Of a stretch of DNA of 44,126 nt, positions 1-44,126 are shown piece after piece. The notes beneath the pieces are model-generated. The model was not told the origin of the DNA, did not search any database, and worked only from the letters and a program-made list of their open reading frames with translations. Made by a program: the position numbers and the translations under genes. The stretch spans positions 1-44,126 of the forward strand of contig WTGX01000030.1 in the NCBI GenBank assembly GCA_011523385.1. Reading direction: 5' to 3'. Each line of letters opens with the position of its first letter. Within the stretch, counting starts at the first letter, position 1. Source of the stretch: Nitrospira sp. Its GTDB lineage: Bacteria; Nitrospirota; Nitrospiria; Nitrospirales; UBA8639.

Positions 1-52
1 AGCGCGGAAGCGCGGAAGCGCGGAAGCGCGGAAGCGCGGAAGCGCGGAAGCG
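1..52. repeat. Tandem repeat, 8-bp unit
   Basis: Six perfect head-to-tail copies of the octamer AGCGCGGA followed by a half copy. The array runs off the left edge of the window, so its full length is unknown. The unit is not a multiple of three, so copy-number change would shift any reading frame crossing it. I see no gene in it. Confidence 0.9.
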
Positions 53-195
53 TCTGGTTTTCTGCGGTTCGGGGGGAGAAGGTGTCGTCCATGCGGAGCC
101 ATCGTGTTTAGGGTTTTGTGTTAGTAAGTAGAATGATTGGTCAGAAAAATAGACGAATCGACGTGCTTTGTCAAGAGGCGGGCCTGTCTCAGGTG

Positions 196-230
196 GGTGT
201 CGGGTTACGCTACGCTGATCTGACCTAGGG
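196..230. repeat. Dispersed palindromic repeat, family B
   Basis: This copy reads GTCGGGTTACGCTACGCTGA and ends GACCTAGGGG. Related copies lie near 22901, 28098, 31311, 31907 and 35006. The two arms (GTCGGGTTACGCTA and its complement-like GACCTA) can fold into an imperfect hairpin. It behaves like a REP-type intergenic element. Confidence 0.7.
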
Positions 231-301
231 GATGCAGGCGATTTATAGGAATCCCTCATGCAGGTTTGCAACCCGCACCCCAAGAAATGAAAATAGCACA
301 C

Positions 302-482
302 GTGGTCATCCTGAGCTTGTCCTGAGCGGAGCGAAGGACCTAGCGAAGGATCAAGGAGCCTGCCCTGAGCGAAGCGAACGGGTCGTTGAAGTGCTCGGTG
401 ATTGAGGGAGAGACTCCTTCCTTCGACAAGCTCAGGACAGGTGCGAGGCCCTTCACTTCGTTCAGGGCAAGCTTCGGAATGA
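302..482. repeat. Composite dispersed repeat (CTTCGACAAGCTCAGGAC type)
   Basis: The outer ends are inverted (GTCATCCTGAGC at 308-319 against CTTCGGAATGAC near 472-483). The inside carries several copies of CCTGAGCTTGTCCTGAG, CCCTGAGCGAAGCGAACGG and CTTCGACAAGCTCAGGACAGG. The same motifs recur inside the 98-bp element at 7674 and 36676. Confidence 0.7.
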
Positions 483-634
483 CAATTGAGGTGTCGTTGG
501 CTATTTTCATACCAATCCAAGGTCGTTTGTCTTCAGGGACGAAGATAAAGGAAAAACTCTGGATTCGTCCCCGACGTTCTTAATCGGGGATCCAGTTCTT
601 TTTGTCGAGGATGACAGATTGGACAGAGTTGCTG

Positions 635-1078
635 TCACTCATGGGTTCTGAAGTGAATTCTGACCGTCAATTCTCCATCGACGGGATCGTTCCCTTTCAT
701 TTGGGGATCGAACGTCCATTGTTGGAGCGCTTGGACTCCGGCCAGGTTGATGAAGCGATTCTTCGCGGGGACCAGAACCACAAGTGTGGTCTCCGCAGTC
801 TTGCTGACGAGAATGCGGGCTTTCATCCAGTCGTCGACTTCGTGGCCTTGTAACGCCGGCGGCATGGCAGGCCACGGAGTGTACTTGGGGACCGGACCAA
901 GCTGTTGGTCCTTGTTCAACTTGAATCCATGCACGTGTACGGTTTCCAGGACCTCCACCTGTTCATCCTCCAGATGATCCGATTCATGGGTGGAAGCATC
1001 GACCTGGCTCCACACAAACGGAGGGCACATTGCCAACAAGGCACTCATCATCACGAGAAACATCCGGACGTGCTTCAT
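635..1078 (-). CDS. Periplasmic protein with TonB C-terminal-like domain
   Basis: A 147-residue protein with an N-terminal signal sequence: a short basic start MKHVR, then the hydrophobic run FLVMMSALLAM. The C-terminal half (ARILVSKTAETTLVVLVP ... QALQQWTFDPQ ... VRIHF) has the beta-alpha-beta layout of TonB_C/energy-transducer domains, including the conserved Ala-WxFxP element. It lacks the membrane anchor followed by a long proline-rich spacer that true TonB has, so a free periplasmic TonB_C-like protein is more likely than an energy transducer. I chose the ATG at 1078 because AAGGAG lies 9 nt upstream; the frame is open 14 codons further. It follows the response regulator by 55 nt on the same strand and may share its transcript. 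Confidence 0.65.
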   Translation of the reverse strand: MKHVRMFLVMMSALLAMCPPFVWSQVDASTHESDHLEDEQVEVLETVHVHGFKLNKDQQLGPVPKYTPWPAMPPALQGHEVDDWMKARILVSKTAETTLVVLVPAKNRFINLAGVQALQQWTFDPQMKGNDPVDGELTVRIHFRTHE

Positions 1079-1133
1079 CCTGCAAAGCTCCTTCATCTTT
1101 TCTCTCTCACGCGGATTCATTCCATTCGACCCA

Positions 1134-1964
1134 TTACACCTGCAGAAGATGGCCGCGGAGCGATCGAGACTGACTGCGGCTCACTCGCAATTGTTGGGTA
1201 TTCGTCAACGTGACGAGATAGGATCCTCCCGGCATGGGTGTAATTTTCCTGATCGTGTCGACGTTGACCAAGGCCCCGCGACCGACTCGAAGAAACCGCT
1301 TGGGGTCCAACTTGGCTTCCAGCGTCTTCAACCGGTAGTTCATCGTATATCGTTCCTTATCAATCGTCGTCACGTGCATCAACTCCCCCTCCGAGACCAC
1401 CGACGCAATGCGATGAACGGGTAACAAATAAATATCGTCCTGTTTGCGAATGGGAAACCGATTGATATACGGCCCCGCAAGCGCCGGTAATTCACGAACA
1501 GCGGGTGCGGATTGCCTATCACGCCTGCCCTGCCCGTCCTGAGTTGAGCCGAAGGAAGCGGAGTCGAAGGGTTCCCGTTCCGCCAATGAAGCCCGTTCGA
1601 GTCGTTCATGGGCACGATCGATCGTGGTTCGAAGACGGCCTCGATCAACGGGTTTGAGGAGGTAATCCAACGCTTCAATTTCAAAGGCACTCACCGCGTG
1701 CTCTTCGAACGCCGTCACAAAGGCCACCAGCGGGATTCGCCCCTGGCGCAGGGAACGGACGATGGACAGGCCATCCATTTCCGGCATTTGCAAATCAAGG
1801 AAAGCCAGGTCGGGTTGCGTTTGTTCAATCAACCGCATGGTTTCCTTGCCGCTCTTGGCTTCCCCCACGATATCAACGTCTTCAAATGAGCGGAGCATGG
1901 TTGCCAGAAATTGCCTGGCCGGACGTTCATCATCAGCCACGATCACGCGCAACGTCACGGTCAT
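1134..1964 (-). CDS. LytTR-family response regulator
   Basis: A 276-residue regulator. The receiver domain (about residues 5-120) has the acidic pair D11/D12, the phospho-acceptor D57 (FLDLQMPEMDG), T84 and K104 (YLLKPVD). The LytTR DNA-binding domain (about 165-275) includes DDIYLLPVHRIASVVSEG, RFLRVGRGALVNVDTI and the terminal RSLRGHL. Its ATG overlaps the stop of the upstream histidine kinase in an ATGA, so the two are a translationally coupled pair of LytS/LytR or YehU/YehT type. The linker between the domains (about residues 129-151) is encoded by a copy of a dispersed genomic repeat that keeps the frame open. That copy may lengthen the linker relative to relatives. Target genes are not visible from sequence; the TonB_C-like gene downstream is the closest candidate. 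Confidence 0.9.
   Translation of the reverse strand: MTVTLRVIVADDERPARQFLATMLRSFEDVDIVGEAKSGKETMRLIEQTQPDLAFLDLQMPEMDGLSIVRSLRQGRIPLVAFVTAFEEHAVSAFEIEALDYLLKPVDRGRLRTTIDRAHERLERASLAEREPFDSASFGSTQDGQGRRDRQSAPAVRELPALAGPYINRFPIRKQDDIYLLPVHRIASVVSEGELMHVTTIDKERYTMNYRLKTLEAKLDPKRFLRVGRGALVNVDTIRKITPMPGGSYLVTLTNTQQLRVSRSQSRSLRGHLLQV
1522..1572 (-). repeat. Family A repeat inside the response-regulator gene
   Basis: On the minus strand this reads ACCCTTCGACTCCGCTTCC, then TTCGG, then CTCAGGACGGGCAGGGCAGGC. It is an internally shortened form of the element at 7674 and 36676. It encodes the linker peptide EPFDSASFGSTQDGQGR, close to APFGSASF...QDRQGR encoded by the copy in the sugar-binding protein. 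The terminal GTAGGGGAC and GTCCC ends are not preserved here. Confidence 0.75.
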
Positions 1965-3952
1965 GCCACTCCCTGTCCCTGCGGAAAGGCGTGTGTCACC
2001 TCATGTCCGTCGAGAGGAATCACGAGGTTCACCACCGTTCCCTGATCCGCACTGCTTTTGACGTCCATGGTCGCGCGTTCGCTGTAGTGCAGCGATAACC
2101 GTTGTCTGATGCTGGACAGACCCAGCCCGGTTCCCCGGCCACCCCCGTTGGGGGCGGGTCCTGTTTCGCCCCCCGTGTTCCATACTTGAAAGTGCAGCCG
2201 AGGCGGCACGCGCTGTTCCCGGCAATCGCATGCTTCTTCAATCCATGCCGTAATCCGCACGTGTCCCCCGGCTGCCGAAGGCTGAATGCCGTGCTTGACG
2301 GCGTTCTCCACCAACGGTTGGACGATCAACGCGGGGATCGGCACGTCGCGAACCGACTCCGGAACGTCGATATAGACCGTCAGCCGATCCTCGAAACGCA
2401 TTCGTTCAATTTCCAGGTAGGCCCGTATCAAATCCATTTCATGCCCAACGGTCGTCAACTCTTTGTCCAACCGCTTCAACACGCTTCTCAGGAGATCGGT
2501 CAATCGCATGAGCGTGTCAACGGCCTTCGCCGGAGACGCCTGGATCAGATAGCCGATCGTGGTGAGGGCGTTGAACAGAAAATGGGGATTCAATTGCGCG
2601 CGCAACGCTCGCAGTTCCGATTCGGTCGCCAACTTTTGCATTTCCTGTTCCCTGAAGGCTTGCTCACAGCGTTCATGTGTGACCCGTACCGTCGTAACGC
2701 GACGGGAAACCAGGTGCGCCAGTGATTCCAGGTGATACAAGTCATCGGATAAGAGTCTCCGCCCATGAGAGAGTGGCCCGATCTTAATGCAATATCGGGG
2801 AGGATCGACCGTTGGAATTTCCACGACGACGTCGGGAGCGTCACGAGTCACGATCGGCTTCCTCGACGAGGAACGGTGCGGCGGACCATCGGTCTCCCGT
2901 TCCGGCGTGGAAGCCCATTCGATCTCCTCCGTGAAAAGCACGGATTTCAACATCGCACAACATTGATCCAGGATGGCTTCCGGCGTGTCCAGTCGCATAA
3001 TTTCCCGGGCCACGGCATCTTGAAATTTTTCGTAATTCGGCCGACGCAAAACCACCGTATCCACGACCCACGACACCCCTCGAGATAAATAGGGATAGAG
3101 CAACGCGGTCCCGATCCACAACCCGATCAGGGTTCCGTCCATGAACGGGCTCGGCTGCCCCGAACGAGACGCAAAGTGAACTCCACCCAACCCCACGTAC
3201 AGCCCTATCGCTATGCCGACCAATCCGATGAGCGAGAGCGCCCGCTTTAAGAAAATGTCGCCGAAGGCAAAGCGAAAGTCCTGATACAAAATGGCGATCG
3301 CCAACGGCAATGACGCATGGTGCCCGATCAATTCCATCCACCAGGCGTATTCGCCGGATTGATGGTGGCTGAACGGTATCGCAGCCGCGGCAATCACGGC
3401 CAGCGTCACTACCCCGGCGTGGTGATCCCACCCTTGCCGCCTGACCGTATCGGCCAGCACAATCGCCAGCAGCAGGACAAAGCCCACGGCTAGCAGGCTC
3501 ATCGCCTCGACCGCAATGACGGTTGTCCCCGGCATGACGGCCAGAACGTTGAAAACGGCTGCTCCGGCGCTTAAGGCATACGCTCCGGCGACCAGGACGC
3601 GCCGGTTCCACCTGACGCGCTGGCGCGTTCCGGATTGCAGAAAGGAATGCACCACGACGGCAGGAAGAAACCCCAGGGCGGACAGCGCGGTCACTTGCAG
3701 AACGTGGTTCAGCCAACCGGGCGCGAAAGCCGGAAGGAGAAACGAGGCCAACCCGCCCACGTTCCACAATAAACCCAGGACTGCGGTCCACAGGGATAAC
3801 CGCCTCAACGGCGTTACCCGCGCATTGGTCACGTTTCGTGAGACGGATTTCCAGGGTGCCTGCAACACCAGGACCAGGATCATGGCGTAAAGAATCGCGC
3901 CGGTGATGAAACCGATGGGGTGCGCAAGCAGGCCTACGGCGGTGTCCGTCAT
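1961..3952 (-). CDS. LytS/YehU-type membrane sensor histidine kinase
   Basis: A 663-residue kinase. The first 300 or so residues hold many hydrophobic segments (roughly eight to ten membrane helices), so the sensor is embedded in the inner membrane without an obvious periplasmic domain. A cytoplasmic linker region (about 310-440) follows, then a His_kinase-type domain with the box LRAQLNPHFLFNAL (phospho-acceptor H457). A HATPase_c domain comes last, with PALIVQPLVENAVKHG and GRGTGLGLSSIRQRL as its N and G boxes. It is the first gene of a minus-strand operon with the LytTR regulator, which overlaps it by 4 nt. A good sigma-70-like promoter lies just upstream (3985-4013). The signal it senses is unknown. 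Confidence 0.88.
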   Translation of the reverse strand: MTDTAVGLLAHPIGFITGAILYAMILVLVLQAPWKSVSRNVTNARVTPLRRLSLWTAVLGLLWNVGGLASFLLPAFAPGWLNHVLQVTALSALGFLPAVVVHSFLQSGTRQRVRWNRRVLVAGAYALSAGAAVFNVLAVMPGTTVIAVEAMSLLAVGFVLLLAIVLADTVRRQGWDHHAGVVTLAVIAAAAIPFSHHQSGEYAWWMELIGHHASLPLAIAILYQDFRFAFGDIFLKRALSLIGLVGIAIGLYVGLGGVHFASRSGQPSPFMDGTLIGLWIGTALLYPYLSRGVSWVVDTVVLRRPNYEKFQDAVAREIMRLDTPEAILDQCCAMLKSVLFTEEIEWASTPERETDGPPHRSSSRKPIVTRDAPDVVVEIPTVDPPRYCIKIGPLSHGRRLLSDDLYHLESLAHLVSRRVTTVRVTHERCEQAFREQEMQKLATESELRALRAQLNPHFLFNALTTIGYLIQASPAKAVDTLMRLTDLLRSVLKRLDKELTTVGHEMDLIRAYLEIERMRFEDRLTVYIDVPESVRDVPIPALIVQPLVENAVKHGIQPSAAGGHVRITAWIEEACDCREQRVPPRLHFQVWNTGGETGPAPNGGGRGTGLGLSSIRQRLSLHYSERATMDVKSSADQGTVVNLVIPLDGHEVTHAFPQGQGVA

Positions 3953-3984
3953 GTTCTTCGTCTTCCGGAAACGGGGTTACGGGC

Positions 3985-4013
3985 AGTATAGGGAACGGGA
4001 CAATGCGCGGCAA
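3985..4013 (-). promoter_or_regulatory. Predicted sigma-70 promoter of the kinase/regulator operon
   Basis: On the minus strand, TTGCCG (-35) and TATACT (-10) are separated by 17 nt. They end about 33 nt before the kinase ATG. Confidence 0.55.
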
Positions 4014-4144
4014 TCCATTCCATACGAACGGCTGTATTCTTCACATAAACGGACGGTTTGCGCCAATCAATAGAGATCCTTCACAGAAAGCCTTCGGAGA
4101 GGCGAACGTGTTTTCATTCAGGAAGCGGATTCGTCAGCAGGCGG

Positions 4145-4552
4145 TCAGGATTCCAGGCAGCCGGCGATCTTCCGGGCGAGGACTTCTCCATCATCGAGAG
4201 ACTTGGCATTCCACCCTATTCCCAAACCCGATCCATCGTCTTCTTTCGGGATGATGTGGAAGTGCACGTGCCCAATGGCTTGGTGGGCCAGGGCGCCGTT
4301 GTTCTGCAGGACGTTGAAATCCGCGGTCCCCGTCGCCTCGCGTACCGCACGGCACAGGCGCGGCAACACTCGCCCGATGGCCGCGGCGGATTCATCCGAC
4401 AGTTGGTCCAAGGTTTCAGCCGGCTCTTTCGGAATGACCAGGGTATGGCCGTGGGACAACGGATAGATATCCAGGAAGGCCAGCACGTGCTCGTCTTCAT
4501 AGACCTTATGACACGGAATCTCGCCGTTCAGGATTTTTTGAAAGATCGTCAT
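4145..4552 (-). CDS. HIT family (histidine triad) nucleotide hydrolase
   Basis: A 135-residue cytosolic protein of the HINT/HIT branch, which hydrolyses nucleoside phosphoramidates or dinucleotides through a histidine nucleophile. The active-site triad is clear: GHVHFHIIPK gives H95, H97 and H99. The N-terminal FQKILNGEIPCHKVYEDEHVLAFLDIYPLSHGHTL is typical of bacterial HINT proteins, and the length is normal. It is transcribed divergently from the YkgJ-like gene. A candidate promoter (TTGCCA, 18 nt, TATTCT) lies in the shared intergenic space. The physiological substrate is not predictable. Confidence 0.9.
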   Translation of the reverse strand: MTIFQKILNGEIPCHKVYEDEHVLAFLDIYPLSHGHTLVIPKEPAETLDQLSDESAAAIGRVLPRLCRAVREATGTADFNVLQNNGALAHQAIGHVHFHIIPKEDDGSGLGIGWNAKSLDDGEVLARKIAGCLES

Positions 4553-4559
4553 CGCGCAC

Positions 4560-4589
4560 AGAATAAGCCAAACCTTTTAACCGTGGCAA
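4560..4589 (-). promoter_or_regulatory. Candidate promoter for the HIT gene
   Basis: On the minus strand, TTGCCA and TATTCT are spaced by 18 nt, just upstream of the ATG at 4552. The -10 is only moderately close to consensus. A -10-like TATAGT at 4625-4630 on the plus strand may serve the divergent gene, but I see no good -35 for it. Confidence 0.35.
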
Positions 4590-4659
4590 GCGGTCTTGTA
4601 CGTGGCCGTAACAATGCGCTACGCTATAGTCGAAATCCGAATATTCCTGGTGGCATCTC

Positions 4660-5448
4660 ATGCCGGATCAACAGAGTTCGTCAAATCCCCTTGATACCTT
4701 TCGTCTTTCCCTCCCCACCTCTGCAGGCGACCTCCAGGCCGAGATTTCCGTACCGACGAGTTTTATTCCGGTGTCGGACATTGTCCCCCTGATGCGTTCC
4801 CTGGGAGAACAGGCCCTCAAACTCGAAGAAGCTAAAGTGCAACAGGCAGGGCAAACGATTTCCTGTCGAAAAGGGTGTGGCGCCTGTTGTCGCGTGCTGG
4901 TCCCGGTTTCTCCCCCGGAAGCCTTTACTTTGAAGAAACGGATCGAGGAATTGCCCGCACCCCAACGAGACCGCTATCTTCAACGTCTTGCCACGCTGAA
5001 GGACACCTTGCACGAGGCGGGCCTCCTCGGCCGCCTCGTGCAATTATCCGAAACCCGCTCACAGTTGTCCGATGAGGATATGGAGCCCATCAACCAAGCC
5101 TATTACGCCCGGCGCCTGCCGTGTATCTTTCTCGAAGACGAAGCGTGCAGCATTTATGAGTTCCGCCCCGCGGCATGCCGGGAATACCTGGTGACCTCCC
5201 CGGCTGAGTTCTGTCAGGACATGACGGACCCTGCCGTCAAACCGGTCTCCGTGCCGTTTCGCATCGCCACGGTCTTGAGTCTGATGTGGGCGAAGCTGAC
5301 CGGAGGCCCGGCGCGCTTGATTCCCCTCCCCGTTGCCCTGGATTGGGCGGACCGGCATGCCGATGAAAACAAGTCGTATGAAACCGGGGGAACCTTGCTT
5401 GAAATGGGCATGGAAAGAATCTTGACCTTCCTGCGGCAACGATCCTAG
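4660..5448 (+). CDS. YkgJ-type cysteine-cluster protein
   Basis: A 262-residue protein of the YkgJ / FliB-like zinc- or iron-chelating family (PF03692 type). The first cysteine group is SCRKGCGACCRVLVPV, near residues 68-76. The second is LPCIFLEDEACSIYEFRPAACREYL followed by EFC. This spacing is the family hallmark and is thought to bind an Fe-S cluster or zinc. The N-terminal 60 residues and the C-terminal 80 residues have no motif I recognise. No signal peptide is present, so it should be cytosolic. It stands alone between the divergent HIT gene and the GGCT-like gene. The biochemical role of the family is poorly defined. Confidence 0.8.
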   Translation: MPDQQSSSNPLDTFRLSLPTSAGDLQAEISVPTSFIPVSDIVPLMRSLGEQALKLEEAKVQQAGQTISCRKGCGACCRVLVPVSPPEAFTLKKRIEELPAPQRDRYLQRLATLKDTLHEAGLLGRLVQLSETRSQLSDEDMEPINQAYYARRLPCIFLEDEACSIYEFRPAACREYLVTSPAEFCQDMTDPAVKPVSVPFRIATVLSLMWAKLTGGPARLIPLPVALDWADRHADENKSYETGGTLLEMGMERILTFLRQRS

Positions 5449-5521
5449 CCCGAAGGCGTTCTGTTGCCTCTTAATCCCGTTTTTAATCTTCTTTCAGCAG
5501 ACGCCTCCATAGAGCACAATC

Positions 5522-5550
5522 TTGACATGCCGGCGAACCGGTATGATAAA
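5522..5550 (+). promoter_or_regulatory. Predicted promoter of the GGCT-like gene
   Basis: TTGACA at 5522-5527 and GATAAA at 5545-5550 are separated by 17 nt. They are followed by a leader of about 36 nt to the ATG at 5593. Confidence 0.45.
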
Positions 5551-5592
5551 AGGATGCGTTTATACGTGCTACCTTAGCGAGGCTGATACCCT

Positions 5593-6039
5593 ATGCGAGT
5601 CTTTATCTACGCCGACAACCTGAATCCGAACCAGTTGAAAAAACGAGCCCCTGAACACAAGTTTTTATTCAAGGCTTACCTCCCGGACCACACCATTCAC
5701 TTCCCACGCTTTTCCTCGCAGTGGCGATGCGGCTTGGCCAGCATCACCCCATCACCTGGAGAACGCGTGTGGGGGGCGGTCTTTGAACTGACCGACGAAG
5801 ATTTGAAGATCCTGGATGCTTTCGACGGGGAGGTCCCGGAAGGCGCGTTCCGGCACCTGGAAGTGACCGTGATGACGGAAGACGAACAAAAAGAGTTGGT
5901 GGCCACCCACGCGGCCATTCCTATCGGCAAATTTCGCGTCAAGGATGACTACCTGAACTTCATCGGGAAAGGCGTCACGCACTGGGACTTGCCGGAAGAA
6001 TGTCTCGAGACGTGGGAACTGTTTCGCCCCCGGAAATAA
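5593..6039 (+). CDS. Gamma-glutamylcyclotransferase-like protein
   Basis: A 148-residue protein with the GGCT/AIG2-like beta-barrel pattern: the start MRVFIYADNLNPNQLKKRAP (where relatives have YGSNL), then ERVWGAVFELTDEDLKILDAFDGEVPEG, the family's internal VWG-hydrophobic-D-LD-FEG motif. The catalytic glutamate of classical GGCTs corresponds to the E in DGEVPEGAFR. Such enzymes release 5-oxoproline from gamma-glutamyl compounds, or gamma-glutamylamines in related branches; the substrate here is unknown. The N-terminal glycine-serine of the usual YGSNL loop is replaced by AD, which could alter activity. It has its own promoter and is followed by a repeat cluster. Confidence 0.7.
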   Translation: MRVFIYADNLNPNQLKKRAPEHKFLFKAYLPDHTIHFPRFSSQWRCGLASITPSPGERVWGAVFELTDEDLKILDAFDGEVPEGAFRHLEVTVMTEDEQKELVATHAAIPIGKFRVKDDYLNFIGKGVTHWDLPEECLETWELFRPRK

Positions 6040-6075
6040 TCACTCAATGGCTTGGTTCAGTCCGTTCAGGGCGGA

Positions 6076-6163
6076 GGGCAGGCACAGGGGCCTGCCCCTA
6101 CAAATAATACGAATACGGGACCTCCCCTGGCCGTAGGGGACGGCCCCCGTGCCGTCCCGAATG
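6076..6163. repeat. Inverted pair of short GTAGGGGAC elements
   Basis: Positions 6076-6101 hold GGGCAGGCACAGGGGCCTG and CCCCTAC, the minus-strand orientation. Positions 6131-6163 hold the plus-strand form, GTAGGGGACGGC...GCCGTCCC with an 8-bp stem and 6-nt loop. The plus-strand copy is identical over 33 bp to the copy inside the ABC ATPase gene at 40504-40536. Each copy folds into a strong hairpin and could also act on transcript ends. Confidence 0.85.
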
Positions 6164-6230
6164 GATGGCGCCGCTACGCCAGAGGGAACCAGGCATTCAT
6201 TTTCGTACCAATATACCGAAAGGAGTCGTC

Positions 6231-6557
6231 ATGCCCAAGCCGAAATATCATATTGTCGTGTGTACCAACACCAGACCGCCGGGTCACCCGAAACCATCCT
6301 GTGGCGGGGAGGGCTCTCAAAATATCCTGATGAATCTCAACATGGGTCTGATGGAACGGGGATTTCAACCGGGAGAAGTACTCGTGACCGGCAGCACCTG
6401 CCTCGGTCCCTGCGAAAATGGCCCCACCGTGGTCGTGTACCCGGACGGCATCTGGTACTCCAAAGTCAAAGAAGAACACGTACCCTTGATCCTGGATGAA
6501 CACATCAAAAAAGGAACGCCGGTGGCTCAATGCAATCCCGATTCCATCTGGAACTAG
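6231..6557 (+). CDS. Thioredoxin-like [2Fe-2S] ferredoxin
   Basis: A 108-residue ferredoxin of the Shethna/thioredoxin-fold type. The four cluster cysteines follow the family spacing: one in VVCTNTRPPG, one in KPSCGGEGS, and two in GSTCLGPCENGP. The latter is followed by the typical VVVYPDGIWY and the end of the thioredoxin-like fold. It is a small cytosolic electron carrier with unknown partner. I chose the ATG at 6231 because GAAAGGAG lies 5 nt upstream; the frame is open further back into the repeat region but without family similarity. It lies 27 nt before moaB on the same strand. A redox link with molybdenum-cofactor chemistry is possible but not shown. Confidence 0.88.
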   Translation: MPKPKYHIVVCTNTRPPGHPKPSCGGEGSQNILMNLNMGLMERGFQPGEVLVTGSTCLGPCENGPTVVVYPDGIWYSKVKEEHVPLILDEHIKKGTPVAQCNPDSIWN

Positions 6558-6584
6558 GATTGCGTCAACCGTGCCCTTCCCGTC

Positions 6585-7124
6585 ATGCCCTCGTCTCACA
6601 ACCCTCATGTGCACGATCAGCCCCCCCCTGCCGAACACAAGGCCCGAGGACCCGCGTCCATCGAGTGCGGCGTCATTACGTGCAGCGACACGCGAACCCC
6701 GGAAACCGATAAAAGCGGACAACTCATTCGAGAGCTGCTCACGCAGGGCGGCCACCGCATCGGCGCCTATCACGTGGTGAAAGACGAACCGGTCGAAGTC
6801 CGGGAACTGGTCCGAGAGTTGGGCGAGCAGCCTGGACTCGATGCCCTGATCATCAATGGCGGCACCGGCATTTCCCGGCGCGACTCCACGTTTGAAGCCG
6901 TCGATGGCCTCCTGGAAAAGCGATTGCCGGGATTCGGGGAGCTCTTTCGCTATTTGTCCTACAAGGACATCGGCTCGCCGGCGATGCTCAGCCGAGCCAC
7001 CGCCGGCCTGTATCAGGGGATCGTGCTGTTCTCGATTCCCGGTTCGAGTGGCGCGGTCCGCCTGGCCATGGAAGCCCTCATCCTTCCCGAACTCCCGCAT
7101 ATTGTCGGAGAAATGCGGAAGTAA
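6585..7124 (+). CDS. moaB: Molybdenum cofactor biosynthesis protein MoaB/MogA type
   Basis: A 179-residue MoCF-domain protein of the MogA/MoaB family, which adenylates molybdopterin before molybdenum insertion (MogA). Some MoaB proteins have a less clear role. The motifs are present: GVITCSDTRTPETDKSG near the start of the fold, LIINGGTGISRRDSTFEAV (the conserved GGTG and D-T loop), then IPGSSGAVRLAM. The first 28 or so residues are an extension rich in His and Pro. It is preceded closely by the ferredoxin gene. No other Mo-cofactor genes are in the window. Confidence 0.88.
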   Translation: MPSSHNPHVHDQPPPAEHKARGPASIECGVITCSDTRTPETDKSGQLIRELLTQGGHRIGAYHVVKDEPVEVRELVRELGEQPGLDALIINGGTGISRRDSTFEAVDGLLEKRLPGFGELFRYLSYKDIGSPAMLSRATAGLYQGIVLFSIPGSSGAVRLAMEALILPELPHIVGEMRK

Positions 7125-7164
7125 CGCTTCCTCCACCTCTATGCTCCTGACAGGTATTTGTCTA

Positions 7165-7194
7165 TTTACACTATTGTATCTTTTGGGATACAAT
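7165..7194 (+). promoter_or_regulatory. Promoter with overlapping operator of the HigBA-type locus
   Basis: TTTACA (7165-7170) and TACAAT (7189-7194) are 18 nt apart. A perfect inverted repeat ATTGTATC-N6-GATACAAT (7173-7194) covers the spacer and the -10. That is where an autoregulating antitoxin such as HigA would bind. The expected start point, about 7 nt after the -10, coincides with the ATG at 7201, so the transcript would have little or no leader. Confidence 0.65.
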
Positions 7195-7200
7195 TAGGCA

Positions 7201-7308
7201 ATGATTGAGATTCGCCAAACCGATGTCTATGCACGATGGTTCAGGAGGCTTCGGGACAGCCAGGATCAGGACATTGAAAAGGCGCACAATCTGGCGCGAG
7301 AACTATAG
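7201..7308 (+). pseudogene. HigB/RelE-type toxin remnant with internal deletion
   Basis: A 35-codon frame. Its first 19 residues (MIEIRQTDVYARWFRRLRD) match the start and its last 16 (SQDQDIEKAHNLAREL) match the end of the roughly 95-100 residue RelE-like toxins that pair with this antitoxin family. The middle two thirds, including the catalytic strand region, are missing, and the frame is retained across the join. The gene keeps its promoter, start and position ahead of the antitoxin. It is almost certainly not an active mRNA interferase, but a short peptide could still be made. Confidence 0.8.
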
Positions 7309-7317
7309 GAGGCGGCA

Positions 7318-7614
7318 ATGGCAAAGATACAGACCCGGCCGTGGGACGCGGCGGATTACCTGGAGACCAAGGAAGACGTCGTTCTCTACCTTGAAGCGGC
7401 TTTTGAAGACGGCGACCCGGGACTGATCGCGGCTGCGTTAGGAGACGTTGCGAGGGCCAAGGGGATGACGAAGGTGGCTGCCGACGCCGGTTTGGGTAGG
7501 GAGAGCCTGTATAAGGCACTGTCACCCGGCGGCAATCCGGAGTTCGCCACCGTACTCAAGGTTATGCGAGCCTTGGGCCTCCGGCTTCACGCATCCGCTT
7601 CGACCGCTCGATAA
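7318..7614 (+). CDS. HigA-type antitoxin (addiction-module antidote, HTH)
   Basis: A 98-residue DNA-binding antitoxin of the family described as probable addiction module antidote protein. The N-terminal part includes TRPWDAADYLETKEDVVLYLEAAFEDGDPGLIAAALGDVARAKGM. The helix-turn-helix follows: TKVAADAGLGRESLYKALSPGGNPEFATVLKVMRALGL. A strong ribosome-binding site (AGGAGG) precedes the ATG by 5 nt. The toxin partner just upstream has lost its middle, so this is now an antitoxin without a full cognate toxin. It probably still represses its own promoter through the inverted repeat at 7173-7194. Confidence 0.9.
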   Translation: MAKIQTRPWDAADYLETKEDVVLYLEAAFEDGDPGLIAAALGDVARAKGMTKVAADAGLGRESLYKALSPGGNPEFATVLKVMRALGLRLHASASTAR

Positions 7615-7673
7615 AAATTGATGGGGGAATCGGCAAGAATCGTATATGTTCCTTCATTCGCTGACAGCCTCGC

Positions 7674-7771
7674 GGGACGGCACCCTTCGGCTTCGCTTCC
7701 TTCGACTTCGCCCGTTCGCTTCGCTCAGGGCAAGCTCAGGACAGGCAGGGCAGGCTCCGGCTGTCCCCTAC
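7674..7771 (+). repeat. Full-length family A dispersed element, 98 bp
   Basis: The element begins GGGACGGCACCCTTCGG and ends GTCCCCTAC, so the termini are inverted (GGGAC / GTCCC). The interior contains TCCTTCGACTTCGCCCGTTC, GCTTCGCTCAGGGCAAGC and TCAGGACAGGCAGGGCAGG. It is the same length as, and differs at only a few positions from, the copy at 36676-36773 inside a coding gene. It lies between the antitoxin gene and the convergent dehydrogenase. Confidence 0.9.
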
Positions 7772-7815
7772 GAAAACCATGGTGGGGAACGTTTTTCGGC
7801 TCAGCGTTCGATGAT

Positions 7816-8868
7816 TTAAGGCACAAGGATGATTTTTCCGAACATCTTGCGGGCGAGCATCCGTTCCTGGGCTTGGCGGGCTTCGGATAAGGGGAAGACC
7901 GAGTCCACGACCGGACGGACGGTTCCGGCTTCGATGAAGCGGCTGGCTTCCACGAGTTCGTCACGGGTACCCATGTAGGATCCCCTGATCGTCAATTGCC
8001 GGGAATAGACGTAGCGCATATCCAACGGACTCTCCGGTCCGGAGGTCGCGCCGCAGGTAACTAACCGTCCCCCGCGCGCCAACGATCGCAGGCACTGGTC
8101 CCACACGGCCTGACCGATATGCTCGATGACCACGTCCACGCCGCGGCCATCGGTGAACGTTTGGACTCGCTGGGTCACGTCCTCCCTGGTATGATTGATC
8201 ACCATATCCGCTCCGATCGCTTCGGCTTTTTCGATTTTGTCGTCGGTTCCCACCGTGCTGATCACGCGCGCTTCGAGCAGACGGGCGAGCTGGATCGCCA
8301 TGCTGCCGACGCCGCTCCCGGCTCCCATCACCAACACGGTTTCTCCGGGTCGAACGTCAGCCAGGGTTTTCACCATGTGCCAGGCCGTCACCGAGACCAG
8401 GGGATAGGCTGCGGCCTGTTCAAAGGTCAACCCGGAAGGCATCGGCAGGAGGTTTCCGGCAGGAACCTTAACGTATTCCGCATAGCCTCCGTGAACCCCG
8501 GCGCCCAGTAGATGGTACGTCGGGCAGAAATTATCCTTCCCGGCCAAGCAGGACTCGCACTGCCAGCAACTGATGCCCGGGGAAACGACAACGGGTTGTC
8601 CGATCTGATACGGCGCGTCCGTACCCTCCCCGATTTGTTCGACCACGCCACTCACGTCGCACCCGGAAATATGCGGAAGCGGGATCGTGTAATTGGGGAT
8701 CCCCTGACGGATCCAGATGTCCAGGTGATTGAGCGCGCAGGCTTTGACCCGGACGAGGACTTCCCCGGCCTTGAGAACAGGGAGCGGAACGTCTTCAAAC
8801 GTGAGCCGTTCCGGACCGCCGTGTCGATGAAAGGTGACGGCTTTCACGAACTTCTGAGAGGGAGTCAT
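7816..8868 (-). CDS. Zinc-type alcohol dehydrogenase / quinone oxidoreductase-like (MDR)
   Basis: A 350-residue medium-chain dehydrogenase/reductase. It has the GroES-like catalytic domain (residues 1-150) and a Rossmann fold with the dinucleotide loop GAGSGVGSMAIQLA. The structural-zinc cysteines are intact (CWQCESCLAGKDNFC). The residues that usually bind the catalytic zinc are not: the first ligand position is in ACALNHLD (Asn) and the GHE motif is GCD. That pattern is seen in NADPH-quinone reductase-like members carrying a structural zinc, so a reductase without catalytic zinc is plausible. Length is normal. It lies downstream of the PhzF-like gene, separated by an inverted-repeat pair, and is probably transcribed separately. 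Confidence 0.85.
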   Translation of the reverse strand: MTPSQKFVKAVTFHRHGGPERLTFEDVPLPVLKAGEVLVRVKACALNHLDIWIRQGIPNYTIPLPHISGCDVSGVVEQIGEGTDAPYQIGQPVVVSPGISCWQCESCLAGKDNFCPTYHLLGAGVHGGYAEYVKVPAGNLLPMPSGLTFEQAAAYPLVSVTAWHMVKTLADVRPGETVLVMGAGSGVGSMAIQLARLLEARVISTVGTDDKIEKAEAIGADMVINHTREDVTQRVQTFTDGRGVDVVIEHIGQAVWDQCLRSLARGGRLVTCGATSGPESPLDMRYVYSRQLTIRGSYMGTRDELVEASRFIEAGTVRPVVDSVFPLSEARQAQERMLARKMFGKIILVP

Positions 8869-8876
8869 CCTTAAAT

Positions 8877-8991
8877 TCCCCTCCTTTGTAAGGAGGGGTC
8901 AGGGGAGGTAGAGCTTGCGGCTATCATGGCGAACCCCGCTCCATGAGCAGTTGACTCTACCCCACCTATCCTCCCCTTACAAAGGGGAGGG
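8877..8991. repeat. Inverted pair of family C repeats
   Basis: Positions 8877-8913 (TCCCCTCCTTTGTAAGGAGGGG ... GGTAGAG in sense, split by one base run) and 8955-8991 (CTCTACCCCACC ... CCTTACAAAGGGGAGGG) are inverted copies of one element. Together they can form a long hairpin between the dehydrogenase and PhzF genes. A third copy is at 31955-31991. Confidence 0.75.
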
Positions 8992-9010
8992 AACAACAGA
9001 CAATTTCCGG

Positions 9011-9943
9011 CTAGAACAGGAGTTTGCCTTCGGCTACCATCACGGCTTGGCCGCCCACCTTGATCTCCTGGATGGCATCGTCATCGGAGAACACCTGGAC
9101 CGTAATCCGGGAGGGCCGGTCGATTTCATAGCCCTGTTCCATGAACACTTCGGTGGTCGGGCCGACGTCCACGACGCCGTTTTTGACAAGATACGCGCCG
9201 AGGGCTCCACTGGCGCTGCCCGTGGCCGGGTCCTCCCAGATCCCGATTGGCGCCGCGAACATGCGTGTATGCACGTGCGCCCATTCCTCCACGGTCACCG
9301 TCGTAAAAACCATGATGCCGCTGGCGCCGAGTTTATCGCAGACCTCCCTCGTGCCGGCCGGATCGGCTCGAATCGATTTCACGGCAGTCAGGGTCCGGAC
9401 CGGCACGATGGCCACCGGCAGGCCGGTCGACACCACTTCGATGGGCAGGTGGGTTTCCGCAATGGCGGTCTTGTTGACTCCCAAGGCCCGGCTGACTTCG
9501 TAGAGATCCTGAATACTTTCGGCCGTTCCCAAAAATTGCGGCTTGGGTTGGGTCATGAAGACGTTGTCCACCTGTCCGTCCATCACGTGCAATTCCACGG
9601 GAAAGAGGCCGATATTGCATTCGAAGACGTACCGCGTCACGGGTTGCGTCACGGGAAATTTTTGTAGCGAGCTGAGAACGAAAAAGGTGCCGATCACCGG
9701 ATGGCCGGCAAACGGAATTTCCTGGGTGGGAGTAAAGATACGAAGTTTGACGATCGCCGCCGGGTCCGTCGGCGGCACCACGAAGACGGTTTCCGAGAGA
9801 TTCATCTCACGGGCGATCTGTTGGAATTCCCGCTCGGTCAAATCCGTGGCGTCGGCAATCACGGCCACGGGATTGCCGCCGAACGGTGCGTCCGCGAACA
9901 CGTCCGCCTTGTAAAATGGGAGCGATCTGGTAGGAGTCGTCAT
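9011..9943 (-). CDS. PhzF family isomerase/epimerase-like protein
   Basis: A protein of about 310 residues with the diaminopimelate-epimerase-like double fold of PhzF proteins. Conserved features are PFYKADVFADAPFGGNPVAVI at the start, the catalytic glutamate in MNLSETVFV, IPFAGHPVIGTFF in the first half, and EDPATGSASGALGAYLV in the second half. PhzF isomerises a dihydro-hydroxyanthranilate in phenazine synthesis, but most genomic homologues act on unknown substrates and no other phenazine genes are here. The start is uncertain: ATG at 9943 fits the family best; ATG at 9964 adds seven residues. It lies about 60 nt downstream of a radical SAM gene on the same strand, probably in one transcript. 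Confidence 0.85.
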   Translation of the reverse strand: MTTPTRSLPFYKADVFADAPFGGNPVAVIADATDLTEREFQQIAREMNLSETVFVVPPTDPAAIVKLRIFTPTQEIPFAGHPVIGTFFVLSSLQKFPVTQPVTRYVFECNIGLFPVELHVMDGQVDNVFMTQPKPQFLGTAESIQDLYEVSRALGVNKTAIAETHLPIEVVSTGLPVAIVPVRTLTAVKSIRADPAGTREVCDKLGASGIMVFTTVTVEEWAHVHTRMFAAPIGIWEDPATGSASGALGAYLVKNGVVDVGPTTEVFMEQGYEIDRPSRITVQVFSDDDAIQEIKVGGQAVMVAEGKLLF

Positions 9944-10003
9944 ACGCGGGGAACCCGTAGCCACGTCCCCGCCCGCACGATGGAGCTAAAGATCGTCACC
10001 ATG

Positions 10004-11242
10004 TTACGCACTGAACGGCAAGGCCTCGTACTCGGCAGCCCAGGGATTCCGAACGTAGTCTTCCACGAAATTTTGCAGGGTCCCGTTCCGGTAGAGTCGT
10101 GCATTGGCGAATTTGGTGTCGATCTTATGGAGAATCTTGACCTTCACCCCGGTCTTCTTCGTGAATTCGTCCAGGGTCACGCCCTTGATATCCATGTTCG
10201 TCCCCCGTCCCGATTCCATGATGCACTTGGGGACGTGGAGTCGCTTCTGACCGGTCAACCGTTCGCGGATGTCCTCAAAGGTGAGCAGCACGGTGCAATC
10301 GGAATCGCCGCCCAGCGTCGTATTCGGCACAAACAGGAATCGCGCGCGGTTCTTTCGATACATGTTCAGGATCTTATGGACGCTCTTGGCCATCACGACC
10401 GTATCTTTTTTCTCCAGTTCCAGGGAATCGAACGCGCTCACGATGCGCTTCCGGTTGAGAAACGCGGTCACGTAGGCTTCGGTGTGGATCGTGGTCAAAT
10501 TCGGCAACCCGGCGTCGTAAATCCGTTCGGCTTCCACGCCCAGCGCCTTCCTCCCCTGGCGCATGAGACCGGCGGTCTCGTCCGTGACGCCCCGCACGGG
10601 CGTGAGACAGCCCATCCACAACACGCATTTCTGATTGACTTTCGAAATCTCCTTCGCATCCTCGGACATGGTATGTTCGTCAAACGCGTAAAAATTGGCC
10701 GATGACACCGCGGGGCCGTCCAGCACTTTCATCAGGTGCCGCACGGAGGGCGCATGCGGCATCATCTGTTGCCGGTATTGACTCAGGGTGATGACCGACA
10801 ATTCAAAATTGATCCGGCCGGGATATTGCTCCGCCAGCTTGTGAATCTTGGGTACGTGGACGAATCCCACCGTGAAAAATTGAATGTTCTTGTCGGTGTA
10901 TTTCAGAAAGTCTTCAATCCATTCCATGGCCTTGGGGTGGAGGAACAGGTCGGTCCATTCCATGTATTCATTGCCGCCCAAACACCAGAATTGCATGGGG
11001 TCCGTGGGCTTCGCATTGATGTAATTGAGGATGAATTCCCAATCATCCTGCGTGGTTTTCGGCGGGTCCTGGGTTTCGCGGTAGGAATGGTCGAGTTCGT
11101 AGCAGAACGTACATTCGACCGGGCACTTCTTCCCCAAGCTCAAGGGGATTTTGCCCGCGTCCATTTCGCGGATCAATACTTCCCGATAACCTTTGTCCTG
11201 AAGCACCAGCGTCGGCTCCAGGACCGGCAGGTCCCGTCCCAT
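10004..11242 (-). CDS. Radical SAM protein of unknown function
   Basis: A 412-residue radical SAM enzyme. The cluster motif is CPVECTFC with C40, C44 and C47, preceded by IPLSLGKKC and followed by YELDHSYRET. The partial TIM-barrel continues with FWCLGGNEYMEW and FELSVITLS. The C-terminal part (from about residue 280) has TTLGGDSDCTVLLTFEDI and KCIMESGRGTNMDIKGVTLDEF, which I do not recognise as a SPASM or B12 domain. Additional cysteines occur, but a second cluster-binding pattern is not clear. The substrate is unknown. It is immediately upstream of the PhzF-like gene. A pair of B12-binding radical SAM genes follows on the other side of a small J-like gene. Confidence 0.85.
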   Translation of the reverse strand: MGRDLPVLEPTLVLQDKGYREVLIREMDAGKIPLSLGKKCPVECTFCYELDHSYRETQDPPKTTQDDWEFILNYINAKPTDPMQFWCLGGNEYMEWTDLFLHPKAMEWIEDFLKYTDKNIQFFTVGFVHVPKIHKLAEQYPGRINFELSVITLSQYRQQMMPHAPSVRHLMKVLDGPAVSSANFYAFDEHTMSEDAKEISKVNQKCVLWMGCLTPVRGVTDETAGLMRQGRKALGVEAERIYDAGLPNLTTIHTEAYVTAFLNRKRIVSAFDSLELEKKDTVVMAKSVHKILNMYRKNRARFLFVPNTTLGGDSDCTVLLTFEDIRERLTGQKRLHVPKCIMESGRGTNMDIKGVTLDEFTKKTGVKVKILHKIDTKFANARLYRNGTLQNFVEDYVRNPWAAEYEALPFSA

Positions 11243-11288
11243 TGTTAGCCCCGTTCTCCTTGTCCGTGTTCACTCATTCGTTGACAAT

Positions 11289-11353
11289 ACCCCCTCACCC
11301 CAACCCCCGGATCAAGTCCGGGGCAGGCTCTCTCCCGGAAGGAGAGGGAGGAG
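11289..11353. repeat. Low-complexity CCCTCACCCCAACCCCC repeat
   Basis: An intergenic C-rich stretch, then GATCAAGTCCGGGGC and TCTCTCCCGGAAGGAGAGGGAGG. It contains the hairpin CTCTCCCGGAAGGAGAG. It separates the radical SAM gene from the divergent J-like gene and resembles widespread intergenic repeats. Confidence 0.5.
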
Positions 11354-11447
11354 AAGCGCGATAAGATCGCGCGGCTACGAATGCACTTATTGACACCACC
11401 ACGACGCGTTTGCCACACTTCGAGGCGCGAGAACCCGGTTCACGATA

Positions 11448-11717
11448 ATGCCTTTACCGCCTGCAAACACGGACGAGCCCGTTACCAAGGCTCTCGAACT
11501 CTTCAATCTCACCCTGCCACTGAACTCCACGACGCTGCACCAACGCTATCAGGAACTGCTGGTGACCTGGCATCCGCACCGGTACGCGAACCTGACCAAC
11601 AATCCCACCAAGTATATGCAAATGTACAAGAAAGCGGAGGCGATGACCAAGGAAGTACAGGCCGCGTACACACTGCTGAAGGAGTATCTGGAACACCACG
11701 GTCACACGCCTTCCTGA
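11448..11717 (+). CDS. Small J-domain-like protein with altered HPD motif
   Basis: An 89-residue protein built like a J-domain: KALELFNLTLPLNSTTLHQRYQELLVTWHPH (helices I-II), a loop, then KYMQMYKKAEAMTKEVQAAYTLLKEYLE (helix III and the usual AAY-LL ending). The invariant HPD tripeptide that activates Hsp70 reads HPH, so canonical stimulation of DnaK is doubtful. It is the only plus-strand gene among the radical SAM/PhzF genes. It converges on the second B12-binding radical SAM gene, with a dispersed repeat filling the gap. No other domain is present. Confidence 0.7.
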   Translation: MPLPPANTDEPVTKALELFNLTLPLNSTTLHQRYQELLVTWHPHRYANLTNNPTKYMQMYKKAEAMTKEVQAAYTLLKEYLEHHGHTPS

Positions 11718-11763
11718 CCCTTCGGCTCCGCTTCGCTCAGGGCAGGCTCCGGCCCGCCCCTAC
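11716..11763 (+). repeat. Short family A element between two convergent genes
   Basis: The element reads ACCCTTCGGCTCCGCTTCG, CTCAGGGCAGGCTCCGGCC, then GCCCCTAC. It fills the space between the J-like gene (ends 11717) and the convergent B12-radical SAM gene. The TAG stop of the latter (11760-11762) lies in the element's GTAGGGG end. Confidence 0.75.
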
Positions 11764-13724
11764 GACGTGGTCGAATGGCTGACCACCCGCGCCATGCCCG
11801 GTTCCCCCTCTTTGCCGCCTTCGGGGTCCACCTTGGCCACCGGCCACGTGATCAACCCCGCCACGGTATCGGGCGCGGCATCGGCCGGACTGTGCCGGGT
11901 GGCATAGATCTGCGGCAACCGGTTCGTGCCGAACCGTGAAATGTAGAGGAAGATCTGCTCGCGGGCGTTGATCCGCACGGCCCAGGGTTCGAAATCGTTC
12001 TGGTAAAACTCCTCGCACAACTGCATGGCATCCAGGCAATTCAGCCCCCCCGGTTCGTTCAGCGTGTAATAGTAATCCAGGGGCATATCGTATTCGTCCT
12101 GTTTCTGAATCGTGATGCCGAATTTGTCGGGATTCCTGACCATCGGCGTATGGCGATAAGCCACGAAGTAAAACAACTCGACCGAATGGATTTCCGTTTT
12201 GTTGTCGATCAGGAATTGGCGCGTGTCCTCGGCTTCTTCCCTGGTCTCGCCCGGGAATCCGTAAAACGCCATGACGTGATTCCAAATCCCCGCCTTCGCG
12301 GCTTCCCGTAAATTGTTTTCGATCACGCTCTTCCGCGCGTGCTTGTCCATGAGTTCCAGGACGCGCTCATTGGCCGACTCCATCCCGTAGTACAGGGTCT
12401 TGCAGCCGGACTCCGCGGCCAGTCGCCAGGTTTCAGGATCCTGAAGCGTCTCTTCAAAGCGGATTAACGTGGTCCACTTGATGCCCACCTGTTCTTCCAC
12501 CAGGAGTTGGGACACCTTTTTGAAGAGCGCGGGCGGATAGGATTCGTCGGCAAAGAGAAAGTGATCGGCCTGATAGAGTTCCTTGAGGGCCTTGACTTCC
12601 CGGACCACGTCATGGGCCGGCTTGCCGCGGTACTGGTCGAAGTACCCTTGCCCGTGATCGCAGAACGTGCACCGCCCCCAGTAACAGCCCCGGGTCGCCA
12701 GGTACGGAAGGATGCGCGTAGGCACGAAATAGGAATCCAGGGGCAAACCTTGAAAATCGGGCAACGGGAGCGCCGTGGTCTTTTCCGTATAAATCTCCGA
12801 ATTGATCCGGACGTGCCCATTTTCCCGGTACATCAAGTTGGGCAGCGATTGCCACGTGCGATCCCCTGCCAGGGCCTCCAACAACCACACGAGCGCATGT
12901 TCGCCCTCATACATGATGGCCGAATCGAACACGGACGAGAAAAACGGCTCCTGTTTCGCCAAGTCTTCTTGAAGCCGCGTGATCACGTTGCCCCCGACGG
13001 TGACGTGGATATCCGGGAACGCTTCCTTGATCATTTTGCAGAACGTGAAGCCCGCGATCATTTGCATCTTCGTCCCGATGGAGACGCCGACCACTTCGGG
13101 CCGCTCTTTGCTGACCAACGGCAGCACCAATTGCCGGCACACGTCCCGGTACACGTTTACCTGCTCATCGTCCAAACACTCGAAGACTTCGCTCGAAACC
13201 CCGGGCCGGTAGCCCAAATTGCTCTCCATGGGGTAATACACGAGCGAAGCGGGAAAATACGCCGCGGAGATGTACCGCATGACGTCACGAAACACGTTCA
13301 ACGCCCATTCGAGTTTATCGGCCTCGTAGAAATCGTCGCTCCGGTTGATGCGTTTCGCTTCCTCGGCGTTCGCGGCCAATTCCATCACGTCGAAGGCCAG
13401 GGCTTCCTCCAAACAGGCTTTCTGGTCGATCTCTTTTTCACTCAACCCCGCGCCCTTGGCTTCGAGTGTCTTCAGTTGTTGGACCATGCGCGCGTTGACC
13501 CAGATCAGGAACATGTCACTGAAGAACAATTCGTACATCTCGATGTTGATGTCCCGCTGCACGACCTCATGCCCGTTTTCCCGGAGCACGGCCGTGAGAC
13601 TGGGCAACGCCAGGTACGGAGCCGTGGGCACCCACTCCGGCGGGAAAAGCAGCATGGTCTTCAACTTCCGGCCGCTCTTGGTTTTTGACGACGCGTTGTC
13701 GACGTGGATGAGGGAAGAAGACAT
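11760..13724 (-). CDS. B12-binding-domain radical SAM protein, second of a tandem pair
   Basis: A 654-residue enzyme. The N-terminal half resembles a cobalamin-binding domain with a long helical insertion: TMLLFPPEWVPTAPYLALPSLTAVLRENGHEVVQRDINIEMYEL. The insert is followed by PEVVGVSIGTKMQ and HVTVGGN. The canonical DxHxxG cobalamin motif is absent, as in many members. The radical SAM core starts near residue 340 with YLATRGCYWGRCTFCDHGQGY, where the first two cysteines are four residues apart (CX4CX2C). Its ATG overlaps the TGA of the upstream paralogue (TGATG), so translation is coupled. Substrate unknown. The stop codon lies in a dispersed repeat, so the C-terminus may have been altered by it. 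Confidence 0.88.
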   Translation of the reverse strand: MSSSLIHVDNASSKTKSGRKLKTMLLFPPEWVPTAPYLALPSLTAVLRENGHEVVQRDINIEMYELFFSDMFLIWVNARMVQQLKTLEAKGAGLSEKEIDQKACLEEALAFDVMELAANAEEAKRINRSDDFYEADKLEWALNVFRDVMRYISAAYFPASLVYYPMESNLGYRPGVSSEVFECLDDEQVNVYRDVCRQLVLPLVSKERPEVVGVSIGTKMQMIAGFTFCKMIKEAFPDIHVTVGGNVITRLQEDLAKQEPFFSSVFDSAIMYEGEHALVWLLEALAGDRTWQSLPNLMYRENGHVRINSEIYTEKTTALPLPDFQGLPLDSYFVPTRILPYLATRGCYWGRCTFCDHGQGYFDQYRGKPAHDVVREVKALKELYQADHFLFADESYPPALFKKVSQLLVEEQVGIKWTTLIRFEETLQDPETWRLAAESGCKTLYYGMESANERVLELMDKHARKSVIENNLREAAKAGIWNHVMAFYGFPGETREEAEDTRQFLIDNKTEIHSVELFYFVAYRHTPMVRNPDKFGITIQKQDEYDMPLDYYYTLNEPGGLNCLDAMQLCEEFYQNDFEPWAVRINAREQIFLYISRFGTNRLPQIYATRHSPADAAPDTVAGLITWPVAKVDPEGGKEGEPGMARVVSHSTTS

Positions 13725-15619
13725 CAGACGTTCGCCAGGGCCTCGGCACTCTCGTCCGGCGCGATGCCGAATTGGAGAGCCGGCAGCTTGTTGGTCCCGA
13801 AATGGGCCACGTAGAGAAAGACGTATTCCCGGATATAGATCTTCAGATCCCAGCCGGCGTAATGGTTCTGCTCGAATTCCTCGAACACCCGTTCGGCGTC
13901 CTCGACGCCCAGCCCCTCTTTCACGGTGAAGTAATAATCCAGGGCCAAGTCCCATTCGGGGTTCTTGTAGAAGGTAATGCCCCACCGCTCCGGGTCCTTG
14001 GCCACCGGGGTATGCTTGCTGAGATCGAACGTGCCGAAGCCGATGGAATGCACGTGCTCCTTGTTGTCCTCCAGGAAATCCATGGAAAACTTCGCGTCTT
14101 CATACCGCTCGCCCGGGAACCCGAAAAATCCCATCACGTGGTTCCACACCCCGTGTTTCGAGGACAGTTCCAGACTCCGTTGAATCACCTCCGTGGTCGT
14201 GGCCTTATCCATGAGTTTCAGGACCCGCTCGCTGCCGGATTCATAACCCATGTGGAGGAACTTGCACCCTGAATCCTCGGCATCCTGCCACACTTCGTCG
14301 TCCAACAGGCTCTTCTCGAAGCGGATGTGCGTGGTCCACGCAATACCCAACTGGTGCTCTTTGAGTTGACGGGTCAGTTTGCGGAAGAGCGCCGGGGGAT
14401 AGGATTCATCGGTAAAGTGAAAGTGGCGCGTTTGATACTTGTCGCGCAGGAACCGGACTTCCTCGATGATTTCCTGGATCTTCTTGGTCCGGTAGCCGGC
14501 CGTATAGCCTTCGCCGTGATCGCAGAACTCGCACCGGCCCCAATAGCACCCCCGCGTCGCGAGATAGGGCAGCACGGGTTCCGGCACGAAGTACCGGTCC
14601 ATCGGGAGCCCGTCGAAATCCGGGGGCGGCAGGTCCGCCATGTTTTCGGAAGACGTGACCGGCGACGTATGAATGCCCGCCTCATCCCGCCACAGGAGGT
14701 TCGGAATCTCGTTGAAGTCGCGATCCGTCCCGATTGCTTCCACCAATTGAAGGAACGCCGTTTCGCCCTCGTACACCACCGCGGTGTCAAACAACGCAAA
14801 CAGGTTGGGCGTCGCGGGCAGCACGTCGCGCAACCGGGTCACGGTATTGCCGCCGATGGTCACGTGGATATGGGGAAACTGCTCCTTGATCATGGCGCAG
14901 AAGGTCATGGTGGAAAACAGTTGCTGCCGCAGCACGATGGAGATGCCGATGACGTCAGGCTGTTCTTCAATGATGGCCGGTTTGACGATGTGGTCGAACA
15001 CGTCGCGATAGACGTTGACTTGCGTATCCTCGACAGCAGCCAGCACCTCCGACGACATGAAGAGTTTATACGACAGGTCCGTTTCCATCGGCGGCATACA
15101 AATGCGCGCGGGCGCGTACACCAGCGAAATGGTCGCGGTCACCTCCCGAAACACGTTCATGGCCCATTCGAGTTTCGCCGCGTCGTAGAACTCCGGCGAA
15201 CGGATGATCGCTTTGGCGCGCTCCGCCTGTTCGATCAAATCAGCCATTCGCGAGCGGGTACATTCGCACAAGGCCATTTGCAACCCGGTTTCTTCCTGCG
15301 AGAGCCCCCGGTCCCGGGCCAGTCGTTTCAAACGATCCAGTTGCTGGGGCACGCGTTTCAACACGCGCTTGAGAAAATCCGCGCTGAAATACCAATCGTA
15401 CATTTCGAGATTGACGTCCTTCTGCACCACGTCGTGCCCGGCCCGGCGCAGGAACGCCGTCAACGTCGGAAGACTCAGGTAGGGCTCGGAGGGATACCAA
15501 TCCGGCGGGAAAAGCAGCATGACCTTTTTCTTAGGCCCGCCATCGGACTGGGATTCCGTGCGGCGCTGCTTCAGAAGCTGCGGGCTGATCAGCCCGCCCT
15601 TATTGTAGTCGATCCTCAT
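13724..15619 (-). CDS. B12-binding-domain radical SAM protein, first of a tandem pair
   Basis: A 631-residue paralogue of the next gene, alike along its whole length. It has VMLLFPPDWYPSEPYLSLPTLTAFLRRAGHDVVQKDVNLEMYDW in the B12-like part, then PDVIGISIVLRQQ and HVTIGGNTVTRL. The cluster motif RGCYWGRCEFCDHGEGY (CX4CX2C) lies near residue 357, and the SAM-barrel element FHFTDESYPPALFRKL follows. The C-terminal 100 residues (FDLSKHTPVAKDPERWGI ... YIREYVFLYVAHFGTNKLP) are also shared. I chose the ATG at 15619, preceded by GTGAGG; the frame is open 18 codons upstream. The pair probably works as a heteromer or on successive steps. Methylation or rearrangement chemistry is typical of the superfamily, but the reaction is unknown. 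Confidence 0.88.
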   Translation of the reverse strand: MRIDYNKGGLISPQLLKQRRTESQSDGGPKKKVMLLFPPDWYPSEPYLSLPTLTAFLRRAGHDVVQKDVNLEMYDWYFSADFLKRVLKRVPQQLDRLKRLARDRGLSQEETGLQMALCECTRSRMADLIEQAERAKAIIRSPEFYDAAKLEWAMNVFREVTATISLVYAPARICMPPMETDLSYKLFMSSEVLAAVEDTQVNVYRDVFDHIVKPAIIEEQPDVIGISIVLRQQLFSTMTFCAMIKEQFPHIHVTIGGNTVTRLRDVLPATPNLFALFDTAVVYEGETAFLQLVEAIGTDRDFNEIPNLLWRDEAGIHTSPVTSSENMADLPPPDFDGLPMDRYFVPEPVLPYLATRGCYWGRCEFCDHGEGYTAGYRTKKIQEIIEEVRFLRDKYQTRHFHFTDESYPPALFRKLTRQLKEHQLGIAWTTHIRFEKSLLDDEVWQDAEDSGCKFLHMGYESGSERVLKLMDKATTTEVIQRSLELSSKHGVWNHVMGFFGFPGERYEDAKFSMDFLEDNKEHVHSIGFGTFDLSKHTPVAKDPERWGITFYKNPEWDLALDYYFTVKEGLGVEDAERVFEEFEQNHYAGWDLKIYIREYVFLYVAHFGTNKLPALQFGIAPDESAEALANV

Positions 15620-15696
15620 GATCCTCACTTCCAAGGGCCGAATCCGGACAGAAGAAAAGCCTGCCCCGGACAAGGACCCCCTTGATGACGCCCATT

Positions 15697-15819
15697 CTAT
15701 GCTTCGGGGAAATAGTGGTCAAGGATTACAGCGGCACAACTATCATTCGAGAAGGCGACGAATCGAGAAATGAAATGACAATGTGCGTAGATCAGGACGT
15801 TGGTGTCGACGGCAATCAT
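15697..15819 (-). pseudogene. VapC toxin remnant (N-terminus only)
   Basis: The frame begins MIAVDTNVLIYAH, the first strand of a PIN-domain toxin with the first catalytic Asp. It then runs into unrelated residues (CHFISRFVAFSNDS...) and stops after 40 codons. About 120 residues, with the other acidic residues, are missing. Its ATG overlaps the ancestral antitoxin stop (ATGA at 15816-15819), as in the intact vapBC at 35869. Not functional. Confidence 0.85.
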
Positions 15820-16053
15820 TCCCGGTCGATCACGTCGTAGAGTGCTTCCCTGTCAGAGATGTCGACGTTGGGCGGACGCTTCGCCTTTCACGGTGGTGAT
15901 TCGGAGTTTGAAACCCGGCCCCTTGCGAGGCGTGGCCATCAGTTTTGCCCGCAGGGCATTTTCGACGAACCTCGTGAGCGTGACGCCGTCTCGCGCGGCA
16001 CGCTCCCTGGCGTGACGTAAAACCTGATCGTCCAGATTGAGCGTGGTCTTCAT
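15816..16053 (-). pseudogene. VapB antitoxin with frameshift
   Basis: The start MKTTLNLDDQVLRHARERAARDGVTLTRFVENALRA is a clear ribbon-helix-helix antitoxin with an AGGAGA ribosome-binding site. After GPGFKLRITTVKGEASA the frame runs into QRRHL and stops at 15853. The expected tail, NVDISDREALYDVIDRE, is present in the neighbouring frame and ends exactly at the toxin ATG. One base has therefore been gained, or two lost, near 15868-15875. The DNA-binding half could still be made as a 66-residue protein. Confidence 0.85.
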
Positions 16054-16086
16054 GGAAGGTTCTCCTCAGCCTGATGTATGGCTCAA

Positions 16087-16098
16087 CCATATATATGG
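16087..16098. promoter_or_regulatory. Palindrome upstream of the decayed vapB
   Basis: A perfect 12-bp palindrome CCATATATATGG lies 34 nt upstream of the vapB ATG. Its position and AT-rich core fit an operator of the RHH antitoxin, but no -35/-10 pair is convincing. Confidence 0.4.
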
Positions 16099-16119
16099 CA
16101 AACCAGCATAAGTCCTGCA

Positions 16120-16286
16120 CGCAACAATGACGATAAAATGACAACTTGCAAAAAGTTTGCAAAATTCACGATTTTGTACAAATTGTAAAATTTGCAAAGA
16201 ATGTAAATTCTTTTACATTTTGTACAAAATGTAAAGTTTTTTAAAAAAATAAATTTATTAAAAAATGCAATAAATTTTAAAAAATT
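16120..16286. other. AT-rich block with a perfect 24-bp palindrome
   Basis: About 165 bp of strongly AT-rich sequence in a GC-rich neighbourhood. It is dense in TTTGCAAA, TTGTACAAA and TTTACA motifs. Positions 16212-16235 form a perfect palindrome with half-site TTTACATTTTGT. A looser relative (TTTTGTACAAATTGTAAAA) precedes it at about 16172-16190. No gene fits: open frames through it are shadows. The pattern suggests binding sites for a dimeric regulator, a replication or partition site, or foreign DNA. Confidence 0.6.
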
Positions 16287-16287
16287 T

Positions 16288-16336
16288 GGGCGGCACCCTT
16301 CGACTTCGCTCAGGGCAGGCTCCAGCCGTCCCCTAC
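16288..16336 (+). repeat. Short family A element
   Basis: The element reads GGGCGGCACCCTTCGACTTC, GCTCAGGGCAGGCTCC, then AGCCGTCCCCTAC. It has the element's ends but lacks about half of its interior. It marks the right edge of the AT-rich block. Confidence 0.8.
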
Positions 16337-16410
16337 GGCCAGGGAAATGTCTTATGACGCTCTCCGCCCTCTTCTTGACGATAACGGCCACTCGTAGTAG
16401 CCTAGGTTGC

Positions 16411-16728
16411 ATGAGCGCGGTTGCATTTGACACACACAAGGCGGTCAAAGCCCTCAAGGAAGCCGGGGCCGATGAACGCTTGGCCGAAGCCGTCGTCGCA
16501 ACAGTCGGCAACGCCATGGGCGAAAACATGGCTACGAAGACCGACATTGCCTCCGTGCGGTCCGACCTCACTGCCGAGATTGCCTCCGTGAAGTCGGAGA
16601 TCACTGCCGTGCGATCTGATATTGCCGCCGAAATCGCCGCATTGGAAGCCCGACTCTACCGCCACCTTTGGATTATGGCCGCCGGCATCGTCGGTCTCAC
16701 AGTCACGCTGGTAAAGCTGATCACGTGA
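16411..16728 (+). CDS. DUF1640-like coiled-coil membrane protein
   Basis: A 105-residue protein. The start AFDTHKAVKALKEAGADERLAEAVVATVGNAMGENMATKTDI matches DUF1640 (CCDC90-like) proteins. A coiled coil of near-repeating units follows (IASVRSDL TAEIASVKSEI TAVRSDI AAEIAALEARL). A C-terminal membrane helix (LWIMAAGIVGLTVTLVKLI) would anchor it with the coil in the cytoplasm. I used the ATG at 16411, where similarity begins; an upstream start at 16354 would add 19 residues. Proteins of this type are common, small and mobile in bacterial genomes, with unknown role. It sits between the AT-rich block and the restriction-modification operon. Confidence 0.75.
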   Translation: MSAVAFDTHKAVKALKEAGADERLAEAVVATVGNAMGENMATKTDIASVRSDLTAEIASVKSEITAVRSDIAAEIAALEARLYRHLWIMAAGIVGLTVTLVKLIT

Positions 16729-16827
16729 CCGGCTATTCTCCCTGATCTGTAAGCCGGATCTGCCATTCCCGCGAACGAGAGAATCCAGTGTCTTTGCTTT
16801 TGCATTGGTAGCCGCGCCAGATTGACT

Positions 16828-16869
16828 TTGATTTTGGCAGACACAGCGTTAATATAGGTCGGCCGACCT
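16828..16869 (+). promoter_or_regulatory. Candidate promoter and palindrome ahead of mod
   Basis: TTGATT (16828-16833) and TAATAT (16850-16855) are 16 nt apart. A perfect 14-bp palindrome AGGTCGGCCGACCT (16856-16869) follows directly over the expected start point, as an operator would. It could also be a degenerate copy of the GTCGGGTT dispersed repeat. Confidence 0.4.
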
Positions 16870-16930
16870 GACTGATGACGCTAACGGTCATTGCCCATTC
16901 AGCGGTTTGATTGTACATTGTGGCACTGCC

Positions 16931-18589
16931 ATGCCGACCCTTGATTTCAAAGGCAAATCTCTCGTTTACTCCCATCACCTGACCGTTCCGTCAAGGACAA
17001 TTGAGCCGGACGCCGCAAAAAGCCTGCCCTCACGTAAGCAGGGGGCCCTTCCGCCGAAAGGCAGCAAGTCTTCCCTGGACGACAATCTGATCATCCACGG
17101 CGATAACCTGCACGCGCTCAAGGCGCTGATGCCCCGCTATGCCGGCAAGATCAAGTGCATCTACATCGACCCGCCCTACAACACCGGCAACGAAGGCTGG
17201 ATCTACAACGACAACGTGAACAGCCCGATGATGCAGGAGTGGCTGAAAGACAAAAGCCCGGTGGACGGCGAAGACCTGGAGCGACACGACAAGTGGCTCT
17301 GCATGATGTGGCCGCGGCTCCACCTGTTGCGCGAACTGCTGGCCGAGGACGGGGTGATTTTTATTTCCATCGACGACAACGAACATCACCACTTGCGGAT
17401 GGTGATGGATGAGATTTTTGGGGAGGAAAATTTTGTAGCAAACGTTGTGTGGCAGAAGCGTTATGTCTCAAATGTAACCGCCGGATTTGTGTCAGACATG
17501 CATGACCACGTAGTTTGCTACGCTAAAACAATTGACGATTTCTCAGTCAACAAGCTCTCTCGAACTCCCAAACAAGAAGCAGACTACAAAAACCCTGACA
17601 ACGACCATCGTGGTCCTTGGAGAGCACAAGACCTATCCGCCAGCAAGCCATACGCCGCTGGCCGGTTTACAATCATTGGACCGAAGGGAAACAAGTTCGA
17701 CCCACCCCCGAATCGTTATTGGCGTATGAATGAGCAACAGTATCAAAAATGGCTTGACGAAGAGCGAATTATGTTCGGGACATCGGGAACCGGACGGCCA
17801 ATGCTAAAGAGATTCCTCTCTGAAACTCAAGCTGGCCTTACGCCGAATACGTGGTGGGACCATAAGTTCGCTGGTCACAACAAGGAAGCGACTTTGGAGC
17901 TAAAAACTCTCCACGAAGGGAAAGCCCCTTTTGATACGCCAAAGCCAGTTCAACTACTCACGCGCATCCTTCAACTTGCTACGAATAAAGACTCCATCAT
18001 CCTCGACTCTTTCGCCGGCTCTGGCACGACCGCTCATGCTGTTCTCGCCTTGAACAAAGAAGACAGTGGCAACCGCAAGTTCATCCTTGTGGAATGTGAA
18101 GACTACGCCAACACAATCACCGCCGAACGTGTTCGCCGTGTCATCAAAGGCGTGCCGAAGGCCAAGGACGAAACCCTGAAAAACGGACTGGGCGGCATTT
18201 TCACCTACTGTACGCTGGGCGATGAAATCAGCCCTGAAAAAATGCTCGCCGGAGAGAACCTGCCGGACTACGAAACCCTGGCTCGCCACCTCGTGTACAC
18301 CGCCACCGGACAGGCACCGGACAGAATTCGTAAGGCAAACGACAGAGACGGTTTCTTCTACGAAACCGGCGACCGGCTGTTTTATCTGATATACGAACCG
18401 GCCCTCGCCTTCCTGCGTAGCGCCGATTCCGCCCTGAACAGCGACCGCGCCGACCGCATCGCCAAGCAGGCCAGGAAAAAGCAGAAAACCGCCGTCGTCT
18501 TCGCCACCCACAAATTCATGGGCCAAAAGGAATTGTCGCAGATGGAAATCACGTTCTGCGGATTGCCGTATGGCATGCAGAGTGGTTAG
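16931..18589 (+). CDS. mod: Type III restriction-modification methyltransferase subunit (Mod)
   Basis: A 552-residue N6-adenine DNA methyltransferase of the beta class. The catalytic motif IV comes first (IDPPYNTGNEGWIYND, D80-Y83), and the SAM-binding motif I follows near the C-terminal third (DSFAGSGTTAHAVL, 361-367). The target-recognition region lies between them. The N-terminal NLIIHGDNLHALKAL and the C-terminal MEITFCGLPYGM are typical of Mod subunits. Mod sets the recognition sequence for both methylation and cleavage. I started at the ATG at 16931; the frame is open eight codons upstream. The partner res gene begins about 1 kb later instead of directly after mod, because small genes and HicBA lie in between. 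Confidence 0.92.
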   Translation: MPTLDFKGKSLVYSHHLTVPSRTIEPDAAKSLPSRKQGALPPKGSKSSLDDNLIIHGDNLHALKALMPRYAGKIKCIYIDPPYNTGNEGWIYNDNVNSPMMQEWLKDKSPVDGEDLERHDKWLCMMWPRLHLLRELLAEDGVIFISIDDNEHHHLRMVMDEIFGEENFVANVVWQKRYVSNVTAGFVSDMHDHVVCYAKTIDDFSVNKLSRTPKQEADYKNPDNDHRGPWRAQDLSASKPYAAGRFTIIGPKGNKFDPPPNRYWRMNEQQYQKWLDEERIMFGTSGTGRPMLKRFLSETQAGLTPNTWWDHKFAGHNKEATLELKTLHEGKAPFDTPKPVQLLTRILQLATNKDSIILDSFAGSGTTAHAVLALNKEDSGNRKFILVECEDYANTITAERVRRVIKGVPKAKDETLKNGLGGIFTYCTLGDEISPEKMLAGENLPDYETLARHLVYTATGQAPDRIRKANDRDGFFYETGDRLFYLIYEPALAFLRSADSALNSDRADRIAKQARKKQKTAVVFATHKFMGQKELSQMEITFCGLPYGMQSG

Positions 18590-18620
18590 AATCCGCCAAG
18601 TAAGAGGAGATGACGAGGAA

Positions 18621-18812
18621 ATGCGTGTCCTGCCCCCAAGCAGCGAGCTTCCTTCTTTAAGTGAACTCCGTGGAATCGCCCCCGAAGCGACCGGGGGGAA
18701 ATCCTCCGAGCAGTTTGTCAGAGAACTGCGCGATAGCTGGAGCAAGGGTGAAGTGGAAGGTCTTACCATAACGCCCTGTGACATACCCGGAACGGGTCCT
18801 ACGCTGTTTTAA
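18621..18812 (+). CDS. Small hypothetical protein, antitoxin-like fragment
   Basis: A 63-residue frame 31 nt after mod, with GAGGAA just ahead of the ATG. The middle (SSEQFVRELRDSWSKGE) resembles a C-terminal helix of small antitoxins, but I cannot assign a family. The frame is open 17 codons upstream into the end of mod. It may be a real small gene of the restriction-modification operon or a leftover. Confidence 0.4.
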   Translation: MRVLPPSSELPSLSELRGIAPEATGGKSSEQFVRELRDSWSKGEVEGLTITPCDIPGTGPTLF

Positions 18813-18825
18813 TCAATCACGGCTT

Positions 18826-18975
18826 ATGCAACGCAAAACCTGCCAACAAACCACCCCGCCGCTGACCAATGAACAAAGGGTTGAGCTCGACCGGCGTTTG
18901 GATGCGTACGAGAGAGACAATATTACAGGCCGCGAAGCCTCTGAAGTCGTGACGTCCCTAAAAAAGCGGTTGTGA
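18826..18975 (+). pseudogene. Addiction-module component remnant
   Basis: A 49-codon frame whose middle, LTNEQRVELDRRLDAYERD, matches the conserved C-terminal part of addiction-module component proteins (TIGR02574-type, RelB-like antitoxins). The expected N-terminal half (about 30 residues of the ALKLP-ERAALAE kind) is missing, and the tail after YERD diverges from the usual SWEEV-ARL. No toxin gene is next to it. Probably a fragment. Confidence 0.55.
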
Positions 18976-18976
18976 G

Positions 18977-19057
18977 GTCTATGCCTACCAGCAAACCGCT
19001 CTTGAACAGTTGGACCGTTGGATTGAGGCGCTCAAGGAAGCATGGCTTATACTATAA
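18977..19057 (+). pseudogene. Truncated, diverged copy of the 5' end of res
   Basis: This frame reads YQQTALEQLDRWIEALKEA and then stops. The true res at 19557 begins with YQKNALEQLDRWLGALKEA. Over about 60 bp the two DNA segments differ at only seven or so positions. HicBA (19082-19509) lies exactly between this stub and the complete res gene. Confidence 0.85.
19023..19053 (+). promoter_or_regulatory. Weak candidate promoter of hicBA
   Basis: TTGAGG (19023-19028) and TATACT (19048-19053) are 19 nt apart, longer than optimal. They lie inside the res stub, about 30 nt ahead of hicB. Confidence 0.3.
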
Positions 19058-19081
19058 ACAGTAACCGGAGGTTTCTGAACA

Positions 19082-19288
19082 ATGAGATTTAACGTAACAG
19101 TTGATCGAGATGAAGACGGGGTATGGATTGTTGAATGCCCTGCAATCCCAGGTTGTGTGAGTCAAGGCAAAACAAAGAGTGAGGCTCTCGCCAACATCAA
19201 GGAAGCTATTGCGCTCTGCCTTGAGGTACGTGCGAAAGAAGGGATGCCCTTGACCATCGAAACGCGGCAAATAGAGGTCGCGGTGTAA
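19082..19288 (+). CDS. hicB: HicB-type antitoxin
   Basis: A 68-residue antitoxin with the partial RNase H-like fold of HicB: RFNVTVDRDEDGVWIVECPAIPGCVSQGKTKSEALANIKEAIALCLEV. This is the short form, without an obvious C-terminal DNA-binding domain beyond the last 15 residues, so its autoregulation may be weak. CCGGAGG lies 10 nt before the ATG. Its stop overlaps the hicA start (TAATG). The order hicB-hicA is one of the two orders known for the system. Confidence 0.93.
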   Translation: MRFNVTVDRDEDGVWIVECPAIPGCVSQGKTKSEALANIKEAIALCLEVRAKEGMPLTIETRQIEVAV

Positions 19289-19509
19289 TGCCCGTATTGC
19301 CTGCTTTAAGCGGGAACGAAGTTGTCCGAATTTTCGAGGCCTTCGGTTGGAATGTAGCACGTCAGAGGAGCAGCCACATTGTCATGACAAAAGAAGGGGA
19401 AATGGCTACGCTCTCCGTTCCTGATCACAAAGAAGTCGCCAAAGGAACCCTGAGAAGCCTGATCCGTTCTGCAGGTCTTACTGTCGACGAATTTTGTGCC
19501 GCCAAATAA
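19288..19509 (+). CDS. hicA: HicA-type mRNA interferase toxin
   Basis: A 73-residue toxin with the double-stranded RNA-binding-like fold. SGNEVVRIFEAFGWNVARQRSSHIVMTKEG carries the catalytic histidine H30. The family end LSVPDHKEVAKGTLRSLIRSAGLTVDEF follows. HicA cleaves mRNA and is neutralised by HicB binding. The frame is intact and of normal length, so the module looks active. It is followed by res after 47 nt. Confidence 0.93.
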   Translation: MPVLPALSGNEVVRIFEAFGWNVARQRSSHIVMTKEGEMATLSVPDHKEVAKGTLRSLIRSAGLTVDEFCAAK

Positions 19510-19556
19510 TGAATATGTCGAGCAGTCCCAAATCAAGTACGGGATAAATACCCCTC

Positions 19557-22088
19557 GTGCAACTCAAAAACTACCAGAAAAACGCTCTTGAGCAGTTGGA
19601 CCGATGGCTTGGGGCGCTCAAAGAAGCACACAAAGACGCGGCGGATGGTGAAGAGTTTTACGCGAGAAAGAAAAAACCTGTTCCCGAAGAATTGAAAAAC
19701 TATCCTCGTTCAGCTTGGCAGAGCCTGAAAGAGCAGAACGTTCTCCCCGGTATTTCAGACAACGGAACCCTTGCAATCCCCGACTACATTTCCCGAACCG
19801 GCACGTCCGGTGAACCCATCCCGCACGTCTGCTTGAAAGTGCCGACCGGCGGCGGCAAGACCCTTTTGGGCGTTGCCGCGCTTGAGCGTATCAAGCAGGA
19901 CGTGGGCTTCGTGTTGTGGATCGTGCCCACCAGGGCGATCTACGAGCAGACGCTCAAGGCTTTCAGGACCCGCGAGCATCCGTACAGGCAGATGCTTGAG
20001 AGGATTTCCGGCGGCAGGGTCAAACTGTTGCAGAAGGACGACCGCTTCACCCGGCAGGACGTCGAAAGCCGTCTCTGCATCATGATGCTGATGCTGCCGT
20101 CTGCCAACAGGCAAAGAGGAAAGGATTTTCTCAAAATATTCCGGGACAGCGGCAGCTACACGTCGTTTTTCCCCGAACAGGACGATTCAAGCGCCAACCA
20201 CGCGCTTTCAGAACGGTACCCCGACCTTGAGAAAAACAACGTCGCCGGCTCGGTGAAGCACAGCCTGATCAACGTGCTGAAACTGATCCGTCCCACGGTC
20301 ATTCTGGATGAGGCTCACAAGGCGTACGGGCCGAACGACAGGAATAATCGCGAGTTCGTCAAGTCCGTCAATCGACTCAATCCCCGCTTTGTGCTCGAAC
20401 TGTCCGCCACGCCCAGAATCGGCATCAGCAACATCCTGGTCAATATTTCGGGAACCGAGCTTCAAGCCGAGGAGATGATCAAGCTGCCGATAGAGATTCA
20501 CAGCTTCGGCAACTCGGACTGGAAACACACACTTGCCGAAACCCAGCGGAAATTACAGCAACTGGAAACTGAAGCGCAGAAACTGCAAACGCGGGAAAAC
20601 CACTACATCCGGCCCATTGCCCTGGTCAGGGTCCAGCGGACTGGCGGAGAACAACGGGGTAGAGGGAACATTCATTCGGAGGACGTGCGGGAGCATCTGG
20701 TCCGACAGCTTGCCGTACCGCAAGACCGGATCAGGGTGCAATCGTCGGAACAGAAGGAACTCGTTGGCGAGAACCTGCTTAGTGAAACAAGTCCCGTCCG
20801 CTGGATTATCACCAAGGATGCCCTCAAGGAAGGTTGGGACTGCGCGTTTGCCTACGTACTGGCTTTATTGGACAACACCACGGCGACCACGGCCATGACC
20901 CAGATGACCGGACGGATCATGCGACAGCCGCACGCGCGCAGAATTGAGTATAGCGATGCCCTGAACCGGTGCTATATTTATTGCTACAACACGGACGTGG
21001 GCAAAGCCGTCGACAAGGTGAAGGTCGGGCTGGAAAACGAGGGCCTGACTGGGCTTGGTAATTCCATCAGAGGCGATGGCGAAGGTGACGCGCCACAACC
21101 ACAAACCGTCAAGCGCCGTCCAAAATACAAGAAACTTCAGATCTTTCTCCCACAGGTTCTGCACAAAGAAGGTTGCAGGTGGCGTCCGATTGATTACGAC
21201 CGCGACATATTGGGCGCGATCGATTGGAGTGGAATCGATGTGGGCAAGGCAGTAAATCTGGACGACGATGACACGATTCGGGAGATCATCGCTACGGTTG
21301 ACGTTCAGGGTGAGAGACGTGTTTTCGACGAGGCCGTTGAGACCGGCGAACGGTTGCACCTTGATTATTTCGTCCGGCGGCTGACGGACGTGGTACCGAA
21401 CCCATGGCAGGCTGCTCGCATGGCAACGAATTTTCTCAAAAAACACACGGAATACGACGATTCAAAATTGCTGAACAACCGGATTCATCTTTCAGAGGTT
21501 TTGCGACAGAATATCAAGGAAGACCTGGACAAGAAAGCCGAGTCGGTTTTTCGCAGCAAGATCAAATGTGATGCGATCAGGTTTCACCTCGAGACCGACG
21601 AAGATCTGGATTATGAACTGAACAAGTCGTTTGAGGTTTTCGTGTCCAGCAGGGAAAGGTCCCTTCAGGGCGAACATGGTAAATCAATACAACAGAGTCT
21701 TTTTGAACCCGTGTATGAAAGCCATTTCAATGGACTCGAAAAAGATTTCGCGCTGTATCTGGACAAGAGTAACGCCATCTCCTGGTGGCACAAAATCGCC
21801 GCAAGGCAGCAGTATCATCTCCAGGGATGGAGACGACAGCGGGTCTATCCGGATTTCGTCGCCTGCAGACGGGGGGATGGAAGGCTTCTGATCCTCGAAA
21901 CCAAAGGCATTCACCTGAAGGGGAATGATGATACGGACTACAAGCAGAAACTGCTTGAGACTCTTGAAGCGGCGTACAACAAGGCCGTTGACAGGGGCGA
22001 AATGAGAGTCTGCGAGCCTCCCGCTGTTTTCAGAATGATGTTTGAGGATCACTGGAAAGAAGAGGCCAGCGCGCTTGTTGCGGAATAG
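19557..22088 (+). CDS. res: Type III restriction enzyme helicase-nuclease subunit (Res)
   Basis: An 843-residue SF2 helicase-nuclease. The Walker A is KVPTGGGKTLLG (96-102) and the DEAH box is VILDEAHKAYGP (D251-H254). ELSATPR is motif III, and TKDALKEGWDCAFAYVLALLD plus QMTGRIMRQPHARR form the C-terminal helicase motifs. A PD-(D/E)xK nuclease lies near the end (YPDFVACRR ... ILETKG: D766, E781, K783). It makes double-strand breaks with Mod after ATP-dependent travel. The start codon is GTG at 19557 and has no clear ribosome-binding site. The 5' end is duplicated, in diverged form, on the far side of hicBA. Confidence 0.93.
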   Translation: MQLKNYQKNALEQLDRWLGALKEAHKDAADGEEFYARKKKPVPEELKNYPRSAWQSLKEQNVLPGISDNGTLAIPDYISRTGTSGEPIPHVCLKVPTGGGKTLLGVAALERIKQDVGFVLWIVPTRAIYEQTLKAFRTREHPYRQMLERISGGRVKLLQKDDRFTRQDVESRLCIMMLMLPSANRQRGKDFLKIFRDSGSYTSFFPEQDDSSANHALSERYPDLEKNNVAGSVKHSLINVLKLIRPTVILDEAHKAYGPNDRNNREFVKSVNRLNPRFVLELSATPRIGISNILVNISGTELQAEEMIKLPIEIHSFGNSDWKHTLAETQRKLQQLETEAQKLQTRENHYIRPIALVRVQRTGGEQRGRGNIHSEDVREHLVRQLAVPQDRIRVQSSEQKELVGENLLSETSPVRWIITKDALKEGWDCAFAYVLALLDNTTATTAMTQMTGRIMRQPHARRIEYSDALNRCYIYCYNTDVGKAVDKVKVGLENEGLTGLGNSIRGDGEGDAPQPQTVKRRPKYKKLQIFLPQVLHKEGCRWRPIDYDRDILGAIDWSGIDVGKAVNLDDDDTIREIIATVDVQGERRVFDEAVETGERLHLDYFVRRLTDVVPNPWQAARMATNFLKKHTEYDDSKLLNNRIHLSEVLRQNIKEDLDKKAESVFRSKIKCDAIRFHLETDEDLDYELNKSFEVFVSSRERSLQGEHGKSIQQSLFEPVYESHFNGLEKDFALYLDKSNAISWWHKIAARQQYHLQGWRRQRVYPDFVACRRGDGRLLILETKGIHLKGNDDTDYKQKLLETLEAAYNKAVDRGEMRVCEPPAVFRMMFEDHWKEEASALVAE

Positions 22089-22124
22089 CGTGGAGCGCTT
22101 GAGGCGTCAAGACGGCATTCGATC

Positions 22125-22895
22125 ATGAAACGCATGGGGCATGGCTGGAATGTGTTTGCGGGGCCTATCGGAATAGGCTTGGGGTTTGCCCTGCTTGCTG
22201 TTCCCCTCCAGGCGGAAGCGCCGGACACCGTTCACGTGGGGACCTTTTCCCGCGCACAGGCAGGTGGGTCTTTTCCTGATTCCTGGAAGCCCCTCACGTT
22301 CCATAAGATCGACGAGCATACCGAATACTCGCTGGTGGAAGATGACGGGACCGTAGTCATCAAAGCCGTGAGCCGGGGCTCTTCCTCGGGGTTGACCCGG
22401 GAGGTGACCATCGACCCCAAGGTCTATCCCATTGTCGAATGGCGCTGGAAGATCGAGAACGTGTTGCACAAGGGCGACGTCACCACCAAGCAGGGAGACG
22501 ACTACCCTGCCCGGTTGTATATCACGTTCGCCTATGACGAGAGCAAAATCGGCTTTTTGGACCAGGCCCAATATGAACTGGCCCGGCTCCTCCACGGGCA
22601 GTATCCCCCGACCGGAGCCATCACGTACATCTGGGAGAGTCGAAGCCCGGTCGGGACGATGGTTCCCAATCCGTACACGGATCGCGTGCAAATGATCGTC
22701 CTTGAAAGCGGAGCGGACAAAATCGGACAGTGGGTGACCGAGTCGCGGAACATCTACGAGGATTATCAAAAGGCCTTCGGAGACGACCCGCCCCCGATTT
22801 CCGGGGTGGCCGTGATGACGGATACCGACAACACGCAGGAATCTGCCGTGGCCTATTACGGGGATATCACGTTCAAGAAAGCGGCGGGTGATTAG
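22125..22895 (+). CDS. DUF3047 domain-containing exported protein
   Basis: A 256-residue protein with a signal peptide (basic start MKRMGHGW, then GIGLGFALLAVPLQAEA). The domain is DUF3047: FHKIDEHTEYSLVEDDGTVVIKAVSRGSSSGLTREVTIDPK, VEWRWKIENVL, then LYITFAYD and GAITYIWES. The ending is ISGVAVMTDTDNTQESAVAYYGDITFKK. It resembles a carbohydrate-binding-like beta-sandwich, but no activity is known for the family. It starts 36 nt after res on the same strand. Since DUF3047 proteins occur widely outside restriction loci, this is probably chance adjacency at the island edge. Confidence 0.85.
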   Translation: MKRMGHGWNVFAGPIGIGLGFALLAVPLQAEAPDTVHVGTFSRAQAGGSFPDSWKPLTFHKIDEHTEYSLVEDDGTVVIKAVSRGSSSGLTREVTIDPKVYPIVEWRWKIENVLHKGDVTTKQGDDYPARLYITFAYDESKIGFLDQAQYELARLLHGQYPPTGAITYIWESRSPVGTMVPNPYTDRVQMIVLESGADKIGQWVTESRNIYEDYQKAFGDDPPPISGVAVMTDTDNTQESAVAYYGDITFKKAAGD

Positions 22896-22900
22896 CTAGG

Positions 22901-22944
22901 CTGTCGGGTTACGTTACGTTACGCTACGCTAACGCGACCTACGG
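22901..22944. repeat. Dispersed palindromic repeat, family B
   Basis: The repeat reads CTGTCGGGTTACGTTACG, TTACGCTACGCTAACG, then CGACCTACGG. It is the longest copy in the window, with extra TTACG units in the arm. It lies 5 nt after the DUF3047 stop and could serve as a bidirectional terminator hairpin for the converging genes. Confidence 0.75.
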
Positions 22945-23007
22945 GATCTGAGGTTCAATGCCGTTCCGAAAGAAGGCGAATCCGGATCACATGCCGACAA
23001 ACGGACT

Positions 23008-24222
23008 CTACCGTTTCCTGCCTTTGCGCCGGCGAATATATTCGTCCAGCAACGGAACTGCCAAGATATATTTGCCGTGCCGGTTTTTGAAGACCATGCC
23101 TTTGGCGAACAACGCAGCCAGCATCTGATTGACATGGCTACTGCTGAAAGCGTGCTTGGTAGATTTTGACTGCTCGACAATTTCCTGTACGGTGAATTCC
23201 CTGCCGCTGTTTTCTAAACACGAAATGATGTCAAGCAAGTCCCGTTGTCGGTCCGTTAGCTGTGCCCAGCGGCCTTCAAAAAAATCCATATCCAGCTTTC
23301 GGGAAATGCGCTCGACAAGATCTACGTCTTGCTCTTCCACAATCTGCGTGATGCCGACACGATAATCGTATAACTCCCTGCACCAGAATTGAATAAAATA
23401 CGGATAGCCGCCAGTGAGACTGTAAATTCCGCTAATGTTACCGTTAAAAAAATCTTGTATCTCATCAGGTTCGTTATCCAGCGGTTTCATGATTGCTTGA
23501 TGGGAATCTTCAGAGTTGAGATTGTCCAGAGCGACGACCCGGAACATACGCTCGGCATAGGTCCGAGACTCCACCAGTTTTGGAAACAACGTTGGTAGCC
23601 CGGTCAAAACCAGCATGAACGGTGCACCTTGACTTTGCAGGGAACTGAAGACATCTAGCAGCACGCCCAGAGGATATTCATTGTCCTTGCTTCGGTCCGC
23701 CAGATTTTGCGCCTCGTCCCAAGCGAATATGATCCCTTTTTTATTCGGCATGTTTTTCCGCATCAATTCCCAGGCGAGAAGCAAAATCCGTTTGATTTTG
23801 TCCGAAGTCAAACCAGGCTCATATTCAAACAACATTTTCATGGTTTGGTAATCAAAGCGGCGTATTTGGCGCTCTGGCGAGGCGGTAAACCCTGGGGGAG
23901 TCCGTTCATTAGAGGCATACTCCCAGGCACCGGAAAAGGTGTTCAAATCCGTCAGCAACCGGCGCGCAAGGTGGCCTTCGCTGACGGAAACCGCTTCGGA
24001 AATATCGCTACCTGCCCAAATCCAGCCGTTTTCGACGGCGTCTTTGCGAAGCGCTTCTTTCATCAGAACGGTTTTGCCGATGCCCCGGATACCGGTCAGA
24101 ACCATATTTTCCAAGACTGGATTTTGTTTCAAAAGGCGAGAGAATTCACTTCGTTCCTTATTGCGCCCGGCAAGATAAGGCGGAACATGAGCTGCACCAG
24201 GTCTGTATGGATTGTCTTTCAT
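23008..24222 (-). CDS. AAA ATPase with C-terminal winged helix (Orc/Cdc6-like architecture)
   Basis: A 404-residue ATPase. YLAGRNKERSEFSRLL precedes the Walker A GIRGIGKT (44-51). The Walker B is IIFAWDEAQNL (D169, E170), followed by a sensor-like FMLVLTGLPTLFPKL. The C-terminal part (from about 310) is a winged-helix DNA-binding region: LTDRQRDLLDIISCLENSGREFTVQEIVEQSK ... HVNQMLAALFAKGMVFKNRHGKYILAVPLL. The layout matches stand-alone AAA_16/Orc1-Cdc6-like ATPases found in many bacteria, often on mobile DNA. The upstream region is strongly AT-rich and carries a perfect palindrome. A role in defence, in mobile-element maintenance or in regulation are all open. Confidence 0.8.
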   Translation of the reverse strand: MKDNPYRPGAAHVPPYLAGRNKERSEFSRLLKQNPVLENMVLTGIRGIGKTVLMKEALRKDAVENGWIWAGSDISEAVSVSEGHLARRLLTDLNTFSGAWEYASNERTPPGFTASPERQIRRFDYQTMKMLFEYEPGLTSDKIKRILLLAWELMRKNMPNKKGIIFAWDEAQNLADRSKDNEYPLGVLLDVFSSLQSQGAPFMLVLTGLPTLFPKLVESRTYAERMFRVVALDNLNSEDSHQAIMKPLDNEPDEIQDFFNGNISGIYSLTGGYPYFIQFWCRELYDYRVGITQIVEEQDVDLVERISRKLDMDFFEGRWAQLTDRQRDLLDIISCLENSGREFTVQEIVEQSKSTKHAFSSSHVNQMLAALFAKGMVFKNRHGKYILAVPLLDEYIRRRKGRKR

Positions 24223-24239
24223 TAAGAAATTAATACAAA

Positions 24240-24267
24240 ATTATATAATATACTAAATTTAGTATAT
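24240..24267 (-). promoter_or_regulatory. AT-rich promoter region with perfect 20-bp palindrome
   Basis: On the minus strand a consensus TATAAT (24240-24245) lies 17 nt before the ATPase ATG. Just upstream, 24248-24267 is a perfect palindrome with half-site ATATACTAAA, placed between the -10 and the -35 position. I see no good -35, which fits a regulated promoter. The ATPase itself, with its winged helix, is a candidate binder. Confidence 0.5.
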
Positions 24268-24383
24268 GTAATAATTATACATAATTTCTGATTTATGGCA
24301 AGGATTTGGAGAATCTTCTCAAAAAAAATGATTTGGGGGCTGTTCGCAACCTGTCAAGCACCATGCCTTTCACACCAGCCTCC

Positions 24384-27300
24384 TTACAGCAAATTCGGGG
24401 AGAGCCAGCGTTCGACGACGGCCACGTCCATTTGCTTGCGCGCGGCGTAGTCCTTGACCTGATCCTGATCGATCTTTCCCACGGCGAAGTACTTGGCTTG
24501 GGGATGGGCGAAGTACAGGCCGCTGACCGACGCGGCCGGGACCATGGCATACGTTTCCGTCAGGTGGATGCCGGTGTGCCGTTCAGCTTCCAGCAGGTCG
24601 AACAGGGTCCGTTTTTCGGTGTGGTCCGGACACGCGGGATAGCCCGGAGCCGGCCGGATTCCCCGATAGCGCTCCCGGATCAGGTCCTCAGTGGACAGGC
24701 GTTCTTCTTCGCCGTACCCCCAGGCCTTGCGCACTTCCCGGTGCAGCCACTCGGTAAACGCTTCGACCAGCCGGTCGGCCAAGGCTTTGGCCATGATGGC
24801 GTTGTAATCGTCATGGTCTTTTTCGAAGCGCCCGCATAGGGCCTCGATTCCGACCCCCGTGGTCACCGCAAACCCTCCCACGTAATCCGGCAGCCCGGTC
24901 GACTTGGGCGCGATGAAGTCCGCCAAGGCGTAGTTGGCGTCGCCTTCCGGTTTTTCGTGTTGCTGCCGAAGGGCATGGAAGGTCGCCAGGACCTCCGAGC
25001 GCGACTCATCCCTATAGACTTCAATATCGTCGCCGACGCTGTTGGCCGGAAACAATCCGTACACCGCCTTGGCCGTAAGTAGCCGGTTGTCGAGTATTTC
25101 CTTGAGCAACCCCTGGGCGTCGTCAAACAGTTCTTTGGCTTTGGCTCCCACAACCGGATCTTCCAAAATTGCCGGGTATTTCCCCTTCAACTCCCACGTA
25201 TGGAAAAAGGGAGACCAGTCGATCACCGGCACCAGGTCGCTCAACGGCTGATCGTCGATCACCCGCGTTCCCAGAAAACCCGGGTTTGCCCGTTCCGACG
25301 TGTCCCAATCGATCGGGGTCCGCCGTTTCCGCGCCTCTTCCAGCGGCAACAACTTCTTCAAGGTTTTTTTGCCTTCATAGGCTTCGCGCGACTGCCGTTG
25401 TTGGCGCCTCACCTCCTCCACGAACCGGGGCTTATCGTCCTTACTCAACAGTTGCCGGACGACGTTCACGGCCAACGACGCATCCGTCACGTGCACGACG
25501 GGCTCGGAATAGCCCGGCGCGATCTTGACGGCCGTGTGGGCTTTGCTCGTGGTGGCGCCGCCGATGAGGAGGGGCACGTCGAAGCCCTGGCGGGCCATTT
25601 CTTTCGCGTTGTACGCCATCTCTTCCAACGACGGGGTGATCAGGCCGCTCAGGCCGATCATATCGACCCGCTCCTCCTGGGCTTTGGTCAGGATCTTTTC
25701 GCAGGGGACCATCACCCCGAGATCGATCACCTCGTAGTTGTTGCACCCCAACACCACACCCACGATGTTTTTCCCAATGTCATGGACATCACCCTTGACC
25801 GTGGCGAGCAGCACCCTGCCCTGGGACGTACTCCCCGAGGCTTCCTTTTCCTGCTCCATAAAGGGCAGCAGATATGCCACGGCTTTTTTCATGACCCGCG
25901 CGCTCTTGACGACTTGCGGCAAAAACATTTTGCCGGCCCCGAAGAGTTCTCCCACGACGTTCATGCCGTCCATCAACGGACCTTCGATGATCTTGAGCGG
26001 TTTGTCGTATTTTTGCCGGGCCTCTTCCACGTCGGCGTCGATGTAGTCCACGATCCCCTTGACCAGCGCATGCGAGAGCCTGGTTTCCACGGAGCCTTCA
26101 CGCCAGGCATAGGCTTTGACGGTCGCCTTGTCTTCCTGTTTCACGGTTTCGGCGAAATCGACCAGCCGCTCGGTCGCGTCGGGCCGGCGATTCAGCAGGA
26201 CGTCCTCGACCAGTTCCAGCAGGTCCTTGGGGATCTCCTCGTAAACGCCCAACTGGCCGGCGTTGACGATGGCCATGTCCAGCCCGGCCTGGATGGCGTG
26301 ATACAGAAACGCCGCGTGCATGGCCTCGCGCACGACGTTGTTCCCGCGGAACGAGAAGGAAATGTTGCTCACGCCGCCGCTGGTCTTGCAGTGCGGCAAC
26401 GTGGCCTTGATTTGCCGAACCGCCTCGATGAAATTGACCGCATAGTCGTTGTGCTCTTCGATGCCCGTGGCGACCGTCAGGATATTCGGATCGAAAATAA
26501 TGTCCTGCGGCGGAAGCGCCACGTCTTCCGTCAAAATCCTGTACGCTCTGGTGCAAATCTCGACTTTCCGGTCGATGGTATCGGCCTGCCCCGTTTCATC
26601 GAACGCCATCACCACCACGGCCGCGCCATACCGCCTGACCAGTTGGGCCTGTTCCTTGAACGTCTCCTCGCCTTCCTTGAGGCTGATGGAATTGACCACG
26701 CCCTTGCCCTGCACGCATTGGAGTCCGGCCTCGATCACCGACCACTTGGAACTGTCGATCATGATCGGCACGCGGCAAATATCGGGCTCCGAGGCAATGA
26801 GGTTCAGGAACCGCACCATGACGTTTTCAGAATCCAGCAGGGCTTCGTCCATGTTGACGTCGATGAGCTGCGCGCCTCCCTCCACCTGCTGCCTGGCCAC
26901 CGCCAGGGCTTCCTCGAACTGACCCTCGCGAATCAACCGGGAAAACTTCGGTGAGCCCGTGACGTTCGTGCGTTCTCCGACGTTCACGAAGTTCAGTTCT
27001 GGCCGGATCGTCAGGGGTTCCAACCCGCTCAACCTCGTGGCATGATCGGGTTCGATCACCGCATGAGGAGGAAAATCGCGCACCGCATCGGCAATCACGG
27101 CAATGTGCTCCGGCGTGCTGCCGCAGCATCCGCCCACGATGTTCAACCACCCGTTCCCGGCAAACTCCCGCAGGTCTTCCGCCATACGCTCCGGGGTTTC
27201 GTCAAACCCCCCGAAGGCGTTCGGCAAGCCCGCATTGGGATGACAACTGATGTACACCGGGGCCAATTTCGAGAGTTCCTCGATATAGGGACGCATTTGC

Positions 27301-28061
27301 TTGGCACCCAAGGCGCAGTTGATCCCGACGCTGAAGGGATTCGCATCCGCAATGGAATGCCAAAAGGCTTCAATCGTCTGTCCGGAAAGTGTTCGTCCGC
27401 TTTGATCGGTAATGGTCACGGACACCATGACCGGAATGGACAGCCCTTGTTCCTGGCGGTATTGGTCAATGGCAAAAAACGCGGCTTTCGCATTGAGCGT
27501 ATCGAAGATCGTTTCCACCAGCAGCAGGTCGCTCCCGCCCTCCACCAAGCCCAGCACCTGTTCGGCATACGCTTGTCGTAACTGTTCAAACGTCACCCCG
27601 CGAAACGCCGGGTTATTCACGTCCGGCGACATCGAGGCCGTCCGGTTGGTAGGCCCCAGCACCCCGGCCACGAATCGCGGCCGCGAGGGATCCTGGTTCA
27701 TGGCCGCGTCCGCCGCCTCCCGCGCCACCATCGCCCCGGCCCGGTTCAACTCGTACGCCAAATGCTCCATTTGATAATCGGCCATGGAGATGGCATTGGA
27801 GTTGAACGTATTCGTTTCGATCATGTCCGCGCCGGCTTCCAGGTATTCCCTGTGGAGCGAGCCGATCAGTTCCGGTTGGGTCAACACCAGCAGGTCGTTG
27901 TTGCCTTTCACGTCACAGGGATGCGCGGCAAACCGCTCCCCGCGAAAGTCCGCTTCCATCAGGTTCTGCTTCTGGATCATCGTGCCCATGGCGCCATCCA
28001 ACACGATGATTCGCCGGTGAAGCCGGTCTTTCAGTTCCTCGATGCGGGTTGTCGGACTCAT
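24384..28061 (-). CDS. metH: Cobalamin-dependent methionine synthase
   Basis: A 1225-residue full-length MetH. It transfers methyl from methyl-tetrahydrofolate to homocysteine through cob(I)alamin in the cytosol. Four modules appear in order. The homocysteine-binding barrel (1 to about 325) has [11 protein letters not shown] and the zinc-cysteine end [10 protein letters not shown]. The pterin-binding barrel (about 355-620) has [11 protein letters not shown]. The cobalamin cap and binding domains (about 645-890) have [12 protein letters not shown], where H760 is the cobalt ligand. The AdoMet-dependent reactivation domain comes last (from about 905), with [22 protein letters not shown] and the motif [20 protein letters not shown] strong promoter lies at 28158-28186, and the leader of about 90 nt contains a dispersed hairpin. 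I do not see a cobalamin or SAH riboswitch. Confidence 0.97.
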
Positions 28062-28097
28062 TTCGTGAATCTCATCCTCAGGCTTCTTGGACTCTAT

Positions 28098-28127
28098 GTT
28101 GTTGGGTTACGCTACCCCGACCTACAT
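28098..28127. repeat. Family B repeat in the metH leader
   Basis: The repeat reads GTTGTTGGGTTACGCTACC followed by CCGACCTACAT. In the metH transcript it would form a hairpin in the 5' untranslated region, between the promoter and the ATG. Confidence 0.6.
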
Positions 28128-28157
28128 CTGTCGTTGCGATGTCCCGGAAAAGCAGTG

Positions 28158-28186
28158 ACTATACTGCTCCCGTCTTTAGCGGTCAA
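28158..28186 (-). promoter_or_regulatory. Predicted sigma-70 promoter of metH
   Basis: On the minus strand, TTGACC (-35) and TATAGT (-10) are exactly 17 nt apart. The expected start is near 28151, giving a leader of about 90 nt. Confidence 0.65.
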
Positions 28187-28233
28187 AATCTGCCAAGACT
28201 ATGATGCGGTCTCGATGGCGACATCTTTGTCTT

Positions 28234-28304
28234 TGTAGCTGCGCCATCTTATGGCGCTTTTTCTCTTAGCAGCCTCTCTTGCCGCATAAGATGCGGCAGC
28301 TACA
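28234..28304. repeat. Long imperfect hairpin (TGTAGCTGC repeat)
   Basis: The arms are TGTAGCTGCGCCATCTTATG (28234-28253) and, inverted, CATAAGATGCGGCAGCTACA (28285-28304). They are separated by about 30 nt and each contains its own small stem (CGCCATCTTATGGCG; GCCGCATAAGATGCGGC). It looks like a pair of inverted mobile-type repeats between metH and the next gene. No second pair was found in the window. Confidence 0.75.
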
Positions 28305-28394
28305 TTTGCAGAGAGGCCGCCAAAGCGGTATCAGGCATGGCTCGGGCTTTGACCTGATATGTCGCGTTACAAATGCCTCTACCGCCCCCCTTGC

Positions 28395-28423
28395 TTGACT
28401 CACCCTGAGTCCACGGTTAGGAT
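28395..28423 (+). promoter_or_regulatory. Predicted promoter of the exported protein at 28445
   Basis: TTGACT (28395-28400) and TAGGAT (28418-28423) are 17 nt apart. A short leader with AAGG ahead of the ATG follows. Confidence 0.6.
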
Positions 28424-28444
28424 GAAATGAATTAAGGCTGATTC

Positions 28445-29230
28445 ATGCACAACCTATGTTTCCGACCATTGCCCCTGTTCCTGCTCATGACCGTCTGCCT
28501 GACGGTCGTTTTTCCCACGGCCTCCCTGCAGGCCAAACCCTTTTTTGAGGACGGGTTTCTCGGGCTCACGCAAGAGGAAGTTCATGACAAACTTGGCACG
28601 CCCCACGCCATCCGTTCGAGAAAAGCCGCCCTTCGCGTGTTCAGTTATTATTCGCCCAAGGACTGGAAAAAATATTTCAGCAAGCTGGTGTCTCCCCAGA
28701 ACGGCGAGGACGTGTACACTTACTCGCGCAACGGTGTTCAAGTCCGCTATTCGTTTGTCTATAAACCGGATTTCCGCGAGGCCGTGGATTTTCCCACGTT
28801 GCACGTGAAACGGGTTGAAGTCGAATTCACGCCCAGTGTCCCGTTAAAAGCCATTCCCGCGCTGGTCAACGAATTCAACCCTTCCATCGGCCCGAAAGAC
28901 CCGGCGTTTCGATCGAATCTGTGGGTCCTGTTGTTCAAGGGCCCTCCGTCGAAGGCGGCGGAACTCGTGGTAGAGGAATGGGATAAGGAAGACGGGAAGT
29001 GGTCGCTGGCGTATCAATTATTTTCCGTGAACGGGATCCCGGACTACTTGACCGTGAATTCCTCCATCGACCGGTTGGAATTCACCGTCCAAAGCCTGTC
29101 GCGGATTCATCAGACCGGCCGGCATACCCATGAACCCATCATGAACCCCTACTCCCAGGAATTTGCCCAACGCCCCCCTGCACCTCCCAAACCCAAGAAA
29201 ACCATTCCGGTTCCGGTTTACGCCGAATAA
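28445..29230 (+). CDS. Exported protein with BamE/SmpA-like N-terminal motif, function unknown
   Basis: A 261-residue protein with a signal peptide (PLPLFLLMTVCLTVVFPTASLQA, cleavage expected after QA). Right after it, GFLGLTQEEVHDKLGTPHAIRSRKAALRVFSYYS follows the G-hT-EEV---LG-P pattern of BamE/SmpA-like small domains. The remainder has no motif I know, and the end is a proline/lysine tail (RPPAPPKPKKTIPVPVYAE). It is a periplasmic or outer-membrane-associated protein. A related short motif occurs in the gene at 29658. It is convergent with the next gene at a spacing of 8 nt. Confidence 0.7.
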   Translation: MHNLCFRPLPLFLLMTVCLTVVFPTASLQAKPFFEDGFLGLTQEEVHDKLGTPHAIRSRKAALRVFSYYSPKDWKKYFSKLVSPQNGEDVYTYSRNGVQVRYSFVYKPDFREAVDFPTLHVKRVEVEFTPSVPLKAIPALVNEFNPSIGPKDPAFRSNLWVLLFKGPPSKAAELVVEEWDKEDGKWSLAYQLFSVNGIPDYLTVNSSIDRLEFTVQSLSRIHQTGRHTHEPIMNPYSQEFAQRPPAPPKPKKTIPVPVYAE

Positions 29231-29238
29231 CCGCCCGT

Positions 29239-29601
29239 TCAGTCTCCTTCTTCCAATCGAAGATCGTGCGCGTCCGTGAGCAGCATGTAGGCTTCACCCC
29301 ACTGGTTGGGACTTTCCAGACTCCACGCCTCCCGGACTCCTTCTTGTTTCAACCGTAGCCCCCACACGCCTCCAAACACCACGTATGCCGCTCCGCGTCC
29401 GGATTCCTCAACGGGCTGCACCATGGCCTGGCATTCCGGACGGTCTTCATTATCGGTCCATCCCACGACGTCGCACCATTCACCTCGAGAAGAACGTTCG
29501 TAACTCTTGACTTGTTGAAGACGTTTTGCCGGGCCCAACTCCTTAAACCGGAGAAAGACGGACGACTCACAGTTGGGGTTCTGTTCCACCTCGATGAACA
29601 T
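29239..29601 (-). CDS. Hypothetical protein
   Basis: A 120-residue acidic cytosolic protein with no signal or membrane segment. Distinctive parts are NCESSVFLRFKELGPAKRLQQVKSYERSSRGEWCDVVGW and AAYVVFGGVWGLRLKQEGVREAWSLESPNQWGEAYMLL, suggestive of a beta-rich single domain. I recognise no family. It is placed tightly between two plus-strand genes, and its start lies 57 nt from the divergent gene at 29658. It fits the spacing of a real gene rather than a shadow. Confidence 0.6.
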   Translation of the reverse strand: MFIEVEQNPNCESSVFLRFKELGPAKRLQQVKSYERSSRGEWCDVVGWTDNEDRPECQAMVQPVEESGRGAAYVVFGGVWGLRLKQEGVREAWSLESPNQWGEAYMLLTDAHDLRLEEGD

Positions 29602-29614
29602 CGGCGCCCCCGTA

Positions 29615-29644
29615 TTGACGGCTTTTATTCACGGTTGCTAGACT
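29615..29644 (+). promoter_or_regulatory. Candidate promoter for the gene at 29658
   Basis: TTGACG (29615-29620) and TAGACT (29639-29644) are 18 nt apart. The expected start point is only about 7 nt before the ATG, and no ribosome-binding site is visible. Confidence 0.45.
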
Positions 29645-29657
29645 GATTTCACTGCCC

Positions 29658-30074
29658 ATGCAACCTCCAGAATCCCTCCCCACTTCCGTTGCTCCGGATA
29701 CTCCCCACGACGCGGCTCTCCAGGACGACCTGTCAGAAGGGCAATCGATTTCCTTTCCGCGCCGGCGCTCCGTCCGGATCACCCTCTATGTTTTTCTGGG
29801 CGCCTTTGCCCTGTCCATGCTCGCATGGGGGTTTCTGCCGGGATTCCTGGACCCGACGTTTGAACGCCACATCCAGGACAAGGACGTCATCGTGGGCATG
29901 ACCCGGGAACAAGCCATTGAGGCCTGGGGCTCGCCCTACCAGATGAACATCACGTATACCGACCGCGGCGTCCGCCGGGAAGAATGGGTCTACGAAGACT
30001 GGATCGAAGCGGGGTCCGTCAAGCACCGCTATCTGTATTTTGAAGAAGGCGTCCTGGTCGGGGGATGGAAATAA
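29658..30074 (+). CDS. Single-pass membrane protein with BamE/SmpA-like motif
   Basis: A 138-residue protein. The N-terminal 35 residues are polar, then one membrane helix (ITLYVFLGAFALSMLAWGFL) follows. A C-terminal domain comes next: DKDVIVGMTREQAIEAWGSPYQMN ... RREEWVYEDW ... HRYLYFEEGVLVGGW. The VGMTREQ---A-G-P element followed by a strand with Y-E and a final FE-G-L-W is the layout of BamE-like outer-membrane assembly accessory domains. It has no lipobox, so it is anchored by the helix. It is transcribed divergently from the hypothetical gene at 29239. Confidence 0.65.
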   Translation: MQPPESLPTSVAPDTPHDAALQDDLSEGQSISFPRRRSVRITLYVFLGAFALSMLAWGFLPGFLDPTFERHIQDKDVIVGMTREQAIEAWGSPYQMNITYTDRGVRREEWVYEDWIEAGSVKHRYLYFEEGVLVGGWK

Positions 30075-30122
30075 TCCTTTGCGCCAGATCGTCCCTTGGC
30101 CCGTCCAGCCGTCGCTGAGGCC

Positions 30123-30413
30123 CTAAGGGGTTTCCGTAATCTGAACCCGCCTCTCCCGTTCGTTGCCTCCACTGACCACGAGCACCCGTTTCCACTCTCG
30201 AATTTGATAGACGGCCCAGGCATTGGGCTGTTCCTGGAAAAACGCTTGCGAATCCTCGCCCTTGGCACTCAGATAGGTCGGCTCCGTAAATCCTTCATCC
30301 AGAACGTAGTCCATCAGATTTTCAGTTGTCATCCCTTTCCCCCGCAAGGCCACATGCGACAGAAAGGTCAGAATTTCATCGGGGTCCGCCAACGAGACCG
30401 GATCAAAAGCCAT
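30123..30413 (-). CDS. Hypothetical protein
   Basis: A 96-residue protein with no signal or membrane segment and no recognised family. A helical N-terminal part (DPVSLADPDEILTFLSHVALRGKGMTTENLMDYVLDEGF) is followed by a beta-rich part (NAWAVYQIREWKRVLVVSGGN). The frame is clean, and it is divergent from the TenA/PqqC-like gene with a 152-nt spacer. Confidence 0.55.
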   Translation of the reverse strand: MAFDPVSLADPDEILTFLSHVALRGKGMTTENLMDYVLDEGFTEPTYLSAKGEDSQAFFQEQPNAWAVYQIREWKRVLVVSGGNERERRVQITETP

Positions 30414-30534
30414 GTTGTTTTTACCTTGGTTATGATATGCTGATTAAAAGGCATTGTAGGGTGACAAAAACGGGAAACGCAAATCGTAACGTCTTTGTGT
30501 ACGTGTTCTGCTCATATTCACGTTCCACCTGCAC

Positions 30535-30549
30535 TTGATCGTAGATCAA
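30535..30549. promoter_or_regulatory. Palindromic site ahead of the TenA/PqqC-like gene
   Basis: A perfect inverted repeat TTGATC-GTA-GATCAA lies 16 nt before the ATG at 30566. The position suits an operator, but I cannot place a clear -10/-35 pair beside it. Confidence 0.35.
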
Positions 30550-30565
30550 TCATCTATCCTGCTCC

Positions 30566-31315
30566 ATGATGTGGAAGCTTTCGGCTGAACAGTTCCGCGA
30601 CCGCATTTTCGACGTTCTCGGCCGTAAGCAACACTGGTCGACACCCCATTTCAACGGAAGCACCGTCACCAAGGAACAACTCAACGTTCATTTCCGCCAG
30701 GAATACGCCGTCTATCTTCGCGATTTTGCCGTCCTGCTCGCGAGAATCGTCGGGAAAAATCCCCCCTGGCAGATCCGTCGTCACCTGGCCACGACGATCT
30801 ACGAAGAAGAAACCGGCAGGCTTTCGCTGGGCAAACCGCGCCAGGAACTCTTTCTTCAAATGATGATGGGTTTAGGGTACAAACGGGCTGAATTTCGTGA
30901 CGTCGAATTGTTGTCAAGAAGTTACGCGTATCGGGAATGGCTTGATAAAATCTGTGACCGGGAAGATTGGATTGTAGGCGCGGCGGTGCTCACCATTTTC
31001 GTTGAAGGCTCCGTCCACGACCGGGACGAAGTCATGAATCAGAAAACCCCAAAATCCAATGCGGACGTTGAAGACATCGTGAAGAAACATCCCCTCGTGG
31101 CCTACCACGGACTCTCCCCGGAACACCTTGACCTGATCCGCGCACGCGAGATGATCGAACCTTGCAACCGCTCCGTCGTCTATGACCTGATCGTCAAAGA
31201 AGCCGTGGAATCCGGCACCAAAAATTTGATCCTGGAGAAATTGGAAACGGGATTGAACGTATGGCTCCAATACCGTGACGGCATTGCCCGGGCCTGTGGC
31301 CTCAGGCAGCCGTAG
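30566..31315 (+). CDS. TenA/PqqC-like heme-oxygenase-fold protein
   Basis: A 249-residue all-alpha protein of the TENA/THI-4/PqqC superfamily, several members of which are diiron oxidases or oxygenases. Features are FDVLGRKQHWSTPHFNGSTVTKEQLNVHFRQEYAVYLRDF, PPWQIRRHLATTIYEEETGRLSLGKPRQELFLQMMMGLG and AVLTIFVEGSVHDRDE, followed by LVAYHGLSPEHLDLIRAREMIEP near the C-terminus. The Glu and His residues in EEETG, VEGSVHDRDE and YHG--PEHLDLIRA are plausible metal ligands. No thiamine or PQQ genes are adjacent, so I do not assign TenA or PqqC. It is monocistronic. Confidence 0.75.
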   Translation: MMWKLSAEQFRDRIFDVLGRKQHWSTPHFNGSTVTKEQLNVHFRQEYAVYLRDFAVLLARIVGKNPPWQIRRHLATTIYEEETGRLSLGKPRQELFLQMMMGLGYKRAEFRDVELLSRSYAYREWLDKICDREDWIVGAAVLTIFVEGSVHDRDEVMNQKTPKSNADVEDIVKKHPLVAYHGLSPEHLDLIRAREMIEPCNRSVVYDLIVKEAVESGTKNLILEKLETGLNVWLQYRDGIARACGLRQP

Positions 31316-31408
31316 GGGTATGCTACGCGAACCCGACCGACGGGTTCCTCCCCTTCCGTCATCCTCGTATGTGTTCAGTCATTCCCTTCGACTTCGCTCA
31401 GGACAGGC
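31311..31408. repeat. Dispersed repeats after the TenA/PqqC-like gene
   Basis: A family B copy at 31311-31343 (GTAGGGGTATGCTACGCG, then AACCCGACCGACGGG) begins in the stop codon of the preceding gene. A fragment of the CTTCGACTTCGCTCAGGACAGG motif follows at 31384-31408. The remaining sequence up to 31524 is C-rich with no gene. Confidence 0.6.
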
Positions 31409-31524
31409 GTTGACAACGTTCCCGCGTCCTTGTGTGCGCCAGTGCCCCGCCTTTGAAAGACAACCCCCTCAATCCCCCTTCTCAGGGGGACGACAAACCC
31501 GCTCTCCCCTGAGCAGCGAGCCTC

Positions 31525-31884
31525 TTACCGCACGAGGAGATAGTGCAAAGCGGCATCTCCCAGAATTGCCGCCAACGCCGTGACGTTCAAGGCGACAAGG
31601 GAACGCCGTTCTTTCCCCCAACAGCGGGCAATCGCCCACACAATCAGCACTTGTGTCAGGATCGAAAAAGGGCGGTGTACGTGAGACGAAATTCCGCCGC
31701 CTTCACTGGCAATCGCCGTCACGGCCGCCAAGCCATAACACATGAGGGCTCCGGCTTGAATCCTGATCATGGTCCGATCCATGTTCCGGCGAACGGCCGC
31801 TACCAGGGCCGTTGTCAAACACACCACCACGACCAACAAAAGCAAGGGGAACAGGGGCCATAGCGTTTTTGCACTCAGTTCCAT
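31525..31884 (-). CDS. Small integral membrane protein
   Basis: A 119-residue protein with about four membrane helices: LFPLLLLVVVVCLTTALVAAV, IRIQAGALMCYGLAAVTAIA, ILTQVLIVWAIARCW and LVALNVTALAAILGDAALHYLL. The loop GGGISSHVHRPFSIL contains two histidines. I do not recognise a family. It is flanked on both sides by dispersed repeats and stands alone on the minus strand. Confidence 0.6.
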   Translation of the reverse strand: MELSAKTLWPLFPLLLLVVVVCLTTALVAAVRRNMDRTMIRIQAGALMCYGLAAVTAIASEGGGISSHVHRPFSILTQVLIVWAIARCWGKERRSLVALNVTALAAILGDAALHYLLVR

Positions 31885-31906
31885 GATTTCTTCCTTCTAA
31901 GGGCAC

Positions 31907-31991
31907 GTCGGGGTATGCTACACTCACCCGCCCTACGTAGATCGCATTCCCCTACTCTACCCCTCCTATCCTCCCCTTACAAAGGGGAGGG
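31907..31991. repeat. Adjacent family B and family C repeats
   Basis: Positions 31907-31940 are a family B copy (GTCGGGGTATGCTACACTC, then ACCCGCCCTACG). Positions 31955-31991 are a family C copy (CTCTACCCCTCCTATCC, then TCCCCTTACAAAGGGGAGGG), matching 8955-8991. Confidence 0.7.
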
Positions 31992-32120
31992 ACTCGTAGC
32001 AACCCGCTCTATGTGGCAAAGCCTGGCCCAGACGTTTGTAATCGGGGAATATGGGGTATATAGGGCATTTCAACCTTGCCGCATTTTTGATATGGTAGGA
32101 TTCGAGACTCCGGTGATGGT

Positions 32121-33077
32121 ATGAATATTCGCCCACGCATTTTGCTGATTGTTTTTCTGGGGACATTGTTCCTTAGTGGATGTGTGGGAACTCCTCAAAT
32201 CGAGACTTCCATTCATGAGGGGCCGGACGGCTCCCTTATGCTGCAAACCGTCTCGAAAGGCTCGCTCCGGCCTTCCCATCCGGCTCACGTCTCGGTCGAA
32301 ACCTTCGAAAAGATTTTAACCGGCATCCATTATCGACGGTCCCCTGCAAGGTGGCTGCAACGGCTGATGGACAGCGGGGCAAAATCATCGCCCCTGCTTT
32401 CCCCGGAACAGGTCGCGTTTTGGGCACCTCACTTACAACGCGCCTTTCTGCAGGTCACGGCTGAAGAACAAGTCTTCATGCGTATTCCCTTACCGTCAAT
32501 ACCGGAGATTCAAAACCTGACCGGCATGCTATCCTTCGAACAGAACGACCTGCATATGGCCTTGAGTTTATCCGGTTTCTCAGGCCGGCGCCCGCATTCC
32601 AAAACCAAACCCAGGAACTCCGAGGCTTTGGGGGTCACGAGGCCCACAGTCGTGTTTCTACCCAAGACCGCCATCAAAACGTCCTGGGATCAGGAAACGG
32701 TCACGAAGTTCACCATTGATATCGCTTCGCTGGCGATGCCGGACGGAGCGGGCTTCGAGGACAGTTACGCACAGCCCTCGCCGCCCGATGACACGCCACG
32801 CCTCATGGTTCCGAAAGTCAGTCCTCAAGCCCCTCTTCCCCGGCAGTTGAACCCTTCTCCTCCATCCGTTTCCAAGGACAGCACCAAGACCCCCTCGCTG
32901 CCCGATGCCTCGCCACCCCGCGTTGTCCAGCCGGTCATTCCTCCGGACCGCCCCATTATCCGGTTGGAAACCCCACCGTCCGAGACCCTCATGAAGGAAC
33001 TTCGAGCCTTGCGCCGCGAATTGTCCAGGCAAAAACAGGAAATCGAACGCTTGAAGAAACAACGGAAGTCCCCTTAA
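32121..33077 (+). CDS. Putative lipoprotein with C-terminal coiled coil
   Basis: A 318-residue protein. The lipoprotein signal is clear: RILLIVFLGTLFLSGC with the modified cysteine near residue 21. The folded part (about 40-215) includes LQTVSKGSLRPSHPAHVSVETFEKILTGI and VFLPKTAIKTSWDQETVTKFTIDIASL. A long proline-rich stretch follows (PSPPDDTPRL ... PPRVVQPVIPPDRP), and a short coiled coil (LMKELRALRRELSRQKQEIERLKKQRK) ends it. This suits an outer-membrane lipoprotein spanning part of the periplasm. I do not recognise the family. Its 3' end overlaps that of the convergent exonuclease by 4 nt. Confidence 0.7.
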   Translation: MNIRPRILLIVFLGTLFLSGCVGTPQIETSIHEGPDGSLMLQTVSKGSLRPSHPAHVSVETFEKILTGIHYRRSPARWLQRLMDSGAKSSPLLSPEQVAFWAPHLQRAFLQVTAEEQVFMRIPLPSIPEIQNLTGMLSFEQNDLHMALSLSGFSGRRPHSKTKPRNSEALGVTRPTVVFLPKTAIKTSWDQETVTKFTIDIASLAMPDGAGFEDSYAQPSPPDDTPRLMVPKVSPQAPLPRQLNPSPPSVSKDSTKTPSLPDASPPRVVQPVIPPDRPIIRLETPPSETLMKELRALRRELSRQKQEIERLKKQRKSP

Positions 33078-33790
33078 CTCACCTCGATCAGTTGGGGATT
33101 TTTGAGGAGCACGTCGCTGCCGAGCGGGGCGCGGAACATCATGCGTTGGTAGCAGGCATAGGTGACATACGTGTCGCGCAGACAATACTCGGCGATCTCC
33201 CGTCTTTGCCCTTGAGCCCACATGTCAGCCACCTGCTTGCCGCTTCCGGATTTGGTTTCGACCTGTAACGCCCTGGCCAACACGTCCAGTTTGACCCAGC
33301 CACGGTTGTCCCAGTTGCTCCATACGGCCATCACGTCATAGACCGGCTCCGTGCGAAATCTGGCCAAACTGATCTCCATCGACGGTTTGACGCGGTGAAT
33401 GATCGAACGCTTTTTCAGAAACGGGAGATCGAAACCCAGCCCATTGTACGTAATAAATAGCGAGGGCCGCAGTTCGCCCAGACGAGTCCAGAACTTCCAA
33501 AGGAGTTCCTGCTCCCGGTCGCCGTACCAACTCACCGCCCCACGGAACTCCATGGTGTCGGAGAATATCAGGAGCCCGATGCACACGATCCGGCTGAAGG
33601 TTCCGTCAAAGGACGACTGCTCATATTTTTCATCTTCCTTTCGCCTTTGCTCACGTGCCTCGGCCTGAGTGAATAAATCACCCGCGTCATTCCCTTCGCA
33701 GGGTTCAAGGGCAACCGAATCGATGCCGACAAAACGCGCCCATTCTTCCCGTGGAGCTTGAATCGTTTCTATGTCCAACACGACTTTCAT
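33074..33790 (-). CDS. DEDD-type 3'-5' exonuclease, PolB-exonuclease-like
   Basis: A 238-residue RNase H-fold exonuclease. Motif I is VVLDIETI (D6, E8), motif II lies in FITYNGLGFDLPFLKKRS, and motif III is YCLRDTYVTYACYQRM, where the tyrosine-type (DEDDy) arrangement fits. It matches the stand-alone predicted 3'-5' exonucleases related to the DNA polymerase B proofreading domain. It probably trims single-stranded DNA or RNA ends in the cytosol. It lies just downstream of mutT-like and mutY genes on the same strand (28-nt gap), which suggests a DNA-repair transcript. Confidence 0.82.
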   Translation of the reverse strand: MKVVLDIETIQAPREEWARFVGIDSVALEPCEGNDAGDLFTQAEAREQRRKEDEKYEQSSFDGTFSRIVCIGLLIFSDTMEFRGAVSWYGDREQELLWKFWTRLGELRPSLFITYNGLGFDLPFLKKRSIIHRVKPSMEISLARFRTEPVYDVMAVWSNWDNRGWVKLDVLARALQVETKSGSGKQVADMWAQGQRREIAEYCLRDTYVTYACYQRMMFRAPLGSDVLLKNPQLIEVS

Positions 33791-33818
33791 AGGCTGCCAA
33801 CCGAATGGCCGTCCCCAT

Positions 33819-34232
33819 TTACGTTTCCCGGCTCCCGGCCAGTTTCGTCAAGTGAGCCACGACCGGCCCGTCAGCCGGAGGAAATGAATACTCGGCCAGC
33901 TCCTCGGGCGTCACCCACCGGAATTCCGCGCAACCCAATGGCTGCGGTTCACCCCGGGACAGGGAACACGCAAAAAAATGCAGTTCCACGCTCTTGTCCG
34001 GATAGTCGTAACGCGTCACCGTCAACGGTTTCGGCGCGGTTATTTCAATGCCCACTTCTTCGAACACCTCACGGCGGGCACAGGCCTCGAACGTTTCGTC
34101 CGCTTCGCGCTTCCCACCGGGAAACTCCCAATAGCCCGCCAAGTGAACGCCGGCTTCCCGGCAGGTAATCAAATACCGGCCCCGGTGTTCAATCACGGCG
34201 GCGGCGACCTGGAGGATTTTCCTTTCAGCCAT
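33819..34232 (-). CDS. MutT-like Nudix hydrolase
   Basis: A 137-residue Nudix protein. The Nudix box is complete: G40-KREAD-E46 ... R54 E55 V56 F57 E58 E59 V60 G61 I62. It is preceded by AGYWEFPGGK, typical of 8-oxo-dGTP-cleaving MutT enzymes and of the MutY C-terminal domain. I chose the ATG at 34232, just after the mutY stop, because the family start (KILQVAAAVIEHRGRYLI) follows it; the frame remains open into mutY. The MutY next door has no Nudix-like C-terminal domain, so this gene may supply that role in trans or simply sanitise the nucleotide pool. Confidence 0.88.
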   Translation of the reverse strand: MAERKILQVAAAVIEHRGRYLITCREAGVHLAGYWEFPGGKREADETFEACARREVFEEVGIEITAPKPLTVTRYDYPDKSVELHFFACSLSRGEPQPLGCAEFRWVTPEELAEYSFPPADGPVVAHLTKLAGSRET

Positions 34233-34243
34233 ATCCGGCGCAA

Positions 34244-34954
34244 CTATTTCGTGTCCACGGGATACGCCTTGCAAAATTCCCGCATCGGACAATACAGGCA
34301 GTATGGACTACGTGCCGTACACACCACCGCGCCGAAATCCATGAGGGCCTGATTGAAGTCATAGCCCTTACCCTTGGGGATCAGAGCTTCGGACAAGGCC
34401 CAGAGTTTCGATTTTTGCGTTTTCGGATCACCCGTTCCCGCAAAGATTCGATGCAGCACCCGCATCACGTTCGTATCGAGAATCGGGGCATCTTCCTGAA
34501 AGGCAAAGGATCGAACCGCGCCCGCGGTGTATCGACCGATCCCTTTCATCGACTGCAATTGTTCGGCGTCGCGTGGAATCCTTCCGCCGTAATGGGCCAC
34601 TGCCTCACAGGCGATACTGTGGAGGCGGTACGGACGCACGTTGTACCCGAGGGGATACCACGTCTCCCGAACGTCATCCGGTTCGGCTTCGGCCAGATCC
34701 CTGAGCGTCGGATATTTTTCCAGGAACTCATGGTACTTGGGAATGACCCTGTCTACCTGTGTCTGCTGAAGCATGATTTCGGAGACGAGAATCCTGTACG
34801 GATCCGCGGTCCGCCGCCAAGGCAGGTCCCGTCCGAACTGGTCATACCATTTCAGTAAACGGATTTGGAACCGGCGCTTGATACCCCGGTCGAGCTTGGC
34901 CGGCAGCAATGGAGTCGGCTTGGACTGTTTGGAAGTCTTAGCTGGACGCGTCAT
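34244..34954 (-). CDS. mutY: A/G-specific adenine glycosylase, short form
   Basis: A 236-residue DNA glycosylase that removes adenine mispaired with 8-oxoguanine. Present are DLPWRRTADPYRILVSEIMLQQTQV (catalytic E59), the helix-hairpin-helix MKGIGRYTAGAVRSFAF, the catalytic-Asp motif PILDTNVMRVLHR, and the four cysteines of the [4Fe-4S] loop CTARSPYCLYCPMREFC at the very end. The usual C-terminal Nudix-like domain of about 120 residues, which reads 8-oxoguanine, is absent, and a separate MutT-like gene begins 11 nt later. I chose the ATG at 34954; the frame is open 23 codons upstream without similarity. Confidence 0.92.
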   Translation of the reverse strand: MTRPAKTSKQSKPTPLLPAKLDRGIKRRFQIRLLKWYDQFGRDLPWRRTADPYRILVSEIMLQQTQVDRVIPKYHEFLEKYPTLRDLAEAEPDDVRETWYPLGYNVRPYRLHSIACEAVAHYGGRIPRDAEQLQSMKGIGRYTAGAVRSFAFQEDAPILDTNVMRVLHRIFAGTGDPKTQKSKLWALSEALIPKGKGYDFNQALMDFGAVVCTARSPYCLYCPMREFCKAYPVDTK

Positions 34955-35005
34955 GGGCCTTGCTCGGATTGTAGGTAGAGAGGCGGCCCAATGCAAGCGG
35001 GAAGT

Positions 35006-35034
35006 GGGGGACGCTACGCTCACCCGACCCGGGG
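35006..35034. repeat. Partial family B repeat
   Basis: The segment reads GGGGGACGCTACGCTCACC followed by CGACCCGGGG. It lies between mutY and the DDAH-like gene. Confidence 0.5.
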
Positions 35035-35060
35035 ATCTCTTATCAATCCGACACTTCGTC

Positions 35061-35819
35061 TTACTCGATAAGCAGACTCAAACACGTCAGGCCCGCGTCG
35101 GCCTTGGCGAACTCGCCGAGATCAACGCACGTGGCGGCAAAGCCCTGCGACTCGATCACGTCGCGCGTCAATGGAGAGGAGGTTTGAACCAGCACCCCAC
35201 CGGGCAAACGTAGGACGTTCGCCCCGAACGGTTCTTCGGCCGGAACGTGTAATAGCCGGAACGCCCCCAAGACATCCGAATCGATCCAGTCCGGGTTCAC
35301 CAACAAGGTCTCATCGTCGAGGGAAGTACACGCCGTCTTCAGATGGAGGCACGCCTGTATGCCGACAGGCGTCACTTGGTATCCCAAGGGTTCCACAATC
35401 GCCCGAAGGGCTTCCACGCCCTCGCGATTCGTTCGAGTCGAGACTCCGATGTACAACGTTTTGCCCATGCGCAAGACGTCCCCGCCTTCGATCGTCGCAG
35501 GCGGCGGTATCGTCGCGAGGCGACGATACCGGGCAAGCACGGGAAACAGCAACGCGGGTTCGCCCTGCCGGGACGGCGTCCCCATCGACGTCATCATCGC
35601 CAATTCGTCGAGGATAACGGCATTATCCTCGATAAAGACACTGTCGGGAAACGCTTCTTCGGATGGAAGGACTTCAACGGCCACACCCAATTGCCGAAGG
35701 GCCTGGCAATAGGCTTCATGCTGCCGGCACGCCAGATCCCAGTCGATCCTTTCTCGAGGAACGTATGCGACTTCGCAATTCACGAGCGAGCACGCGGGCC
35801 GGCGGGTGAGGACAATCAT
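35061..35819 (-). CDS. Dimethylarginine dimethylaminohydrolase-like amidinohydrolase
   Basis: A 252-residue protein of the pentein fold. Members hydrolyse guanidino groups: methylated arginine to citrulline in DDAH, arginine in deiminases. The catalytic pair is in place: H159 in CLHLKTACTSLDD and the nucleophile C246 in AGLTCLSLLIE. The substrate-side motifs are PDSVFIEDNAVIL, ATIEGGDVLRMGKTLYIGVSTRTN, and LPGGVLVQTSS. Length matches bacterial DDAH rather than the longer arginine deiminases. No arginine-pathway genes are nearby, so the substrate is inferred only from the family. It is divergent from vapBC. Confidence 0.87.
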   Translation of the reverse strand: MIVLTRRPACSLVNCEVAYVPRERIDWDLACRQHEAYCQALRQLGVAVEVLPSEEAFPDSVFIEDNAVILDELAMMTSMGTPSRQGEPALLFPVLARYRRLATIPPPATIEGGDVLRMGKTLYIGVSTRTNREGVEALRAIVEPLGYQVTPVGIQACLHLKTACTSLDDETLLVNPDWIDSDVLGAFRLLHVPAEEPFGANVLRLPGGVLVQTSSPLTRDVIESQGFAATCVDLGEFAKADAGLTCLSLLIE

Positions 35820-35832
35820 TGTCAGCAGCTAA

Positions 35833-35861
35833 TTGACAGATTTCTGCTTGATCTGTATGCT
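35833..35861 (+). promoter_or_regulatory. Strong promoter of vapBC, predicted leaderless
   Basis: A consensus TTGACA (35833-35838) and TATGCT (35856-35861) are exactly 17 nt apart. The start point expected 7 nt after the -10 falls at 35868, one base before the vapB ATG at 35869. No ribosome-binding site is possible on such a transcript. Confidence 0.7.
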
Positions 35862-35868
35862 TTTCTGC

Positions 35869-36108
35869 ATGCGTACAACTCTCAATCTTGATGATCGCCT
35901 TTACCAGGCTGCAAAAATCCGGGCCACATCGCAAGGGACGACCGTCACGCAAGTCATCCAGGATGCCTTGAAGGAATTCCTTTATAGGCCGAGCCCGAGG
36001 CGCTCAAAGTATAAACTTCGCTGGCCCACTCAAAAAGGACGACTCCTTCCTGGGGTGAATCCCGACGATCGCACTTCCCTCTATGACGTCATGGACGACA
36101 AGGAATGA
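35869..36108 (+). CDS. vapB: VapB-type ribbon-helix-helix antitoxin
   Basis: A 79-residue antitoxin. The DNA-binding ribbon-helix-helix is MRTTLNLDDRLYQAAKIRATSQGTTVTQVIQDALKEFL. The toxin-wrapping tail is KYKLRWPTQKGRLLPGVNPDDRTSLYDVMDDKE. I start at 35869 because the RHH strand must begin there and the promoter leaves no room upstream. Its stop overlaps the vapC start in ATGA. The decayed module at 15816 is a paralogue with the same layout, useful as a reference for what that one has lost. Confidence 0.9.
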   Translation: MRTTLNLDDRLYQAAKIRATSQGTTVTQVIQDALKEFLYRPSPRRSKYKLRWPTQKGRLLPGVNPDDRTSLYDVMDDKE

Positions 36109-36530
36109 GGGCTCTTGACACTAACGTCCTCGTTCACGCCCATCGGAAGGAAATGACGAAGCACGCGGAGGCCAGGCGACTTCTTCACAACCTTTCGGAG
36201 GGGACAATGCCATGGGGACTGCCTGTTTTTTGCCTGGGCGAGTTTCTTCGCGTCGTGACGCACCACCGTGTCTTTACACCGCCCACCACGATGCAAAATG
36301 CTCTTGTGGCGTTGGACGGGTTACTTCAAAGCCCGTCCGTAAGGCTCTTGCTTCCGGGGGACCGGTACTGGTCCTGTTTACATAACGTGATTTCCCAGGG
36401 ACAAGCAACCGGCAACGTTGTGTTTGACGCCCAGATTGTTGCAGTTTGCCTGGAACATGGCGTCGACTTTTTGATTTCAGAAGATCGCGGGCTAAAACGT
36501 TTTGAAACCATTCAAGTTGTCTCGATTTGA
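36105..36530 (+). CDS. vapC: VapC-type PIN-domain ribonuclease toxin
   Basis: A 141-residue PIN-domain toxin with its metal-binding acidic residues: D5 in MRALDTNVLVHAH, E46 in CLGEFLRVV, and the Asp residues in GNVVFDAQIVAVCLEHGVDFLISEDRGLKRF. Such toxins cleave tRNA or rRNA when freed from VapB. The frame is intact and of normal length. Its last 29 nt overlap the longest open start of the sugar-binding-protein gene that follows, in another frame. The transporter operon may therefore be read from the vapBC promoter. Confidence 0.92.
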   Translation: MRALDTNVLVHAHRKEMTKHAEARRLLHNLSEGTMPWGLPVFCLGEFLRVVTHHRVFTPPTTMQNALVALDGLLQSPSVRLLLPGDRYWSCLHNVISQGQATGNVVFDAQIVAVCLEHGVDFLISEDRGLKRFETIQVVSI

Positions 36531-37995
36531 CTTCCCTCGATTGTACGTGAACGGCCTTCACGTCTCTTTCTCCATTGCGGCGTCTTCGTTCCTTCGTCAC
36601 TTCTCGCCATGGGCAGTTGGGCTTTTCGCAGCGTCGCTCCTCTTCAACGTCCCCTTCGCGCACTGCCGGGAATTCGGGACGGCACCCTTCGGCTCCGCTT
36701 CCTTCGACTTCGCCCGTTCGCTTCGCTCAGGGCAAGCTCAGGACAGGCAGGGCAGGCTCGGGGCGTCCCCTACTCTCGTTTCATCGCCGATCACTCTTCA
36801 TTTTGTGACATGGAAGGCGGACCATCCCAGCGTCTGGGATGAGGCCATTCAACGGTTTGAGCAGGCCCACCCGCACATCCGCGTCAACCGGGAAATTGCG
36901 CCGCATTCCTCAACGGCTTATCACGATTTATTGACGCAGAAGTTGAGAAACCGCGACGTTTCGCTCGACCTCTTCTTTATGGACGTGATCTGGCCCGCGG
37001 AGTTTGCCGCCGCAGGATGGGCCCTCCCGCTCGATGAATATTTCACCCGGGGCGAACGGGAAAAATTTTTGCCGGCCACGATAGCCTCGGGCGTGTATCG
37101 TCGCCGGGTCTACGGCGTGCCGTCCCGCATCGACAGCGGCATGCTATATTACCGCAAGGATCTCTTGGAGCGATATGGATTTTCACCACCCTCCACGTGG
37201 CATGACCTGGTTCGTCAGGCGCAGGCGATTCTTGAAGGAGAACGAATCACCAACCCGCTCCTCAGGGGCTACAGCGGCCAGTTCAAGCAGTATGAAGGAC
37301 TGGTGTGCGACATGCTGGAGTTCCTGGGCAGTCACAATGGCTCGTTTCTGACGGACGACGACAGTCGCTCGAATTTGACGGCACCCGAATCCGTGCAAGC
37401 CGTGCAATTTGTCCGGGAACAAATCATTCAACGACTGGCGACCCCGGCCGCGCTGACCTATCAGGAGTCCGAATCCCTCGCCGTGTTTCTCCAAGGCAAC
37501 GCGGTGTTTCACCGCAATTGGCCCTATGCATGGGGCTTGGCGAATGATCCGCGGCATTCGAAGATCGTGGGCAAGGTCGGCGTGACCCCCCTGCCGCGTT
37601 TTCCCGGAGGCAGGAGCACGTCCGCCTTGGGCGGGTGGCTCTACGGGATCAGCGCCTATTCGCGACATCCCGATGAGGCATGGGCTTTCATCGAGTTCAT
37701 GGCCAGTCCCGAGATGCAGAAACATTTTGCGATCCATGCTTCATTAGCTCCTTCTCGGCTTGCGCTGTACGCCGACCCGGAGATACTTCGCGCCAACCCC
37801 CAGTACAGGGACCTGCTCCCGGTTTTTCAAACCGCCCGGCCACGACCCCGTACGCCTGTCTATCCCATTGTTTCGCACATTCTTCAACGGTATTTCAGTC
37901 GCGTGTTGGCTTTTCCCGGAACGGATATCAGAAAAGAGGCCCAAGAAGCCGACCGGAAGATCAACCGGTTTTTGGCCTTACTCCGTGATTTGTGA
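36502..37995 (+). CDS. CUT1 sugar ABC transporter, solute-binding protein
   Basis: A protein of up to 497 residues. The N-terminal export signal (FSPWAVGLFAASLLFNVPFAHC) is followed by a bacterial extracellular sugar-binding protein fold: LHFVTWKADHPSVWDEAIQRFEQAHPHIRVN, DLFFMDVIWPAEFAAAGWALPLDEYF, YGVPSRIDSGMLYYRKDLLERYG, and GGWLYGISAYSRHPDEAWAFIEFMASPEMQ. The DVIWPAEFAAAGW region recalls trehalose/maltose binders of the ThuE/LpqY kind, a hint only. There is no ATG at the 5' end; TTG at 36502 is the longest option and GTG at 36547 is another. Residues 59-91 come from a dispersed repeat inserted between the signal peptide and the mature domain. Confidence 0.88.
   Translation: MKPFKLSRFDFPRLYVNGLHVSFSIAASSFLRHFSPWAVGLFAASLLFNVPFAHCREFGTAPFGSASFDFARSLRSGQAQDRQGRLGASPTLVSSPITLHFVTWKADHPSVWDEAIQRFEQAHPHIRVNREIAPHSSTAYHDLLTQKLRNRDVSLDLFFMDVIWPAEFAAAGWALPLDEYFTRGEREKFLPATIASGVYRRRVYGVPSRIDSGMLYYRKDLLERYGFSPPSTWHDLVRQAQAILEGERITNPLLRGYSGQFKQYEGLVCDMLEFLGSHNGSFLTDDDSRSNLTAPESVQAVQFVREQIIQRLATPAALTYQESESLAVFLQGNAVFHRNWPYAWGLANDPRHSKIVGKVGVTPLPRFPGGRSTSALGGWLYGISAYSRHPDEAWAFIEFMASPEMQKHFAIHASLAPSRLALYADPEILRANPQYRDLLPVFQTARPRPRTPVYPIVSHILQRYFSRVLAFPGTDIRKEAQEADRKINRFLALLRDL
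36676..36773 (+). repeat. Full-length family A element inside the sugar-binding-protein gene
   Basis: It is the same length as the intergenic copy at 7674-7771 and nearly identical: it starts GGGACGGCACCCTTCGGCTC and ends GCGTCCCCTAC. It is translated as GTAPFGSASFDFARSLRSG followed by QAQDRQGRLGASPT without a stop. It sits just after the signal-peptide region, where an insertion would be tolerated. Confidence 0.92.
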
Positions 37996-38879
37996 CAAAA
38001 TCGACCCAAGAGCACACCACCGGCTGGTTGATGGCCTTTCCGGCCCTGACGTTCGTGGCCGTCTTTTCCCTCTATCCGGCCATGGATTCGTTCCTGCTGA
38101 GCCTGTACTCGGACTTCCCCGGTCCGGAACGATCCTTCGTCGGTTTCGGCCATTACGCGGAACTGTTGCAGGACCCCGTCGCTCATCAGGCGTTCATCGT
38201 CACACTGGGCTTCGTCCTGCTCTCGACTATCCTGGAACTGCTCATGGGTACGGGCATTGCACTGGTCGTTCATGAACGCTTTAGAGGGCGAGGATGGGTC
38301 CGGGCGGCCGTGCTGATTCCATGGGCGATTCCCACGGTGGTGGCTTCACAGATGTGGCGGTTTCTGTTGAACGATCAATATGGCGCAATCAACGCAATCC
38401 TCTTCGGCGACCGGGTAAACGCCTACATCCCGTGGCTGGCCGACCCGTGGATGGCCTTCGGCGCGATCGTCCTGGCCGACGTCTGGAAAACGTCGTCGTT
38501 TACCGGACTCCTTGTCCTGGCGGGCTTGCAAGTCATTCCCGAGGAGACCTATGACGCGGCGCGCGTCGATGGAGCCACGGCATGGCAACGTTTCCGGCAC
38601 ATCACCCTTCCCCTGCTGAAACCCGCCCTGCTCACCGCTCTCTTGTTTCGGACCATTGATGCGTTTCGGGTCTTTGACCTCGTCTTCGTCATGACGCAAG
38701 GTGGCCCCGGTGACGCCACGCAAGTGATTCAATTTTACGGCTATAAGACCCTCTTCACCGAGGGACGGATGGGCTATGGGACCACGATCTCGGTCACGGT
38801 CTTTGTCGCGATGGCGATTCTCTCCCTGTTCTACGTTCGTACCGTTGGGTCCAAACTCCTGCAACGGGAGCCGGCATGA
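37992..38879 (+). CDS. Sugar ABC transporter permease, MalF/UgpA type
   Basis: A 295-residue inner-membrane permease with about six helices. The EAA loop that contacts the ATPase is EETYDAARVDGATAWQRFRHITLPLLKPALL. The start FPALTFVAVFSLYPAMDSF and the end VTVFVAMAILSLFYVRTVG are typical of CUT1 first permeases. The start is GTG at 37992, overlapping the stop of the binding-protein gene (GTGA); its own stop overlaps the next ATG (ATGA). The genes are thus translationally coupled. Confidence 0.93.
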   Translation: MTKSTQEHTTGWLMAFPALTFVAVFSLYPAMDSFLLSLYSDFPGPERSFVGFGHYAELLQDPVAHQAFIVTLGFVLLSTILELLMGTGIALVVHERFRGRGWVRAAVLIPWAIPTVVASQMWRFLLNDQYGAINAILFGDRVNAYIPWLADPWMAFGAIVLADVWKTSSFTGLLVLAGLQVIPEETYDAARVDGATAWQRFRHITLPLLKPALLTALLFRTIDAFRVFDLVFVMTQGGPGDATQVIQFYGYKTLFTEGRMGYGTTISVTVFVAMAILSLFYVRTVGSKLLQREPA

Positions 38880-39691
38880 TGCATCGTCCGGTGTTGCTCG
38901 GTGGGATTCTCCTGGCCGTCCTGGGCAGTCTGTGCCCTTTCCTCTGGTTTGTCCTGACTTCGTTCAAGTCACAAATCCAAGTGGAAGCGATCCCTCCAAC
39001 CTGGTGGCCGGACGGCAGTCTCGTGTTTTATGCCTCGGCACTCTTCGAGCATCGGTTGTTGCACTACGTGAGAAACAGTGTAACCGTTGCCGGGAGCACG
39101 ACCGTCATTGCACTGGTCATCGCAACTCCGGCCGCCTATGCCTTGGCACGGCTGCGGTTGCCGGGAAAAACGTGGGTCCTGGGGGGGCTACTCTGTGTCG
39201 CGATGTTTCCGCCTATCGTCATTGCGGGACCGGTCTGGCAAATCCTGGAACGTTTCGGCGGGCTGAATACCCATTGGGGACTGGTCCTGCCCTACGTCTC
39301 ACTGACCCTGCCCCTGGCCGTGTGGATTTTGACCACGTTCTTTCACGAACTGCCGGTCGAGTTGGAAGAAGCCGCACGCATCGACGGCTGCACAACGTGG
39401 CAGGCGTTGTACAAAATCATGCTCCCCCTCGCGGCACCCGGGCTGTTTACCGCGGCCATCCTCACGTTTATCTACGCGTGGAACGAATTTTTCTTCGCCT
39501 TGCTGATTCTCACCGACCCCGAGCAACAAACCCTGCCGGTGGGTATTGCCCTGTTTCAGGGAGAATTTATCATGCCGTGGGGAGAAATCGCCGCGGCCTC
39601 CGTGATCGCCACGCTGCCGCTGATCATCCTCGTGCTCCTGTTTCAACGCGGGATCATCAACGGCCTGTCGGCCGGTGCGGTGAAAGGGTAA
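38876..39691 (+). CDS. Sugar ABC transporter permease, MalG/UgpE type
   Basis: A 271-residue second permease with about six membrane helices. Its EAA loop is ELEEAARIDGCTTWQALYKIMLPLAAPGLF. LCPFLWFVLTSFKS at the start and YAWNEFFFALLIL near the end are family signatures. It forms the heterodimeric channel with the preceding permease. It is coupled by ATGA to the upstream gene and lies 3 nt from the ATPase gene. Confidence 0.93.
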   Translation: MMHRPVLLGGILLAVLGSLCPFLWFVLTSFKSQIQVEAIPPTWWPDGSLVFYASALFEHRLLHYVRNSVTVAGSTTVIALVIATPAAYALARLRLPGKTWVLGGLLCVAMFPPIVIAGPVWQILERFGGLNTHWGLVLPYVSLTLPLAVWILTTFFHELPVELEEAARIDGCTTWQALYKIMLPLAAPGLFTAAILTFIYAWNEFFFALLILTDPEQQTLPVGIALFQGEFIMPWGEIAAASVIATLPLIILVLLFQRGIINGLSAGAVKG

Positions 39692-39694
39692 GGC

Positions 39695-40813
39695 ATGGCC
39701 GGACTGGAACTGCAACACATCGAGAAAACGTTCGGCCGGACCCGGGTTCTGCATGACGTGTCGTTCGAAGTCGGCGATGGCAAATTCTTTGTGTTGCTGG
39801 GTCCGTCGGGTTGCGGCAAATCCACGTTGCTGCGCATTATCGCCGGGCTGGAACCGCAAACCCGCGGCTCGGTGCACATTGGAGGACGGTGCGTGGACGA
39901 TGTGTCCTCTCCGGACCGCGACATCGCCATGGTCTTTCAACACTACGCCCTCTACCCACACCTGACGGTCAGGGAAAACCTGGCCTTCGGGTTGAAAATG
40001 CGGCGGGAACCCAAACCCGTGATCGAAGCACGTATCGCTGAAACCTCTACGTTATTGGAAATTCACGACCTGCTCGGCCGGAAACCCAGGGAACTCTCGG
40101 GTGGTCAACAGCAGCGCGTGGCCATGGGTCGAGCCATTGTCCGGAAGCCCACGCTGTTTCTGTTCGACGAACCACTGTCAAACCTGGATGCCCGCCTCCG
40201 GACTTCGATGCGGGTGGAATTGAAGAAACTGCACCGGCGCTTGGGCACGACCATGGTCTACGTGACGCATGATCAAGCCGAAGCCATGACGCTGGGACAC
40301 ACCATTGCGGTCATGAATCGCGGCAGGATTCAGCAGATCGGACGGCCCGAGCAGATTTATCATGAGCCCGCTAATCCCTTTGTCGCCGGTTTTATCGGCA
40401 ACCCTCCGATGAATTTGTTCGATGGCTCTTTTCGCCTCGATCAACGCGACCTTGAATTCCGCGCCGGAGACCTGACGCTCAGGGTGCCGTTTCAAACACA
40501 CGACCGTAGGGGACGGCCCCCGTGCCGTCCCGAATGCGCAGACTCCGGGTCCGCGACATTGGGGATCCGGCCAGAAGACGTGACCTTCGATCTCCCGGGT
40601 TCGCAGCACGTGACAATCGCCGGAACCATCGACCTGATCGAAAACCTTGGCGGTGACGCCGTGGTGTATCTCATCGTCCAAGGGCAGCCTCTGGTGGCAC
40701 GAACCTCCCCCCTCCCTACGCTTCGCGCGGGAGATTCCGTTACGGCTCATTGGCCCATGGACAAACTTCACCTGTTTATCAACGAGCAGCGGGTTCCATT
40801 GCCGTCGCTATGA
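39695..40813 (+). CDS. Sugar ABC transporter ATPase, MalK/UgpC type
   Basis: A 372-residue ATPase. It has Walker A GPSGCGKST, Q-loop VFQHYALYPHLT, signature LSGGQQQRVAMGRAIV, Walker B LFLFDEPLSNLD and switch histidine VYVTHDQAEAM. The C-terminal OB-like domain has GFIGNPPMNLFDG and LGIRPEDVTF. Ahead of LGIRPEDV, residues about 270-281 (DRRGRPPCRPEC) are encoded by a copy of a dispersed palindromic repeat. This lies in a loop of the regulatory domain, so activity is probably preserved. It is the last gene of the transporter operon. One ATPase of this type often serves several CUT1 transporters. Confidence 0.95.
   Translation: MAGLELQHIEKTFGRTRVLHDVSFEVGDGKFFVLLGPSGCGKSTLLRIIAGLEPQTRGSVHIGGRCVDDVSSPDRDIAMVFQHYALYPHLTVRENLAFGLKMRREPKPVIEARIAETSTLLEIHDLLGRKPRELSGGQQQRVAMGRAIVRKPTLFLFDEPLSNLDARLRTSMRVELKKLHRRLGTTMVYVTHDQAEAMTLGHTIAVMNRGRIQQIGRPEQIYHEPANPFVAGFIGNPPMNLFDGSFRLDQRDLEFRAGDLTLRVPFQTHDRRGRPPCRPECADSGSATLGIRPEDVTFDLPGSQHVTIAGTIDLIENLGGDAVVYLIVQGQPLVARTSPLPTLRAGDSVTAHWPMDKLHLFINEQRVPLPSL
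40504..40536 (+). repeat. Short GTAGGGGAC element inside the ABC ATPase gene
   Basis: It is identical over 33 bp to the intergenic copy at 6131-6163. GGGACGGC and GCCGTCCC form an 8-bp stem with a 6-nt loop. It is read through as DRRGRPPCRPEC with no stop. Confidence 0.92.
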
Positions 40814-40871
40814 ATCGCCGAACGCGTCTTTTCCGCACAGTGGCATCCGTCAGTGACCGCATCACTGCAGG

Positions 40872-40929
40872 TTGACCCCGGCTTTTCAAGTCGGTATCTT
40901 CGTCCCTGCCATCGGGATGAGACAGGGAC
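40872..40929 (+). promoter_or_regulatory. Candidate promoter with inverted repeat before the gene at 40971
   Basis: TTGACC (40872-40877) and TATCTT (40895-40900) are 17 nt apart. An inverted repeat GTCCCTG / CAGGGAC (40902-40908, 40923-40929) overlaps the expected start point and may be an operator. There is no T-run after it, so it is not an obvious terminator for the transporter operon. Confidence 0.4.
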
Positions 40930-40970
40930 TCAGGCCAAGGTGAATCTCCAAGCACACCGAACAACGGATC

Positions 40971-41399
40971 ATGGACATTTCAATCGGGTCAAATCAGCTT
41001 CGGAATACGAACGGTATTTTTGTGGCACAGGACCAGGACCTGATCAAGGTGGAGCACAAGCCTGAAGATGGGAGTCTTCTCCTGAGCATGGCCCTCTATA
41101 ATCCTGCCGGATCGCAGGTTGCCAAGCTGGAGCGCAATGAATGGACGTCCAATGACCAGGATCGCTTCGAGCTCCGGGCCGATCCCGAATCGGTGACGGT
41201 AATTGATAACACGTTGAAAGGCGTGGTGCTCCTCGTCAAAAAAAATGGGGAACGCGGCATCCAAATCCCACAAGCCAAATTTTACCTGCCGGGCGGAACG
41301 GTGTCCGAGGTGACGGCCGAACAATGGCACGTCGGGAACAAGATGGAACTGAAAGACGCGGACGTTGATCTGCAAGGAGGCGGGATTGAGATTCAATGA
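40971..41399 (+). CDS. Hypothetical beta-rich protein
   Basis: A 142-residue protein without signal peptide or membrane segment. The pattern of short alternating strands (NGIFVAQDQDLIKVEHKPEDGSLLLSMALYNPAGSQVAKLERNEW ... VIDNTLKGVVLLVKKNG ... AKFYLPGGTVSEVTAEQW) suggests an all-beta domain with a final turn-rich tail ending GGGIEIQ. I do not recognise a family. It lies between the transporter operon and the DUF2784 gene, 24 nt ahead of the latter. Confidence 0.65.
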   Translation: MDISIGSNQLRNTNGIFVAQDQDLIKVEHKPEDGSLLLSMALYNPAGSQVAKLERNEWTSNDQDRFELRADPESVTVIDNTLKGVVLLVKKNGERGIQIPQAKFYLPGGTVSEVTAEQWHVGNKMELKDADVDLQGGGIEIQ

Positions 41400-41423
41400 T
41401 TCGGTAGGACAAGGTGCTTGGGA

Positions 41424-41810
41424 ATGTCCACGCTTTTCTATCACCGGCTGGCTGATCTCCTCGTTCTTCTCCACCTCACCTTCGTTCTGTTTGTCCTGTT
41501 CGGAGGTCTCCTGATCCTCAAATGGCCGTGGGTGATGTGGCTCCACCTGCCGGCGGCGAGTTGGGGAGCCTTGATTGAATTCACCGGCTGGATCTGTCCG
41601 CTCACGCCCCTGGAACAGTGGCTTCGGGAAACGGGAGGAGGACGGGGATATCAATCAGGTTTCATTGAGCATTACGTCCTGCCTCTTCTGTATCCGGCGG
41701 GATTGACCGGACGGGTCCAAGTCGTCCTCGGTCTTCTTGTCCTTCTCCTCAACTGCGGGGTGTACCTGCTCGTGTTCCGCCGGCGCCGTCAATCCATGCA
41801 ACGCCCGTAA
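41424..41810 (+). CDS. DUF2784 family membrane protein
   Basis: A 128-residue membrane protein with the DUF2784 pattern: LADLLVLLHLTFVLFVLFGGLLIL, then WLHLPAASWGALIEFTGWICPLTPLEQWLRE, GYQSGFIEHYVLPLLYP and a last helix VVLGLLVLLLNCGVYLLVF. There are about three to four helices and the conserved W-CPLT--E motif. I chose ATG at 41424; a TTG two codons earlier is possible. The function of the family is unknown. Confidence 0.85.
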   Translation: MSTLFYHRLADLLVLLHLTFVLFVLFGGLLILKWPWVMWLHLPAASWGALIEFTGWICPLTPLEQWLRETGGGRGYQSGFIEHYVLPLLYPAGLTGRVQVVLGLLVLLLNCGVYLLVFRRRRQSMQRP

Positions 41811-41851
41811 CGTCCATTTCATCAGATAACCGCTTCCGCCCTTCGACTCTC

Positions 41852-41880
41852 TTGACCGCCTCTTTTCCCGACAGTATAGT
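41852..41880 (+). promoter_or_regulatory. Predicted sigma-70 promoter of the DsrE-like gene
   Basis: TTGACC (41852-41857) and TATAGT (41875-41880) are 17 nt apart, with about 27 nt of leader to the ATG at 41914. Confidence 0.6.
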
Positions 41881-41913
41881 CGGACGCACGCGTTTTCTTT
41901 GAGCATTCTTCCC

Positions 41914-42240
41914 ATGAACGATCTGGCAGGCAAAAAACTGGGTTTGCTTCTCTCAACCCCTCCTTCTCATCCCAATGCGGAGGTGGTCGCGGGATTGAGC
42001 CGTGAAGCCTTGCGTTCTCAGGTGAGCGTGTACTTGTACCTCATCGACGAAGGCGTGAAAAACCTGGAAAACCCGGCGATCCTCAGCCTGGCTTCGGCAG
42101 GCGTCAAATTGAACGTCTGTGCGTACGGGTGCCAGCAGCACAAGGTTTCCACGGAAGGATACGGTCAGGAAGTGACGTTCTGCGGATTGGTGGTCCTCTC
42201 CCAAATCATTACGGGCTGCGATCGATTCGTCAGCCTGTAA
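41914..42240 (+). CDS. DsrE/TusD-like protein
   Basis: A 108-residue protein of the DsrE fold: KKLGLLLSTPPSHPNAEVVAGLSREALRSQVSVYLYLIDEGVKNLENP, then GVKLNVCAYGCQQHKVS and a short C-terminal helix ending in CDRFVSL. Cysteines occur in VCAYGCQQH, the region that carries the sulfur-relay cysteine in TusD/DsrE, but the exact active cysteine cannot be fixed from sequence alone. Such proteins pass persulfide sulfur or act as small stress proteins. It stands alone between DUF2784 and the convergent TPR gene. Confidence 0.75.
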   Translation: MNDLAGKKLGLLLSTPPSHPNAEVVAGLSREALRSQVSVYLYLIDEGVKNLENPAILSLASAGVKLNVCAYGCQQHKVSTEGYGQEVTFCGLVVLSQIITGCDRFVSL

Positions 42241-42310
42241 CGGCCTGCCCGTTTACCCTCTCTCTTCGTGTCTCTTTAAGAATCCAGGCGGAACGATCGT
42301 CAATTCCAGT

Positions 42311-43996
42311 TCAGCGTCGTCGGCCGTACAGGAAGGTGATGTTGATGCGGCGGGATACGTATTCGTCCCGAAATGTGCAGGTGTCCGATTCATGAAAGAG
42401 GTCGGAGTTGAAGACCAGGGCCCGGTTCGCCCGATAGGGCACCTTCACGGGCGAGGCGCCGCTTTGTTTCAGGAACTCCCGGATCTTCGGCTGAAACGCC
42501 GTGGAATTGTAGATCTTGAAATCCCACTCCTGCGGGGCATCCTTATCCCAAACGATTAATCCTCCGCTCGCGGGGTCGAGGTTCGCGTCATCGGGGGTAA
42601 TCCAGAAATTGACGTTCACCACCGCCGCATCGGCGTGGATTTTCAAGGGACGACGGGCGCTATCCTGCTTGAACGCCCAAGCCTGGAGCAATCGATGTTG
42701 GCGAAAGATCCCCGGAAAGGTGGTACGCAATTCTTCGGCCACTTGCAACAATAACGGTGAGGAAAATCCTTCGCCCAGAAACGCCCCGATGTACCCGTCT
42801 TCATAATCCTTCTTCCAAATCGTCGATTCCAAGCAGAATTGCCGCAGGGCCTCGAGCGCCGCGGGCCGCAACAACGCATCGATATAAATGATTTCAGGAT
42901 GACTCGCGTTATAGCGTTGCTCGATCTCTTCCACGTCCAATTCCGGATTCAACGCGCCTTGGGGCAACACGGGATTGTCGGCATAATGCAGGATTCGATT
43001 TACCGACGGAGCCAGGGCCCTGGCCTCTTCCTGGCTGAGGTGTATCCGCTGGTTCTCCTCCCCCGAAACCCGCTCTCGTAACGCGGTCAGGGTGGCCTGG
43101 TATCGGGTATCAGACTGCACCAACAATCCGCGTTCGGCCAAGTACTGGATCTGCTCGGCATCGTGCTTAATGCGTGAAGCATAGAGCGTGACAATCGGCA
43201 CAAACCTTCCATGGTTTTGTAGCAGATGGGCCGACGTGCGGAGTTCGTGCAAGGCTCCATCCATATCCTGTTTCCACAACTTGGCCAATCCCATATGGTG
43301 ATGGGCTTTTGCGTAATGGGGTTTGATGGATGCAGCCTGCTCGAATCGGGTGATCGCCTCATCAAGACGTTCGCATTCAAAGAGGATCACGCCGAGATTG
43401 TAGTGGGCTTCGGCATTTTCAGGATTGAGAGCGATGGCCCGTTGATACGCGTCCCTTGCTTCGTCTTTCTTGCCCTGTTCCTTCAGGACCACGCCCAGGT
43501 TGTTGTACCCTTCCGCATGATCGGTTTTGATCCTCAAGACCTGTTGATAGGTTGCACAGGCCTCGTCCAGTTCTCCTTTTTCCCTCAAGACGTTGCCCAG
43601 ATTCCCCAGCGCCTCGACGTAATCACCCTTCAGTGAGAGCGCTTGCCGGTAGGAACGTTCAGCCTCGTGTAATTGATTGAGTTTTTGATGGACCAGCCCC
43701 AGGTTGTAAAAATAGAGCGGCTTCGTTGCATCGCGTTGAACGGCTTTCGAGATACAGTCGAGCGCCCGCTCATACCTGGCTTGCTGGTAGGCAACCAACC
43801 CGAGCAAATGAAGGGCATCGGCATGGGTCGGATCCTGAGTGAGAATTTGTCGGTAACAGGTTTCGGCCTGGGACAATCGACCCGCCCGATGATGGTTGAT
43901 CGCTTCCTCAAACAATTGTTTGGCAAACACCGTGCTTGACGACGTCGGAGACTTGGCCGTCAACTTGGCTTGTCGTCTTCGTTCGGTCCGGTTCAT
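42311..43996 (-). CDS. TPR protein fused to a 2-oxoglutarate/Fe(II) oxygenase-like domain
   Basis: A 561-residue protein. A basic start (MNRTERRRQAKLTAK) is followed by about seven tetratricopeptide repeats (about 27-270), for example ALGNLGNVLREKGELDEACATYQQVLRI and AHYNLGVILFECERLDEAITRFEQA. The C-terminal part (about 350-560) looks like a prolyl-4-hydroxylase-type double-stranded beta-helix. It has KIHADAAVVNVNFWITPDDAN (metal ligands His near 452 and Asp) and ALVFNSDLFHESDTCTF (His near 534). The RRINITF arginine binds 2-oxoglutarate. It probably hydroxylates a protein or peptide held by the TPRs. It starts 37 nt after the rpoD stop on the same strand. Confidence 0.82.
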   Translation of the reverse strand: MNRTERRRQAKLTAKSPTSSSTVFAKQLFEEAINHHRAGRLSQAETCYRQILTQDPTHADALHLLGLVAYQQARYERALDCISKAVQRDATKPLYFYNLGLVHQKLNQLHEAERSYRQALSLKGDYVEALGNLGNVLREKGELDEACATYQQVLRIKTDHAEGYNNLGVVLKEQGKKDEARDAYQRAIALNPENAEAHYNLGVILFECERLDEAITRFEQAASIKPHYAKAHHHMGLAKLWKQDMDGALHELRTSAHLLQNHGRFVPIVTLYASRIKHDAEQIQYLAERGLLVQSDTRYQATLTALRERVSGEENQRIHLSQEEARALAPSVNRILHYADNPVLPQGALNPELDVEEIEQRYNASHPEIIYIDALLRPAALEALRQFCLESTIWKKDYEDGYIGAFLGEGFSSPLLLQVAEELRTTFPGIFRQHRLLQAWAFKQDSARRPLKIHADAAVVNVNFWITPDDANLDPASGGLIVWDKDAPQEWDFKIYNSTAFQPKIREFLKQSGASPVKVPYRANRALVFNSDLFHESDTCTFRDEYVSRRINITFLYGRRR

Positions 43997-44033
43997 CCTG
44001 ATGCACCAACCATTTCAGAAATTCCGAGACGTA

Positions 44034-44126
44034 TCAAAAGCCTTCGGCGAAACTGCGCAGTTTCTTGCTCTGGCTCGGATGGCGGAGTTTGCGCAACGCC
44101 TTCGCTTCGATCTGCCGGATCCGCTC
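44034..44126 (-). CDS. rpoD: RNA polymerase primary sigma factor, C-terminal end (partial)
   Basis: The last 30 residues of a sigma-70 factor: the end of region 4.2 ([17 protein letters not shown]) and the terminal [13 protein letters not shown]. Region 4.2 contacts the -35 element. The gene runs off the right edge of the window on the minus strand, so only the 3' end is seen. The sequence is that of a housekeeping RpoD rather than an alternative sigma factor, judging from the conserved [14 protein letters not shown]. Confidence 0.93.

Follow-up and report, generated by a model that had tools for sequence, protein, structure and literature searches.

The window, by which we mean the whole 44,126-nucleotide stretch of Nitrospira sp. 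DNA analyzed here, is best read as carrying a putatively autoregulated orphan antitoxin that arose through toxin-first decay and has probably been kept as immunity to related toxins. On this reading the locus began as a HigBA-type type II module, toxin gene first, flanked by a moaB-like gene and a zinc-dependent dehydrogenase gene, and one deletion in the lineage of the window species took 61 toxin codons. Left behind were a predicted leaderless promoter-operator, the end codons of the toxin, and an antitoxin with its own ribosome-binding site, which may protect against related toxins that plasmids or relatives bring in. The features of the locus are as follows.

7165 to 7194, plus strand: promoter, TTTACA (7165-7170), 18 nt, TACAAT (7189-7194), from a consensus scan and identity to the ssl7039 promoter.
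7173 to 7194, unstranded: operator-like palindrome, ATTGTATC-TTTTGG-GATACAAT, lying over the −10, from the sequence and the family motif.
7201 to 7308, plus strand: HigB/Gp49-type (TIGR02683) toxin remnant of 35 codons, from the open reading frame, profile matches and alignment with full toxins.
7307 to 7312, plus strand: antitoxin ribosome-binding site, AGGAGG, overlapping the toxin stop, from the sequence.
7318 to 7614, plus strand: antitoxin of 98 amino acids, TIGR02684 / PF21716, from profile matches.

A first-pass annotation of this DNA had described a toxin reduced to its two ends with the middle gone in frame, and both profile matches and alignment agree with that description. When aligned with full toxins, the remnant comprises about the first 20 and last 15 toxin codons, with the whole middle absent and the frame preserved. 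Its N-terminal part corresponds to positions 1-19 of a 92-position custom toxin profile (15.2 bits) and its C-terminal part to positions 78-92 (4.9 bits), while residues 19-34 match positions 79-94 of the TIGR02683 profile with 17.4 bits (E 0.0043). As the family cut-off is 62.85 bits, the 35-residue remnant falls outside TIGR02683 (HI1419 type, HigB/RelE superfamily), and it gave zero matches against Pfam. The orthologous toxin of a sister species (locus L004, genome G012) has 96 codons, so that 183 nt, or 61 codons, are missing in frame from the window, with the deletion point at ∼7255-7264. Since the remnant lacks 61 of the 96 codons of the sister toxin, no intact toxin adjoins the antitoxin, and the locus is not a functional type II toxin-antitoxin module. 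For the G012 toxin, the predicted fold (pLDDT 94.4) resembles those of Streptococcus pneumoniae HigB (6af4; Z 12.7, rmsd 2.1, 93 aligned), Mycobacterium tuberculosis HigB1 (7awk; Z 12.3, rmsd 2.0, 93 aligned) and RelE on the ribosome (Z 12.2, rmsd 2.1, 91 aligned), with 23-25% sequence identity to the first two. This shared fold is absent from the remnant: the lost stretch, about residues 21-81 of the model, contains the second helix together with the four strands that follow it, and the remnant therefore cannot form it.

The antitoxin had been called intact with a ribosome-binding site, and so it is. It belongs to TIGR02684 (HI1420 type; 127.5 bits, E 1.6e-37, cut-off 53.7), scores 111 bits against PF21716 (cut-off 27), and is preceded by AGGAGG at 7307-7312. 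Being intact and without an adjacent intact toxin, it is an orphan antitoxin. Searches of solved structures by sequence returned no match for the single sequences or for the toxin profile. The sole structure matched by the antitoxin profile, the designed filament 6e9z (E 3.6e-4), was taken as spurious.

Upstream of the remnant, the promoter agrees with the consensus at 10 of 12 positions, and the scanned stretch holds three promoter-like sites as compared to a mean of 0.3 in shuffles. The perfect inverted repeat reported over the −10 was confirmed and could be refined to arms of 8 bp, the palindrome at 7173-7194 including the −10 hexamer itself. The toxin start codon lies 7 nt beyond the −10, at the expected transcription start. 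Judged from the sequence, this layout, with the toxin first and a palindromic operator over the promoter, is that expected of a HigBA-type autoregulated operon. The closest characterized relative found is Ssl7039/Ssl7038 of the Synechocystis sp. PCC 6803 plasmid pSYSA, for which excerpts of the published account (PMC4963859) give a mapped transcript start at the toxin's start codon and describe purified Ssl7039 as an RNase hampered by Ssl7038. The G012 toxin is 65.6% identical to Ssl7039 and the window antitoxin 67% identical to Ssl7038, and positions 7175-7194 of the window equal TGTATCTTTTGGGATACAAT of ssl7039 at 20 of 20 nt, placed 6 nt before the ATG in both. Unlike that complete pair with its active RNase toxin, the window toxin lacks its core. 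By homology, the lost toxin would have been a ribonuclease, the antitoxin would act as its antidote, and transcription would start on the toxin's start codon; promoter spacing and the identity to the mapped ssl7039 promoter place the predicted start at 7201. The earlier proposal that the 35-codon microORF holds the transcript start thus gains support by homology, since the closest characterized relative found has an identical promoter-operator and a start mapped on the start codon. The orphan antitoxin very likely still represses its own promoter. In addition, promoter-like matches on the minus strand were seen within 7173-7229, with second hexamers ending at 7173 and 7201; these may reflect divergent transcription toward the moaB-like gene.

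Of 93 intact loci in the wider family, 76 carry the family motif GTA-N10-TAC no more than 60 nt from the start of the toxin, and in 47 of the 64 intact loci with a placeable start codon the distance from motif to start codon is 8 or 9 nt. A Shine-Dalgarno (SD) sequence precedes 6 of 91 toxins as compared to 88 of 93 antitoxins. Because the toxin's first codons would form the 5′ end of the mRNA and its last codons hold the antitoxin SD, deletions that spare antitoxin expression tend to leave both ends, and a leaderless promoter would explain why the first codons outlast the toxin.

An orphan antitoxin could also be retained as a transcription regulator of other genes, and such roles have been proposed for orphan antitoxins in passages of PMC7192599 and PMC10790755. 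While the antitoxin model has an XRE-like helix-turn-helix, most similar to HipB though short of a telling level (Z 6.7, rmsd 2.7, 69 aligned), hits to the operator pattern across the genome with up to two mismatches (33) were not above those of a reversed-pattern control (29). Only one other perfect match was found, at G000:C34:9741-9756 (G000 being the window's genome), and it lies inside a 628-amino-acid reading frame and is probably due to chance. We consider this role improbable.

The site between the moaB-like gene (6585-7124) and the dehydrogenase gene (7816-8868) was traced through 14 genomes of the genus, five of which (G012, G010, G013, G001 and G000) carry the module there. G012 and G010 have a full toxin, G013 has a full toxin with about 200 nt separating toxin and antitoxin, and G001 retains the operator and first codons with about 1 kb in place of the remaining toxin. 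In six genomes (G003, G005, G007, G008, G009 and G011) the order runs from moaB to the dehydrogenase with no module between them, and in G002, G004 and G006 no dehydrogenase match was present within the stretch fetched. The 183-nt in-frame deletion is therefore most simply derived in the window's lineage. Two features of the inserted and neighboring DNA were also observed. The ∼200-nt insertion in G013 (L230) and the ∼1-kb insertion in G001 (L221) end in similar CGTAAAAATTCT just before the antitoxin SD, a pattern that insertion of one element in each genome would produce. A hairpin-capable GTAGGTCAGGTTAGCGAAGCGTAACCTGACA repeat, possibly a small repeat element characteristic of this genus, recurs near the site in sister genomes (L007, L220 and L221).

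The first-pass annotation had named a full-length toxin in a close relative, together with a deletion confined to this assembly, as the pattern that would point to a sequencing or assembly error. That pattern was found in part, with full toxins in G012, G010 and G013 and no second genome among those examined sharing the deletion, and the genome is in 38 contigs. Nevertheless, an artefact is scarcely credible, because the remnant reads clean and in frame across the junction, one such junction is common to three other assemblies (L016, L017 and L191), and a second locus of the window's genome has probably collapsed as well. Among the three antitoxin loci of this genome, the one on C24 is intact, the window's is collapsed, and the third, on the minus strand of C3 at about 45150-45540, looks collapsed on weaker evidence. 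Antitoxins were found at 20 places in the genus, in 10 of the 14 genomes; 10 of these are intact, five core-deleted, four have lost the toxin and nearby operator, and one lies at a contig end.

If the toxin was deleted in this lineage, the question becomes why the antitoxin persists. The first-pass annotation had offered protection from a related toxin at another place as one reason, and the search of the genome for such a paralog gave no indication of this: the single TIGR02683 match, at C24:219814, has its own antitoxin and shares 44% identity, across 89 residues, with the G012 counterpart of the lost toxin. A close cognate toxin elsewhere in the window's genome was accordingly rejected as a candidate. 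Plasmids do carry related toxins, with matches in 781 of 72,556 records, and such toxins remain intact in sister species. Protection from incoming toxins thus appears to be the best remaining reason for antitoxin retention. In this respect the locus would resemble anti-addiction modules, as described in parts of PMC5906591 (citing Saavedra De Bast et al. 2008) and of the review PMC7354431, in that the resident window antitoxin could neutralize a related toxin of an incoming element.

Similar losses have recurred in other bacteria. We classified 158 antitoxin loci, which were collected by antitoxin searches, making modules without an antitoxin invisible. The toxin is intact in 93 of these and near full length with stops or frameshifts in 14; in 20 the toxin core is deleted with the operator kept alongside, in 28 the toxin and nearby operator are gone, and three (L079, L103 and L142) were left unclassified. 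One of the 20 core-deleted loci is probably a second locus of the window's genome. L095 is only a probable member of this class, as its N-terminal part scores 7.6 bits and no relative above 53% identity was found in 235 genomes, and L008 (G001) was counted as gone, though its operator survives about 1 kb upstream. Because L016, L017 and L191 share one junction and L202 and L203 share another, the 20 core-deleted loci represent 17 junctions. Starred branches of the poorly resolved antitoxin tree, for which L155 and L158 are too short, force at least nine loss events. Of the 48 deletion-type loci, 15 carry a strict operator motif no farther than 200 nt from the antitoxin, as compared to 68 of 6200 shuffled stretches. 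All 15 are core-deleted loci (15/20, the exceptions being L095, L140, L191, L202 and L203) and none are gone loci (0/28), although the core/gone split was made by eye and partly on the operator. Operator retention is not universal, as toxin and nearby operator are both gone in 28 loci. The recurrence of these losses suggests that retaining the antitoxin by itself is frequently of benefit.

The core-deleted loci also bear on the microORF, which might be functional, either by encoding a peptide or by serving as a translated leader coupled to the antitoxin. While the frame contains both toxin ends and its stop is overlapped by the antitoxin SD, only 3 of the 20 core-deleted loci have a two-ended in-frame microORF. 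The other 17 retain operator and antitoxin without one; L017, for example, has an early stop, L016 a 2-nt shift, and L007 no start codon. This does not support the first-pass suggestion that the microORF itself is retained. An in-frame junction is, moreover, to be expected from repeats that share a codon phase. In 91 intact toxin genes we counted 46 repeats of at least 8 bp common to both gene ends, 29 of them in the same phase, and synonymous shuffling gives an equal share (20.2 of 32.4), so an in-frame junction requires no selection. A functional microORF is therefore very improbable. Given the identity to the ssl7039 promoter with its mapped start, and the scarcity of such frames, the microORF is best read as the inert, leaderless 5′ end of the antitoxin mRNA rather than as a kept peptide. 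The repeat count exceeds the expectation of synonymous shuffling (32.4, sd 6.9) and of codon-order shuffling (18.9, sd 6.6) only modestly, and intragenic repeats were rejected as a strong deletion hotspot. By eye, the word shared across the junction measures 9 bp in L010, about 8 bp in L016/L017/L191, 6 bp in L196 and at most 4 bp (CAGG) in the window, with little or no shared word at the other core-deletion junctions.

The main rival to retention as immunity is a neutral lag, in which the toxin was bound to go first, since loss of the antitoxin before it would do harm, and neither antitoxin nor operator has yet decayed. A recent loss of this kind would be expected to show an unshared deletion, an open microORF, and an antitoxin close to that of its relatives, as in the window (96% identity to the G012 antitoxin), and loci at every stage of decay exist. 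Locus pairs with a common toxin-loss junction allow debris to be told from a kept gene by sequence comparison. Five sets share a loss as judged by junction or upstream sequence (L016/L017/L191, L202/L203, L147/L151/L156, L015/L025 and L031/L036); L091/L102 (dN/dS 0.09) and L202/L206 (0.03) were left out, as upstream sequence supports a shared loss poorly. Orphan antitoxins in these sets have dN/dS values of 0.04-0.20, at dS values of mostly 0.12-0.68, as compared to dN/dS values of 0.02-0.18 in paired antitoxins. Orphan antitoxins sharing one loss are thus under purifying selection, which counts against a neutral relic.

Operators and remnants behave differently in these sets. L016 and L017 differ at 0 of 20 operator sites, 22 of 114 remnant sites and 23 of 85 flanking sites, and L202 and L203 at 1 of 20, 10 of 60 and 24 of 106, respectively; pooled, operator and remnant change differ with p 0.013, a value that derives from two chosen pairs and one change in 40 sites. 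Counter to this contrast, L016 and L191 show one change in 20 operator sites and only five in 114 remnant sites, and in L191, which has the L016 junction, the −10 itself has changed. The antitoxin tree separates L017 from L016 and L191 despite their common junction, so recombination is possible, the tree being poorly resolved. In shared-junction pairs, then, the antitoxin was conserved after the loss while the toxin remnant drifted. On balance, decay of the remnant beside a stable antitoxin and a mostly stable operator speaks for retention of the antitoxin and against that of a micropeptide. The deletion in the window was not found in any other genome examined, and selection at this locus is extrapolated from the shared-loss sets. 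Retention as immunity remains our preferred reading for the window, with a neutral relic rather unlikely.

Orphan antitoxins are already a known kind of gene, counted by the thousand in sections of reports on Klebsiella (PMC7192599), E. coli (PMC10790755) and marine MAGs (PMC12654330); the last of these re-annotated 150 of 527 hypothetical orphan antitoxins as dnstrm_HI1420. Like those described there, the window antitoxin has no working neighboring toxin. The orphans in those sections were recognized from homology and gene context; junctions, retained operators and selection following a loss, which are considered here, do not feature in them. Among the papers listed by searches of the open-access literature, we recognized none on operator-retaining toxin-core deletions or on selection after toxin loss. 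The recurrence of these losses and their explanation by a leaderless promoter add moderately to the interest of the locus. As a tentative generalization, leaderless toxin-first HigBA modules may repeatedly become "operator plus antitoxin" immunity genes, the core often being excised between short in-phase repeats of the A-R-rich ends while the transcript start and the antitoxin ribosome-binding site escape and selection retains the self-limiting antitoxin as a defense against related toxins.

Several individual loci showed further peculiarities. About 110 nt before the antitoxin of L196, the first codons of the toxin remnant run without a stop and in frame into the antitoxin, giving an open frame of 148 amino acids that may represent a fusion of toxin remnant and antitoxin. 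In L091 and L102, sequence inspection revealed an apparent tRNA gene directly upstream of the orphan antitoxin, which may be read from the tRNA promoter. The orphan antitoxins of L015 and L025 lie directly behind the same larger gene, with 114 of 126 aligned upstream sites alike, possibly as part of a new transcription unit.
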